Shown here in pieces: positions 1-40,249 of a stretch of 40,249 nucleotides of DNA. The translations under genes and the position numbers were made by a program. This DNA comes from a virus, in the IMG/VR virus record IMGVR_UViG_3300012936_005227, positions 1-40,249 of that record. One strand, 5' to 3'. The notes beneath the pieces were generated by a model. It worked only from the letters and a program-made list of their open reading frames with translations, had not been told where the DNA came from and made no database searches. Within the stretch, counting starts at the first letter, position 1. Each line of letters begins with the position of its first letter.

Positions 1-1
1 A

Positions 2-145
2 GAGTTTTTCTCTGTTGCAGACCTTCCTGGCACAGGCGGCACTGACATATCCACGTTTGAAAAAGCAGAAGGTTACCTTGCTCACAAGTGGGGTTTGACA
101 AGTGGTTTACCTGTCAGTCACCCGTACAAGAGCAGTGCTCCGTAA
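2..145 (+). CDS. C-terminal end of a lectin-like (LamG/concanavalin-type) virion protein, partial
   Basis: Only the last 47 codons are in the window; the start lies upstream. The reading frame ends EKAEGYLAHKWGL...LPVSHPYK...SSAP then TAA. The pattern 'EGYLAxKWGLxxxLPxxHPYK' is a familiar ending of LamG/concanavalin-like laminin-G modules in marine phage structural proteins, which bind glycans. It is followed by a late promoter and two fibre genes, which fits a virion adhesin. The motif match is seen in the sequence; the virion role is inferred. Confidence 0.7.
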   Translation, partial: EFFSVADLPGTGGTDISTFEKAEGYLAHKWGLTSGLPVSHPYKSSAP

Positions 146-147
146 CC

Positions 148-154
148 ATAAATA
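148..154 (+). promoter_or_regulatory. T4-type late promoter (cATAAATA)
   Basis: Seven of eight bases of the T4 late consensus TATAAATA, ten bases before the ATG at 165. With the T4 geometry (start six bases after the motif) the leader would be about 5 nt. No Shine-Dalgarno sequence is visible. Confidence 0.65.
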
Positions 155-164
155 GAGTTTAAGT

Positions 165-1199
165 ATGGCACAGGTAACATTAAACGTAGGATCTAACGCA
201 AACGACGGCACGGGTGATACGCTGAGATCAGCCATGATCTCGATCAATTCCATGTTTACGGAGTTGTATGCGGCATCTCCAGTAACCTCACAGATCACAA
301 TAGACGGCAACGAAATTATAGCCAACCAATCCAACGCCAATTTAAAACTTTCTGCATCAGGCACAGGTGCTGTGGAATTGGAAGGCATACAAATCAGGGA
401 CAACCATATCGAGGGCACAAGGTCCAACGAAGATATAGTAATTTCTGCAAGTGGCACAGGTGACATCATACTCGGAGCAGTGAGAATTCACGGAACAACA
501 ATTAGTGCTGATGACAGTTCTTCCATAAAGATAGCAGAAACCTTGAATGTGAACACAATACAATCAGATGACAGCAGTGCTGTTCATATAAATGATAGCC
601 TTAACATAAGTGGCGGACTATTGATTGCTGGTGGCGATACCACAACACAAAACCTGGCAGTAAAAGGAACTTTTTCAACTAATACAATAAGTTCGGATGA
701 CTCTTCACAGATACTCGTAGATGACGGAGTAAGGATTTCCGGAACACTCGATGCACCTATTTTACAGGTTAACGAAATAAGCAGTGAAGATAGTTCAGCA
801 ATACAAATAAATGATAATGTTAATATTTCTGGAACTTTGCAGGCAACTAGTATTGAGGGTATCACAGTTCTGTCGCATGGTGATCAGAGCGATGGCACAG
901 CAACAACATCAAGTTCAACGGTGACCAACCTTGACACTTTTGCCGCAGGATCATTTAGATCAGCGAGATATGACATATCTGAATCAGACACAACCAATAG
1001 TAGATTTTCTATGCACAGCGTGGTTGTGACGCACAACGGATCGGCGGCGTTCATAAATCAAACCACGGTCAGTTCGAGCGATGCAATAACATCCACATTT
1101 TCGGCAGACATTGACAGTGGTAACGTACGGTTAAGGGTAACGCCGGTATCCAGTGATAGTACGGTCTTCAAATTCATCAAGACAATCATCAACGTATAA
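165..1199 (+). CDS. Repeat-containing virion fibre protein, short paralogue
   Basis: 344 residues. The N-terminus has the marine T4-like fibre signature NVGSNANDGTGDTLRSA followed by an IN..F.ELY helix, probably the virion anchor. The middle (about residues 60-240) is a beta-rich stalk built from a degenerate unit of the form 'I-S-x-x-D-S-S-x-I-x-I-N-(D/E)-x-(L/V)-N-(V/I)-S-G-x-L', seen about four times. The last 100 residues form a different globular tip rich in Ser/Thr/Asp, ending FKFIKTIINV. The gene is paralogous to the next one in its N-terminus and stalk but not in its tip. Fibre assignment is from family resemblance; the receptor is unknown. Confidence 0.75.
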   Translation: MAQVTLNVGSNANDGTGDTLRSAMISINSMFTELYAASPVTSQITIDGNEIIANQSNANLKLSASGTGAVELEGIQIRDNHIEGTRSNEDIVISASGTGDIILGAVRIHGTTISADDSSSIKIAETLNVNTIQSDDSSAVHINDSLNISGGLLIAGGDTTTQNLAVKGTFSTNTISSDDSSQILVDDGVRISGTLDAPILQVNEISSEDSSAIQINDNVNISGTLQATSIEGITVLSHGDQSDGTATTSSSTVTNLDTFAAGSFRSARYDISESDTTNSRFSMHSVVVTHNGSAAFINQTTVSSSDAITSTFSADIDSGNVRLRVTPVSSDSTVFKFIKTIINV

Positions 1200-1226
1200 T
1201 TTTACATTAGGTTTGTAAAATCTACG

Positions 1227-1233
1227 ATAAATA
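1227..1233 (+). promoter_or_regulatory. T4-type late promoter (gATAAATA)
   Basis: Late-promoter match 27 bases before the ATG at 1261, long enough for a real leader (about 22 nt), which contains a purine-rich caagga stretch. Confidence 0.6.
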
Positions 1234-1260
1234 ATCTTATAAACAAGGATTATATAAAGT

Positions 1261-3318
1261 ATGGCACAACAAACTATTAACATTGGATCAAGTGCAAACG
1301 ACGGCACAGGTGATCCGTTACGAACAGCATTTGACAAGATAAATGACAATTTCAACGATTTATACGGTGCATCACCGTTTGGTCAACAGATTACCATTTC
1401 AGGAAATGAAATCAGTTCAAACACTACAAACGCAAATTTAAAACTGACTGCAAATGGCACTGGCGCCATTGAAATGGAAGGCATACAGTTCAGAGACAAT
1501 CATATCGAGGGCATAAGATCAAACGAGGACCTACACATTGATGCCGCTGGAACAGGAGTAATCACTCTTACAAATTTAAAATTAACAACAGGTGCCACTG
1601 TAACGACCATACTTGATGAAGACAACATGGGCACTAATTCTGCCACTGCATTGGCAACGCAACAATCAATAAAGGCGTACGTAGACTCACAAGTTACAGC
1701 ACAAGACCTTGATTTCCAAGCAGATTCAGGTGGCGCCCTTGCAATTGATTTAGATTCTGAGTCATTAACATTTACTGGTGGCACTGGTATTGATACATCT
1801 GGTTCTGGTAATGCAGTAACTTTTGCTATAGACAGCACTGTGGCCACACTAGCAGGTTCCCAGACGTTCACAAACAAAGTTCTTACCAACCCAACAGTCA
1901 ATGCGGCGTCCATGACAGGGACTATCACGATCGACAACTTAACATTCAATGACAACATAATCGCATCCAGTTCAAATGCGGACATCAACATAACGCCTGG
2001 AGGCACAGGAAGTGTGGTTGCTTCTGGATTGTCAATCAAGGGCACTACAATCAGTGCACCTGACTCATCTACTGTTAACATCAACGAAGGCTTAAATGTT
2101 GATGGATCGGTGACTGTGCAGGGTACAACAAACACAGCAGATATCACAACAACAGGAAACACAACAGTGAGTGGAAACTCGACTGTGGCGGGCACGTTGA
2201 CTGTGCAAGGTTCAATCAATGCTGACAACATAATATCTAGTTCTAACGGAGACATAACAATCGATCCTGCAGGAACTGGGGAGATCAATTTGACGGGACC
2301 TGTAACACACACAGGAACGCAGACTACAACAGGGCAGTTGAATGTTGACAATTTGAGATTAGACGGAAACGTATTATCGGCAACTTCTGGTGGTATTACA
2401 CTAACACCAGCGAATAGCCAGAACGTGGCAATCGGTGGAACCAACACCAAACTTACCGCGGCAGAGGCTAATTTCACTTTGATGGAGGCCACAACTTTAA
2501 GGGCAGATACAATACAAAATGATACGTCCGATGGCGACATATCTATATCGACTCAGGGTACTGGAAACATCAATGTAAACAGCCTCAAAATTCTTAACCT
2601 GGCAGATCCAACTGGGGCACAGGATGCCGCGACCAAGGCATACGTTGACACTCAAGTAGGAGGTGCGGCGAATGGTGACCTAACATTTATTGGTTCAACA
2701 ATTTCAGCACCATCTAATGCAAACTTAACTCTTAACGCGGGTGGTACAGGAAGCGTTGACATAGATGCGATACAGATCAAAGGCACATCAATATCTTCAA
2801 CTGATTCAACACAGATCAACATCAATGAAAATGTAGAAGTAGACGGCACATTGTCAGTCACTGGTGAGATTGCCAAAACAGGTGACTTGATAGTCAATGT
2901 ATCTGGCAGTTTGATTTTAGACGCTGATTCTGGTACTGTATTCGTAAGGGACGGTGCCGCAGGAAACTATGGACAATTTATAAGAAACAATGCTAATGAT
3001 TTAACAATAGCATCAGGCAGTACACAGGCAGTTATCTTCACAGGTGCCAATGCGGCATTCCAAGGTAATTTGTCCGTAACAGGTTCAACTACTTTGGATG
3101 GTGTCACAATCACAGATAACACAATCACTGCAAATGCCTCCAATTCAGATTTACAAATAGGCACTGCTGGAACTGGTGTGATTGATCTATTGACTGGCAC
3201 ACAAGCAACTGTAGGATCAGCGGGTGGTGCCTCAGCATTACCGGGACAACCAACAGGGTACATCAAGATCAAAATTGGTGGAACTTTAAGAGTTATTCCG
3301 TTCTACGACGCATCGTAA
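1261..3318 (+). CDS. Repeat-containing virion fibre protein, long paralogue
   Basis: 685 residues. The N-terminus (IGSSANDGTGDPLRTAF, then KINDNFNDLYGASPFG) matches the preceding gene almost residue for residue. The stalk is longer and carries repeated blocks of two kinds: 'SNADI.I...GTGSV' strand pairs and the 'IKGTxISxxDSxxxNINExxxVDGxxxVxG' unit that the neighbour also has (near residues 260-290 and 505-535). The C-terminus (ALPGQPTGYIKIKIGG, ending PFYDAS) is a different tip from that of the short paralogue. It is late-transcribed with a purine-rich leader. A tail or head fibre is the best reading; the exact attachment site is not determinable. Confidence 0.75.
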   Translation: MAQQTINIGSSANDGTGDPLRTAFDKINDNFNDLYGASPFGQQITISGNEISSNTTNANLKLTANGTGAIEMEGIQFRDNHIEGIRSNEDLHIDAAGTGVITLTNLKLTTGATVTTILDEDNMGTNSATALATQQSIKAYVDSQVTAQDLDFQADSGGALAIDLDSESLTFTGGTGIDTSGSGNAVTFAIDSTVATLAGSQTFTNKVLTNPTVNAASMTGTITIDNLTFNDNIIASSSNADINITPGGTGSVVASGLSIKGTTISAPDSSTVNINEGLNVDGSVTVQGTTNTADITTTGNTTVSGNSTVAGTLTVQGSINADNIISSSNGDITIDPAGTGEINLTGPVTHTGTQTTTGQLNVDNLRLDGNVLSATSGGITLTPANSQNVAIGGTNTKLTAAEANFTLMEATTLRADTIQNDTSDGDISISTQGTGNINVNSLKILNLADPTGAQDAATKAYVDTQVGGAANGDLTFIGSTISAPSNANLTLNAGGTGSVDIDAIQIKGTSISSTDSTQININENVEVDGTLSVTGEIAKTGDLIVNVSGSLILDADSGTVFVRDGAAGNYGQFIRNNANDLTIASGSTQAVIFTGANAAFQGNLSVTGSTTLDGVTITDNTITANASNSDLQIGTAGTGVIDLLTGTQATVGSAGGASALPGQPTGYIKIKIGGTLRVIPFYDAS

Positions 3319-3349
3319 TAGACACGGTATATAATCCTTAACAAGGAAA

Positions 3350-3505
3350 ATGAGAAAACGCTATAACGACCGTAAGCATAAATCTACCCATTCCGAGATA
3401 AAACGCTTGGAGGAGGCCATACGGCGAGAGTCTGACAAGATCGAAAGAGAAAGGCTTAGACAACACAGAGAACACTGGATTAGGGTACAGAACAATAGCC
3501 AGTAA
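3350..3505 (+). CDS. Small basic hypothetical protein (51 aa)
   Basis: ATG preceded at good distance by acaagga. The product starts MRKRYNDRKHKSTHSEIKRL and is an Arg/Lys/Glu-rich, probably single amphipathic helix ending RVQNNSQ. It fills the gap between the long fibre and the Ig-repeat gene. A TATAAT hexamer lies just upstream (3330-3335) but with no convincing -35 box. The family is not recognised. Reading frame, ribosome-binding site and gap position support a real gene. Confidence 0.55.
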   Translation: MRKRYNDRKHKSTHSEIKRLEEAIRRESDKIERERLRQHREHWIRVQNNSQ

Positions 3506-3510
3506 TACCT

Positions 3511-3518
3511 AATAAATA
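3511..3518 (+). promoter_or_regulatory. T4-type late promoter (AATAAATA)
   Basis: Seven of eight consensus bases, 20 nt before the ATG at 3539; the leader contains a clear Shine-Dalgarno aaggag at 3526-3531. Confidence 0.7.
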
Positions 3519-3538
3519 CCATTGTAAGGAGTATATTA

Positions 3539-6058
3539 ATGGCAACACCAGTGTGGACTACCACAGCAGGTAAACTAGCATCTATTGACGAAGGCGTCGG
3601 TTTTTCACTTCAGTTAGAAGCGAACGACCCTGTGCCAATGGGTGATTCTACAGCCGTTGTGTACTCCGTTATAGCAGGGAGCCTCCCACCTGGAATGCAG
3701 GTTACATCAGACGGGCTCTTGTCAGGTACTCCGGCTGAGGTTGCCAAAAGAACTCTTTACACCTTTGTCGTGCGAGCCACGGCCGGTACCTCTATAACTG
3801 ATAGAACATTTTCACTAGATGTCAATGGCTCAGATGCACCAACTTTTACAACAGCATCGGGTACGCTTCAAATGGACGACTCCACACGTGTTGGACTTTT
3901 TTGGATACTAGATGGTTCACAAATTAGAATACAGATTGAAGCAACAGACAGTGACACAAGAGCAGGACAATCATTAGTGTATGAGATTGCATCAGGTTCA
4001 CTACCCCCTGGAGTAACAATGTCGAAAACTGGTTTGATATCAGGAATCGTGCAATTAACCGAAGCAGAGAAATCTGTTCCACGAGGTGGTTACGATGGAG
4101 TGAATGACAAATATGATGATGTCGTATACGATAGGACTATCACCACAAAGAGTGTCAGTAAAAATTATGATTTCATTGTTAGAGTAAGCGACGGTACCAG
4201 CGTCATCGAACAAAATAATTCTATTTTTGTGTACTCTGCAGACTATTGGAGAATAGACAACACAGAAATTACAATAGACATGACGACTATTTCTGGCTTT
4301 CCTCTCACAATTGATTATAGTGCCAATAGAAGACCAATATTTTCTACACCTAGCGATCTTGGTACATTCAGGCACGACAACAATGTTGTTATTAAAATAG
4401 ATGTAGAAGATTTTGACCCACTACAGGATGATTTAGAATATAGCATACAATCGGGATCACTGCCTCCGGGTCTACAAATAAACATTAACTCTGGTGAGAT
4501 ATACGGAACACTCGCAAGGCAATCTGCTATTGAAGTAAATTACAATTTCACTGTGAGGGCAAACAGAGTAGTATCCACAGGTGTAAACGTTTTCACAGAT
4601 CAAGCGTTTACTATGAAGGTAATCGGAGAAATAGATATTGGGATTGCATTCACTACGTCAGAAACAATTGGTACTTTGAAATCAGATATCCCAAGTATAC
4701 TTTCAATAGAAGCGGTGGCCGAAGATACAAACAGAGTATTAAGTTATTCCGTGACCTCAGGATCATTGCCAACAGGAATCACACTTTCAGAACAAGGAAA
4801 CCTAATTGGAACTATTGACCCCAGTGACTTTACAGATTCTACGCGGTCATTTACGTTTACGGTCACAGTTAGCGATCAATACCAGTCTGCGGCAACATCA
4901 AAAGAATTCACTTTAAACGTTGATATTCCATTTACACAGATAGAGTATGGCAACATGAATGGACATGCGACGTCTTTCATAGATCAAAATATATTTTATA
5001 AAATAGCACAGGATCCAAACATAAATTCTGTTGATTACATATATAGACCAGAGGACACAAATTTTGGAATGAAACTTAAACCTGATATGCTGATGATAGC
5101 AGGTCTTGAAAGACAATCGCTGACAACAATGCAACAGCAAATGGAACAAAATCATTCTCCAAAAACTTTGTATTTCGGTGATTTGAAAACAGCGGTTGCA
5201 AAAGAAGGATCCACAATAAAATACGAAGTAGTTTATATTGATATTAAAGACAATCTAGTAAACAATGACGGAGAAGCAGTAAGCAGTTCAATAAAACTAC
5301 GAGATGTGGTTGCCAAACCAATACTTGGACCTAGAGCATCAAGTATGAATGCCACTGCCGACTATGTTGACTACGAAGTAACGACAGATGGTGGTTTATC
5401 ATTTAGCACTTCGGGATCGAAAGTTAGATATGCTAACCAATTAAGTGCAGATTTGGGATTCATCGAAACAGTTTTCCCTAATGCTGTTGCTAATATGCGG
5501 TCAAGAATGAAAAGTTTAGGACACAAAGAATGGGATCACTTACCTTTATGGATGAAAACAACACAATCTGGAGATCTTGCACCACTAGGTTATGTATTAG
5601 CAGTGCCAATATGTTATTGTAAACCAGGGACATCGGCACTAATCAAGAAAAGAATTCAAGACAAAGCCATAGAGTTCAAAAATATAGCATTTACAATTGA
5701 CAGATATCTAGTAAGCAAAAGCAAAGTTGGCACAGAAACATTTGTGGGTGACGGTGTGACAACTAGTTTTGAAGTCAGTGAATTAATACACGAAGAGGAC
5801 ATCTTAGTTAAGGAAGGAAGCGACATCGTATTTGTTGGTCAAGGAGTAACCGCTGATAATAATATTAAGCCAACATATCTAACAGCAGATGGCATACTAC
5901 GATCCGCTGATCATGAATTTGGAATAACACTATCTCACAACACTACTACCAAAAAGACAACAATTACTTTTACCAAAGAAGTACCACAAGCAGGTACAAT
6001 AATAAAGGTGGAACGAAGCAACGATAAATATCTTAAATTTAGAGATAAAGGAATTTAA
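3539..6058 (+). CDS. Large virion protein with Ig-like (He_PIG) repeats
   Basis: 839 residues. Four copies of the putative-Ig/cadherin-like signature 'YxxxxGSLPxGxxxxxxGxxxGT' are visible, with GSLP at about residues 47, 153, 306 and 408, each followed by a Phe/Thr/Val-rich strand region (TFVVRA, DFIVRVSDG, NFTVRAN, TFTVTVSD). Residues about 470-720 form a non-repetitive region. From about 730 a beta domain begins with FVGDGVTTSFEV, a motif common near the ends of phage fibre proteins. Late promoter and strong ribosome-binding site. Such repeats typically form adhesive rods on virions; the binding partner is unknown. Confidence 0.75.
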   Translation: MATPVWTTTAGKLASIDEGVGFSLQLEANDPVPMGDSTAVVYSVIAGSLPPGMQVTSDGLLSGTPAEVAKRTLYTFVVRATAGTSITDRTFSLDVNGSDAPTFTTASGTLQMDDSTRVGLFWILDGSQIRIQIEATDSDTRAGQSLVYEIASGSLPPGVTMSKTGLISGIVQLTEAEKSVPRGGYDGVNDKYDDVVYDRTITTKSVSKNYDFIVRVSDGTSVIEQNNSIFVYSADYWRIDNTEITIDMTTISGFPLTIDYSANRRPIFSTPSDLGTFRHDNNVVIKIDVEDFDPLQDDLEYSIQSGSLPPGLQININSGEIYGTLARQSAIEVNYNFTVRANRVVSTGVNVFTDQAFTMKVIGEIDIGIAFTTSETIGTLKSDIPSILSIEAVAEDTNRVLSYSVTSGSLPTGITLSEQGNLIGTIDPSDFTDSTRSFTFTVTVSDQYQSAATSKEFTLNVDIPFTQIEYGNMNGHATSFIDQNIFYKIAQDPNINSVDYIYRPEDTNFGMKLKPDMLMIAGLERQSLTTMQQQMEQNHSPKTLYFGDLKTAVAKEGSTIKYEVVYIDIKDNLVNNDGEAVSSSIKLRDVVAKPILGPRASSMNATADYVDYEVTTDGGLSFSTSGSKVRYANQLSADLGFIETVFPNAVANMRSRMKSLGHKEWDHLPLWMKTTQSGDLAPLGYVLAVPICYCKPGTSALIKKRIQDKAIEFKNIAFTIDRYLVSKSKVGTETFVGDGVTTSFEVSELIHEEDILVKEGSDIVFVGQGVTADNNIKPTYLTADGILRSADHEFGITLSHNTTTKKTTITFTKEVPQAGTIIKVERSNDKYLKFRDKGI

Positions 6059-6061
6059 TAA

Positions 6062-6628
6062 ATGGCAAGTAATATAGTACCAGGAAATGTAGATGGCACG
6101 TACCCAAAAGCAGGGCAGGATAATAGTTCTCAAGGGTTTAGAGACAATTTTAGTGCAATTAAAAACAACTTCACAGAAGCAAAAACTGAGATAGAAGATC
6201 TACAAAGCAACAAGGCAAGTACAAATGCAAATGTTAACTTTTCCGACTATGTTGTTTCTAAGGCAGTCTTTAAAGACACAGCCGAAACAGTATATCCACA
6301 TGGCACGGTCTCTGGTGGAAGTGTAACGCTTAATCACGAAAACGGTCATTATCAAACTTTAACAATTACTGCCGACACTACATTTTCATTCTTGAATTTC
6401 CCTACCACAGGAACACTAGGAAGAATGATTTTAGATATAACTGTGGCACCCACATCCACTGGCATATTAACTTTTCCGAGTGCAGTGATTAAAGCAGACA
6501 ATGTACACGGAAGTGATGGAACATCTGATCAAGTTACAACTGGACTTGGTAGATTTCTTTTTGAATTTATGTCTCCAGATGGTGGCACGACAGTATTGAT
6601 GCATCAACTAGGAAAACAATACGCATAA
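6062..6628 (+). CDS. Short fibre-like virion protein
   Basis: 188 residues, starting 3 nt after the Ig-repeat gene. The N-terminus contains GQDNSSQGFRDNFSAIKNNF, a variant of the fibre anchor motif (NDGTGDxLRxAFxKINxNF) used by the genes at 165 and 1261, followed by a short coiled-coil-like stretch (TEIEDLQSNKAS). The rest is a compact Thr/Gly-rich beta domain. Placed with the fibre cluster as a likely minor structural protein. Whether it is tail or neck attached cannot be told. Confidence 0.65.
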   Translation: MASNIVPGNVDGTYPKAGQDNSSQGFRDNFSAIKNNFTEAKTEIEDLQSNKASTNANVNFSDYVVSKAVFKDTAETVYPHGTVSGGSVTLNHENGHYQTLTITADTTFSFLNFPTTGTLGRMILDITVAPTSTGILTFPSAVIKADNVHGSDGTSDQVTTGLGRFLFEFMSPDGGTTVLMHQLGKQYA

Positions 6629-6643
6629 TAACAAAGGAGTATA

Positions 6644-6895
6644 ATGTACTTCCATCCATTACAAGAAGAAATAGGAAACATGTCCGAAGAGGACATCTCG
6701 AAACGTATTAAAGAGTTGACTAGAAAAGTGGCCATCGCAAGGCGGGGTCGTAATCCTGATATGTTGGCAAACCTGCAACTGGCCTTGAACACATACAGAG
6801 ATGCAATAAGGCAAAGAAGAATCGAAGAGTGGCACAAGAACAATAAGAAATTGCGAAACGAGCCAGACCTTGGTGACTTGGTCAACATCGACTAG
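6644..6895 (+). CDS. Conserved T4-like marine phage protein of unknown function (83 aa)
   Basis: Preceded by a near-perfect Shine-Dalgarno (aaaggag). Highly charged and largely helical: MYFHPLQEEIGNMSEEDI then a Lys/Arg/Glu-rich helix, ending DLGDLVNID. I recognise the pattern from conserved small proteins of marine T4-like phages but no function is attached to it. Late structural neighbours suggest virion assembly, which is only an inference. Confidence 0.6.
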   Translation: MYFHPLQEEIGNMSEEDISKRIKELTRKVAIARRGRNPDMLANLQLALNTYRDAIRQRRIEEWHKNNKKLRNEPDLGDLVNID

Positions 6896-6901
6896 TAAAT
6901 A
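6894..6901 (+). promoter_or_regulatory. Possible weak late promoter (AGTAAATA)
   Basis: Six of eight consensus bases, overlapping the stop codon of the gene before and six bases before the ATG at 6908. Predicted transcript is almost leaderless. Confidence 0.4.
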
Positions 6902-6907
6902 GTTTCG

Positions 6908-7543
6908 ATGTCAAACACATTTACCTGGAAGACAAAATTCAAATCTATTATTATCGTTGACGGTGAATTATTTTCTAACGAATATAAGGTAAACATATCA
7001 CTTACTCCGCACACTGCAAACCTAAAAGAACAAACAGAATATTTCGAAAGACTTAAAAGTCTTTTTGAACAAGTGTTTGCAAATACAATTACCACTTGGA
7101 GAGACGAGCCATTATATACATTACTACAGACTAGTGCATCAAATAGGTTTATTGAATTACCAAAACCGCCTTATGACCAAATCATGGCCGCTGTTTGTTT
7201 TTGTAAGGCCAACAGCATCTTAGATAGCAAGATAGTGATTAACAACATTGAATTATCATCCTGGCAGGGAGACGGTATTACCTACAAGGTTGACAAAGAC
7301 AGCAAAGAACTTATACTATTAGATAGGCCCGATTGGTTTTCAGAGAAATTTAGCAAGTTTGACCCATGGTGGCTACGGGCAGACACGGCAACTTATGACA
7401 GAGAACTTGATAAAGGCATCTACACAGGACACTTCAGTTGGAACAATCAGGAAATTCCAGTTGACAAACAGCACGAGTACCATGCTAAAATATTTGAGTT
7501 TCAACCAAAGGTTTTAGATGGCGGAAAAAACAAAGATAAATGA
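6908..7543 (+). CDS. Conserved hypothetical phage protein (211 aa)
   Basis: 211 residues without signal peptide or membrane segment. Features: an N-terminal beta-rich part (TFTWKTKFKSIIIVDGEL), a central segment with PPYDQIMAAVCFCKANSIL, and Trp-rich stretches (FDPWWLRADTATYDREL, GHFSWNNQEIP). I do not recognise a named family. Its last 26 bases overlap the next gene (Pol III alpha-like fragment), so the two are probably translationally coupled. Confidence 0.55.
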   Translation: MSNTFTWKTKFKSIIIVDGELFSNEYKVNISLTPHTANLKEQTEYFERLKSLFEQVFANTITTWRDEPLYTLLQTSASNRFIELPKPPYDQIMAAVCFCKANSILDSKIVINNIELSSWQGDGITYKVDKDSKELILLDRPDWFSEKFSKFDPWWLRADTATYDRELDKGIYTGHFSWNNQEIPVDKQHEYHAKIFEFQPKVLDGGKNKDK

Positions 7544-8039
7544 TCACGGCGATGTAATATTCTCGGAAGAGGACGCCATTGATTTGATTTATAAAAATCC
7601 AGAGTTTGATATTTCGAAACTATATTTTCACGACATAGAAAAATACTCTGATAGTCTCAAACAACTAGGTCTAGACCTACCTGTTATACAAACAGCACCA
7701 AAACGCATCAAACCAACAGAGTTTGACAAAGTCAATTGTGAGAAATGGCACATGCCTGACAAGTATTACCAAATAAATGTTCTACAGTGGTTGCTAGATA
7801 GGTGTCAAAACGATGAAGAAAAGATGAGAGTGCAAATGGAATACGACCTGTTTGAGAAAAAGGACTTTAGACGTGTATTACAATTTTTAATATACTTCAT
7901 AGACACACTCAGAGCGAACAACATAGTATGGGGTGTGGGTAGAGGATCGAGTGTGGCAAGTTTTTGCTTGTTTCTTATAGGTGTACACAAGATCAATCCA
8001 TTGTTGTACAATTTAGATATCACCGAGTTTTTGAGATGA
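7518..8039 (+). CDS. Stand-alone fragment related to the DNA polymerase III alpha (PolC/DnaE) palm
   Basis: 173 residues. Residues 138-173 (WGVGRGSSVASFCLFLIG, then INPLLYNLDITEFLR) match the conserved palm segment of bacterial DNA polymerase III alpha, 'GxGRGSxxxSLVxYxLGIxxxxPLxYxLxFxRFLN'. The Gly-Ser of that motif contacts the incoming nucleotide. The protein stops exactly where the family continues into the PDxDxDF motif bearing two catalytic aspartates, so it cannot polymerise DNA by itself. It overlaps the gene before by 26 nt. It could be a nucleotide-binding or polymerase-modulating protein, or a domesticated remnant. Confidence 0.6.
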   Translation: MAEKTKINDHGDVIFSEEDAIDLIYKNPEFDISKLYFHDIEKYSDSLKQLGLDLPVIQTAPKRIKPTEFDKVNCEKWHMPDKYYQINVLQWLLDRCQNDEEKMRVQMEYDLFEKKDFRRVLQFLIYFIDTLRANNIVWGVGRGSSVASFCLFLIGVHKINPLLYNLDITEFLR

Positions 8040-8067
8040 TAAGTAATAGTAATAGGAGCATATTATT

Positions 8068-8511
8068 ATGGTAGCAAGAGCACCGAGAAAAAGAATGTAT
8101 AGAACCATGCAAGGACGTATGGTCGATATAGAAAAACTCAGATCGGCCAACGAGTCTGTACAGGCAGTTGGAAACATGAATGTTAACGCAAGAGGTGATG
8201 TATTGGGAGCAGGCGGAAAAGTGATCACTCCAAAAGAGACTGTGATTAGGAAGTATTATGAACAGCCAAAAGGAATGGTAAGTGATACTCCCTTAAAAAG
8301 CAAACCTATGCCGGCACCTAAAGTTGAAGCCAAACCACAGGTGCAGAAGATGACTCCTGTAGCGGCGAAGCCGGTGGAAGTCAAACCAGCACCGAAAAAA
8401 GAACCATCTAAGCCGGTAGAAACGGCCAAACCAGTCGAGACTTTTAAACCTAAAACCGCAGATGTCACTGCCAAAAAAGGTATTGATGCGGCTCTTGACG
8501 GACTAGAATAA
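8068..8511 (+). CDS. Conserved phage protein with Pro/Lys/Ala-rich tail
   Basis: 147 residues, preceded by taggag. The N-terminal half is ordered and strongly patterned (GRMVDIEKLRSANESV, then GNMNVNARGDVLGAGGKV), a combination I associate with conserved but unnamed proteins in marine T4-like phages. Residues about 78-130 are a low-complexity Pro/Lys/Ala/Val linker, and the end (GIDAALDGLE) is a short acidic helix. Function unknown; the linker suggests a tether. The -35 box of the next promoter lies inside its 3' end. Confidence 0.6.
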   Translation: MVARAPRKRMYRTMQGRMVDIEKLRSANESVQAVGNMNVNARGDVLGAGGKVITPKETVIRKYYEQPKGMVSDTPLKSKPMPAPKVEAKPQVQKMTPVAAKPVEVKPAPKKEPSKPVETAKPVETFKPKTADVTAKKGIDAALDGLE

Positions 8512-8523
8512 ATCTTATATAAT
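8495..8523 (+). promoter_or_regulatory. Sigma70-like promoter for the co-chaperonin gene
   Basis: TTGACG at 8495-8500, 17-bp spacer, perfect TATAAT at 8518-8523. The ATG at 8532 begins 8 nt after the -10 box, so the expected transcript has about 2 nt of leader and no Shine-Dalgarno. Probably an early or middle promoter read by host holoenzyme. Confidence 0.7.
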
Positions 8524-8531
8524 ACTTCTAT

Positions 8532-8975
8532 ATGGGACAGATAGAAGACTTACAAGCAAAAGGTTTTGGATCACACGGTGGTAAGCAGTACACCGTAGAG
8601 AATGATATCACACCATTGAAAAAGAGAGTGTTGGTATCTGATATGCAATTCGGAGCCACCAAATCGAAAGGTGGTATAATAATCCTAGATGATGATGGCA
8701 CAGAAGCAGGTATACACCCACGTTGGGCGAAAGTGTATGCAGTGGGTGATCAACAAGAAGACGTTCAAGTTGGCCAATGGGTTCTGGTCGCACACGGTCG
8801 TTGGAGCAGGGCACTGAAAGTCAAAAAGAAAGATGTTGAATTAGAAGTTAGGATGATAGACGAGAATGATATATTATTGTTGTCAGATGATGAGCCAGAG
8901 TTCAACAACAGGCAGGCCGGCTACATCAACACAGGCGGAATGCAACAGATGACTTCTCTGCCGGGGAATGATTAA
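8532..8975 (+). CDS. GroES-like co-chaperonin (functional equivalent of T4 gp31)
   Basis: 147 residues against about 97 for GroES and 111 for gp31. The GroES fold is visible in order: ITPLKKRVLVSDMQF (first strand), a mobile-loop region around GATKSKGGIIILDD, KVYAVGDQQEDVQVGQWVLV (the 'VxAVGxGxxxxxVKVGDxVLF' block), and DENDILLLSDDE (the C-terminal 'ExDILAVL' strand). Known phage GroES-like proteins redirect the host GroEL chamber to fold the major capsid protein. The extra 20-residue head and 25-residue tail are of unknown use. Confidence 0.75.
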   Translation: MGQIEDLQAKGFGSHGGKQYTVENDITPLKKRVLVSDMQFGATKSKGGIIILDDDGTEAGIHPRWAKVYAVGDQQEDVQVGQWVLVAHGRWSRALKVKKKDVELEVRMIDENDILLLSDDEPEFNNRQAGYINTGGMQQMTSLPGND

Positions 8976-9216
8976 AAGATCACACACCTGTTACGTCTGT
9001 AAAAAAACTTTCGACAACGCAATTTACTGGTATGATAGTCTACATGACACAAAATATGATAAAAGAATTATTAGGCCGTTTTGTGGACCACAATGTGCAA
9101 ATAAATTTAGGGACATATCAGATGTCAACGACTACCCACGTAGGTCACCCTTGCCACGTGGAGAACAATGGAACATTATTAGTGATATAGATTACATCGA
9201 ATATGAAACAGATTAA
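8968..9216 (+). CDS. Small zinc-ribbon protein
   Basis: 82 residues, overlapping the co-chaperonin gene by 8 nt (AATGATTAA). Four cysteines in two pairs, CYVCKKTF and FCGPQCANKF, with 30 residues between, form a plausible zinc-binding treble-clef or ribbon. The remainder is charged and ends in an acidic tail (DYIEYETD). No enzymatic motif. A nucleic-acid or protein-binding role is plausible but not shown. Confidence 0.6.
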   Translation: MIKRSHTCYVCKKTFDNAIYWYDSLHDTKYDKRIIRPFCGPQCANKFRDISDVNDYPRRSPLPRGEQWNIISDIDYIEYETD

Positions 9217-9592
9217 AATTAAAAAAGTAAAAGTTGAAATAGACAAACTTGTCACAATGGCTGAAATGGGATTGGGTGTTGAACGTCCACTTAATAAAGA
9301 AAAACGTGGATGGATAGCAAAACTTAAGAAGGAGGGTGCTTGGGATCCTATACTGGTCACCCCAATAAAAGACTCAGGATACTATCTACTAACAGATGGG
9401 TGGCATCGAGTTCAGGCCGCAAAAGGATTGAAAAGAAAAACAATCAATGCATTACAACTTCCGGCAAATGCTGGCCTAAGTATGGCAAAGGCAAACAAGA
9501 TATTGCGTGACATTGACAGAGAATATGGTTTTAAACTGCATTGTAGTGATATTATTGGACATTGGGCCATGATGGAAACACTTCTAGAGTAG
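9203..9592 (+). CDS. ParB/sulfiredoxin-fold domain protein
   Basis: 129 residues, overlapping the zinc-ribbon gene by 14 nt. The segment WDPILVTPIKDSGYYLLTDG followed by WHRVQAAKGL matches the ParB-like nuclease/sulfiredoxin superfamily core 'PIxVxxxxxxYxLxDGxHRxxAAKxLG', with the DGxHR nucleotide-binding motif near residues 68-72. No helix-turn-helix for parS binding is evident, so this is not a partitioning ParB. Stand-alone members act as nucleases, CTPases or kinases. Next to a repair endonuclease, a DNA-metabolism role is likely. Confidence 0.6.
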   Translation: MKQIKIKKVKVEIDKLVTMAEMGLGVERPLNKEKRGWIAKLKKEGAWDPILVTPIKDSGYYLLTDGWHRVQAAKGLKRKTINALQLPANAGLSMAKANKILRDIDREYGFKLHCSDIIGHWAMMETLLE

Positions 9593-9617
9593 ACATTATA
9601 TTATAATCTGTTATAAT
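9590..9617 (+). promoter_or_regulatory. Sigma70-like promoter for the UV endonuclease gene
   Basis: TAGACA at 9590-9595, 16-bp spacer, TATAAT at 9612-9617. The ATG at 9623 follows after 5 nt, predicting a leaderless message for the repair/replication genes. Confidence 0.6.
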
Positions 9618-9622
9618 AAAGC

Positions 9623-10666
9623 ATGGTACAACGTTTTGGTTTTTGTTGCAAATGGCTGAACTCTGAAAAGGAGTTTGGTGGCATGAAAGTCAACGCCAAG
9701 GATAGAGATCTAAATGGTAGATCCACCACAATGCGTTGGCTGAGAGAACATCCAGAAGACGCAGTGCAAAGACAGTGGGATATAATGAATCACAACGCCA
9801 CTGCCGCTAGAAAGTTGGTCCAACGTGTTGGTAGTTTACCACCCGAACGTAGGATGGTCAGACTTGGTAGTGAGATGTTGCAAGGCTACACAGAAGCAAA
9901 TTGGCAAGACTGGTGGCAACAACCACACATACAAGATCACTGTGAAAGATTATTTTCACCAGTTGGCGAAATGGCACGTAAGTTGGATGTCAAAGTAAGT
10001 TTCCATCCAGGACAATTTTGTGTTTTGAGTAGTGAAAGTGAAGACATTAGAAAAAGAAGCATCGATGAATTTGAATATCACGTAGACATGGCACGTTGGA
10101 TGGGATTTGGCAAAAGTTTCCAAGACGGTTGCAAGATAAATGTACACATCTCAGGCAGACTAGGACCACAAGGAATCATAGATGCACTGCCAAAACTATC
10201 ACCAGAAGCACGTAACCTTATTACTATAGAAAATGACGAGATGGGACATGGACTCGAAAAAAGTTTAGAACTAGAAAAACACCTTGCACTTGTTCTCGAC
10301 ATACACCATCATTGGATTAGAGATGAAGAATACATAGAAGCAACAGATGACAGAGTTAAGAGAGTAATAGACAGTTGGCGTGGACAGAGGCCTAGTATGC
10401 ATTACTCATATTCCAGAGACGAACATCTAGCAGTTGCCGGTCTTGGTGACAAGACACATACAGAGATGCACAACATCAAGGACCTATTAGAACGTGGCTG
10501 TAAAAAACAAAAACTTAGAGCACATTCTGATCTGTTACCAAACAAAAAAGCAAATGACTGGGCGTTGTCGTTCTCAGAACACTTTGATATACAGGTAGAA
10601 GCCAAAGGTAAAAACATGGCCACCGAACAATTATATAGACAAGCAAAGGAAACTTCTGTAATATAG
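9623..10666 (+). CDS. uvsE: UV damage endonuclease (UvdE/UvsE family)
   Basis: 347 residues, the usual length of the family. The TIM-barrel metal-site motifs occur in order: SFHPGQF (about 126-132), INVHISGR (172-179), ITIENDE (200-206), LDIHHHW (225-231), MHYSYSRDEH (259-268) and AHSDLLPN. These His/Glu/Asp residues bind the metal cluster that cleaves 5' of cyclobutane dimers and (6-4) photoproducts. UvdE-family repair enzymes are plausible in sunlit-ocean phages. It starts a short unit with the clamp-loader gene, 5 nt downstream. Confidence 0.85.
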   Translation: MVQRFGFCCKWLNSEKEFGGMKVNAKDRDLNGRSTTMRWLREHPEDAVQRQWDIMNHNATAARKLVQRVGSLPPERRMVRLGSEMLQGYTEANWQDWWQQPHIQDHCERLFSPVGEMARKLDVKVSFHPGQFCVLSSESEDIRKRSIDEFEYHVDMARWMGFGKSFQDGCKINVHISGRLGPQGIIDALPKLSPEARNLITIENDEMGHGLEKSLELEKHLALVLDIHHHWIRDEEYIEATDDRVKRVIDSWRGQRPSMHYSYSRDEHLAVAGLGDKTHTEMHNIKDLLERGCKKQKLRAHSDLLPNKKANDWALSFSEHFDIQVEAKGKNMATEQLYRQAKETSVI

Positions 10667-10671
10667 CATAT

Positions 10672-11598
10672 ATGAAAGATTTATGGGTAGAAAAATATAG
10701 ACCTAAGACTCTGAAAGAGTATGTGGTCAGGGACGAAGCACAAAGACAACAGATACAATCGTGGATTGACGATAAGGCAATTCCGCACTTGCTACTCAGT
10801 GGTGCTCCAGGTGTGGGAAAGACAACACTTGCAAAAGTTTTGTTTGGTGAACTTGATGTCAGCAGTTATGACATACTAGAAATAAATGCTTCAAGAGAAA
10901 ACTCCGTAGACACAGTAAGAGAGAAAATAAATTCGTTTGTGCAAATTATGCCATTCGGTTCGTACAAATATGTATTACTAGACGAAGCAGATTACATGAG
11001 TCCAAACGGACAAGCGGCACTTCGTGGTGTAATGGAAATGTATCATACTTCAGCAAGGTTCATATTGACTTGCAACTATCCTAACAGGGTTATACCAGCA
11101 CTGCATTCGAGATGCCAAGGATTTCATATGGAAACAATTGACAAGACCGAATTCACTGCCAGAGCATGTGAGATATTAATACAAGAAGGTATTACTCCAG
11201 ACATTGAAATATTAGACACATATGTAAAAGCAAGTTATCCAGACATGAGAAAGTGTATTAACATGTTGCAACAAAATTGTAGGGACGCAAAACTTATGCC
11301 ACCGGCAAGTGGAGACAGTGGTCAACAGGATTACAGACTGCAAATGGTCGATCTATTCAAACAAGGCAAGATACAAGAAGCAAGGAAACTTGTTTGTAGT
11401 CAAGCAAGGCCAGAAGAATGCGAAGAAATTTATAGGTGGCTATACGATAATTTAGAAATAATATCCAAAGATGAAGACGCACAAGATAAAGCAGTGCTAA
11501 TTATCAAGCAGGGATTGGTTGATCATAGTTTTGTCGCAGATCCTGAAATAAATTTAGCAAGTGTAATGATTAAACTAGCAAGGTTATCAAATGGGTAA
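10672..11598 (+). CDS. 44: Sliding-clamp loader ATPase, T4 gp44 homologue
   Basis: 308 residues (T4 gp44 has 319). AAA+ motifs are complete: WVEKYRPKTL at the N-terminus, Walker A GAPGVGKTT (44-52), Walker B VLLDEADYM (about 101-109), sensor-1 region FILTCNYP, and the SRC arginine-finger motif (LHSRCQGF). A helical collar follows. In T4, gp44 with gp62 opens the gp45 clamp and places it on primer-template DNA. The downstream gene overlaps by 8 nt in the position normally occupied by gp62. Confidence 0.9.
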   Translation: MKDLWVEKYRPKTLKEYVVRDEAQRQQIQSWIDDKAIPHLLLSGAPGVGKTTLAKVLFGELDVSSYDILEINASRENSVDTVREKINSFVQIMPFGSYKYVLLDEADYMSPNGQAALRGVMEMYHTSARFILTCNYPNRVIPALHSRCQGFHMETIDKTEFTARACEILIQEGITPDIEILDTYVKASYPDMRKCINMLQQNCRDAKLMPPASGDSGQQDYRLQMVDLFKQGKIQEARKLVCSQARPEECEEIYRWLYDNLEIISKDEDAQDKAVLIIKQGLVDHSFVADPEINLASVMIKLARLSNG

Positions 11599-11866
11599 GA
11601 AACATGCCAAAAAAAGATTCTTTTGTGTAAAGTATATAATCAAACCGGACAAGAAGTTTGATGAATTTGTAGAACTTTCTAAAAAGAAAATAGGGCCAGG
11701 AAAAATGCAAGACTACACTGTGGTCCTTGACCTGGTGAACAAAGAAGTAATAAAAAATGAACTACCAGGAATACCTGTTGCCCAACGTGACATGGTTCCA
11801 TACGAAAGAATAGAGCAACACTACAGACAATGGTACGCAGATGCCATGGACCAATTCGTAAAATAG
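11591..11866 (+). CDS. Small basic protein in the gp62 position (91 aa)
   Basis: Overlaps the clamp-loader gene by 8 nt, so translation is probably coupled. The sequence starts MGKKHAKKRFFCVKYII, is rich in Lys, and ends with an amphipathic segment YRQWYADAMDQFVK. It is about half the length of T4 gp62 (187 aa) and I cannot see convincing similarity to it. It could be an unrelated hypothetical protein or a much reduced small clamp-loader subunit. Confidence 0.5.
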   Translation: MGKKHAKKRFFCVKYIIKPDKKFDEFVELSKKKIGPGKMQDYTVVLDLVNKEVIKNELPGIPVAQRDMVPYERIEQHYRQWYADAMDQFVK

Positions 11867-11873
11867 ACACCCC

Positions 11874-11880
11874 ATAAATA
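11874..11880 (+). promoter_or_regulatory. T4-type late promoter (cATAAATA)
   Basis: Seven of eight bases, only four bases before the ATG at 11885. Predicted transcript starts at the A or T of the start codon (leaderless). Confidence 0.65.
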
Positions 11881-11884
11881 ACTC

Positions 11885-12775
11885 ATGCACAAAAAGATTA
11901 ATTTTGTGGAGTTTTATATTACCAATGTGTGCAATATTGCTTGTGACGGCTGTAATAGATTCAATAACCTGAAACTTACTGGACATGACAACTGGACAGA
12001 ACACTTGGCATCTTATGAAAACTTCGCCAAGTCAGTAGACGTAACCGGGTTTGTGAACATCCTAGGCGGCGAGCCTTTAATGCATCCAAAAATAAACACC
12101 ATACTTGCTGACCTAAGGCGTATCTTTCCTGAAAAAGGTATCAGGATTTGCACCAATGGATTATTGTTGCATAAAATTAAAGGCTTCTGGGACAGCGTTG
12201 TAGAAAACAAAATTATCCTCGACATAAGCATACATAATTCTTCATGGAGGAAAAATATATATGAAACACTTTGTAGTCTCACAGGAGAGAAAGTAAAACT
12301 AAAATGGACACTTGAGTCAAGGAACAGAATGGCAGAATTTATGCACAAAGAAGTTAAGCATATTATTCACCTTTCGGATAGGTTTTATCAAAACGCTTTT
12401 GGAGATCCATATTCCAAGGATCTGAAACCTTATGATAGTGACCCCGAAGAAGCACATAGAGTATGTGATTTCAGGCATAGATCACATGGCATAGAAACAC
12501 ATAGTCCTACAATAATGAATGGCAGGCTGTTCAAATGCCCAATGGCAAATTCAATGCCTATAGCAATAAGGCAAAGGAATGATATTCAATATAGTGAAAA
12601 GCAAAAAGATTTAATTGACACTTTTCCTTATTTTGAATGTAGTGAATTGCACAATATCACAGTAGATGAATTCAATACACTGATGTACGATACGATACCT
12701 CAATGTTCTTTATGTCCGGTCAGATACGATGACCAGTCTATCTCAGATCAACAAATAAGTAAAAACTTATTCTAA
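11885..12775 (+). CDS. Radical SAM protein
   Basis: 296 residues. A canonical radical-SAM cluster motif is present as C16-x3-C20-x2-C23 (NVCNIACDGC), followed by VNILGGEPLMHP, the GGE SAM-binding motif, and ICTNG (strand 4). The C-terminal third contains further cysteines (VCDF, FKCPMAN, FECS, CSLCP), arranged like a degenerate SPASM/twitch domain that could hold a second iron-sulfur cluster. SPASM-type enzymes modify peptides, sugars or cofactors; the substrate is unknown. Late promoter fused to its start. It is the first gene of an accessory block rich in sugar and oxygenase functions. Confidence 0.8.
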   Translation: MHKKINFVEFYITNVCNIACDGCNRFNNLKLTGHDNWTEHLASYENFAKSVDVTGFVNILGGEPLMHPKINTILADLRRIFPEKGIRICTNGLLLHKIKGFWDSVVENKIILDISIHNSSWRKNIYETLCSLTGEKVKLKWTLESRNRMAEFMHKEVKHIIHLSDRFYQNAFGDPYSKDLKPYDSDPEEAHRVCDFRHRSHGIETHSPTIMNGRLFKCPMANSMPIAIRQRNDIQYSEKQKDLIDTFPYFECSELHNITVDEFNTLMYDTIPQCSLCPVRYDDQSISDQQISKNLF

Positions 12776-12790
12776 CAATTATACTGCCGT

Positions 12791-13048
12791 TTAAGCATAG
12801 CCAATTGCCTCATTTTCCATAATCTGGCTAATACACGACGTCTCCTCCTGTCTTTTTGTTTTCTTATTTTCAGCCAGTTTTGGTTTATCATATACAACTT
12901 CACTCTTTTGTCGTAAACCCTCCTTTTCCTCATCTGTTTCCATAGTTTCCTTTGGAATAAAGGTCGCATTTGTAGGCTGTGTAATAATAGCATAAGGTTC
13001 CTCGTAGTTGATGTTTGATTGTGTTTGTAGTCTATGTTTTCGACTCAT
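12791..13048 (-). CDS. Hypothetical hydrophilic protein (85 aa), minus strand
   Basis: Begins MSRKHRLQTQSN and is Lys/Glu/Gln-rich, probably disordered, ending SQIMENEAIGYA. An in-frame TTG two codons upstream is less likely as the start. It is one of only three minus-strand genes, convergent with the radical SAM gene (15 nt apart) and divergent from the gene at 13126. An overlapping minus-strand frame (12772-12993) is Arg/Lys-biased and looks like a shadow. No family recognised, no Shine-Dalgarno. Its existence rests on codon composition and the otherwise empty 350-base gap. Confidence 0.45.
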   Translation of the reverse strand: MSRKHRLQTQSNINYEEPYAIITQPTNATFIPKETMETDEEKEGLRQKSEVVYDKPKLAENKKTKRQEETSCISQIMENEAIGYA

Positions 13049-13054
13049 GTACAA

Positions 13055-13085
13055 ATACTTAAGATCTTTTTTCCAAATTAAGTAT
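13055..13085. repeat. 8-bp inverted repeat in a divergent intergenic region
   Basis: The arms atacttaa (13055-13062) and ttaagtat (13078-13085) are separated by 15 bases containing a T-run. It lies directly upstream of the minus-strand 85-aa gene and before the late promoter of the + strand gene. It could be an operator or a weak hairpin; AT-rich chance pairing is possible. Confidence 0.35.
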
Positions 13086-13112
13086 GCATATTTTACAACT
13101 CAGATCTTTAGG

Positions 13113-13119
13113 ATAAATA
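13113..13119 (+). promoter_or_regulatory. T4-type late promoter (gATAAATA)
   Basis: Late motif six bases before the ATG at 13126; predicted leader about 1 nt. Confidence 0.65.
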
Positions 13120-13125
13120 AGCACT

Positions 13126-13608
13126 ATGCATGATGTATTAGACATAATCAAAAACGTTCAATCACTATACGCGGTGGGTCCTACTCTTTCCATACTCAAA
13201 GACTTTGAGCGTGTAATAGATGAACTGGATGTTTATGTTTTTGAAAACTGGCAGGACGGAGAACTACTTTCTGGACCTGTTGACTCAAGACATTTTGTAA
13301 CATGTTCATTCATGTGGCCGGCAGACAAAATGCCAGATCCTGTAGGTGGCAAAAGACTCACCGACAGAGGTTGCAAGGTATCTTACAAAAAAGATGAACT
13401 CTTGAAACCGAGACAAATTAAAAGTCCAGCAGACTACAGGCCAGGTACAACAAAAGGCAAAATAGATGCACATGACATTTGGGTGGTAGAAATAAAAATG
13501 CCAAAAGAACTAATTGGCAATTTCAAACACGGTAAAGACGACATTCAAAGCCAAGATGCAACAGACGAGGCATCAGGAGAATTAAGTAGTTTAAATGACA
13601 TTAGTTAA
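13126..13608 (+). CDS. Conserved T4-like marine phage protein (160 aa)
   Basis: A recognisable but unnamed phage family: MHDVLDIIKNVQSLY at the start, then LKDFERVIDELDVYVFENW, SFMWPADKMPDPVGGKRL, and CKVSYKKDELLKPRQI. No catalytic motif, signal or membrane segment. It overlaps the next gene by 14 nt and shares its late promoter, so both are probably made late and may act together, for instance in assembly; that part is inference. Confidence 0.6.
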   Translation: MHDVLDIIKNVQSLYAVGPTLSILKDFERVIDELDVYVFENWQDGELLSGPVDSRHFVTCSFMWPADKMPDPVGGKRLTDRGCKVSYKKDELLKPRQIKSPADYRPGTTKGKIDAHDIWVVEIKMPKELIGNFKHGKDDIQSQDATDEASGELSSLNDIS

Positions 13609-14335
13609 TGAAGGACTGAAAGCCGGCGATCTAGAAGGCGTTGTAAGCAAACGTTTCTCCGTTGACTTATACAAATCCAAAATGGGTGATGACAGGAACA
13701 TAATGGTTCTTGCATTCACTGTGGACGGACTTGCACCTGCAAAAGACCTAGAAAGTTTTGCAGAGACAGGATACAAAACTGTCCTCGACGCAGACGCCAC
13801 ACCAGGAACAGTAGAGGACGGAAAACATAGAGTATTTGTTGAATTCGCAAGGATAGAACAAGTCGATCAGAACATAAGAGCATTCCTTGATGATCTTAAA
13901 AAACTAACAAAAATTGAACAATTTGAATTCACTTATCATAAAAGAACAAAACCGTTTGAGGCATCGGCAAAAAATTTAGCAGATGTTCTTCCGAGAACAC
14001 CTGAAGCATACGAACAAAAAATAAATGCATTAAAATTAGGCGAAGTGCAAACTTTCTTTGATAGATTTCAGATGATGGAATTTAAACTTGACAATAACAT
14101 TATCTCCATCAAGAAACAAAATGCAGATTCACTTAAATTTGAATTACATGCATTTGGGAATACAAGCATGATAATGAATGAAATCAAAGCCTTTAAACTT
14201 GACGAGTCTGCCATCAGCGAGTGTATGTATCTTACCAAATATTTTGGGCCATACCAGATCACTAAAACAACAGAAGACAGATTTATTTTTAGTAAAGACG
14301 GAGATTCGGCGTTGTTAAGTAAAAGTGGTTGGTAG
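13595..14335 (+). CDS. Conserved T4-like marine phage protein (246 aa)
   Basis: Starts MTLVNEGLKAGDLEGVV and contains FVEFARIEQVDQNIRAFLDD, then a Lys/Phe-rich middle and a C-terminal alpha/beta region (YLTKYFGPYQITKTTEDRF). It is encoded as an overlapping pair with the gene at 13126. I recognise the N-terminal half as recurring in marine T4-like genomes without a known function. Its stop codon lies 2 nt from the stop of the convergent epimerase gene. Confidence 0.55.
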   Translation: MTLVNEGLKAGDLEGVVSKRFSVDLYKSKMGDDRNIMVLAFTVDGLAPAKDLESFAETGYKTVLDADATPGTVEDGKHRVFVEFARIEQVDQNIRAFLDDLKKLTKIEQFEFTYHKRTKPFEASAKNLADVLPRTPEAYEQKINALKLGEVQTFFDRFQMMEFKLDNNIISIKKQNADSLKFELHAFGNTSMIMNEIKAFKLDESAISECMYLTKYFGPYQITKTTEDRFIFSKDGDSALLSKSGW

Positions 14336-14337
14336 AA

Positions 14338-15255
14338 TTACTTCAAATTTTGTTTCCAAATATCTATAGTGTAATCTAACCCATCGGACAACGACTTTTT
14401 AGGAGTCCATCCTATTTTTTGCTCAATAAGTTTGTTATTTGAATTCAACCAGTATATTTCACCCGGCCGCTTTGGCTTTGTGTTCCAATTTACTTGTCCC
14501 GACCAACCAATTTTTTCTGCAATCATATTAACATACTCTTTAATTTGTATTGGATTATCAGGTCCAATAGTGAACGTATATCCTTGATTGCACTTTTCAT
14601 GTGAGGTAATCACTTGTTGCCATACGTCCATCATGTCCTCTATGAATATGAAATTACGATATGGTTCACCATAACCAAGGTTTATTTCTTTTGAGTTTGT
14701 CAACATTTGTGTGATGATCTGCTCAGTGACAAAAAAATCATTGTCTTTCCTACCATAGCAGTTTGTTTGTCTCAATGCCGTGTATGGAAGTCCCAGGCAA
14801 CGATGTGCATACTCCAAATATTTTTCACACCCGTACTTCGCAACGGCATATGGTGCATTAGGGTTTGGTGCAGTGTTTTCATCAAATGCAACATGTGTTT
14901 TTGGTTTGCCATGTAATTTAATTTCATCTGATATAGGTTGCCAGCCATAAACTTCCATTGTGCTGGCGAAAACAAAGTTTTTGAAATTTTTTATCTTTGA
15001 TGCCGCTTCTATGAGATTGACTGTGCCAACATAATTGATTTCACTGAAAGTGATTTGTTCATAAAAACTTTTTTCAACTTCTGTCCTCGCGGCAAGGTGC
15101 ACAATGATATCTGGATTTATGACAGCAACTTCTTCTTGTATTTTAGCATGATCCAATAGATCATTTTTTAAATGATATAATTCAAAATTTTTGTCTAAAA
15201 ATTTGGTCAAATGCTGACCTATGAAGCCTGAACTGCCTGTTAGAAGTAATTTCAT
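14338..15255 (-). CDS. NAD-dependent epimerase/dehydratase (sugar-nucleotide modifying SDR)
   Basis: 305 residues, full length for an extended short-chain dehydrogenase. Rossmann motif GSSGFIG (7-13), NPDIIVHLAA strand (48-56), catalytic FASTMEVYG (96-104, with Ser98/Thr99), and YAVAK (Tyr136, Lys140). The C-terminal part (RNFIFIEDMMDVWQ, KPKRPGEIYW) is typical of enzymes acting on GDP-, UDP- or CDP-sugars. The substrate cannot be assigned. Minus strand with its own perfect late promoter, so a late function such as altering phage or host glycans is likely. It neighbours a carbohydrate-cluster-type oxygenase gene. Confidence 0.85.
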   Translation of the reverse strand: MKLLLTGSSGFIGQHLTKFLDKNFELYHLKNDLLDHAKIQEEVAVINPDIIVHLAARTEVEKSFYEQITFSEINYVGTVNLIEAASKIKNFKNFVFASTMEVYGWQPISDEIKLHGKPKTHVAFDENTAPNPNAPYAVAKYGCEKYLEYAHRCLGLPYTALRQTNCYGRKDNDFFVTEQIITQMLTNSKEINLGYGEPYRNFIFIEDMMDVWQQVITSHEKCNQGYTFTIGPDNPIQIKEYVNMIAEKIGWSGQVNWNTKPKRPGEIYWLNSNNKLIEQKIGWTPKKSLSDGLDYTIDIWKQNLK

Positions 15256-15260
15256 GTGTC

Positions 15261-15268
15261 TATTTATA
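15261..15268 (-). promoter_or_regulatory. T4-type late promoter, perfect TATAAATA, minus strand
   Basis: Eight of eight consensus bases on the minus strand, five bases before the epimerase ATG (15255-15253). The T4 geometry puts the transcription start exactly on the A of ATG. Confidence 0.8.
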
Positions 15269-15281
15269 TACGCATATTATG

Positions 15282-15288
15282 ATAAATA
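15282..15288 (+). promoter_or_regulatory. T4-type late promoter (gATAAATA) for the endolysin gene
   Basis: Divergent from the epimerase promoter 13 bases away. It overlaps an upstream in-frame ATG (15279) and lies five bases before the ATG at 15294, so the message would start at 15294. Confidence 0.65.
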
Positions 15289-15293
15289 AGTTT

Positions 15294-15755
15294 ATGAGAT
15301 TAAGTAAAAACTTCACACTTGCTGAATTTACAAAAAGTCAGACAGCCACTAGGAAAGGTCTAGACAACACTCCCGGCGAAGAGCATCTGGTTAATGCAAA
15401 ACAACTTTTTGAAAATGTTGTACAAAAAGTAAGAGACAACTTTGGTGTCACCGTGATCAACTCTGGATATAGAGGTCCTGCATTAAACGAAGCAGTAGGT
15501 GGCTCAAGTAGATCCCAACACTGCAAAGGTGAGGCCGTTGATATAGAATGTCCAGGCACAGGGAACTATGATGTTGCCAAATGGATTTCAGAAAACTGTG
15601 ATTTTGATCAATTGATATTGGAATTTTACACCCCTGGTATACCTGACTCAGGATGGGTACACGTTTCGTATAAGTCAGAAGGCAATCGTAAGAGTATCTT
15701 AACTGCTATGAAAGAAAATGGTAAGACTGTTTACAAGCCTGGTTTGATACAATAA
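15294..15755 (+). CDS. M15-family peptidase, probable endolysin
   Basis: 153 residues. The metallopeptidase M15 zinc site is complete: SRSQHCKGEAVDIE (His76, Asp83) and SGWVHVSY (His123), with NSGYRGPALN before it. Such enzymes cut D-Ala-D-Ala or peptide cross-links of peptidoglycan; a small one without signal peptide near a spanin pair is the usual Gram-negative phage endolysin. The start at 15294 is preferred over 15279 because the latter ATG is part of the late promoter and would not be transcribed. Confidence 0.8.
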   Translation: MRLSKNFTLAEFTKSQTATRKGLDNTPGEEHLVNAKQLFENVVQKVRDNFGVTVINSGYRGPALNEAVGGSSRSQHCKGEAVDIECPGTGNYDVAKWISENCDFDQLILEFYTPGIPDSGWVHVSYKSEGNRKSILTAMKENGKTVYKPGLIQ

Positions 15756-15758
15756 AAA

Positions 15759-16889
15759 TTATTCCCAACTTTGTTTGCCTTTTTTAGGCACACCAAAATT
15801 CAAGCAGTATCTTATTTTTTCTAAATCTTCTTTTGTCTTAAGGAAGCAAAGTTCATTGGCAAAATGAAGTTCCACACCGTTATCCAAGGCCAGTTGTAAT
15901 AATTCGTCCCTGCGTTCAGCATCGTCTGTGAGACTGAACATACTGGTTAAAACTATGCCGTCGGGTTTTTTCTGTATAAAGTGTTCTAATGCTGGTTGCC
16001 AGTCTGCATGTTCATTCTCAAACTCATAACTTGAATACTTTATATTATATTTTTCACAATATTGATTGATCACTGTTCTTTGCATAGGCAACGGAATGTG
16101 TTTGCTGTATACACTGTTCCATCCAGCATATGTTATAAATTGTTTCCCTGTGTAATCAAAGTTTTGTCCGGCTGTGTGATCACCAGGCATCCTGACAAAG
16201 CCACCAGGTAGTCGTCTATCATATTCTTCGCCTTCGAGTAAGATACGCATGTCTATTGCAACTCTGGTGTAACCTTCGTCGTTGTTAATGTTTCCATGCA
16301 TATGCTCTTGCCAGAATAAATGACTTTGTCCTGGAACTAATTCTACTGGCCATGCGGCTTCTAAACAAACTTCTTCAAACTTGTCCAAGGTCCATTTTTC
16401 TTTCAAAAACCTTTGTGTTATCTCACGGCTCTTGTCCCAGTCAATAAAGAAAACAGAATTTGTTTTTTCTGCCTTTGTTAGTGGAGTCCAGAATGTTCTA
16501 ATCCCTCTACCGTTGCCCACAAACACACCTTGATGAAACTGTAATCGCCTTCCTGACTTTGTTTGATTAGGTATAACGACACGTAAGGTTCCTTGCCTTT
16601 GGATCATATACCTCTTGTTATCTATCCTGGGTGGAGCATACTCCGCCACAAAGGCATCAAACAACTCCATAAAGTCCTTTCGTGAACAAGCATTCTGTAC
16701 GTACAACTGCAATTCGACAACCTGGGGAGGGGTAAGCACCTCGTGAATTTTTTCTAGTTCTTTTACTTGTGGAAATTTTTCTTGTATTGTACGTAGTGCC
16801 CAGCCTGGCAAATCGTATTTTTCTAAATCATAATTCAAGGTCATGTTGTCCCAGTACTTGGCAACATTGTCTAACATCCAATTGTTCAT
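15759..16889 (-). CDS. Fused 2OG-Fe(II) oxygenase-like and 'sporadic carbohydrate cluster' (LIC12192-type) protein
   Basis: 376 residues. Residues about 1-245 resemble the 2OG-Fe(II) oxygenase of 'sporadic carbohydrate clusters': QFHQGVFVGNG (118-126), FWTPLTKAEKTNSVFFID (133-150), and HMHGN...TRVAIDMR with distal His198 and Arg209. Residues about 250-365 resemble the small LIC12192 family of the same clusters (IPLPMQRTVINQYCEKYNI, GIVLTSMFSL, LHFANELCFL). These are normally two genes; here they are one. The first metal motif reads H119-Q-G121 where H-x-D is expected. Minus strand, with a strong taggag ribosome-binding site and a late-type motif at 16911-16917. Family assignment is from remembered patterns. 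Confidence 0.65.
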   Translation of the reverse strand: MNNWMLDNVAKYWDNMTLNYDLEKYDLPGWALRTIQEKFPQVKELEKIHEVLTPPQVVELQLYVQNACSRKDFMELFDAFVAEYAPPRIDNKRYMIQRQGTLRVVIPNQTKSGRRLQFHQGVFVGNGRGIRTFWTPLTKAEKTNSVFFIDWDKSREITQRFLKEKWTLDKFEEVCLEAAWPVELVPGQSHLFWQEHMHGNINNDEGYTRVAIDMRILLEGEEYDRRLPGGFVRMPGDHTAGQNFDYTGKQFITYAGWNSVYSKHIPLPMQRTVINQYCEKYNIKYSSYEFENEHADWQPALEHFIQKKPDGIVLTSMFSLTDDAERRDELLQLALDNGVELHFANELCFLKTKEDLEKIRYCLNFGVPKKGKQSWE

Positions 16890-16910
16890 ATTTGCTCCTA
16901 ATTTTGAAGA

Positions 16911-16917
16911 TATTTAA
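16911..16917 (-). promoter_or_regulatory. T4-type late promoter (TTAAATA), minus strand
   Basis: Late motif on the minus strand 21 bases before the ATG of the fused oxygenase gene; the leader holds a Shine-Dalgarno taggag (complement of 16895-16900). Confidence 0.5.
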
Positions 16918-16962
16918 CTAGTAGCACATTACCAAAATTTATTCCTGGCAATAACTTTGGTG

Positions 16963-16970
16963 TTTAAATA
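16963..16970 (+). promoter_or_regulatory. T4-type late promoter (TTTAAATA)
   Basis: Seven of eight bases, five bases before the ATG at 16976; predicted leaderless start. Confidence 0.6.
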
Positions 16971-16975
16971 CGTTG

Positions 16976-17653
16976 ATGGCAGTTAATACACTTTACATTT
17001 TTGGTGACAGTCATTGTTTACCATTTAAAATCAAAGACAAAAAGCAAGGATGGGACAGTCTGCTTGCCGATAGATTAGGCATGGATATAAAGAACTTCTC
17101 CCAACCCGGGGCAGACAATATGTTTATTTTCTCAACATTTTTGGCCAACCAAAAGGAAATTAAAAAAGGTGATGCTGTTGTAATAGGGTGGAGCCATCCA
17201 TCTAGGAAAACTTTTATCCTAGATCAAAACAAAATCACGGAATTGGCCAAAGATAGCATGATCTATGACACGCCAAATGGGCAATTTGTAAGAAGCAAGG
17301 GAGTACCCAGACACAAAGATACACTTGAAAAATGGTTAGGCATGACGCCTATCAACTCTGGAGTTGCCTTTTACGACAATTGGTATGAAAACTATTACAG
17401 TCTTACAGAGCAGAAGATCAATTTTGAAGGGTTTATCAATGCAGTAAAACATAAACTGCAAGGCATAGACTACGTGCCGTTTTATTTTAGTGAGGACAGC
17501 ATTGAATCAATAGCGGACACAGATAAAGGCATGTGTATTGCAGAATTCATACAGAAGCATGATGTAACTTTGAGCGACGACGATGCACATATGAATGTAA
17601 AAGGTCACAAGATGTGGGCAGATAAAATTTACGAGGATTTACAATATGATTGA
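16976..17653 (+). CDS. SGNH/GDSL-like hydrolase
   Basis: 225 residues from the ATG at 16976; a TTG one codon upstream is in frame but would not be transcribed from the late promoter. Block I is YIFGDSH (7-13, Ser12 nucleophile), followed by FSQPGADNMF (block II Gly), VVIGWSHPSRKTF (block III-like) and a C-terminal DDDAHMNVKGH (block V Asp-x-x-His type). SGNH enzymes remove acetyl or acyl groups from sugars and lipids. Beside the epimerase and oxygenase genes, action on a surface glycan is plausible. Confidence 0.65.
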   Translation: MAVNTLYIFGDSHCLPFKIKDKKQGWDSLLADRLGMDIKNFSQPGADNMFIFSTFLANQKEIKKGDAVVIGWSHPSRKTFILDQNKITELAKDSMIYDTPNGQFVRSKGVPRHKDTLEKWLGMTPINSGVAFYDNWYENYYSLTEQKINFEGFINAVKHKLQGIDYVPFYFSEDSIESIADTDKGMCIAEFIQKHDVTLSDDDAHMNVKGHKMWADKIYEDLQYD

Positions 17654-18140
17654 AGGTAAAATACCCGTGACCTGGAAAAAAACAGACTACAAAAAAGGTG
17701 CCTGGCGAAGTTATTACGATCATTTTACTGGATTTACGACCACTAAGGCAAACCGAGAGACATACAAAAGTAATATGGGTGTGCATTTAAAAAATGAAGT
17801 ACCTACAAGTTTGCTTGATGTGGTAAAAGATAATTTCGAGTTAGACAAAATTGTAATTGCACTCAATAAACTTTCTCCAGGACAAATCCTGCCATGGCAC
17901 AAAGACAGATATCTCACCTACATTAAAAAAAATAAAATCAAAAAAAAGAATCAGATTGCTAGAATAATACTTTTCTTGGAAGATCAGACACCAGGACAGC
18001 AATTATGGGTAGGAAAGAAACTATGCACTGGCAAGGCTGGTGCTTATTTTGGGTGGATGTATGGCACAGAGCATATGGCCGCAAATCTTGGTAAAACGGA
18101 TAGGTACACTTTACAAATCACTGGTATTAAAAAGGCTTAA
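17646..18140 (+). CDS. 2OG-Fe(II)/aspartyl-hydroxylase-like oxygenase
   Basis: 164 residues, overlapping the SGNH gene by 8 nt. The facial triad is visible: GQILPWHKDRY with His85-x-Asp87, and MYGTEHMAANLG with distal His143, followed by Arg153 (TDRYTLQITG) for 2-oxoglutarate. The central RIILFLED strand supports a double-stranded beta-helix fold. The site is intact, unlike that of the fused oxygenase upstream. It may hydroxylate a protein side chain or a small molecule; the substrate is unknown. A Lys-rich insert (KKNKIKKKNQ, 94-103) is unusual. Confidence 0.7.
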   Translation: MIEGKIPVTWKKTDYKKGAWRSYYDHFTGFTTTKANRETYKSNMGVHLKNEVPTSLLDVVKDNFELDKIVIALNKLSPGQILPWHKDRYLTYIKKNKIKKKNQIARIILFLEDQTPGQQLWVGKKLCTGKAGAYFGWMYGTEHMAANLGKTDRYTLQITGIKKA

Positions 18141-18143
18141 ATA
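18137..18143 (+). promoter_or_regulatory. T4-type late promoter (TTAAATA)
   Basis: The motif includes the TAA stop of the oxygenase gene and lies eight bases before the spanin ATG at 18152; predicted leader about 3 nt. Confidence 0.55.
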
Positions 18144-18151
18144 CTGATATT

Positions 18152-18625
18152 ATGTTCTCTAGTATAAGAATCATGTTTGTAGTTTTATTGATGTCCGGCA
18201 TCGCAGGTGCAGGTATCTATGTGATGAAACTACGGGCAGACAACGCCACACTTAAGGCAAATCAAATAGAATTAGAGAAAGGCATCGAGGCGCAGACGAA
18301 ATTGATAGAACAACAGAAAGTAGACTTCGAGGCGATTATGGAAAGCAACAAGAAACTCAATGCTTTGGTCCTGACTTTCAAGAAGGATCTAGACGAGTTA
18401 GACAAGCGTTTCAACAAAAAGAAAAGAGATGTGGGTAAACTTGCAATTGAAAGATCTCAATCTGTTGAGCGAGTGATCAACAAAGGATCATCTGAAGCAA
18501 CAAGATGTGTTGAATTGGCAAGCGGCGCAGAGAGAACTGAGGCAGAACTAAAAGCAACAAGGAAATCGGAGATAAACACGATGTGCCCAAGTTTGGCAAA
18601 TCCGAATTATGTGCATTATGAATAA
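18152..18625 (+). CDS. Inner-membrane spanin-like protein (i-spanin, Rz type)
   Basis: 157 residues. One N-terminal membrane segment (IMFVVLLMSGIAGAGIYVM, about 7-25) followed by a long coiled coil (NQIELEKGIEAQTKLIEQQK onward), the architecture of Rz-type spanins that fuse inner and outer membranes at the end of lysis. The next gene encodes a small lipoprotein whose start lies inside this gene's end, as in Rz/Rz1 pairs. Assignment is from architecture and pairing, not from sequence identity. Confidence 0.6.
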   Translation: MFSSIRIMFVVLLMSGIAGAGIYVMKLRADNATLKANQIELEKGIEAQTKLIEQQKVDFEAIMESNKKLNALVLTFKKDLDELDKRFNKKKRDVGKLAIERSQSVERVINKGSSEATRCVELASGAERTEAELKATRKSEINTMCPSLANPNYVHYE

Positions 18626-18977
18626 AATTTTAGCGATAGCATTGATCTTATTACTAACCGGTTGTAGCATAGGCGGAGAAAAAAGGATTAAATTGTTTGC
18701 AGTCGAAGAGCCAAGACAGAAATTAAACCTACCAGATCCAATGCCACTCACACTTGAAGACATCCGTTGGATAATAATTACTTCAGAGAACGCAGAAGAG
18801 GTTTTCAAAAAATTAGAAGAACAAGGTATAGACCCTGTGCTGTTTGGATTGACAGACAAAGACTACGAGTTGTTGGCCAAAAACTTTGCACAGATCAGAC
18901 AAAAATTGCAGGAAACCAACAGTCTACTTGACGAATACAAAAAGTACTACGAAGAGACTGATAAAGAAGACAAATAA
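18618..18977 (+). CDS. Lipoprotein, probable outer-membrane spanin partner
   Basis: 119 residues from the ATG at 18618 (an ATG three codons earlier is also in frame). MNKILAIALILLLTGCSIGG is a textbook lipoprotein signal with lipobox LTGC. The mature part starts with a Pro-containing stretch (LNLPDPMPLTLEDIRWI) and ends in a helix (QETNSLLDEYKKYYEETDK). It overlaps the i-spanin gene by 8 nt. It is larger than most Rz1 proteins, so a general envelope lipoprotein remains possible. Confidence 0.6.
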   Translation: MNKILAIALILLLTGCSIGGEKRIKLFAVEEPRQKLNLPDPMPLTLEDIRWIIITSENAEEVFKKLEEQGIDPVLFGLTDKDYELLAKNFAQIRQKLQETNSLLDEYKKYYEETDKEDK

Positions 18978-18992
18978 GGCGCGAACCATACC

Positions 18993-20189
18993 GTGTCAGA
19001 TTACACCAAATCAAACATGTGCCACTTGCCTTGGACAGGCATAGAAATAGGTACCTCCGGAGATTACAGACCGTGCTGTCTATATAGAGATCCTATAGGA
19101 GATTACAACGCAATGACACATTCTGTGTCTGATGTGATGCAGTCAAAAGAAATGGAACAACTGCGAGAGGACTTCAGAAAAAACAAACGTCCTGCAGGCT
19201 GTCAGTCATGCTGGAAAGAAGAAGCCGCAGGCAAAAAATCTAAGCGTATCCTGTTGTGGGAGAAATCACGGACACTTGGTGAACTGCACGTAAAGAAAGA
19301 ACAGATATCTACACGATATTTAGAAATAAGGTTAGGTAATATTTGCAATTTGAAATGTAGAATATGTTATCCTGGTAGCAGTTCACTATGGGCAAACGAG
19401 GCGATAAAATTATATCCGGAGGACAAAGAAAAGTATCTTGAAATCAATGAGATATCTAGATGGCCAAGAAAACAAAACAAATTATTTGCCGAGATAGATG
19501 AAGTGTTAAAAAATCTTAGGTACTTGCAGATTACAGGCGGCGAACCACTGTTGATACAAGAACAATTTGACGTGTTACGTAAATGTATTGCACTAGGAGT
19601 GGCAAATAAAATAGAAGTTCATTACAATACAAATGGCACAGTGTATCCAGAAGAAGCGTTAAAAGAAATATGGCCTCACTTCAAACGAGTGGAAATTGCT
19701 TTCAGCATAGATGACATCAAGGATAGATTTGAATATCAAAGGCATCCTGCTAAATGGGATCAAGTGAATGCTAATATCAAAAAAATATCTGCCCTTAATT
19801 TGCCAAACATCAGCACACAGATTTGCACAACATTAAGTTTTTTTAATGCGTATTACTTGGATGAAATGGCCCAACAGGTTGAAGAATGGAACCCGGATTA
19901 CTGGCATATCAATTGCCTTCATCTTCCCAAAAGGTATGACGTACAACATTTGCAACCATACATGAAGAACATAATAGTAGAAAAGTTATTAAAATGCAAA
20001 GTCAGGAAAGAAGAAATACAGACAGCAATAGGTTATATTAAGGGCGGTCCAAAATACACGTCAGATGATCTTCTAATAACCGCAAGAAATACAATAAAAC
20101 AGATCGATTCTGTCCGTAATGAAGAATATCAGCAGGTGTTTCCTGAATTTTACAATGACGTGTTAGAATCTGTTGGTAATAATCAATAA
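18993..20189 (+). CDS. Twitch-domain radical SAM protein
   Basis: 398 residues from a GTG; an ATG at 19017 is the alternative and would still keep the first cysteine motif. The N-terminal twitch domain has CHLPW (C10), YRPCCLYRD (C28, C29) and GCQSCW (C70, C73), expected to bind an auxiliary iron-sulfur cluster. The radical-SAM core follows: NICNLKCRICYP (C118-x3-C122-x2-C125), LQITGGEPLL and YNTNG. N-terminal-twitch radical SAM enzymes occur in phage and surface-glycan clusters; substrates are not established. No Shine-Dalgarno is evident. Confidence 0.8.
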   Translation: MSDYTKSNMCHLPWTGIEIGTSGDYRPCCLYRDPIGDYNAMTHSVSDVMQSKEMEQLREDFRKNKRPAGCQSCWKEEAAGKKSKRILLWEKSRTLGELHVKKEQISTRYLEIRLGNICNLKCRICYPGSSSLWANEAIKLYPEDKEKYLEINEISRWPRKQNKLFAEIDEVLKNLRYLQITGGEPLLIQEQFDVLRKCIALGVANKIEVHYNTNGTVYPEEALKEIWPHFKRVEIAFSIDDIKDRFEYQRHPAKWDQVNANIKKISALNLPNISTQICTTLSFFNAYYLDEMAQQVEEWNPDYWHINCLHLPKRYDVQHLQPYMKNIIVEKLLKCKVRKEEIQTAIGYIKGGPKYTSDDLLITARNTIKQIDSVRNEEYQQVFPEFYNDVLESVGNNQ

Positions 20190-20192
20190 ATA
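20185..20192 (+). promoter_or_regulatory. T4-type late promoter (AATAAATA)
   Basis: Contains the TAA stop of the twitch radical SAM gene and ends eight bases before the ATG at 20201; predicted leader about 3 nt. Confidence 0.6.
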
Positions 20193-20200
20193 CTACTATT

Positions 20201-20647
20201 ATGAAAATAAGTGATTCAACATCAATTTCAATGCCTATGAGGAATCTGTTGTCCATTGTGGCGGCAGTCGCCGTTGGAGTTTGGGCGTACTTCGGTGTCA
20301 TCGAGAGATTGAACCAGTTGGAAACAAAAGCAGTACTCCTAGAAAAGGACATGACTGCCGAAGATGAAAGACTGCACAGCGAGGTGACAAAAAATACTGA
20401 TTTTAGGATCAGATATCCAAGGGGTGAACTAGGTCAAAGTTCACAGGACATAGAACAGTTTATGTTGATAGAGGATCTTTACAAAACAGTAGATAGGATG
20501 CAGAAGCACCTGGATGACATGGCCAACAATAGAGTAAACATAGAATTTCTTAAAGAGCAGATGGAAAAAGCAGTCAACAATATTGAAAAGTTGAAGGACG
20601 CTGACAGAGAAATCGTTTACAAGAATGGCAACGGAGATCACCAATGA
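20201..20647 (+). CDS. Membrane-anchored coiled-coil protein, lysis-region type
   Basis: 148 residues. A short head (MKISDSTSISMPMRN), one membrane segment (LLSIVAAVAVGVWAYFGVI, about 16-34), then a coiled-coil tail (ERLNQLETKAVLLEKD; KEQMEKAVNNIEKLKD). The motif FRIRYPRGELG...EQFMLIEDL recurs in marine T4-like phages, without agreed function. Late promoter and position after the spanins suggest an envelope role in lysis or superinfection exclusion; neither is shown. Confidence 0.6.
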   Translation: MKISDSTSISMPMRNLLSIVAAVAVGVWAYFGVIERLNQLETKAVLLEKDMTAEDERLHSEVTKNTDFRIRYPRGELGQSSQDIEQFMLIEDLYKTVDRMQKHLDDMANNRVNIEFLKEQMEKAVNNIEKLKDADREIVYKNGNGDHQ

Positions 20648-20856
20648 TAGAAACGGTTGTGGCATTGTTGATGCTGGTCCACGGTGAAATAAAAGAACAC
20701 AGGATTCAAGAAACTATGGCAACTTGCCTAAGAGGAAAACGAACAGCGGAAAGACAATATAGTGCAGGCACAAAATATCAATGCCTTAAGGCAAAAGCAG
20801 AACTTGAGTCAAACATAGACGGAAGTAAATCAATCAAAAAAATAATATTGGAATAA
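20644..20856 (+). CDS. Small conserved phage protein with N-terminal hydrophobic segment (70 aa)
   Basis: Overlaps the preceding gene at ATGATAG. The first 13 residues are hydrophobic (MIETVVALLMLVH), possibly a weak export signal. The rest is polar with two cysteines (ATCLRGKRTAER, YQCLKAKAELESNIDG) that could form a disulfide if exported. The C-terminal pattern 'C-(L/I)-K-x-K-A-E-L-E-x-N-I-D-G-S-K' recurs in related phages. Function unknown. Confidence 0.5.
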   Translation: MIETVVALLMLVHGEIKEHRIQETMATCLRGKRTAERQYSAGTKYQCLKAKAELESNIDGSKSIKKIILE

Positions 20857-20857
20857 T

Positions 20858-21076
20858 ATGCAAACAGTAATAAAAGTAATAGCAGAACACCTTGATGTGG
20901 CAGAGAGCAAAGTAACACCCGAGGCACATTTAGTAGACGACTTAGGAGCAGATCCGTTTGATACAATAGAATTGTGCATACAAGTTGAGAAGGCTACAGG
21001 TGTAAAAATTTCAGAAGACGATGGTGACAAAGTACAAACCGTGCAAGATCTAATCAACCTAGTGGAGAAAAAATAA
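20858..21076 (+). CDS. Acyl-carrier-protein-like protein lacking the phosphopantetheine serine
   Basis: 72 residues, ACP length. The family core is plain: HLVDDLGADPFDTIELCIQV then EKATGVKISEDD. ACPs have D-S-L at the 4'-phosphopantetheine site (DLGADSLDTVEL in E. coli); here it reads D32-P33-F34, codons gat ccg ttt, so the attachment serine is proline. The protein should therefore not carry an acyl chain. It might mimic apo-ACP to bind ACP partners. It sits 1 nt after the gene before, and its stop overlaps the start of the nuclease gene (TAATG). Confidence 0.75.
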   Translation: MQTVIKVIAEHLDVAESKVTPEAHLVDDLGADPFDTIELCIQVEKATGVKISEDDGDKVQTVQDLINLVEKK

Positions 21077-21513
21077 TGTGGACGTACAGATGTAAATTAA
21101 GGAAAGTGGTGGATGGAGACACAGTCGACGTTGACATTGATTTAGGATTTGGTATTTGGCAGATGAATGAACGTGTAAGGATAATGGGTATCGACACGCC
21201 AGAATCGCGGACAAGAAACAAAATAGAAAAAAAGTTTGGATTGGCCGCAAAAGCAAGATTAAAATCTTTGCTAGGACCCAAACCTATATTGCAGACAACA
21301 ATAAGCAAAAAAGGTTTAGACATGAAGGGTAAGTTTGGAAGAGTTCTTGGTGACTTTATTATAGATGGTGGCCCATTAGTATCACAGATTATGTGCAAAG
21401 AAGGTCATGCGGTAGCATACTTTGGTGGTGCAAAAGCAGATGTACAGAAACAACACATGAAGAACAGGAAAAAACTTGTTGAGCAGGGTGTCGTTAAAGG
21501 GGCAATAGAATAA
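21076..21513 (+). CDS. Staphylococcal-nuclease-like (thermonuclease) protein
   Basis: 145 residues, full SNase domain. Metal and catalytic positions can be followed: KVVDGDTVDVDID (the D-G-D-T turn), ERVRIMGIDTPES (Arg, Asp and Glu of the active site) and KGKFGRVLGDF (second catalytic Arg). It has no signal peptide, so it would act in the cytoplasm, most simply in degrading host DNA or RNA; that use is inferred. It is translationally coupled to the ACP-like gene by a one-base overlap. Confidence 0.75.
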   Translation: MWTYRCKLRKVVDGDTVDVDIDLGFGIWQMNERVRIMGIDTPESRTRNKIEKKFGLAAKARLKSLLGPKPILQTTISKKGLDMKGKFGRVLGDFIIDGGPLVSQIMCKEGHAVAYFGGAKADVQKQHMKNRKKLVEQGVVKGAIE

Positions 21514-21516
21514 ATA
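21509..21516 (+). promoter_or_regulatory. T4-type late promoter (AATAAATA)
   Basis: Contains the TAA stop of the nuclease gene. It lies 21 bases before the ATG at 21538, and the leader has a clear gaggag ribosome-binding site. Confidence 0.65.
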
Positions 21517-21537
21517 CGCACATATACGAGGAGACTT

Positions 21538-22128
21538 ATGGAACTAATAATAACACTAGCAATGAAATTTTGGCAATGGACTGTGCTTATTGCAGTTGTA
21601 ATCATAGCCGCTATTTTGAATGCGTTTGACAAAAGACAAAAGCCAAATTTAAAATTCAATTTCAAAGGAATGCCTAAATTACAACCTGTGCCGATCAAGA
21701 CCAAAGGCAAAGGATTCTGGAAAGGAATCGTGATGTGGTTGTTATCAACAAGAAACTGGATACTTACAGATGACTGGAAGTACAACATAGACGGAAAAGA
21801 ATATGTAATTCCAGCAGGTTTTCAATTTGATGGTGCAAGTATTCCAAAGTTCCTAAGGACTTTCTTCTCTCCAGTTGGTGTGTTATTGATGGGTGGACTG
21901 GTACATGACTATGCCTACAAATACAAAACATTGTTGGAAGTAAACAAGAAGAAAACAATGGGTGAACTGACACAAAAGAGAGCAGACGAAATATTCAGAG
22001 ACATCAACATAATCGTTAACGGTTTCTATTCTATGAACTATCTAGCATACTGGTCATTGAGAATTGGTGGCTTTGTTGCATGGAACGGGCATAGAAAAAG
22101 AAACGCTAAAATTCCGGGGATAAAATAA
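21538..22128 (+). CDS. Membrane-anchored DUF1353 protein
   Basis: 196 residues. An N-terminal membrane segment (WTVLIAVVIIAAILNAF, about 14-30) precedes a DUF1353 domain with the defining GFQFDGASIPKFLRTFFSP and GLVHDYAYK (the H-D-Y motif). The biochemical role of DUF1353 is not known; it is widespread in tailed phages, often near lysis or tail genes. It overlaps the holin-like gene by one base (TAATG) under one late promoter, which supports a lysis-time envelope function. Confidence 0.7.
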   Translation: MELIITLAMKFWQWTVLIAVVIIAAILNAFDKRQKPNLKFNFKGMPKLQPVPIKTKGKGFWKGIVMWLLSTRNWILTDDWKYNIDGKEYVIPAGFQFDGASIPKFLRTFFSPVGVLLMGGLVHDYAYKYKTLLEVNKKKTMGELTQKRADEIFRDINIIVNGFYSMNYLAYWSLRIGGFVAWNGHRKRNAKIPGIK

Positions 22129-22466
22129 TGGCTGATTTAAAAGAAGACAAATTGGTTGTGCCTGCAGACACTAACACAGCAAAGAAAAAAGTTTCTGTTG
22201 AATTAGAAGTAGACACAAGTGCAAAAGATCTAGGACCTAATCCATACGCAAGACTAATACACCTAGCAAGAGCAGTGGACAGTTGGAGAATTTTTCCAAG
22301 AGTTTTCATTACTACATACATCATACTTTTATACAAATGTGTGATATGGTACATGAATCTGCCTGCACCAACAATGGAACAATCAGGTTTGATATCGATT
22401 GTCGTAGGTGCTGGTGCGGCCTGGTTTGGACTCTACACCGGATCGAGCAAAAAATCTAGCAAATAA
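22128..22466 (+). CDS. Holin-like small membrane protein
   Basis: 112 residues. A polar N-terminal 50 residues is followed by two membrane segments (VFITTYIILLYKCVIWYMNL, about 58-77; GLISIVVGAGAAWFGLYTG, about 87-105) and a basic Ser/Lys tail (SSKKSSK). Two hydrophobic helices with a charged tail fit class II-type holins, and the GAGAAWFGLY pattern recurs in holin-like genes of marine phages. Position after DUF1353 in a late unit agrees. The long hydrophilic head is less usual. Confidence 0.55.
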   Translation: MADLKEDKLVVPADTNTAKKKVSVELEVDTSAKDLGPNPYARLIHLARAVDSWRIFPRVFITTYIILLYKCVIWYMNLPAPTMEQSGLISIVVGAGAAWFGLYTGSSKKSSK

Positions 22467-22476
22467 TTAATAGTGC

Positions 22477-22974
22477 ATGAAATTGTACGAACCATTCAAA
22501 TTCCTAACGGCCGATGAGTGCGATCAAATCATACGGTATGCCAATACTGATAACATCCGCAAAGGAAAAACCTTAGGAAAATCTAATCTTAGAAACAATA
22601 GAATAGTGTGGTACAAGGACAGTACTAAATGGCAGAAATGGATAGATATGTTTAACACATTAGAACCAGTCATAGATTGGATACAAGATCCGCAGATATC
22701 ATTCTACCAACCTGGAGAGGAATACAATTGGCATGTTGATACTTGGCCAAACTACAGAACACACATTAGACATTTTACTCTAACATGTGAATTACAGACT
22801 GCACCTAACGGTACTTTCGAGATTGAAAACAAACAATTTCCTAAATTAAACAAAGGGGAAGCCGTTATATTTAAACCCCAGGATAAACATAGGGCCACCA
22901 CACCATCAGAAGGAGAGCGGATCAGTTTTACCATATGGGCAATGGCTCTGAATCCAAATCCAAATAAACGTTGA
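22477..22974 (+). CDS. 2OG-Fe(II) oxygenase (prolyl-4-hydroxylase/PiuC-like)
   Basis: 165 residues. Intact metal site: YNWHVDTW (His86, Asp88), FKPQDKHRATTPSEGER (His138, Arg148 for 2-oxoglutarate), with a preceding ISFYQPGEEY strand typical of P4H-like enzymes. Phage members of this group are common in marine T4-like viruses, with no agreed substrate. It is the third 2OG-type protein in the window. The stop codon (TGA) lies inside the -35 box of the dnaJ promoter. No clear Shine-Dalgarno. Confidence 0.75.
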   Translation: MKLYEPFKFLTADECDQIIRYANTDNIRKGKTLGKSNLRNNRIVWYKDSTKWQKWIDMFNTLEPVIDWIQDPQISFYQPGEEYNWHVDTWPNYRTHIRHFTLTCELQTAPNGTFEIENKQFPKLNKGEAVIFKPQDKHRATTPSEGERISFTIWAMALNPNPNKR

Positions 22975-22998
22975 CGAAACAAAATTCTAGTGTACAAT
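22971..22998 (+). promoter_or_regulatory. Sigma70-like promoter for the DnaJ-ClpA operon
   Basis: TTGACG at 22971-22976, 16-bp spacer, TACAAT at 22993-22998. The ATG at 23006 follows after 7 nt, so the predicted transcript starts within one base of the start codon. No second promoter was seen until 27995, so the DnaJ, DUF1289, deformylase and ClpA genes probably form one unit. Confidence 0.65.
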
Positions 22999-23005
22999 TA
23001 AGAAC

Positions 23006-23872
23006 ATGAAAAATTATTATGACGTGCTAGGTGTGAAGGAACAAAGCACAAGTGCGGAAATAACAAAAGCATTCAAAGAACTTGCAAAGCAACATCACCC
23101 CGACAGGGGAGGTGACGAAGCAAAGTTTAAAGAAATAAATGAAGCACACGAAACACTGAAAGATTCACAGAAACGTCATGACTACGACACAATGCGAAAG
23201 TTTGGCGGGAAAACACAAGGAGATGAACATCCATTCTTCAACGAAGACATTTTTGGAGATTTCTTCTCAGGGTTTGGCACAGAACAAGGAGGCTTCAAGT
23301 TTAATTTTACTGGCCGTAATGGAGATGAAAGAGTATTTAGAAATCACAGAAACCAGCCAAGGGGAAATAGGAATGTACAGGTTAGGATGGCTATCAGCAT
23401 CAAAGAAGCAATGATGAATACAGAGAAGACTATCAATTACAAACTGCCAAGTGGCAGAGAAGAGTTTGCAACTGTCAAGATTCCTGCTGGCGTCCAACAT
23501 GGTATTACATTTAAGTACGCAGGCATGGGTGACGATAGCATACGGAACATGCCACGAGGAGACCTAATGGTTGTGATGAGTGTTCTTGACTCAGACGGTT
23601 TTACACGTAAAGGGAATGACCTGCACACAGATAAAACAATTGACTGTTTCCAAGCAGTTAGAGGAACTGAATTCAATCTAAAAACACTTGACGATAATGT
23701 TATAAAAGTCAAAGTGCCTGCAGGCACACAGCCTAACACAATTTTACAAGTACAGGGCAAAGGAATGCCAGTACATAAAACATTAAATATTCGTGGGAAC
23801 TTGTATGTAAAAATACACATATTGATTCCCCAATTATCAGCACAGGATTTAAAAAAGATAAAAGACCTATGA
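23006..23872 (+). CDS. DnaJ/CbpA-type co-chaperone (Hsp40)
   Basis: 288 residues. J domain at 1-65 with the essential HPD in KQHHPDRGGDEAKF, then a Gly/Phe-rich linker (FGDFFSGFGTEQGGFKF), and two beta-rich C-terminal substrate-binding domains (VKIPAGVQHGITFKYAGMGD; VKVPAGTQPNTILQVQGKGM). The zinc-finger domain of DnaJ is absent, making it CbpA-like (class II Hsp40). It would recruit host DnaK to phage or host targets. First gene of a proteostasis unit. Confidence 0.85.
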   Translation: MKNYYDVLGVKEQSTSAEITKAFKELAKQHHPDRGGDEAKFKEINEAHETLKDSQKRHDYDTMRKFGGKTQGDEHPFFNEDIFGDFFSGFGTEQGGFKFNFTGRNGDERVFRNHRNQPRGNRNVQVRMAISIKEAMMNTEKTINYKLPSGREEFATVKIPAGVQHGITFKYAGMGDDSIRNMPRGDLMVVMSVLDSDGFTRKGNDLHTDKTIDCFQAVRGTEFNLKTLDDNVIKVKVPAGTQPNTILQVQGKGMPVHKTLNIRGNLYVKIHILIPQLSAQDLKKIKDL

Positions 23873-24105
23873 GGACAAAGAAAAAATTTATACATGTCAA
23901 TCAACACGTGATACGTGCGAACAAAAAAAATGGCACAAATGATCCTGTGATTACAATTAAACAGGGCAGTAAGAACACATACTGTCATGCAGTAGATATC
24001 AAAGGACCAAGTAGAATTATATACGGAGGAAACGATAAACCTTTACTTGCCTGTGGTGCCAGAGTGGTGATAGAGACAGAATCTGACGTGGAGATAGTTA
24101 AATGA
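23869..24105 (+). CDS. Conserved hypothetical phage protein (78 aa)
   Basis: Overlaps the dnaJ end by four bases (ATGA). A very basic N-terminus (MRTKKKFIHVNQHVIRANKK) leads to a small beta-rich body (DPVITIKQGSKNTYCHAVDI, ACGARVVIETESDVEIV). No catalytic motif. It recurs as an unnamed family in marine T4-like phages. The basic start suggests nucleic-acid or ribosome contact, which is only an inference. Confidence 0.55.
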   Translation: MRTKKKFIHVNQHVIRANKKNGTNDPVITIKQGSKNTYCHAVDIKGPSRIIYGGNDKPLLACGARVVIETESDVEIVK

Positions 24106-24266
24106 TACCAAGTCCGTGCATGAAAATATGTATATTTGATCAAGAGAGCGGCTACTGCCTAGGCTGTAGTAGAACCGAGGAGGAAGTTATGAAATGGAAA
24201 GATCCAGAAACCACTGACGAGTGGAAAAAAGAAAATTTAAAAGAACTGCGAGAAAGAGAAGAATAG
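24102..24266 (+). CDS. DUF1289 small cysteine-rich protein (54 aa)
   Basis: Encodes IPSPCMKICIFDQESGYCLG then CSRTEEEVMKW. This is the DUF1289 signature 'SPCxxxCxxDxxxGxCxGCxRTxxEIxxW', with four cysteines likely to bind zinc. It overlaps the gene before by four bases (ATGA), and its TAG overlaps the GTG of the deformylase gene by one base. Function of DUF1289 is unknown. Confidence 0.75.
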   Translation: MIPSPCMKICIFDQESGYCLGCSRTEEEVMKWKDPETTDEWKKENLKELREREE

Positions 24267-24760
24267 TGATACAGGTATTTCAATATCCACATGAGACACT
24301 GATGGAAGTAAGCACAGAATGGAGTGCAGACGACAGCATCCAGGGATATACAGACATAGAAAAATTTGAGCATGACTACATTAAACTTATGCTAGACGAG
24401 AAAGGAATGGGATTGGCCGCAAACCAGATTGGCATTACCAAAAGATTTTTTGCTATGGGACACAACTCATTTGACACATTTCAAAAACATGTTATAATTT
24501 GGAATCCAAAGATATTAAATTTCAGTGATGAGAAAGTCACTGACGTAGAAGGATGTTTAAGTTTTAAAGGAATATGGTTAAAGGTAGAAAGACCAAAGAC
24601 TGTAGAAGTGCAATATGAAACAACACAAGGCAAAACAAGATTCGCAAAACTCAACGGTATGGAGTCAAAGTGCTTTCAGCATGAACTCGATCACCTTGAT
24701 GGTATTACATTTAATAAAAGAGTCTCTAAAATCAGATGGCAAATGGCAAACAAAGGATAG
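24266..24760 (+). CDS. def: Peptide deformylase
   Basis: 164 residues from a GTG at 24266, which gives the usual start (M)IQVFQYPHETLMEVS; a longer frame from 24221 would add 15 residues that are only the shadow of the DUF1289 tail. The three PDF motifs are intact: GMGLAANQ (47-54), EGCLS (95-99, metal Cys97) and QHELDHLDG (metal His139 and His143, catalytic Glu140). It removes the N-formyl group from new proteins. Viral PDFs are well known in marine phages. It lies 3 nt before the ClpA-like gene. Confidence 0.9.
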   Translation: MIQVFQYPHETLMEVSTEWSADDSIQGYTDIEKFEHDYIKLMLDEKGMGLAANQIGITKRFFAMGHNSFDTFQKHVIIWNPKILNFSDEKVTDVEGCLSFKGIWLKVERPKTVEVQYETTQGKTRFAKLNGMESKCFQHELDHLDGITFNKRVSKIRWQMANKG

Positions 24761-24763
24761 TAA

Positions 24764-27109
24764 ATGTTAGAAGCAAACGAAGGACTAGAAAATATATTTG
24801 AAAACGCAGTAAAAGAAGCAGAGAAGAGAAGACACGAGTACGTAACAATAGAACACGTTCTTATTTCACTTATCAAGGACGAAAGTATTGGAACGGTATT
24901 ACATGATTTCAAAGTCCAAGTAGGTTCGCTGATCAAAGACGTAGAAGACTATCTTGATACAAAATGTAATGACATTGTTGCTAAAGGAAAAGAACCAATG
25001 ACTCCACGTAAGACTGCTAGTCTTGAGAGGTTGATGAACAGGGCATTCACACAAGCCTTATTCCAAGGAAGGCAAGATGTTAGTGCGGTCGACATATTGA
25101 TTTCTATATTTGCTGAGAAAAAAAGTTATGCGGCCTTTTTCTTAAAGAAACACCAAGTCAACAAACAAGATTTAATGGATCTAGTATCTACAGAAACTAT
25201 ACTAGATGAGGGTATGGCGCAAATGGCAGGCGGACAACCCGGACAAGAACAAAAACTTAGACCAAATCAGGCAGATAGGATATTAAAAAGTTATTGTGAG
25301 AACTTGAATCAGAAGTATTTCGACAAAAAGATAGATCCTGTAATAGGCAGGGATCAAGAGACTGATGATCTTAAACAAATACTCGCAAGAAGAAATAAAA
25401 ACAATGTATTGATAGTTGGCGATCCGGGCGTGGGTAAGACAGCGGTTGTAGAAGGACTTGCTAGAAGAATAGCAAAGAACAAAGGTGATATACCAGAATA
25501 CTTGAAAGATCACATAGTATGGAGCCTCGATGTAAACAGCCTTATCGCAGGTAGCAAGTTCAGAGGAGACTTCGAAGAAAGATTGAAATTAGTTGTTAAT
25601 GCTCTTGATCAAAAAGGCAAAAGTATCTTGTTTATAGACGAGGCACACATGATAGTAGGCGCCGGTGCTACAGGACAAGGAAACAACATGGACATGGCGA
25701 ATATGTTGAAACCAGCATTGTTGAAAGGTACAATCAAAGTTGTTGCATCTACTACTTGGGAAGAATACAGAAAATATTTTGAAAAAGATAGAGCATTGAT
25801 GAGAAGATTCCAAAGACTCCAAGTTGGAGAACCCTCAAAAGAAACTGCAATCAAGATACTCAAAGGCGTGAAACAATATTACGAAAAGTTCCATAATTGC
25901 ACAATTACAGATGAAGCATGTGAGGACGCAGTTGACTACTCCACAAAATTTATTGCGGATAAAAAACTTCCTGATAAAGCAATTGATGTAATTGATGTTG
26001 CCTGTGCAAGGCTTAGACTAAACGGTGTGCAGGACGGTAAGATAGATCATGAAGAAATAATACATGAAATATCTGTCATGACTGGTATAAGCATAGAACA
26101 ACTATCACAAAAACAAGCAAGTAATCTTAAAACACTTGAAGAAAAAATGAAACTACAAGTTTTTGGACAAGACAGAGCGATTAGCACAATCACTGACAAA
26201 ATACTTGTTGCAAGAGCAGGTTTAAAAAGTCTAACCAAACCTGTAGGATCTTTCTTGTTTTTAGGACCAACAGGTTGTGGTAAAACTGAAACTGCAAGGC
26301 AGTTGGCAAAAACTTTAGGAGTTGAATTGATTAGGTTTGACATGTCTGAGTATCAAGAGAAACATTCAATTGCTAAACTGATAGGATCTCCCCCAGGATA
26401 TGTTGGATATGAAGATTCAAACATGGGCGGTGGTATGTTCATTAATGAAGTTGAAAAGAATCCTCACGCAGTTGTCTTGTTTGACGAAATAGAAAAGGCC
26501 CATAGAGATGTATCTAATATGTTATTGCAGGTTATGGACTACGGCACAGTCACAGGTAGTAATGGTAAAAAAGCAGATTGTAGAAACATCACACTTATTA
26601 TGACATCTAACCTCGGTGCAGAAGAGAATGAAAGAAACAACATAGGTTTCGGAAAAAGTGAGAGAACAGGAGAAGACGATAAAGCATTGAGAAAGTTCTT
26701 CCCTCCTGAATTCAGAAACAGATTAGATGCAGTCATCAAGTTTGACAAGTTAGGCAAAGAGACCATGAAGTCTGTTGTCAAGAAGTTTTTATTAGAGTTA
26801 AACACAATGACTATAGAGAAGGATGTAGAAGTAAACGCCACAGACGATGCTATAGAGTTCTTGATGACAAAAGGATTTGATTCCAAACTAGGTGCAAGGC
26901 CATTACAACGTGTGATCGATGATGAGATAAAGAAACCATTGTCTAAGATGATGTTGTTTGGAGAACTAACCGAGGGCGGCATGGTCGAAGTTGGATTAAG
27001 CAAGGACATCGTGCCGAGACTTATAGTTGATTTCAAGGCAAAGAAAGAGAAAAAAGTGCTAGACACTTTCAAACCAAAAGAAGTCAGCGATGAGAAAAAA
27101 TCACAATAA
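24764..27109 (+). CDS. clpA: ClpA-like AAA+ unfoldase with ClpP-binding loop
   Basis: 781 residues (E. coli ClpA 758). An N-terminal Clp repeat domain (1-140) is followed by D1 with Walker A GDPGVGKT (219-226) and Walker B FIDEAH (290-295), and D2 with Walker A GPTGCGKT (501-508), Walker B VLFDEIEKAH and SPPGYVGY pore loop. The ClpB/Hsp104 middle coiled coil is missing, so it is ClpA/ClpC-like. N-N-I627-G628-F629-G occurs exactly where ClpA carries its IGL/IGF loop that docks on ClpP. No ClpP gene is in this window, so it could engage host ClpP. The C-terminus ends with a charged tail (KEKKVLDTFKPKEVSDEKK). Confidence 0.85.
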   Translation: MLEANEGLENIFENAVKEAEKRRHEYVTIEHVLISLIKDESIGTVLHDFKVQVGSLIKDVEDYLDTKCNDIVAKGKEPMTPRKTASLERLMNRAFTQALFQGRQDVSAVDILISIFAEKKSYAAFFLKKHQVNKQDLMDLVSTETILDEGMAQMAGGQPGQEQKLRPNQADRILKSYCENLNQKYFDKKIDPVIGRDQETDDLKQILARRNKNNVLIVGDPGVGKTAVVEGLARRIAKNKGDIPEYLKDHIVWSLDVNSLIAGSKFRGDFEERLKLVVNALDQKGKSILFIDEAHMIVGAGATGQGNNMDMANMLKPALLKGTIKVVASTTWEEYRKYFEKDRALMRRFQRLQVGEPSKETAIKILKGVKQYYEKFHNCTITDEACEDAVDYSTKFIADKKLPDKAIDVIDVACARLRLNGVQDGKIDHEEIIHEISVMTGISIEQLSQKQASNLKTLEEKMKLQVFGQDRAISTITDKILVARAGLKSLTKPVGSFLFLGPTGCGKTETARQLAKTLGVELIRFDMSEYQEKHSIAKLIGSPPGYVGYEDSNMGGGMFINEVEKNPHAVVLFDEIEKAHRDVSNMLLQVMDYGTVTGSNGKKADCRNITLIMTSNLGAEENERNNIGFGKSERTGEDDKALRKFFPPEFRNRLDAVIKFDKLGKETMKSVVKKFLLELNTMTIEKDVEVNATDDAIEFLMTKGFDSKLGARPLQRVIDDEIKKPLSKMMLFGELTEGGMVEVGLSKDIVPRLIVDFKAKKEKKVLDTFKPKEVSDEKKSQ

Positions 27110-27731
27110 GTTATACTACGGCAAGTTCCGTTATAAAACAAAATTCAAGTTTCCTGGTAGTCTGATGTTTTACCCTACTACCAACGAACATCTATTACAC
27201 TTGAAAAAAACATATCCGGATCTTCCTGATATTAACTTTCTTGTTGATTTTATAATAAAGAACAGGAACAAAATGAAGTTTAGATTCCAAGATAGGATAT
27301 CAATGTTTTACACAGACAAATCATTAGCCAAACAACTTGCTGAACAGTTTTGGGATTTCTGGATTGGATCTGAGACTGTAGATCCAAAATTTAATAACTT
27401 AGGTAAAAATGTTGTTGGGTGTACTAGGCTTCCGCATGGAAAGTACCAGTACCAAGTGTATCTAAAAAAAGATGCACATTTATACATCGATCAAACGCAA
27501 AAGAAAAACTTATGGAACTTTATCGAAAGGAACACAGACAATTGCCTAATTACAAGTTGGCCACTAATTGATTGGTTCGAAGACAAATGTCCGTATTGTT
27601 TTGGTGGATATTTCTACGTCACTACAGAACAATTTATTACACCGATCTACATGATGGCGCAACAGGCAATCATGAAGGTCGTTAAATTTAGAAAGGTAAA
27701 AAATGGAAGCAATAAAAAAACTACGAGATAA
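27090..27731 (+). CDS. Conserved hypothetical phage protein (213 aa)
   Basis: Overlaps the clpA end by 20 bases. A basic, aromatic-rich protein: KLYYGKFRYKTKFKFPGSLM at the start, FWDFWIGSETVDPKF in the middle and a CPYC pair (FEDKCPYCFGGYF) near residue 185 that could bind a metal or act as a redox motif. No family name recognised. It overlaps the next gene by 29 bases. Co-transcription with the proteostasis genes is likely. Confidence 0.55.
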   Translation: MRKNHNKLYYGKFRYKTKFKFPGSLMFYPTTNEHLLHLKKTYPDLPDINFLVDFIIKNRNKMKFRFQDRISMFYTDKSLAKQLAEQFWDFWIGSETVDPKFNNLGKNVVGCTRLPHGKYQYQVYLKKDAHLYIDQTQKKNLWNFIERNTDNCLITSWPLIDWFEDKCPYCFGGYFYVTTEQFITPIYMMAQQAIMKVVKFRKVKNGSNKKTTR

Positions 27732-27999
27732 GAACATTTTCAATGATCAAACTATTGTAGAAAGCATGATAGAAAAAAACTGGATGGGTTCTCCAGTTAT
27801 TAAAAGAAGCCTGCTAAGAGTAAAAAAAGTAGGAGATAATGATTGCGTTTGTGAAGAACTTGGATCAGCAGATGGGAAATCATACAAGATAAAATATATC
27901 AACATACTTACAGTGGATGGGCAAGAGCCAAATGAACTTGCCGCTGTGTATGGATTAGGTCCAAAAACAGCAAGATTCAAGAGGCGTCAGAGCGAATAA
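27703..27999 (+). CDS. Hypothetical protein (98 aa)
   Basis: Starts MEAIKKLRDKNIFNDQTIV and contains one cysteine pair (NDCVCEELG) and a C-terminal GLGPKTARFKRRQSE. Probably alpha/beta, no membrane segment. The 29-base overlap with the gene before suggests coupling. Its TAA stop is part of the late promoter of the next gene. No function can be given. Confidence 0.5.
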   Translation: MEAIKKLRDKNIFNDQTIVESMIEKNWMGSPVIKRSLLRVKKVGDNDCVCEELGSADGKSYKIKYINILTVDGQEPNELAAVYGLGPKTARFKRRQSE

Positions 28000-28002
28000 A
28001 TA
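27995..28002 (+). promoter_or_regulatory. T4-type late promoter (AATAAATA)
   Basis: Incorporates the stop codon of the gene before and ends six bases before the ATG at 28009; predicted leader about 1 nt. Confidence 0.65.
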
Positions 28003-28008
28003 ACAACG

Positions 28009-28614
28009 ATGGCACAGACAAGCACAACATTATCAGGTGAGAAGTCACACATAGCAAATATAACTGGGGCAGATATCAGTTTTTCTGCTAGTGGGTCCAC
28101 CTACACAATATCATCCACATCGACTGTATTGACAGGTTCTGGAAAACTTAATGCCAGAGATGTATTTGCAGTGACTGGAACAACAAGTAACAATTCTACA
28201 TTTACAGTGAAAGCAGTAGTGTCAACTACAGAATTCACAGTTGAAGAAGTAGTGACCACAGAAAATTCAGATGGATCCACAACAACAACTTTGGATTTCA
28301 CAGGGTTCAATACTGATAAAGCACAGGGTGATGGATACTATTCTCAACCAGATGGCGTACACACCGTTGCTTATCATGTAAACGCAAGTATCAATGATGA
28401 CGCAAACATCAATATTAAAATGCAAGGTTCATTAGCAACCACACCAACCGAGGACGATTGGTTTGATATATCGGGCACAACCATAGACCAAACAAATATA
28501 GATGGTTCAACATTGGCGTTTAGTGCCAACTTTACAGGAAACTATGTTTGGGTAAGGGCAAAAGTTTCGGGTATGAGTGCTGGTGCGGTGTCAAAAATCT
28601 TATATAATCACTAA
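28009..28614 (+). CDS. Probable virion structural protein (201 aa)
   Basis: Ser/Thr/Gly-rich and beta-predicted throughout (DISFSASGSTYTISSTSTVL; VWVRAKVSGMSAGAVSKILY), with no catalytic motif. Composition, a late promoter and MAQTSTTLSG at the start resemble the fibre and capsid-decoration proteins at the beginning of the window. It stands alone between an early proteostasis unit and the subtilase gene. Role inferred from composition and promoter only. Confidence 0.5.
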   Translation: MAQTSTTLSGEKSHIANITGADISFSASGSTYTISSTSTVLTGSGKLNARDVFAVTGTTSNNSTFTVKAVVSTTEFTVEEVVTTENSDGSTTTTLDFTGFNTDKAQGDGYYSQPDGVHTVAYHVNASINDDANINIKMQGSLATTPTEDDWFDISGTTIDQTNIDGSTLAFSANFTGNYVWVRAKVSGMSAGAVSKILYNH

Positions 28615-28655
28615 AAAGTCGCATAATCATTAGGTTTTTGTAAGACCAACTTCAG

Positions 28656-28683
28656 TTGACAGATTTGGGTTTCGTGTTATACT
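28656..28683 (+). promoter_or_regulatory. Strong sigma70-like extended -10 promoter
   Basis: Perfect -35 TTGACA (28656-28661), 16-bp spacer ending in TGt, then TATACT (28678-28683): an extended -10 (TGN) promoter. The ATG at 28690 is 6 nt downstream, which places the predicted start exactly on the A of ATG. It drives the 60-aa membrane peptide and the large subtilase gene. Confidence 0.75.
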
Positions 28684-28689
28684 AATAGC

Positions 28690-28872
28690 ATGAACGACAA
28701 AGACTTAGAACAGATCAACACGGTTGATGTGAATATCACGGCGGAATCAATAGATGCCCACGTGATTTGCCTGAGGGAGAATGGATACAAGATATTCAAA
28801 TCCTTTTCATTATATACAAGATACACTTTATTTTTCGTATTGGGTGCTACCATTATGGGAGTTATTATATGA
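28690..28872 (+). CDS. Small membrane protein preceding the subtilase gene (60 aa)
   Basis: An acidic N-terminal 35 residues (MNDKDLEQINTVDVNITAES) and one C-terminal membrane segment (YTLFFVLGATIMGVII). Its TGA overlaps the ATG of the subtilase gene (ATGA), so translation is probably coupled. No homologue recognised. It might aid export or anchoring of the next protein, or regulate its translation; both are guesses. Confidence 0.55.
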   Translation: MNDKDLEQINTVDVNITAESIDAHVICLRENGYKIFKSFSLYTRYTLFFVLGATIMGVII

Positions 28873-31800
28873 AAATTAAATCAAAGTTGAAGAACACCGT
28901 ACTCGCTGGTTTGGCAGGTTTATCACTTACTGCTTGTGGTGGCGGTGGCGGAGGAGGTGCAGTTGGAACCGTTGGTGATTTTATTGAGAATGATCTAACA
29001 AATCTTTCAGGATCTGCAACACTTGTCAGTTCATACAGCACTTTGCTATCTGACTTTCAGTCAGTAATATCTAGCGGAGATATAAGTGCAATACAAGGTG
29101 TGATCACTGGACCAGACGCAACAGACATAGCACAAGCCAACACATTACTAACACAATTAGAAACTGCTCAAGCACTTTGGAATCAGACAGAAGATTTAAT
29201 CAATAACCAAAGCGACAGTGAAAAATACACAATTTATAATTCAGAATCATTCAAAGAAGCACATGCGGCCATGCTATACTTACAGAACCATGTGAAGCCT
29301 GTGATACAAAAGGTTGCAAACGGAAACACCATCACACTGGCAGACTACAACCTTGTATCAAAACAATCTAAAGCAAATGAGATTATCGAACAGGAAAAAA
29401 ATTCAACTTCAAGTGCCTATGCTGATACAAAGAAAATAAAAAGCACTGAAGTTGTCAACAACGACACGAGTGAAAGCACTGACGCAACAGGAAGTTCAAC
29501 AATAAGTTATACAGATTGGACTACAATCTATGCTGGCGGTGGAGACGAAACGAGAACCAAAACCACCACGACTACGAACATAAGAACCACTGTGACCACA
29601 AGGTGCACTTTTACTAGAACAACTTTCCTAAACAATAGCACATCTGATGGAGCACAAACTTGCACCGTGATTAATACAACGACTGCAGATTTAGATCCAA
29701 CAATTACTACTGAAACAGAAACAAGGACAGGTGATAATCCTGTTACTGAGACAGTTGATTTAGAACCAACTGTGACAACAGAAACTGAATCTAGTGCAAA
29801 TTACACAGAGACAACATACACAGATGCAGATAGCACTACAACGGAAACAGATGAGGGTAGTGCCACAACAAACACTGCTAACAGAGATGTCACTACAACC
29901 ACAGATCACGGAGACAACACATCAACGGTTACGATCATAAGGTATGTAGACACGACAGTGACAACTCCAATTACAACAAAAGTTTACAGGACTAGGCATT
30001 ACACAGATGTTGTAAAAAAAGATACAAGAACTATTACAACAACAACACCGAGACAACAATTAACATACAAAGATGGCACTACAGAAATAGTAAATGGCTC
30101 TGCAACGGTGGTCACAGGTGACTGGTCAACCACACAGGTAAGTGAGTCGACTAGATCAGAAAACATATTACAAAGTGAAACTACCTCTAACCAGGTTGTG
30201 ACGACTAGTGATTCTGGCACACAGATAAGCACACAATTAGTTTCAAACGCATATACTGATGATGATATCAACTTGGGTACGGTGACTGCAAACATGAGTT
30301 CTACTGTTTCTGATCACCAGACAGCAGAATACAATAGTAATCATGGATTGGGAATGATAAATGCCGCAGATGCCTATGCAAGAGGATGGACGGGTGAAGG
30401 TGCGGTGCTTGGTGTAATAGATACTTGGCAAGACACAGATCATGAAAAACTAGACGGGAAGTATCTATTTTACAAGGACTATGACATGTATAACAACACA
30501 GTCAATGAAGGTGCACAAGGACATGGAACTTTCGTTGCTTCGATCATTGCAGGTAAAAGGGACGGAGACACTCTAAACTCAGACGGTAGATTAACAACAG
30601 GTGACTACACAACTTCAAACACCTATGTGAACGGAAACCCGGTAACACAATACACATTAAGCAAAAATAACGACATGCACGGTGTTGCATTTAATTCACA
30701 GTTGGTAGGAGCCAACGTAGACAGATACAGCAGTGGTGGTATATCCAAATCTTCGGCACAGAAGGCTCTACATGATTTTGCTAAATTGAAGTCACCAACA
30801 TCGGATGGTGGACAGGAAATGAATATAGTGGCTGTGAATATGAGTTTCAACACACCATCATTGTTTTATGATTCAAATGGATCCACAGTCACACAACTAT
30901 CAGATGGCACTTACAATGCAAGTGAGATCATAAACAAGATTCAAGGAAATGGTTATGGAGATGGCTTGTATTGGAAGATAGCCACAGACAATGACATAAT
31001 ACTTGTAAACTCTGCAGGTAACTATGGATTCGCTCATGCGGGTGATCCTGGGATATGGGCAGTAGAAACAGACTCCAATGGCAATCTTGTGCTAGGAGGC
31101 AAGATGGTTATTGTGGGAAACTGGGATGGTACTAGTGTTTCTGGTAACAAAGCAGGACATGTTTGCCTTGACATAAACACAGCCAACAATACATGTAACG
31201 ATACACACAGACTTTCAGATTTCTACATACTTGCACCAGGCACAAATATTACATCTGCAATAAGCAACGATAGATATACATCAGGAAGTGGTACGTCTTA
31301 TGCGGCGCCACACGTTACAGGAGCATTTGGTGTATTGAATCAGATGTGGCCATACATGTCAGGTGATAAACTTGTTAAACTTGTAATGAACACCGCAGAT
31401 AAAAATCTATCCGGTTACGATGTAAACATACACGGACAAGGTTTACTAGACCTAGACGAAGCAACAAAACCACAAGGTGCGATTGGACTTGCAACGTCGG
31501 GCAGAGTTGATCATCCTACCGTAAGTTTGAACAACACTTATTACTCAACAGGAACGTCACTACCATCAAGCCTGTATAATCTAAAGATAATGGTGCTTGA
31601 CGACTATGACAGAAACTATTACATAGATCTTGGATCTAGTTTTGTGGTACAAGACAAAAGAAAGTTCTCTGATGTACAAATGTTGGTAGAAAACAGAAAC
31701 ACTTTCCTACCACATCAGCAGATGTACGGATCGTTTGCTCAAGGTGGACAATATGACCTAGCAAAGAACTATAACTTTGGTTTTTACACTGGCGAAAACG

Positions 31801-32567
31801 GCAGTGGCGACTTCTCGCTCAATGTAGGAAAAGATTTTTATTTCAACAACAAGTTCAAACTGAAAACGTCTTTAGGACACATGAGTGAACAGGACACATG
31901 GTTGGGCAATGAATCCGATGGGGTATTGGCAGTGGGAGACAACAATGGGACGACATCAGCAAGTATTGGCGTTGCATATCAATTGGGCAACAATGTTTTG
32001 AGCCTCGATTACTCTAAAGGTAAAACAAATGTCAATACAGTGGACAACAGTCTTATTAAATCATTCTCAGACATAGAAACAGAATCTTACAGGTTGGCGT
32101 ATGAAATACACAAAGATACGCACACAACTTTCGGTTGGTCGTTCTCACTTCCAAGTCATATAACATCGGGTTCGATGGATTTGGAAGTAGCCGAAAGTGT
32201 TAATCTAGACGGAACGATTAATTACACCGATATCAACAGTGACCTCACACAAAGTACAAAAGAGAAGAACATCGGTTTCTACTATAGCCACAAGCCAGAG
32301 CATACATTTGACACAGGCATTAATTTCACGGCAGAGTACAGAATGGACAAATCAGGTGTTGCTAATAACGACGGTGTAGAAGTAGGAATGAATATTGTTA
32401 AAAAGTTCGCAGGCAGTTGTAAGTTTTTATGGATGAAAAATCCTAAATGTTTTGACAAAGACGGCAACATGAAATCTAACTTGTTTAGCAATGGCACAGA
32501 CAACGCAACAAAACACGGATTGGTGTACGATTTAGAAACAGATAAATTTGTACCAATAAAGAAATAA
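28869..32567 (+). CDS. Lipoprotein subtilisin-like (S8) protease with Thr-rich stalk and probable C-terminal beta-barrel
   Basis: 1232 residues from the ATG at 28869, the only start giving a signal: KNTVLAGLAGLSLTACGGGG, with lipobox LTAC and a Gly run. Residues about 30-210 are helical. About 215-460 is a Thr/Ser/Asp/Glu low-complexity stalk with unit DL(D/E)PT(I/V)TTETE. The S8 catalytic domain follows with an intact triad: GVIDTWQD (Asp518), GHGTFVASIIAG (His552) and SGSGTSYAAPHVTGA (Ser810), plus NSAGNYG (oxyanion Asn). The last 300 residues alternate aromatic/polar strands (YSHKPEHTFDTGINF, FTAEYRMDKSGV) like an autotransporter translocator. It resembles bacterial surface autotransporter proteases and was probably acquired from a host. 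Expressed from a sigma70-like promoter. Confidence 0.8.
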   Translation: MKIKSKLKNTVLAGLAGLSLTACGGGGGGGAVGTVGDFIENDLTNLSGSATLVSSYSTLLSDFQSVISSGDISAIQGVITGPDATDIAQANTLLTQLETAQALWNQTEDLINNQSDSEKYTIYNSESFKEAHAAMLYLQNHVKPVIQKVANGNTITLADYNLVSKQSKANEIIEQEKNSTSSAYADTKKIKSTEVVNNDTSESTDATGSSTISYTDWTTIYAGGGDETRTKTTTTTNIRTTVTTRCTFTRTTFLNNSTSDGAQTCTVINTTTADLDPTITTETETRTGDNPVTETVDLEPTVTTETESSANYTETTYTDADSTTTETDEGSATTNTANRDVTTTTDHGDNTSTVTIIRYVDTTVTTPITTKVYRTRHYTDVVKKDTRTITTTTPRQQLTYKDGTTEIVNGSATVVTGDWSTTQVSESTRSENILQSETTSNQVVTTSDSGTQISTQLVSNAYTDDDINLGTVTANMSSTVSDHQTAEYNSNHGLGMINAADAYARGWTGEGAVLGVIDTWQDTDHEKLDGKYLFYKDYDMYNNTVNEGAQGHGTFVASIIAGKRDGDTLNSDGRLTTGDYTTSNTYVNGNPVTQYTLSKNNDMHGVAFNSQLVGANVDRYSSGGISKSSAQKALHDFAKLKSPTSDGGQEMNIVAVNMSFNTPSLFYDSNGSTVTQLSDGTYNASEIINKIQGNGYGDGLYWKIATDNDIILVNSAGNYGFAHAGDPGIWAVETDSNGNLVLGGKMVIVGNWDGTSVSGNKAGHVCLDINTANNTCNDTHRLSDFYILAPGTNITSAISNDRYTSGSGTSYAAPHVTGAFGVLNQMWPYMSGDKLVKLVMNTADKNLSGYDVNIHGQGLLDLDEATKPQGAIGLATSGRVDHPTVSLNNTYYSTGTSLPSSLYNLKIMVLDDYDRNYYIDLGSSFVVQDKRKFSDVQMLVENRNTFLPHQQMYGSFAQGGQYDLAKNYNFGFYTGENGSGDFSLNVGKDFYFNNKFKLKTSLGHMSEQDTWLGNESDGVLAVGDNNGTTSASIGVAYQLGNNVLSLDYSKGKTNVNTVDNSLIKSFSDIETESYRLAYEIHKDTHTTFGWSFSLPSHITSGSMDLEVAESVNLDGTINYTDINSDLTQSTKEKNIGFYYSHKPEHTFDTGINFTAEYRMDKSGVANNDGVEVGMNIVKKFAGSCKFLWMKNPKCFDKDGNMKSNLFSNGTDNATKHGLVYDLETDKFVPIKK
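29510..30240 (+). repeat. Thr-rich low-complexity coding repeats in the subtilase gene
   Basis: About 240 codons in which Thr, Ser, Asp and Glu dominate, with ACA/ACT/ACG-type codons recurring and imperfect repeats such as DLDPTITTETE and DLEPTVTTETE. Probably an extended surface stalk; such DNA is prone to slippage and length variation. Confidence 0.6.
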
Positions 32568-32911
32568 TGCAAAAAGATATATTCAAAGAAGATTACTTTG
32601 GCACTCTAATGTGCATATTAGTAGACGAGTCACGCAAGTTATTGCCTGAATTTATGCCAACCAAAGAACTACACAAGGTACAGAACGATATGTGCAAGGC
32701 TGGAGATTGGTTGCCAAACGTAGATCCTGGAACAATTATATGGACCGTCCCTCAGGATTTCATACAAAAATTACAAAATGATGTATTGCCGGAGTACAGA
32801 AGATTGGCGGCAAATTTGATTGATAAGTTTATAAGTGAATTTGAAGTACAGGGAGGAAACAGAAGAGAAATCACAGAACATTTTGAAAGGATGTACAAAT
32901 GGAAACAATAG
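32567..32911 (+). CDS. Conserved hypothetical phage protein (114 aa)
   Basis: Start overlaps the subtilase stop by one base (TAATG). Helical and mostly soluble: MQKDIFKEDYFGTLMCILVD, then DPGTIIWTVPQDFIQKLQND, ending in a basic helix (HFERMYKWKQ). No motif recognised. It overlaps the next gene by 13 bases. Confidence 0.5.
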   Translation: MQKDIFKEDYFGTLMCILVDESRKLLPEFMPTKELHKVQNDMCKAGDWLPNVDPGTIIWTVPQDFIQKLQNDVLPEYRRLAANLIDKFISEFEVQGGNRREITEHFERMYKWKQ

Positions 32912-33093
32912 TTTTGACATGCACAAACAACGATAGAACCAAAGAAGCAGAAGTTCTAGAACGCACTGACAAGTATATGAAGGTACAGGTACCAGGAACT
33001 CAATTATTCATCGAGATGTTCAGGGACGATGTAAATATCCCATACACTGGACATACAGCAGGATTGGAGTTTGAATGGGAACCGAAAAGTTAA
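32899..33093 (+). CDS. Small hypothetical protein (64 aa)
   Basis: METIVLTCTNNDRTKEAEVL, then KYMKVQVPGTQLFIEMFRDD, ending GLEFEWEPKS. A compact all-beta barrel-like protein by pattern. It overlaps both neighbours (13 and 19 bases), which supports a real coupled gene. Function unknown. Confidence 0.5.
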   Translation: METIVLTCTNNDRTKEAEVLERTDKYMKVQVPGTQLFIEMFRDDVNIPYTGHTAGLEFEWEPKS

Positions 33094-33557
33094 AATTTAA
33101 AATAGAACTTTATGGAACGATGTGGGATAAGCCTCCCCATGTAAGCATCAGTATTGACGGCCACCAACACTTCGACGGAGATATTTTAGGCACAAAAGAT
33201 AAGCCAAATATAATATCATTTGTTCATGAATGTGACGAAGACAAAGAATACAATCTAGATATCGCTAGGACAGGCAAAACAAAAAATCAGACAGTGGTTA
33301 ACGAAAAAGGAGACATACTGAATGATCAATTACTGCACATCAAGAGCATAGAAATAGATGAAATTAATATAGGATCTCTGGTTTACGATGGCGTATACAC
33401 ACCAGAATATCCAGAACCATGGGCAACTCAACAAGCAGAGGCAGGACATAAACTGGAACAATCATTCACCAATGCAACTGACATGGGTCACAATGGACAC
33501 TGGAATTTTAAATTCAAATGCCCTTTTTACCTGTGGCTGTTAGAGAATCTTTACTAA
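33075..33557 (+). CDS. Carbohydrate-binding-module-like conserved phage protein (160 aa)
   Basis: The N-terminal half has the jelly-roll pattern of Ca-dependent carbohydrate-binding modules: KIELYGTMWDKPPHVSISID, DGDI, EYNLDIARTGKTKNQTV and IKSIEIDEINIGSLVYDGVY. The C-terminal half is strongly patterned (YTPEYPEPWATQQ, GHNGHWNFKFKCPFYLWLLE) and recurs in marine T4-like phages. A glycan-binding virion role is plausible. It overlaps the gene before by 19 bases, and its stop touches the late promoter that follows. Confidence 0.55.
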   Translation: MGTEKLKFKIELYGTMWDKPPHVSISIDGHQHFDGDILGTKDKPNIISFVHECDEDKEYNLDIARTGKTKNQTVVNEKGDILNDQLLHIKSIEIDEINIGSLVYDGVYTPEYPEPWATQQAEAGHKLEQSFTNATDMGHNGHWNFKFKCPFYLWLLENLY

Positions 33558-33563
33558 TAAATA
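33556..33563 (+). promoter_or_regulatory. T4-type late promoter (AATAAATA)
   Basis: Starts within the stop codon of the gene before, ends seven bases before the ATG at 33571; predicted leader about 2 nt. Confidence 0.65.
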
Positions 33564-33570
33564 TGCTTGT

Positions 33571-33927
33571 ATGAGAGCATCACAATTTATAAATGAAAAT
33601 ATAGACTCAGACGCAGTAAACGAACTAGATACGTTCATCATGAACAATGAAGATCTGTATCGTAGACGTTTTATGCCTATCATATCTAACATCAAAAGAA
33701 AAATAAAAAAGAACGTGTACGACCATGAGAAAGCACAAAAACTTTGGATGTATCTAGTAGATGATGCCGCAAAAGAATATGTCAAGGAATATGGATCTAC
33801 ACAGGATGACGTGTCAAACATGTTCCCAAAAGAAACTAGACAGCAGGTAGCAAGAGTCATATCAGACAGAGAATTAGAAAATATAAAGCAAGGCGAATAC
33901 GATGTACCTCAGGGAACTGTTTCTTAA
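33571..33927 (+). CDS. Conserved phage protein with a capsid-targeting-like N-terminus (118 aa)
   Basis: Begins MRASQFINEN, close to the T4 internal-protein targeting sequence MKTYQEFIAE including the I-x-E cleavage-type site (I7-N-E9). The rest is helical (DLYRRRFMPIISNIKRKIKK; KLWMYLVDDAAKEYVKEYG), basic and soluble. Late promoter directly at the start. It may be an internal head protein. It overlaps the next gene by 26 bases. Family otherwise unnamed. Confidence 0.55.
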   Translation: MRASQFINENIDSDAVNELDTFIMNNEDLYRRRFMPIISNIKRKIKKNVYDHEKAQKLWMYLVDDAAKEYVKEYGSTQDDVSNMFPKETRQQVARVISDRELENIKQGEYDVPQGTVS

Positions 33928-35074
33928 GGAGGACGATCGTTCAACAGCAGTCTTTGCCTTTGGCCGATTTAATCCACCAACTATAGGACATAAAAAATTA
34001 TTAGACAAACTTGAGTCTATGGCTCAGCAAGTGAATGGCAAAGCATTCCTATTCCTATCACACAAACAAAACAATAAAACAGATCCACTTACACACAAAG
34101 AGAAAACAGACTACTTAAAAATGTTTTATCCTAACCTGGCAATAGGTGACCCGGGTGTTAAGACAATAATCCAAGCACTACAAAAAATACAAGCAGAGGG
34201 CAGAACAAGGATAGTCATGATTGCAGGATCCGACAGGGTAGTAGAATTCCAAAAATTACTTAACCAATATAATGGTAAACCTGACAAAGCCGGTAATGAA
34301 CTATACAAGTTTGATTACATAGACGTTGTAAGTGCTGGTGAGAGAGATCCAGACCAAGAAGGGGCATCAGGTGCCTCGGCATCAAAAGCCAGAGAACTTG
34401 CAAACAAAGGACAAGAACACGAATTTTCTAAAATCATAATGGGCGGAAACACTGGTAAAAAGTTATATGACATAATACAAGACAGACTTGGTAAGCAGAT
34501 TGACGAGAACAACAAAAAGTTGTATAATGAAAACATGGAAGACGCAAAACCTATTGTATATCTTGACATGGACGGGGTATTGGCCGATTTCTTCGGTGGT
34601 GTTGAATATCTTTATGGTGTCGATCATTGGAAAGAACTAACCAACGATAAAACAAAAGATTTGAAAAAACAGGTAATTGACAGAATCACCGGGACAGACT
34701 TTTTTGCAGTGTTGCCTAAATTTTCAACCGCTGACGCTTTAATAGACATGGTGAAAAAATTCACAGGTGGAAAGTTCAGCATCAACACATCACCTTTAAG
34801 AGGGGATCATGAAAATTCAGCAAAATACAAAAAAGTATGGATCTCTAAAAACATTGAGCAACCAGATGAAATTATCGTAACAGGCCGTAAAGAATCATAT
34901 GCCAAAGACAAAGGTACAGGCACACCAAATATTCTTATTGACGACAGACCTATCAACATACAGAGGTGGCAGGACGCTGGCGGATATGGAATACTATATC
35001 AAGCAAATAGAGACTCATTAGACAAAGTTAAGAAAGGACTAGAAGGATATGCCAAAATACAGCGGAATCAATAG
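33902..35074 (+). CDS. Nucleotidyltransferase (cytidylyltransferase-like) fused to a HAD/5'-nucleotidase-like domain
   Basis: 390 residues. The start MYLRELFLKEDD resembles a capsid-targeting sequence with L8-K-E10. Residues about 15-200 are an adenylyl/cytidylyltransferase: FGRFNPPTIGHKKL (HxGH-type motif) and SGASASKAREL (the SxSxxR motif). Residues about 218-390 are a HAD phosphatase of 5'(3')-deoxyribonucleotidase type: VYLDMDGVLADFF (nucleophile D-x-D), NTSPLRGDHEN and ILIDDRPINI. It could join and split nucleotide or NAD-type metabolites. Cyanophages have similar 'cytidylyltransferase' genes. Overlaps the genes on both sides. Confidence 0.7.
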   Translation: MYLRELFLKEDDRSTAVFAFGRFNPPTIGHKKLLDKLESMAQQVNGKAFLFLSHKQNNKTDPLTHKEKTDYLKMFYPNLAIGDPGVKTIIQALQKIQAEGRTRIVMIAGSDRVVEFQKLLNQYNGKPDKAGNELYKFDYIDVVSAGERDPDQEGASGASASKARELANKGQEHEFSKIIMGGNTGKKLYDIIQDRLGKQIDENNKKLYNENMEDAKPIVYLDMDGVLADFFGGVEYLYGVDHWKELTNDKTKDLKKQVIDRITGTDFFAVLPKFSTADALIDMVKKFTGGKFSINTSPLRGDHENSAKYKKVWISKNIEQPDEIIVTGRKESYAKDKGTGTPNILIDDRPINIQRWQDAGGYGILYQANRDSLDKVKKGLEGYAKIQRNQ

Positions 35075-35228
35075 ACCATACGCGGCAGGTGAGATAGAAA
35101 AAACTCCACAAGAAAAGCAAAGAGAACTTGATGAGAAGATGAAAAAGTTTTTAGCCAAGGGTGGAAAAGTTGAAAAAGTTAAAGCACACAAACCCACTAA
35201 AGAACAATTAAGAAGTTGGACCATTTAG
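35049..35228 (+). CDS. Small basic hypothetical protein (59 aa)
   Basis: ATG at 35049 inside the end of the nucleotidyltransferase gene (26-base overlap). Sequence: MPKYSGINRPYAAGEIEKTP, then a Lys-rich helix with FLAKGGKVEKVKAHKP and the end LRSWTI. It ends directly before the ATG at 35229. The tight packing supports a gene. Function unknown; the basic helix could contact nucleic acid. Confidence 0.55.
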   Translation: MPKYSGINRPYAAGEIEKTPQEKQRELDEKMKKFLAKGGKVEKVKAHKPTKEQLRSWTI

Positions 35229-35438
35229 ATGGACGAACTGGAGAGAATCAAACAACTAGCAGGTGTGGATAAACTGCCTAAAGATGATTCCATGGGCGAA
35301 AACCTATCGTATATAGGAACTAAAAAAGCACAATATCAAAGAAAACACAACATAAAACCGGGTACAGACGAGTGGTTTAAATTATGGTTTGCAAAGCCTA
35401 AACTCACTGGTGAAAACCCAATGCCAAAGAACAAATAA
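35229..35438 (+). CDS. Conserved small phage protein (69 aa)
   Basis: Starts immediately after the preceding stop. MDELERIKQLAGVDKLPKDD is followed by NLSYIGTKKAQYQRKHNIKP, GTDEWFKLWFAKPKLTGENP and a basic end. The pattern 'GTDxWFxLWFAxPxLTGENPM' recurs in marine T4-like phages without assigned function. Its stop codon forms part of the late promoter of the SOD gene. Confidence 0.6.
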   Translation: MDELERIKQLAGVDKLPKDDSMGENLSYIGTKKAQYQRKHNIKPGTDEWFKLWFAKPKLTGENPMPKNK

Positions 35439-35441
35439 ATA
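35434..35441 (+). promoter_or_regulatory. T4-type late promoter (AATAAATA) for the SOD gene
   Basis: Contains the TAA stop of the gene before and ends seven bases before the ATG at 35449; predicted leader about 2 nt. Confidence 0.65.
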
Positions 35442-35448
35442 CTCGCAT

Positions 35449-36003
35449 ATGCGAGCCACAGAATTCACAGAAACAAGTTGTCCTAGAACACGTGCAAAAG
35501 AGTGTTCTTGTAGCAAGGTTAAAAGCATTACCGAAGCACAGGACACCACGATTGCCCAGTGTGTATTAGAGCATTCTGACTCTGTTAAGGGGTCAATCCT
35601 GCTTATACAGGCACCAGGAACTCCAACTCTTATAAAAGGCACCATCACAGGACTAGAGCCAGGAAAACACGGCTTTCACATACACGAGTTTGGTGACATG
35701 AGTGATGGATGTAAATCAATGGGTGCCCATTACAATCCAGACGATGTACAACATGGGGACCTAGATGAAGGACACGTTGGCGACCTAGGCAACATAGAGG
35801 CAGATGAAAATGGTAAAGCGAATTTTTCAATCAAAGCAAGTAGAGTAGATCTGATAGGTGAACGTTCTGTTGTTGGTCGTGGCATAGTTGTACACTCCGA
35901 TGAGGACGACCTAGGCAAAGGTGGCGACGAAGAAAGTCTAAAAACAGGAAACGCAGGTGATAGACTGGCATGTGGTGTAATTACATTGAGGTCAACGGAA
36001 TGA
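35449..36003 (+). CDS. sodC: Cu/Zn superoxide dismutase with unusual N-terminal extension
   Basis: 184 residues; the frame extends upstream but the late promoter fixes the start at 35449. The catalytic domain (about 34-180) is complete: HGFHIHEFGD (Cu His77, His79), GAHYNP (His94), HG (His102), HVGD (His109, Asp112), VVHSDEDDLG (Cu His149), TGNAGDRLACGV (Arg172), and a probable disulfide Cys88-Cys175. There is no signal peptide. Instead residues 1-29 are MRATEFTETS, a Cys-rich stretch (C11, C19, C21) and SITE just before Ala30, looking like a capsid-targeting start and an I-x-E prohead-protease site. It converts superoxide to peroxide; possibly packaged cargo. Confidence 0.8.
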   Translation: MRATEFTETSCPRTRAKECSCSKVKSITEAQDTTIAQCVLEHSDSVKGSILLIQAPGTPTLIKGTITGLEPGKHGFHIHEFGDMSDGCKSMGAHYNPDDVQHGDLDEGHVGDLGNIEADENGKANFSIKASRVDLIGERSVVGRGIVVHSDEDDLGKGGDEESLKTGNAGDRLACGVITLRSTE

Positions 36004-36941
36004 GATTTATAATTTTTAACGGAACATTAAAGCCTGACGCAGAATCAAACACTAGTAAAGTTGTAGGCATGTTGAAACTTGCTTTTGAAAAACTAGGACA
36101 GGAATGTAAAGTTGTAACACTGCGAGATCTAAATTACGAAAGAGCAACAAAAGATGTTAAAGATGAATTGGCTCCACACATTATAGATATATTCAAATGT
36201 GACGGAGTAATATTTGCCACTCCTATTTGGTGGGGAGGACATGGCAGTTATATACAGACCATGTTTGAAAGATTAGATCCAATTTATAGTTGGTCCAAAG
36301 ACAATAAGTATCAACCATTCTACAACAAAGTTTTCGGCACGCTGGTGTCTGGCGGAGGCGATGGCTTCCAAAACATACATGGCAACTGCTATAGTTTTGC
36401 CGCTAACCTGGGGTTCACAATACCACCAAACTGCAACATAGAATCCAAAGCACAGGGCATGGAAGAAATATTAAAAGATGACGACACTGTGGCACAGGTA
36501 AAGAACTGTGCTATCAACATGACTGTGTGGGCAAGGATCCTTAAAGAAGGCAATCCAAGCAAACAGGCAAGGCACAGCACAGTCGATGTCAGTGCAGTGG
36601 GTGGCGAAACTGACTACGCATTCAGTGACGATCTAAATGAAGGCAAAAGAATTCCACGTAAAAAAGGACAAAAAAGAAAAAGCAAAAAACACTCAGACCT
36701 TTACACGGATGAAGATCCAAAAGGCACTATCCACGGATTAGGATTCAAAGACGAGGCGGCGGCAAGATCAAGCGTTGCTAAAATTAGAAAGTCCGGAAGG
36801 TCACACGCACACAAGATACAGGCGGCAGTTGCCATGGAGCAGAGAGCGAGAGCGGCTGGCAAAACAGGACCAGCGGCTATATATAGGAAATTTATTAACT
36901 CCATGAAAAAGAAAACAAAAGCAAAAAACAAGAAAAAATGA
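36000..36941 (+). CDS. Flavodoxin-like/NADPH-FMN-reductase domain fused to a basic phage module
   Basis: 313 residues from the ATG at 36000, overlapping the SOD stop (ATGA). Residues 1-200 are a flavodoxin-like fold: RFIIFNGTLKPDAESNTSKV (phosphate loop), GVIFATPIWWGGHGSYIQTM (the 'TPxWWGG' FMN-binding loop) and VFGTLVSGGGDG. Residues about 230-313 are a Lys-rich module, SDLYTDEDPKGTIHGLGF, SHAHKIQAAVAMEQRARAAG and AAIYRKFI, which I recall as a free-standing protein in many marine phages. A redox enzyme tethered to a DNA- or capsid-binding tail is the suggested reading. Confidence 0.65.
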   Translation: MRFIIFNGTLKPDAESNTSKVVGMLKLAFEKLGQECKVVTLRDLNYERATKDVKDELAPHIIDIFKCDGVIFATPIWWGGHGSYIQTMFERLDPIYSWSKDNKYQPFYNKVFGTLVSGGGDGFQNIHGNCYSFAANLGFTIPPNCNIESKAQGMEEILKDDDTVAQVKNCAINMTVWARILKEGNPSKQARHSTVDVSAVGGETDYAFSDDLNEGKRIPRKKGQKRKSKKHSDLYTDEDPKGTIHGLGFKDEAAARSSVAKIRKSGRSHAHKIQAAVAMEQRARAAGKTGPAAIYRKFINSMKKKTKAKNKKK

Positions 36942-37165
36942 AGATCATAGAAGTATTGACGAAATACGTCCACTCAGACGTAGATAAAATCCTTAAAAAA
37001 TATCAAAGACAGGCAAAAGGGAGAGCAACCATGGGATATCACTCCAGCATGGCCTATCCATACAAAGTAGAAGGCTGGAGCAAAAAGTATAAAAAATCAA
37101 TCAATTGTTCAAACCCCAAAGGATTTTCACAGAAGGCGCATTGTGCAGGTAGGAAAAAGAAATGA
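36938..37165 (+). CDS. Small basic Cys-containing protein with capsid-targeting-like start (75 aa)
   Basis: MKIIEVLTKYVHSD is followed by a basic middle and the module SINCSNPKGFSQKAHCAGRK. This Cys-x12-Cys block recurs at the ends of unrelated phage and virus proteins and may be a small metal or nucleic-acid-binding element. It overlaps neighbours by four bases on each side (ATGA), so it belongs to the SOD transcript. Very high Lys/Arg content. Confidence 0.55.
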   Translation: MKIIEVLTKYVHSDVDKILKKYQRQAKGRATMGYHSSMAYPYKVEGWSKKYKKSINCSNPKGFSQKAHCAGRKKK

Positions 37166-38097
37166 AAATTAAAGAATTCATAATCATGCCACAAACAATT
37201 AAACCAATGGGTCTTATACATAAACCAGGCACAGGACCTAACAACAGATTTGATTTCAAAAATGTAGGAAACAACAGAGGTAACGAAACAAAAGAAGCAC
37301 CGCCCGGAACCTACTTTACAAAGACAGGTAACCTTGTCAAAGGCACGCTGACAAAAGCGGCAAAAGAAAGAGGTGCACGAGAAACAGATCCAAAAGACAA
37401 ACAAAGATCAAAAGTGCCACCGGTGACACAAACCAATGAAGAAGAACATGGAGTTGATCTAAAACTACCCACAGGTCAAAAAATGATCTTACAAGCGGAT
37501 GATGATGAACACACGAGGGGACTTGTTGTTCAAAGTAATAAAGATGGTAGTTACGACACATATTACTGGTATGAGAATCCGGAAGAGCCAATGGCTATCG
37601 AAGTGAAGATAGATGGTGAGACTGTATCTAAAGATGCAAAAAATGTTCGTTGGGAATATCATCCTGAACTTGAGGAAGCAAGAGGTTCATGTTGGCATGG
37701 ATATCAACAAAAAGGTTACAAGAAAAAAGGTAATAAGATGGTTCCGAATTGTGTCAAAGAGGAAGCCGCAGGTGTTGGTATAATTACAAAACAAAACACA
37801 ACAGCAGATGTAAAACCAGGTGAAACAACGAGACAGGCAAACAAACTTGGCCTCGGCCTCACTAAAAAAGGTGTCCCTGCCAAGTCAATGAGAGAACAAT
37901 GGGAAGAATTCAAAGAAAACTTTGCTGATGGAAAACGTAAAGGCAAAAGTCGACCAGGACGTGTGAAACGTGCAGGCGCAAGTTGTAAAGGCTCTGTTAC
38001 AAGTCTAAGAGCAAAGGCAAAAAAAGCATCAGGCGAACGTGCAAAGATGTACCACTGGTGTGCCAACATGAAGTCAGGACGTAAGAAGAAAAAATAA
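37162..38097 (+). CDS. Multi-module basic phage protein with capsid-targeting-like start (311 aa)
   Basis: Begins MKIKEFIIMPQ. A central acidic domain (about 95-170; GVDLKLPTGQKMILQADDD, DTYYWYENPEEP) is flanked by basic short modules: SCWHGYQQKGYKKKGNKMVP (then NCVKEE) near 177, and at the end a GKSRPGRVKRAGASCKGSVT block, then LRAKAKKASGERAKMYHWC and an Lys/Arg tail. I recall both basic modules as recurring in marine phage proteins. Charge pattern suggests DNA contact; no enzymatic motif. Confidence 0.6.
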   Translation: MKIKEFIIMPQTIKPMGLIHKPGTGPNNRFDFKNVGNNRGNETKEAPPGTYFTKTGNLVKGTLTKAAKERGARETDPKDKQRSKVPPVTQTNEEEHGVDLKLPTGQKMILQADDDEHTRGLVVQSNKDGSYDTYYWYENPEEPMAIEVKIDGETVSKDAKNVRWEYHPELEEARGSCWHGYQQKGYKKKGNKMVPNCVKEEAAGVGIITKQNTTADVKPGETTRQANKLGLGLTKKGVPAKSMREQWEEFKENFADGKRKGKSRPGRVKRAGASCKGSVTSLRAKAKKASGERAKMYHWCANMKSGRKKKK

Positions 38098-38107
38098 TTA
38101 CTTCTAT

Positions 38108-38872
38108 ATGAAGTACAAACTTGTTCTAGGAATCGAATATAAACCATATAAAAAACACGCTGATATTAACGTGCATTTGCATGACAGGTGCATAGATGTT
38201 TTCTCACTTACCGATAAACATCCAGCATTAAACTCCGTCCGAGACAAAATAGATGAAAAATGGTATCACCACTTCGACTGTTACAACAGACTGATGAGTC
38301 AAAATTATAGAATGGCATGGAATGATTTACCAAAACCAAGTCTATATAAAATATATGACCTAGAGGAAAAAGATCTAAAAGGCTCTCTTACATTAGAGGT
38401 TATGAATCCAGATAGCAATTACACAAACGGATTTATGAGCAAGAGTTCATTGATGAGGTTTCCAGTAATAGCATTGATTCCCGAATATCTTCTAGAAGAC
38501 GATTCCAAAAATTTAGTAAGGACAATGATAGATATCGATGACGGATTTGGCATATCTTTATGGCGTACAAAAAGGCCAGAAGTTGCGGAATTTTGGCGTT
38601 TGGGTTGGCCATGCGTGAACGTGTTTAATGTGAAACGTAATGACAACAAACACGAGGAAAGTGGGCCTAAAACATTTGACTGGTGGCTTGGCGGTAACTT
38701 TACAATAGACTTGCCAATCAAAACAAAGTTCAAAACAAAGTTTTTGTCATGCAATCCAAATCCAGACATAGGATTTCCATTTACCGGGACAGCAAAAGAT
38801 TTGCTTATTAGCACATACAAACCCTTGCTAAATACCTATAAGGATGAAAATAAACGAAGTAATAATACGTAG
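38108..38872 (+). CDS. Conserved hypothetical phage protein (254 aa)
   Basis: Soluble alpha/beta protein: MKYKLVLGIEYKPYKKHADI, DEKWYHHFDCYNRLMSQNYR, GFMSKSSLMRFPVIALIPEY, WRLGWPCVNVFNVKRND, CNPNPDIGFPFTGTAKDLL. No motif recognised, no signal. Its end overlaps the next gene and that gene's late promoter by 29 bases. Confidence 0.5.
   Translation: MKYKLVLGIEYKPYKKHADINVHLHDRCIDVFSLTDKHPALNSVRDKIDEKWYHHFDCYNRLMSQNYRMAWNDLPKPSLYKIYDLEEKDLKGSLTLEVMNPDSNYTNGFMSKSSLMRFPVIALIPEYLLEDDSKNLVRTMIDIDDGFGISLWRTKRPEVAEFWRLGWPCVNVFNVKRNDNKHEESGPKTFDWWLGGNFTIDLPIKTKFKTKFLSCNPNPDIGFPFTGTAKDLLISTYKPLLNTYKDENKRSNNT
38829..38834 (+). promoter_or_regulatory. Weak T4-type late promoter (cTAAATA)
   Basis: Six core bases TAAATA inside the end of the preceding gene, nine bases before the ATG at 38844, with ataagg close to the start. 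Confidence 0.4.
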
Positions 38873-39110
38873 AGTACAGGAACAAGCCACGGCTGGAGCC
38901 ACTAGTGCTGGCAATATTGCAACTGTGGTCTCACCTCACATAGCAATCGGACGAGATAGATTCAGCAAATCCTTTACAGGGTCTCCAGGAAAATCAGGCA
39001 CAAAAGCACCAAAACTACCCAAAATTGTGCAACCGAAAAATCCTGATGGAACTGCCAAAGGTGCCCATAATCTAAAAGGCACAAGCCTATTTGGAGGTCC
39101 TATATCATAA
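38844..39110 (+). CDS. Small Gly/Ser/Lys-rich protein with capsid-targeting-like start (88 aa)
   Basis: MKINEVIIRRVQEQ is followed by TAGATSAGNIATVVSPHIAI and a Pro/Lys/Gly-rich, probably disordered tail with KSGTKAPKLPKIVQPKNPDG. The 'GATSAGNIATV...KNPDGTAK' pattern recurs in marine T4-like phages. A possible V-Q-E cut site lies at 11-13. Late promoter close to the start. A minor internal virion protein is suggested, not shown. Confidence 0.55.
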   Translation: MKINEVIIRRVQEQATAGATSAGNIATVVSPHIAIGRDRFSKSFTGSPGKSGTKAPKLPKIVQPKNPDGTAKGAHNLKGTSLFGGPIS

Positions 39111-39271
39111 TGGATACATTGATTTTAAAACAAGAATGGATTGTAAAGTGTCTTAATTGCGGAAATGACGCACATGACGGGCCGCTGTTTAGAAAAGAAA
39201 AAGATTATGACGGCAGAGAGTATCAAATAGAAGTGTGTAAGCAGTGTAGATACGAAGAAGAGGCCGCATAA
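39110..39271 (+). CDS. Small zinc-ribbon protein (53 aa)
   Basis: Start overlaps the preceding stop by one base (TAATG). KCLNCGNDAHD and EVCKQCRYEEEAA form two CxxC pairs 25 residues apart, a plain zinc ribbon. Its TAA stop is part of the next late promoter. Function unknown; possible nucleic-acid or protein binder. Confidence 0.6.
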   Translation: MDTLILKQEWIVKCLNCGNDAHDGPLFRKEKDYDGREYQIEVCKQCRYEEEAA

Positions 39272-39274
39272 ATA
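39268..39274 (+). promoter_or_regulatory. T4-type late promoter (cATAAATA)
   Basis: Includes the stop codon of the zinc-ribbon gene and ends eight bases before the ATG at 39283; predicted leader about 3 nt. Confidence 0.65.
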
Positions 39275-39282
39275 TTGATATT

Positions 39283-39996
39283 ATGAGATTCCACGAATTT
39301 GAAAAAGCAGAAGGATCTACACTTGCAGTAAGGACAATCAACAGATATGCTGATGAAGTTGGCAAGGATTCAATGGATTACGAAATGTTTAAAAAATCCG
39401 CTGAGTTGTTAGACAAACAGATGCTTAAATCTTTGGCACAACACATAGAAAAATCAGACACTGCTCCAAGAGAATATGTAATGAAAAAAATAGCAGATCA
39501 CGATCCAGAGACATTCAAAAAAATGTACGGTGATCAAGAGGGATATCTGTCTATAATGAAACCACGAAAAGATTTGACAGACGGCGAGATTGAAGAAGGA
39601 GCAGAGATGGTAGCATATCACAAGCATCCAAAAGATCAAAATCTATGGACGTTTCCAGACGCATACAAGGACGACGAAGAAGTTGAAAGTCCATACATGA
39701 GCAACGCAAGTATGAGACAGTTCTTGGACGCCCTAGGATATGACAGTGATTTCGAAGACATGAGTCCTGTGCCAGCAAAAGAATTCATAGCGAGGACCAC
39801 ACAATGGTTACAGAAGAACATAGGTAAACCATCACCAGAAGAGCCTACAACCATTGACCAAAGTCCAGGTGGTGCGACAATGATAGGTGGTGGCAAACCA
39901 GAGGGTTACATGAACCAGATGGTGAAAGCACACAACGAGATAGCGAGGAAAGTTTTAGCAAAATATCCTGAGGTAACACACTTCGGTTTTAATTAA
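39283..39996 (+). CDS. Hypothetical phage protein with capsid-targeting-like start (237 aa)
   Basis: Begins MRFHEFEKAEGSTL, again M-R-x-x-E-F. The next 100 residues are helical (YEMFKKSAELLDKQMLKSLA; QHIEKSDTAPREYVMKKIAD), with acidic and Lys-rich segments and a C-terminal Gly/Pro-rich linker (DQSPGGATMIGGGKPEG) before a final helix. No enzymatic motif. Late promoter at the start. Candidate internal head protein by N-terminus and location. Confidence 0.5.
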   Translation: MRFHEFEKAEGSTLAVRTINRYADEVGKDSMDYEMFKKSAELLDKQMLKSLAQHIEKSDTAPREYVMKKIADHDPETFKKMYGDQEGYLSIMKPRKDLTDGEIEEGAEMVAYHKHPKDQNLWTFPDAYKDDEEVESPYMSNASMRQFLDALGYDSDFEDMSPVPAKEFIARTTQWLQKNIGKPSPEEPTTIDQSPGGATMIGGGKPEGYMNQMVKAHNEIARKVLAKYPEVTHFGFN

Positions 39997-39997
39997 T

Positions 39998-40249
39998 ATG
40001 AAGATAAACGAATTACACAACCAACCAGTTCAGCCAGACACATACGAGGCTTCAATGGCCTTGAACCAATTGTTGAAGATTGGAAAACACGCAATCAAGA
40101 TACACAACATGATAGACGATGCGGCGGAGATGGAGTCATGGGTCGCAAAGAAGATTGACCTAGCGGGCGACTACGTTAAAAAAGTGCATGGCTATATGCA
40201 GGGTGAGAAGGCCGGCCTCTACGATGATGGTGGCTTGACGGAAGACGCA
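39998..40249 (+). CDS. Conserved phage protein with capsid-targeting-like start, partial at window end
   Basis: 84 codons are present; the end lies beyond the window. MKINELHNQPVQP is followed by a helical domain, LNQLLKIGKHAIKIHNMIDD then AEMESWVAKKIDLAGDYVKK and VHGYMQG. The 'ExExWVxxKIxxAxDYxxxV' helix pair recurs in marine T4-like phages, usually behind a similar MKxxEL start. Probably a virion or internal capsid protein; inferred. Confidence 0.55.
   Translation, partial: MKINELHNQPVQPDTYEASMALNQLLKIGKHAIKIHNMIDDAAEMESWVAKKIDLAGDYVKKVHGYMQGEKAGLYDDGGLTEDA

Follow-up and report, generated by a model that had tools for sequence, protein, structure and literature searches.

The gene at positions 15759-16889 (minus strand) of the IMG/VR virus record analysed here, a stretch of 40,249 bases referred to below as the window, encodes one protein in which a 2OG-Fe(II) oxygenase-like domain is fused to a LIC12192-like domain. 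The Asp of the metal-binding H-x-D motif is replaced by Gly, and this H-x-G motif is a fixed trait of the whole clade of fused proteins, beyond chance. Because the rest of the site is intact and under strong selection, the best reading is an active two-His Fe/2OG tailoring oxygenase. Its chemistry would more likely be of the hydroxylation type than halogenation, with an amino- or guanidino-sugar or a similar compound as substrate; a probability of about 0.5 is assigned to this reading. The features of the gene are as follows.

15759-16889, minus strand: fused protein of 376 amino acid residues, 2OG-Fe(II) oxygenase-like and LIC12192-like domains (ORF, NCBIfam, AF2)
16895-16899, minus strand: AGGAG ribosome-binding site of the fusion gene (sequence)
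16242-16775, minus strand: TIGR04324-like, phytanoyl-CoA hydroxylase-type double-stranded beta-helix domain, residues 39-216 (NCBIfam, fold matches)
15807-16130, minus strand: TIGR04323 (LIC12192)-like domain, residues 254-361, with a probable resolvase-like alpha/beta fold (NCBIfam, BFVD)
16527-16535, minus strand: H119-Q120-G121, proximal metal motif without the carboxylate (sequence and alignments)
16305-16307, minus strand: E195, clade-specific acid of the HxG proteins in the turn preceding H198, sole candidate replacement carboxylate (159/160; alignments, DSSP)
16296-16298, minus strand: H198, distal metal histidine (alignments; 160/160 in the motif-independent rescan)
16263-16265, minus strand: R209, presumed 2-oxoglutarate-binding Arg (alignments; 160/160 in the same rescan)

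Domain composition and predicted structure

The ORF begins with ATG and has 376 codons and a stop, with the same coordinates as in the original prediction. In the NCBIfam profile search, residues 39-216 match TIGR04324 (SpoChoClust_2, the sporadic carbohydrate cluster 2OG-Fe(II) oxygenase; E 1.2e-19, 70.9 bits), and residues 254-361 match TIGR04323 (SpoChoClust_1, the LIC12192 family; E 7.1e-12, 45.3 bits). Both matches are clear, but they lie under the NCBI curated cut-offs of 150 and 55 bits, respectively, and the protein is therefore a relative of the two families and not a member by the NCBI rule. Further fused phage proteins score 67-78 bits with TIGR04324. The distal His, the 2OG Arg and the core are common to the fusion and TIGR04324; the differences are the HxG motif, the fusion itself and an identity of only about 20%. 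The counterpart of TIGR04323 is here a C-terminal domain and not a separate gene. The original prediction had described a fusion of two sporadic carbohydrate cluster families that are normally apart, and this description holds: both match within one ORF, and they are usually encoded by two overlapping neighbour genes. Neither Pfam nor PHROGs has a family or model for the protein, and a search of PDB sequences with the single sequence gave no match, while the family profile gave weak matches to PHYH and PtlH. No publication naming the TIGR04324 or TIGR04323 families was found in the literature searched.

The AF2 model of the fusion has a mean pLDDT of 93.5 and a pTM of 0.89. Its N-terminal domain is predicted to have the PhyH-type double-stranded beta-helix fold, and superposes on PtlH with Z 14.5 and an rmsd of 3.5 Å over 210 residues. 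PtlH and phytanoyl-CoA hydroxylase also resemble the fusion in the H-Q-[D/G] spacing, the distal His and the Arg; however, they keep the Asp and have no LIC12192-like domain.

Viral serine recombinases and resolvase N-terminal domains are among the BFVD matches of the model (119-135 columns, E 7e-5 to 4.5e-4). These matches are assigned to the C-terminal domain by their length, which suits that domain. Comparison of the LIC12192 profile with a resolvase profile gave a weak result (P 0.03, probability <1%). From the fold match alone, the C-terminal domain may be read as a resolvase-like alpha/beta fold, and a recombinase function is not implied. The LIC12192 domain of the TIGR04323 family appears to resemble the N-terminal fold of serine recombinases.

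The metal site

The family profile aligned with PHYH (2A1X) and PtlH (2RDN) pairs H119-Q-G121, H198 and R209 with the H-Q-D motif, the distal His and the 2OG Arg of PhyH. The first of these positions reads H-S/A-D in the bacterial homologues. The two metal His residues and the 2OG Arg are found at PhyH-homologous positions by sequence alignment, while the complete H-x-D...H...R pattern of TIGR04324 is absent, the Asp being Gly in all fused members. The loss of Asp and the retention of H198 and Arg209 had both been proposed originally, and are confirmed by these alignments.

HQG was found in 17 of 17 close viral relatives collected with patterns outside the motif, and in 186 of 186 fused viral records from broader scans (185 F-HQG and one M-HQG), some of which duplicate one contig. 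The first two large scans used patterns containing FHQG, with a possible sampling bias. This bias was rejected as the source of the uniform motif, since a motif-independent rescan gave the same outcome. Its alignments begin after the motif; from 168 rows, 8 of them cut, 160 were readable, and all 160 carry H-x-G (156 HQG and 4 HKG), none H-x-D/E, with the distal His and the Arg kept throughout. For the total set, 144 of 146 distinct sequences longer than 200 residues are H-x-G, and no reversion to H-x-D was seen among these approximately 144 distinct HxG proteins.

Unfused relatives and evolution of the clade

The unfused relatives are different. The bacterial TIGR04324-type proteins that were compared have H-[A/S/T]-D in 16 of 16 cases, in a bacterial sample that covers the Pseudomonadota and one class within it; the Leptospira clusters after which LIC12192 is named belong to another phylum. 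Three viral contigs (L223-L225, two of them nearly identical) carry unfused TIGR04324-type proteins with HGD or HSD; the protein of L223 scores 276 bits, over the cut-off, and a separate TIGR04323-type gene lies just downstream in all three. The Asp is thus kept in 19 of 19 unfused homologues. Since the fused proteins have H-x-G and the unfused ones H-x-D, the fusion and the loss of Asp coincide in this sample.

In bacterial operons (L096-L101) the TIGR04324- and TIGR04323-type genes overlap by a few bases, and for this reason the joining of overlapping neighbours would be the simplest origin of the fusion. Another bacterial operon (L116) contains an epimerase, a split transketolase, two DegT-type aminotransferases and a methyltransferase. 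Among cellular assemblies, the fusion was met on a single contig, in a Pelagibacter MAG (L019); this is most simply a phage contig because its gene order is that of viral contig L023. A protein-level search of an isolate phage collection (50,697 phage records) gave no match to the fusion.

In a tree of the oxygenase domain the HxG proteins form one clade, split from the HxD proteins at 100/100 support by a very long branch. Two subfamilies can be distinguished, I with GNGRG, which includes the window protein, and II with mostly [N/K]NGRGQG-like sequences; the identity between the two in this domain is about 50%. In several phages (L004, L005, L007/L022 and L008) two divergent fusion paralogues, one of each subfamily, lie on opposite strands a few kb apart. 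The median pairwise omega of the HxG proteins is 0.057, which corresponds to purifying selection. Gly121 is encoded by all four Gly codons, and together with the low omega this indicates that the Gly itself is kept by selection.

Residues L116, H119, W134, P136, F192, H198, N200, N203, T208 and R209 are common to HxG and HxD proteins. The HxG clade is marked by a block of switches, D121G, A/S120Q, D/E126N, S/T127G, Y/F129G, D109Q, S114R, N/T195E and N213D, written on the assumption that HxD is ancestral, and the loop 109-129 is coherently remodelled. From the sequences this looks like remodelling rather than decay. Simple decay is unlikely, because there is a single clade under purifying selection with the rest of the catalytic core kept. 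The degenerate protein offered originally as one option is accordingly improbable, the other site residues being invariant across two subfamilies as divergent as I and II.

Gene neighbourhood

The window contains tail/baseplate, clamp-loader and other phage genes. Two neighbours of the fusion are the following.

14338-15255, minus strand: NAD-dependent nucleotide-sugar epimerase/dehydratase, the nearest gene on the same strand (profile matches)
17646-18140, plus strand: second, canonical H-x-D 2OG oxygenase (cluster c1), a recurrent neighbour of the fusion (Pfam, neighbour clusters)

The epimerase/dehydratase is the commonest fusion neighbour in subfamily I phages. In a first set of 84 loci, mostly of subfamily I, the epimerase occurs in 49, c1 in 46 and a StrB-like amidinotransferase in 35. 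Among 72 loci of a second set, mostly of subfamily II, 56 have a PLP enzyme (c8), 55 the amidinotransferase (c5) and 51 c1. In subfamily II, 32 loci show the exact order fusion-c1-c8-c5; the genes overlap, the median spacings being -22, -1 and -11 bases. Loci L174, L182 and L216 are examples of this four-gene operon. The c5 protein matches inosamine-phosphate amidinotransferase StrB (1BWD) with E 6.6e-79. The c8 protein has a fold-type I aminotransferase signature, a weak match to HisC and a conserved LSK...RxGxR stretch, and c1 has H-x-D...H in 64 of 64 proteins. No c5 or c8 gene is present in the 40-kb window, and the link to guanidine chemistry therefore comes from the loci of relatives.

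The isolate cyanophage S-SCSM2R (PQ898602.1, L256) has a distant amidinotransferase adjoining a 2OG oxygenase, with glycosyltransferases around them; this arrangement is in favour of a glycan-type setting. Distant amidinotransferases adjoining 2OG oxygenase or radical SAM genes are seen in Campylobacter phages CP220 and CPt10 as well as in S-SCSM2R. The window itself encodes two radical SAM proteins (18993-20189 and 11885-12775), the first of which passes the NF033640 cut-off (331 against 170 bits), a phage acyl carrier protein (20858-21076; NF002148, over the cut-off), and a single ORF with a cytidylyltransferase-like and a 5'-3' deoxyribonucleotidase-like part (33902-35074).

Possible function

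The original prediction regarded loss of the carboxylate as the hallmark of Fe/2OG halogenases. This is not supported: human AspH is a proven hydroxylase with an HXG two-His site, and FIH with Asp changed to Gly retains some activity (PMC10947486), while the D414G variant of prolyl 4-hydroxylase is neither hydroxylase nor halogenase (PMC2767507). The motif alone therefore decides nothing, although the AspH and FIH examples indicate that HxG can support hydroxylation. The fusion is like AspH in having two His and a Gly for the Asp. However, the two belong to different families, and the Pfam search gave no match of the fusion to PF05118 (AspH) up to E 1.

A radical halogenase, with chloride bound in the missing-Asp site and transferred to the substrate, is unlikely in our judgement. 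The fusion shares the HxG/A...H motif and the fold class with CurA Hal, SyrB2, WelO5 and BesD, a single D-to-G change from HxD is sufficient to reach this motif, as in the plant enzyme DAH, and both the invariant Gly121 and the remodelled metal-proximal loop are compatible with it. The CurA halogenase domain also fills the top five places of the Foldseek comparison with the PDB, SyrB2 and CytC3 coming lower. However, in a control with the model of a bacterial HxD homologue (pLDDT 88.6), CurA Hal and SyrB2 rank third and fourth in an almost identical list. The ranking thus says nothing specific to halogenation, and was rejected as evidence. VIA-align of the fusion model places hydroxylases first, and the NCBIfam matches of the fusion up to E 1 include no halogenase family. 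The more elaborate proposal of a widespread phage halogenase lineage, acting on a guanidinylated amino-sugar or amino-acid-like intermediate from a phage mini biosynthetic operon, appears more doubtful still.

Alternatively, the protein might have no catalytic activity of its own and serve the adjacent oxygenase c1 as a scaffold or regulatory partner. The lost carboxylate speaks for this, as does c1, which has an intact HxD site and in many loci directly follows the fusion as an overlapping gene. Against an active fusion, TauD and P4H lose their activity together with the Asp (PMC2767507). An inactive partner nevertheless seems improbable in view of the invariant distal His and 2OG Arg, the surrounding core common to the HxD family, and several loci without an adjacent c1. 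A shifted carboxylate, with E195 standing in for the Asp in what would still be a 2-His-1-carboxylate hydroxylase, is the least likely of these possibilities. E195 is invariant in a comparison of 174 proteins, none of the 19 HxD proteins has an acid at its position, and it lies in the turn 194-197 directly before H198 (DSSP on the AF2 model). Against it, L383, a homologue intact in other respects, has Ser at this position, and alignment places Leu of PHYH and His of PtlH there. The other clade-specific acid, D213, was rejected as a substitute ligand, because PtlH with its intact HQD site carries an Asp there; the acid does not compensate for the loss.

The preferred reading, an active two-His oxygenase, can be outlined as follows. 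A phage-specific Fe(II)/2-oxoglutarate enzyme would have formed by joining the overlapping genes of the bacterial TIGR04324-TIGR04323 pair. H119 and H198 would coordinate Fe(II), R209 would bind 2OG, and the vacated Asp site would be occupied by water, as in AspH, or by another small ligand. The enzyme would oxidize a C-H bond, hydroxylation or a related oxidation being likelier than halogenation. The substrate may be an amino- or guanidino-sugar, a cyclitol or an amino-acid-like intermediate made by the neighbouring phage enzymes, namely the epimerase, the PLP enzyme, the StrB-like amidinotransferase and the second 2OG oxygenase. GDP-sugars specifically, as first suggested, found no support in this analysis. 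The resolvase-like C-terminal domain may serve to dock a substrate carrier or a partner protein.

The replacement of HxD by HxG in these proteins is a natural experiment in the choice of chemistry by Fe/2OG enzymes. A clade of uncultured aquatic phages has fixed both the loss of Asp and the gene fusion, often beside an HxD oxygenase, a PLP enzyme and an amidinotransferase. The locus offers a compact, testable system for distinguishing halogenase from hydroxylase, and the operon points to an undescribed phage tailoring of a guanidino compound.

Follow-up and report, generated by a model that had tools for sequence, protein, structure and literature searches.

The 3' part of the window (the whole 40,249-nucleotide stretch of viral DNA that was analysed) probably carries a gene cassette for internal, prohead-targeted proteins of the head of a T4-like marine myovirus (Kyanoviridae-like), marked by an N-terminal tag that resembles the T4 capsid targeting sequence (CTS). 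Capsid targeting by the N-termini of this island is well supported by sequence comparison, in which the tag, the cleavage sites, their conservation and their confinement to the island can be read directly; docking, cutting and packaging are the events that we infer for this phage. The window is a fragment that lacks the head module, while G001 is a 196-kb near-complete relative. Gene calling finds 13 genes between 33571 and the window end, one more than in the preliminary description, as follows (a slash marks a putative cleavage position).

33571..33927, + strand: 118-aa helical protein, leader MRASQFINE/N (homologue conservation, AlphaFold)
33902..35074, + strand: nucleotidyltransferase (NTase)-HAD fusion, leader MYLRELFLKE/D (phrog_3041 4.6e-52, phrog_2643 3.5e-25, PF01467)
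35049..35228, + strand: 59-aa protein MPKYSGIN, without the leader motif (conserved in G001)
35229..35438, + strand: 69-aa protein, start MDELERIKQLAGV (similar to the end, ELTNIRKLAGI, of the scaffold protein predicted in G001)
35449..36003, + strand: Cu/Zn superoxide dismutase (SOD), 29-residue leader MRATEFTE..CPRTRAKECSC..SITE/A (PF00080 1.5e-45)
36000..36941, + strand: FMN-reductase-like domain with a basic C-terminal tail, without the leader motif (PF03358 1.5e-11; phrog_727 on the tail)
36938..37165, + strand: 75-aa basic protein, MKIIEV start (predicted pI 10.1 or 9.7)
37162..38097, + strand: basic protein of 311 aa that starts MKIKEF and is built of modules, with basic modules that contain Cys (phrog_4359, phrog_727 and further families, none with a known function)
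38108..38872, + strand: 254-aa protein, without the leader motif (no family match)
38844..39110, + strand: gp23-arm mimic, MKINEV start, MKINEVIIRRVQE/QATAGATSAGNIA followed by a basic tail (alignment with gp23 of G001)
39110..39271, + strand: 53-aa CxxC protein, without the leader motif (gene call)
39283..39996, + strand: 237-aa protein, MRFHEF start (homologue alignment, AlphaFold)
39998..40249, + strand: N-terminal part, starting MKINEL, of a longer protein that runs off the contig (the G001 homologue has 554 aa and starts MKIKEF)

Eight of these genes begin M-[KRY]-x-x-[EQ]-[FLV], each exactly where the preliminary description had placed it: MRASQFINE (33571), MYLRELFLKE (33902), MRATEFTE (35449), MKIIEV (36938), MKIKEF (37162), MKINEV (38844), MRFHEF (39283) and MKINEL (39998). 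Such starts, described earlier as nearly absent from the rest of the window, occur in none of its 45 other called genes (hypergeometric 6.7e-7, a value that is too flattering because the motif was picked post hoc and includes one Y). The fairer tests are those in relatives. The motif is found in 9 of 17 island genes of G001, including genes that the window lacks, and in 2 of 203 genes elsewhere. Across four contigs, it marks 30 of 110 genes near the NTase and 4 of 505 far from it, a count that leaves out contigs G008-G014, in which the NTase was missed by the gene caller or the pattern. Counted over the window together with its 14 relatives, the motif rate is 3–14% at the start Met and 0–0.4% at internal Met, and since the motif codons are degenerate, the signal lies at the protein level. 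The motif is also coupled to a potential protease site of the gp21 type: (I/L)-x-E with Glu at 8-10 accompanies 24 of 73 motif N-termini and 39 of 1064 other genes (mean of 5.3 in within-sequence shuffles), although p-values from such comparisons are too small, as neither homologous genes nor related contigs count as independent observations.

The three sites reported previously were exact, namely I7-N8-E9 (33571), L8-K9-E10 (33902) and I27-T28-E29 before A30 in the SOD, and inspection adds V-x-E in the 38844 protein; in the remaining four motif genes (36938, 37162, 39283 and 39998), no (I/L)-x-E stands out close to the start. Homologues of the 33571 protein, with one diverged exception, keep P1 Glu9 and I/L/V at P3 while P1' varies, and its AlphaFold model is disordered at residues 1-8 (pLDDT<50) and folded from residue 13; a fold search with this model gave no credible PDB match, only uncharacterised viral proteins. 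In the 39283 protein, M1, R2, E5 and F6 are invariant among seven homologues and residues 1-11 are disordered in a poor AlphaFold model, with which a structure search returned nothing useful. The SOD start codon is an ATG inside a longer open frame (35389), a start confirmed by homologues, and [ILV]-x-E before the enzyme domain is kept in all 29 distinct homologues, fusions included. All metal ligands are present (HIH77, GAHYNP92, H102, GHVGDLGN108, VVH147 and GNAGDRLACG167). Within the SOD leader, the tag and the cleavage site lie apart, as they do in T4 IPI.

The 38844 protein aligns with the major capsid protein gp23 of G001 (score 72, z 10.3), copying its cleavage site and mature arm, and its P1 Glu is invariant in seven homologues. 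It has only 88 aa, lacks the HK97-fold shell domain and resembles gp23 over about 18 residues around the cleavage site, and is therefore regarded as a gp23 mimic, not a member of the gp23 family; the gp23 profile PF07068 matched in G001 alone among 14 records. A gp21-family prohead protease is encoded by G001 (Peptidase_S77, PF03420 3.7e-26).

The earlier claim that the island carries basic proteins was half right: the predicted pI values of the eight tagged proteins, in order, are 5.2, 8.8, 5.0, 10.1, 9.7, 10.8, 5.1 and 5.2. On this mixture (5.0-5.2 in four of eight), basicity alone was rejected as what characterises the targeted proteins. T4 late promoters (TATAAATA) number none in the island and one in the window (2.3 expected), a tally that gives no indication of when the island genes are expressed. 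When phage records were searched, neither the second half of the window (at the nucleotide level) nor the 37162 protein (by tblastn) found a match.

Virion proteomes bear on the question through cyanophages that lie outside the clade of this phage. NTase homologues were detected by mass spectrometry in purified virions of S-SM1, S-CREM2 and S-SCSM1, and gp23-arm mimics in those of S-CREM2 and S-SCSM1. The NTases start with an MKxFxxFLxE-like sequence (MKKFSAFLNE, MKNFSSFLTE and MKSFLQFLKE, respectively). With the motif fixed beforehand, 4 of 28 detected and 1 of 167 undetected S-CREM2 proteins carried it (p=0.0016). The same test failed to replicate in S-SCSM1, where only one of five motif matches was detected (p=0.61). 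In S-SCSM1, virion proteins are over-represented in the mazG-primase region (7/15 vs 41/267, p=0.006), but around the NTase of S-CREM2 the excess is no more than suggestive (4/8, p=0.09). Among the papers that the literature searches listed, none linked capsid targeting to cyanophages or pelagiphages. The interpretation first offered for the island is partly supported: its capsid-targeting part gains from the motif confinement, the coupled site, the G001 protease, the copied gp23 site and the detection of relatives' proteins in virions; against the interpretation stand the lack of a clear site in about half of the eight proteins, their mixed basicity and the absence of enrichment in one of the two proteome tests.

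Both proteome papers raise the possibility that the enzymes detected are contaminants, and such carry-over would void the proteome support. This is very unlikely, given the S-CREM2 motif counts and the absence of leaderless enzymes such as DNA polymerase and ribonucleotide reductase from the 52 S-CREM2 proteins listed. It is still less likely that the motif, instead of being a targeting signal, reflects start codons rich in A or a translation-start context shared within one co-transcribed operon. The island is indeed a tight operon with overlapping genes, and AT-rich genomes often have MK- starts; however, positions 2, 3, 5 and 6 keep their residue class through many synonymous codons, five operon members and the rest of the window lack the motif, and neither its coupling to the protease site nor the virion detections would be expected from a start context.

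There are two further explanations. The tagged proteins might be core or minor capsid components that aid head assembly and stay, or leave as fragments, being packaged without serving as host-delivered cargo. One of the two motif genes outside the G001 island adjoins the portal gene, the N-termini of T4 gp22 and gp24 are similar and the gp23-arm mimic is linked to the capsid protein, all of which fit this role, yet an SOD with an intact active site and an NTase-HAD do not, the island content differs strongly between relatives, unlike that of assembly genes, and similarly tagged T4 internal proteins are ejected (PMC9026906); an assembly role is therefore judged unlikely. It also seems improbable that only genes with both tag and site are packaged, site-less MKINEL-type starts serving another purpose, such as an interaction tag for a host-takeover complex. 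The site is missing not only from four of the eight window genes but from 49 of 73 distinct motif N-termini, which speaks for such a division; against it, targeting by the T4 CTS is separable from processing (PMC9026906), site-less and site-bearing genes have one operon and one motif in common, and site-like residues vary among orthologues (MRFHEFEKAE vs MRFSEFKED for the 39283 protein).

If the island does encode internal head proteins as a cassette, its tag would be a short disordered M-[KR]-hydrophobic-x-[ED]-[FLIV] sequence, equivalent to the T4 CTS shifted one residue toward the start, and would dock the cargo on the scaffold core during prohead assembly. A gp21-family protease would then cut after (I/L/V)-x-E in a subset (presumably the SOD, the NTase-HAD, the 33571 protein and the gp23-arm mimic), freeing the mature proteins. 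These could conceivably be ejected with the DNA into the host, where possible roles are quenching of superoxide for the SOD, action on nucleotides or NAD for the NTase-HAD and DNA binding for the basic Cys proteins. More tentatively, a class of marine T4-like phages may load their heads, by a variant tag, with an exchangeable enzyme kit that includes an entry-acting SOD and a small protein imitating the capsid arm, a generalization that is plausible without being probable. The cyanophage papers reporting metabolic enzymes in virions cannot separate cargo from contamination, and a readable tag with a protease site would allow a prediction for each gene. If true, some 'auxiliary metabolic genes' would arrive as ready-made protein instead of being expressed after infection, and an antioxidant enzyme would join the list of likely phage cargo.

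The DarB protein of phage P1 (PMC9024508) resembles the island proteins in that an N-terminal signal sends defence cargo into the head, although the Dar proteins have no shared consensus and use a different scaffold system. The virion-associated enzymes of cyanophages are cytidylyltransferase/NMNAT, SAM hydrolase, APH-like kinase and Cas9 (PMC10665884, PMC9602691, PMC3037559 and PMC9146016); they include a homologous NTase, whose gene lies close to those of a gp23-arm mimic and other virion proteins, with a T4-like FLxE tag in the T4 register, unlike the window. Their other cargo is different, and the available parts of these papers list no SOD and name no targeting sequence. In the T4 record, the N-termini are MKTYQEFIAE (IPII/IPIII), MKTFKEF..TITE (IPI), MAKINELLRE (gp24), MLKEQLIAE (gp22) and MELITELFDE (Alt). 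The core of the island starts recurs in gp24 as KINEL, although gp24 and gp22 are capsid vertex and scaffold proteins, unlike cargo. The island differs from the T4 internal proteins in placing its hydrophobic residues at 3 and 6 instead of 4 and 7, the key targeting positions in T4, and in being a clustered cassette of at least eight genes with enzyme cargo, half of them site-less; no homology of its cargo to those proteins was seen, and the pI of 5.0-5.2 in four of its eight proteins sets it apart from the small basic IPI-III. As the pI values are mixed, the island proteins are proposed to work like internal proteins and are not claimed as such. What they have in common with T4 IPI, IPII, IPIII and Alt (Mullaney and Black; PMC9026906) is a short N-terminal hydrophobic-x-x-hydrophobic tag with an acidic residue, in some of them an (I/L)-x-E site, and unrelated, quickly exchanged and partly basic cargo.

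The record is complete at 40 249 bases, with no larger assembly. Alongside metabolic genes it has genes for clamp-loader-like and clamp-like proteins and for tail-fibre-like repeats (named by eye unless a family is cited), and by this content it reads as part of the genome of a marine T4-like myovirus. Viral contigs supplied close loci for the nucleotidyltransferase-HAD protein (NTase, 20) and for the Cu/Zn superoxide dismutase (SOD, at least 80); one relative, G001 (196 581 bases), carries the portal, prohead protease and gp23 genes. An acyl-carrier-like protein (20858-21076; PF00550, 2.3e-9) has DPF where the DSL phosphopantetheine motif is usual, and seems to miss the attachment serine. Directly upstream of the island lies a subtilase of 1232 aa (28869-32567; PF00082 at residues 509-857) with a lipoprotein-like start (LTACGGGG) and a C-terminal part that is autotransporter-like by eye.

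The preliminary description had reported eight island genes starting M-[KRY]-x-x-[EQ]-[FLV] and near absence of this start elsewhere in the window, and both observations were borne out (8/13 genes from 33571 onwards vs 0/45 remaining called genes). Since the motif had been picked post hoc from the window, it was tested in other sequences. In G001 the exact motif begins 5/17 island genes vs 1/203 outside, and a wider motif also accepting Ile at position 6 begins 9/17 vs 2/203; MRVYEV, MKIYEITEG, MKINEVTGITEE and MKINEIV belong to G001 island genes with no obvious window counterpart. One outside gene (MKLMEFF) adjoins the portal gene (PF07230) of the head module, at the place where T4 has gp67 and gp68. 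Across the four contigs with the NTase located, 30/110 genes within 10 kb of it carry the motif, vs 4/505 farther away.

In the window and 14 relatives the motif follows 3–14 % of gene starts and 0–0.4 % of internal Met residues, and its residues use many synonymous codons, which together argue that it is a protein rather than a DNA signal. The tag was disordered in both structure models made, the fold starting directly after it.

The gp21 protease of T4 cleaves after L/I-x-E (PMC9026906). Control T4 N-termini are MKTYQEFIAE (IPII and IPIII), MKTFKEF followed by TITE (IPI), MLKEQLIAE (gp22), MAKINELLRE (gp24, whose KINEL is the core of island MKINEL) and MELITELFDE (Alt). After near-identical N-termini were collapsed, (I/L)-x-E with Glu at 8–10 occurred in 24/73 motif N-termini vs 39/1064 others, and shuffling residues 7–16 left a mean of 5.3 motif N-termini with a site; the contigs are related, making p-values too small, and the effect is large. 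Tag and site recur in different proteins, for example MKIKDFITE, MRIKDFVNE, MRFTDFAITE, MRATEFLIE and MLVKELLLE.

By our own reading, [ILV]-x-E stands directly ahead of the SOD domain in 29/29 non-redundant leaders (I or L in 27), the boundary being off by one in a few rows. Tag spacing varies, tag and site being set apart as in T4 IPI, and the site is also kept where the domain sits fused inside longer proteins. The leader shows no hydrophobic signal peptide, and the SOD is likely active, because its metal-ligand motifs are all present. The predicted removable leader conserves CPRTKAxxCxC (window 35479-35511, for example), which could bind Cu or Zn or hold the enzyme immature. In two contigs (G004 39306-47791, G005 32684-41775), tagged proteins of 2222–2354 aa, possibly giant packaged proteins, directly precede SOD fusions of 606–676 aa.

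The island gene at 38844-39110 encodes MKINEVIIRRVQE-QATAGATSAGNIA, which copies the cleavage site of the capsid protein itself (KKYLSE-QATAGATSAGNVA in G001 gp23); the P1 Glu of the island protein does not vary across seven homologues. The cyanophage counterparts (S-SM1 SSM1_197, S-SCSM1 ORF97 and S-CREM2 gp160), each the sole best gp23-arm match among the scored proteins of its genome, copy the mature arm without tag or site. Their resemblance is to the gp23s of cyanophages rather than to G001 gp23, and the island protein shows the opposite pattern; among cyanophages, the best gp23 match is not always the phage's own.

Published virion proteomes bear on packaging. Purified S-SM1 virions contain the citidylyltransferase T4-GC190 (PMC3037559), which is SSM1_190 and begins MKKFSAFLNE-A. 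For S-CREM2, with 52 tabulated virion proteins (PMC10665884), a motif fixed before the N-termini were read matched 4/28 detected non-structural, 0/24 structural and 1/167 undetected proteins (p=0.0016), the four being a SAM hydrolase (MKDFDSFLEE), gp13 (MKDLHSFLTE), an APH-like kinase (MKRFDAFLTE) and a cytidylyltransferase (MKNFSSFLTE). Post hoc, gp15, gp136 and Cas9 (LRFASFMAE within the first 25 residues) look similar by eye; in the last, the Cas9-like gp12 reported in virions (L190 7704-10313), FASFMAE-A may be a capsid tag, here borne by a CRISPR nuclease. The S-CREM2 result was not replicated in S-SCSM1, where the same pre-set motif had five matches, one detected (p=0.61). NMNAT, detected in S-SCSM1 virions (PMC9602691), begins MKSFLQFLKE-A; the mazG-to-primase region has 7/15 genes virion-flagged, NMNAT and the gp23-arm mimic among them, by record annotation that flags 48 genes vs 45 in the paper (PMC9602691). 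The authors of both studies left it possible that the enzymes are cargo or carry-over (PMC10665884, PMC9602691).

Other modules are shared as well. The sequence ELxxIKxLAG[IV], possibly a second core-binding signal, recurs in a short island protein, in the terminal part of the predicted scaffold protein and in other proteins:
Window 35229-35438, short island protein
G001 62525-63589, protein with the shared sequence
G001 158836-160620, protein with the shared sequence
G001 164959-165168, protein with the shared sequence
Small basic Cys-containing modules, one weakly resembling DUF5872, swap partners among island proteins (window 36003-38097; G001 162639-163789); the WCANMKSG tail, for instance, belongs to the FMN reductase in G001 and to 37162-38097 in the window.

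In the best-supported scheme, cargo would dock on the scaffold core via the tag, a gp21-family protease would cleave some of it, and the mature proteins would stay with the DNA; we infer subsequent ejection and action in the host. Targeting is separable from cutting in T4 (PMC9026906), and site-less island members may therefore be packaged too. A literature search, with subscription journals mostly outside its coverage, found no paper connecting the tag with Kyanoviridae virion enzymes, a connection that appears to be new. CTS cargo was already known from T4, to which the island adds a shortened register, a dense cassette, an enzyme set with SOD and a capsid-arm mimic.
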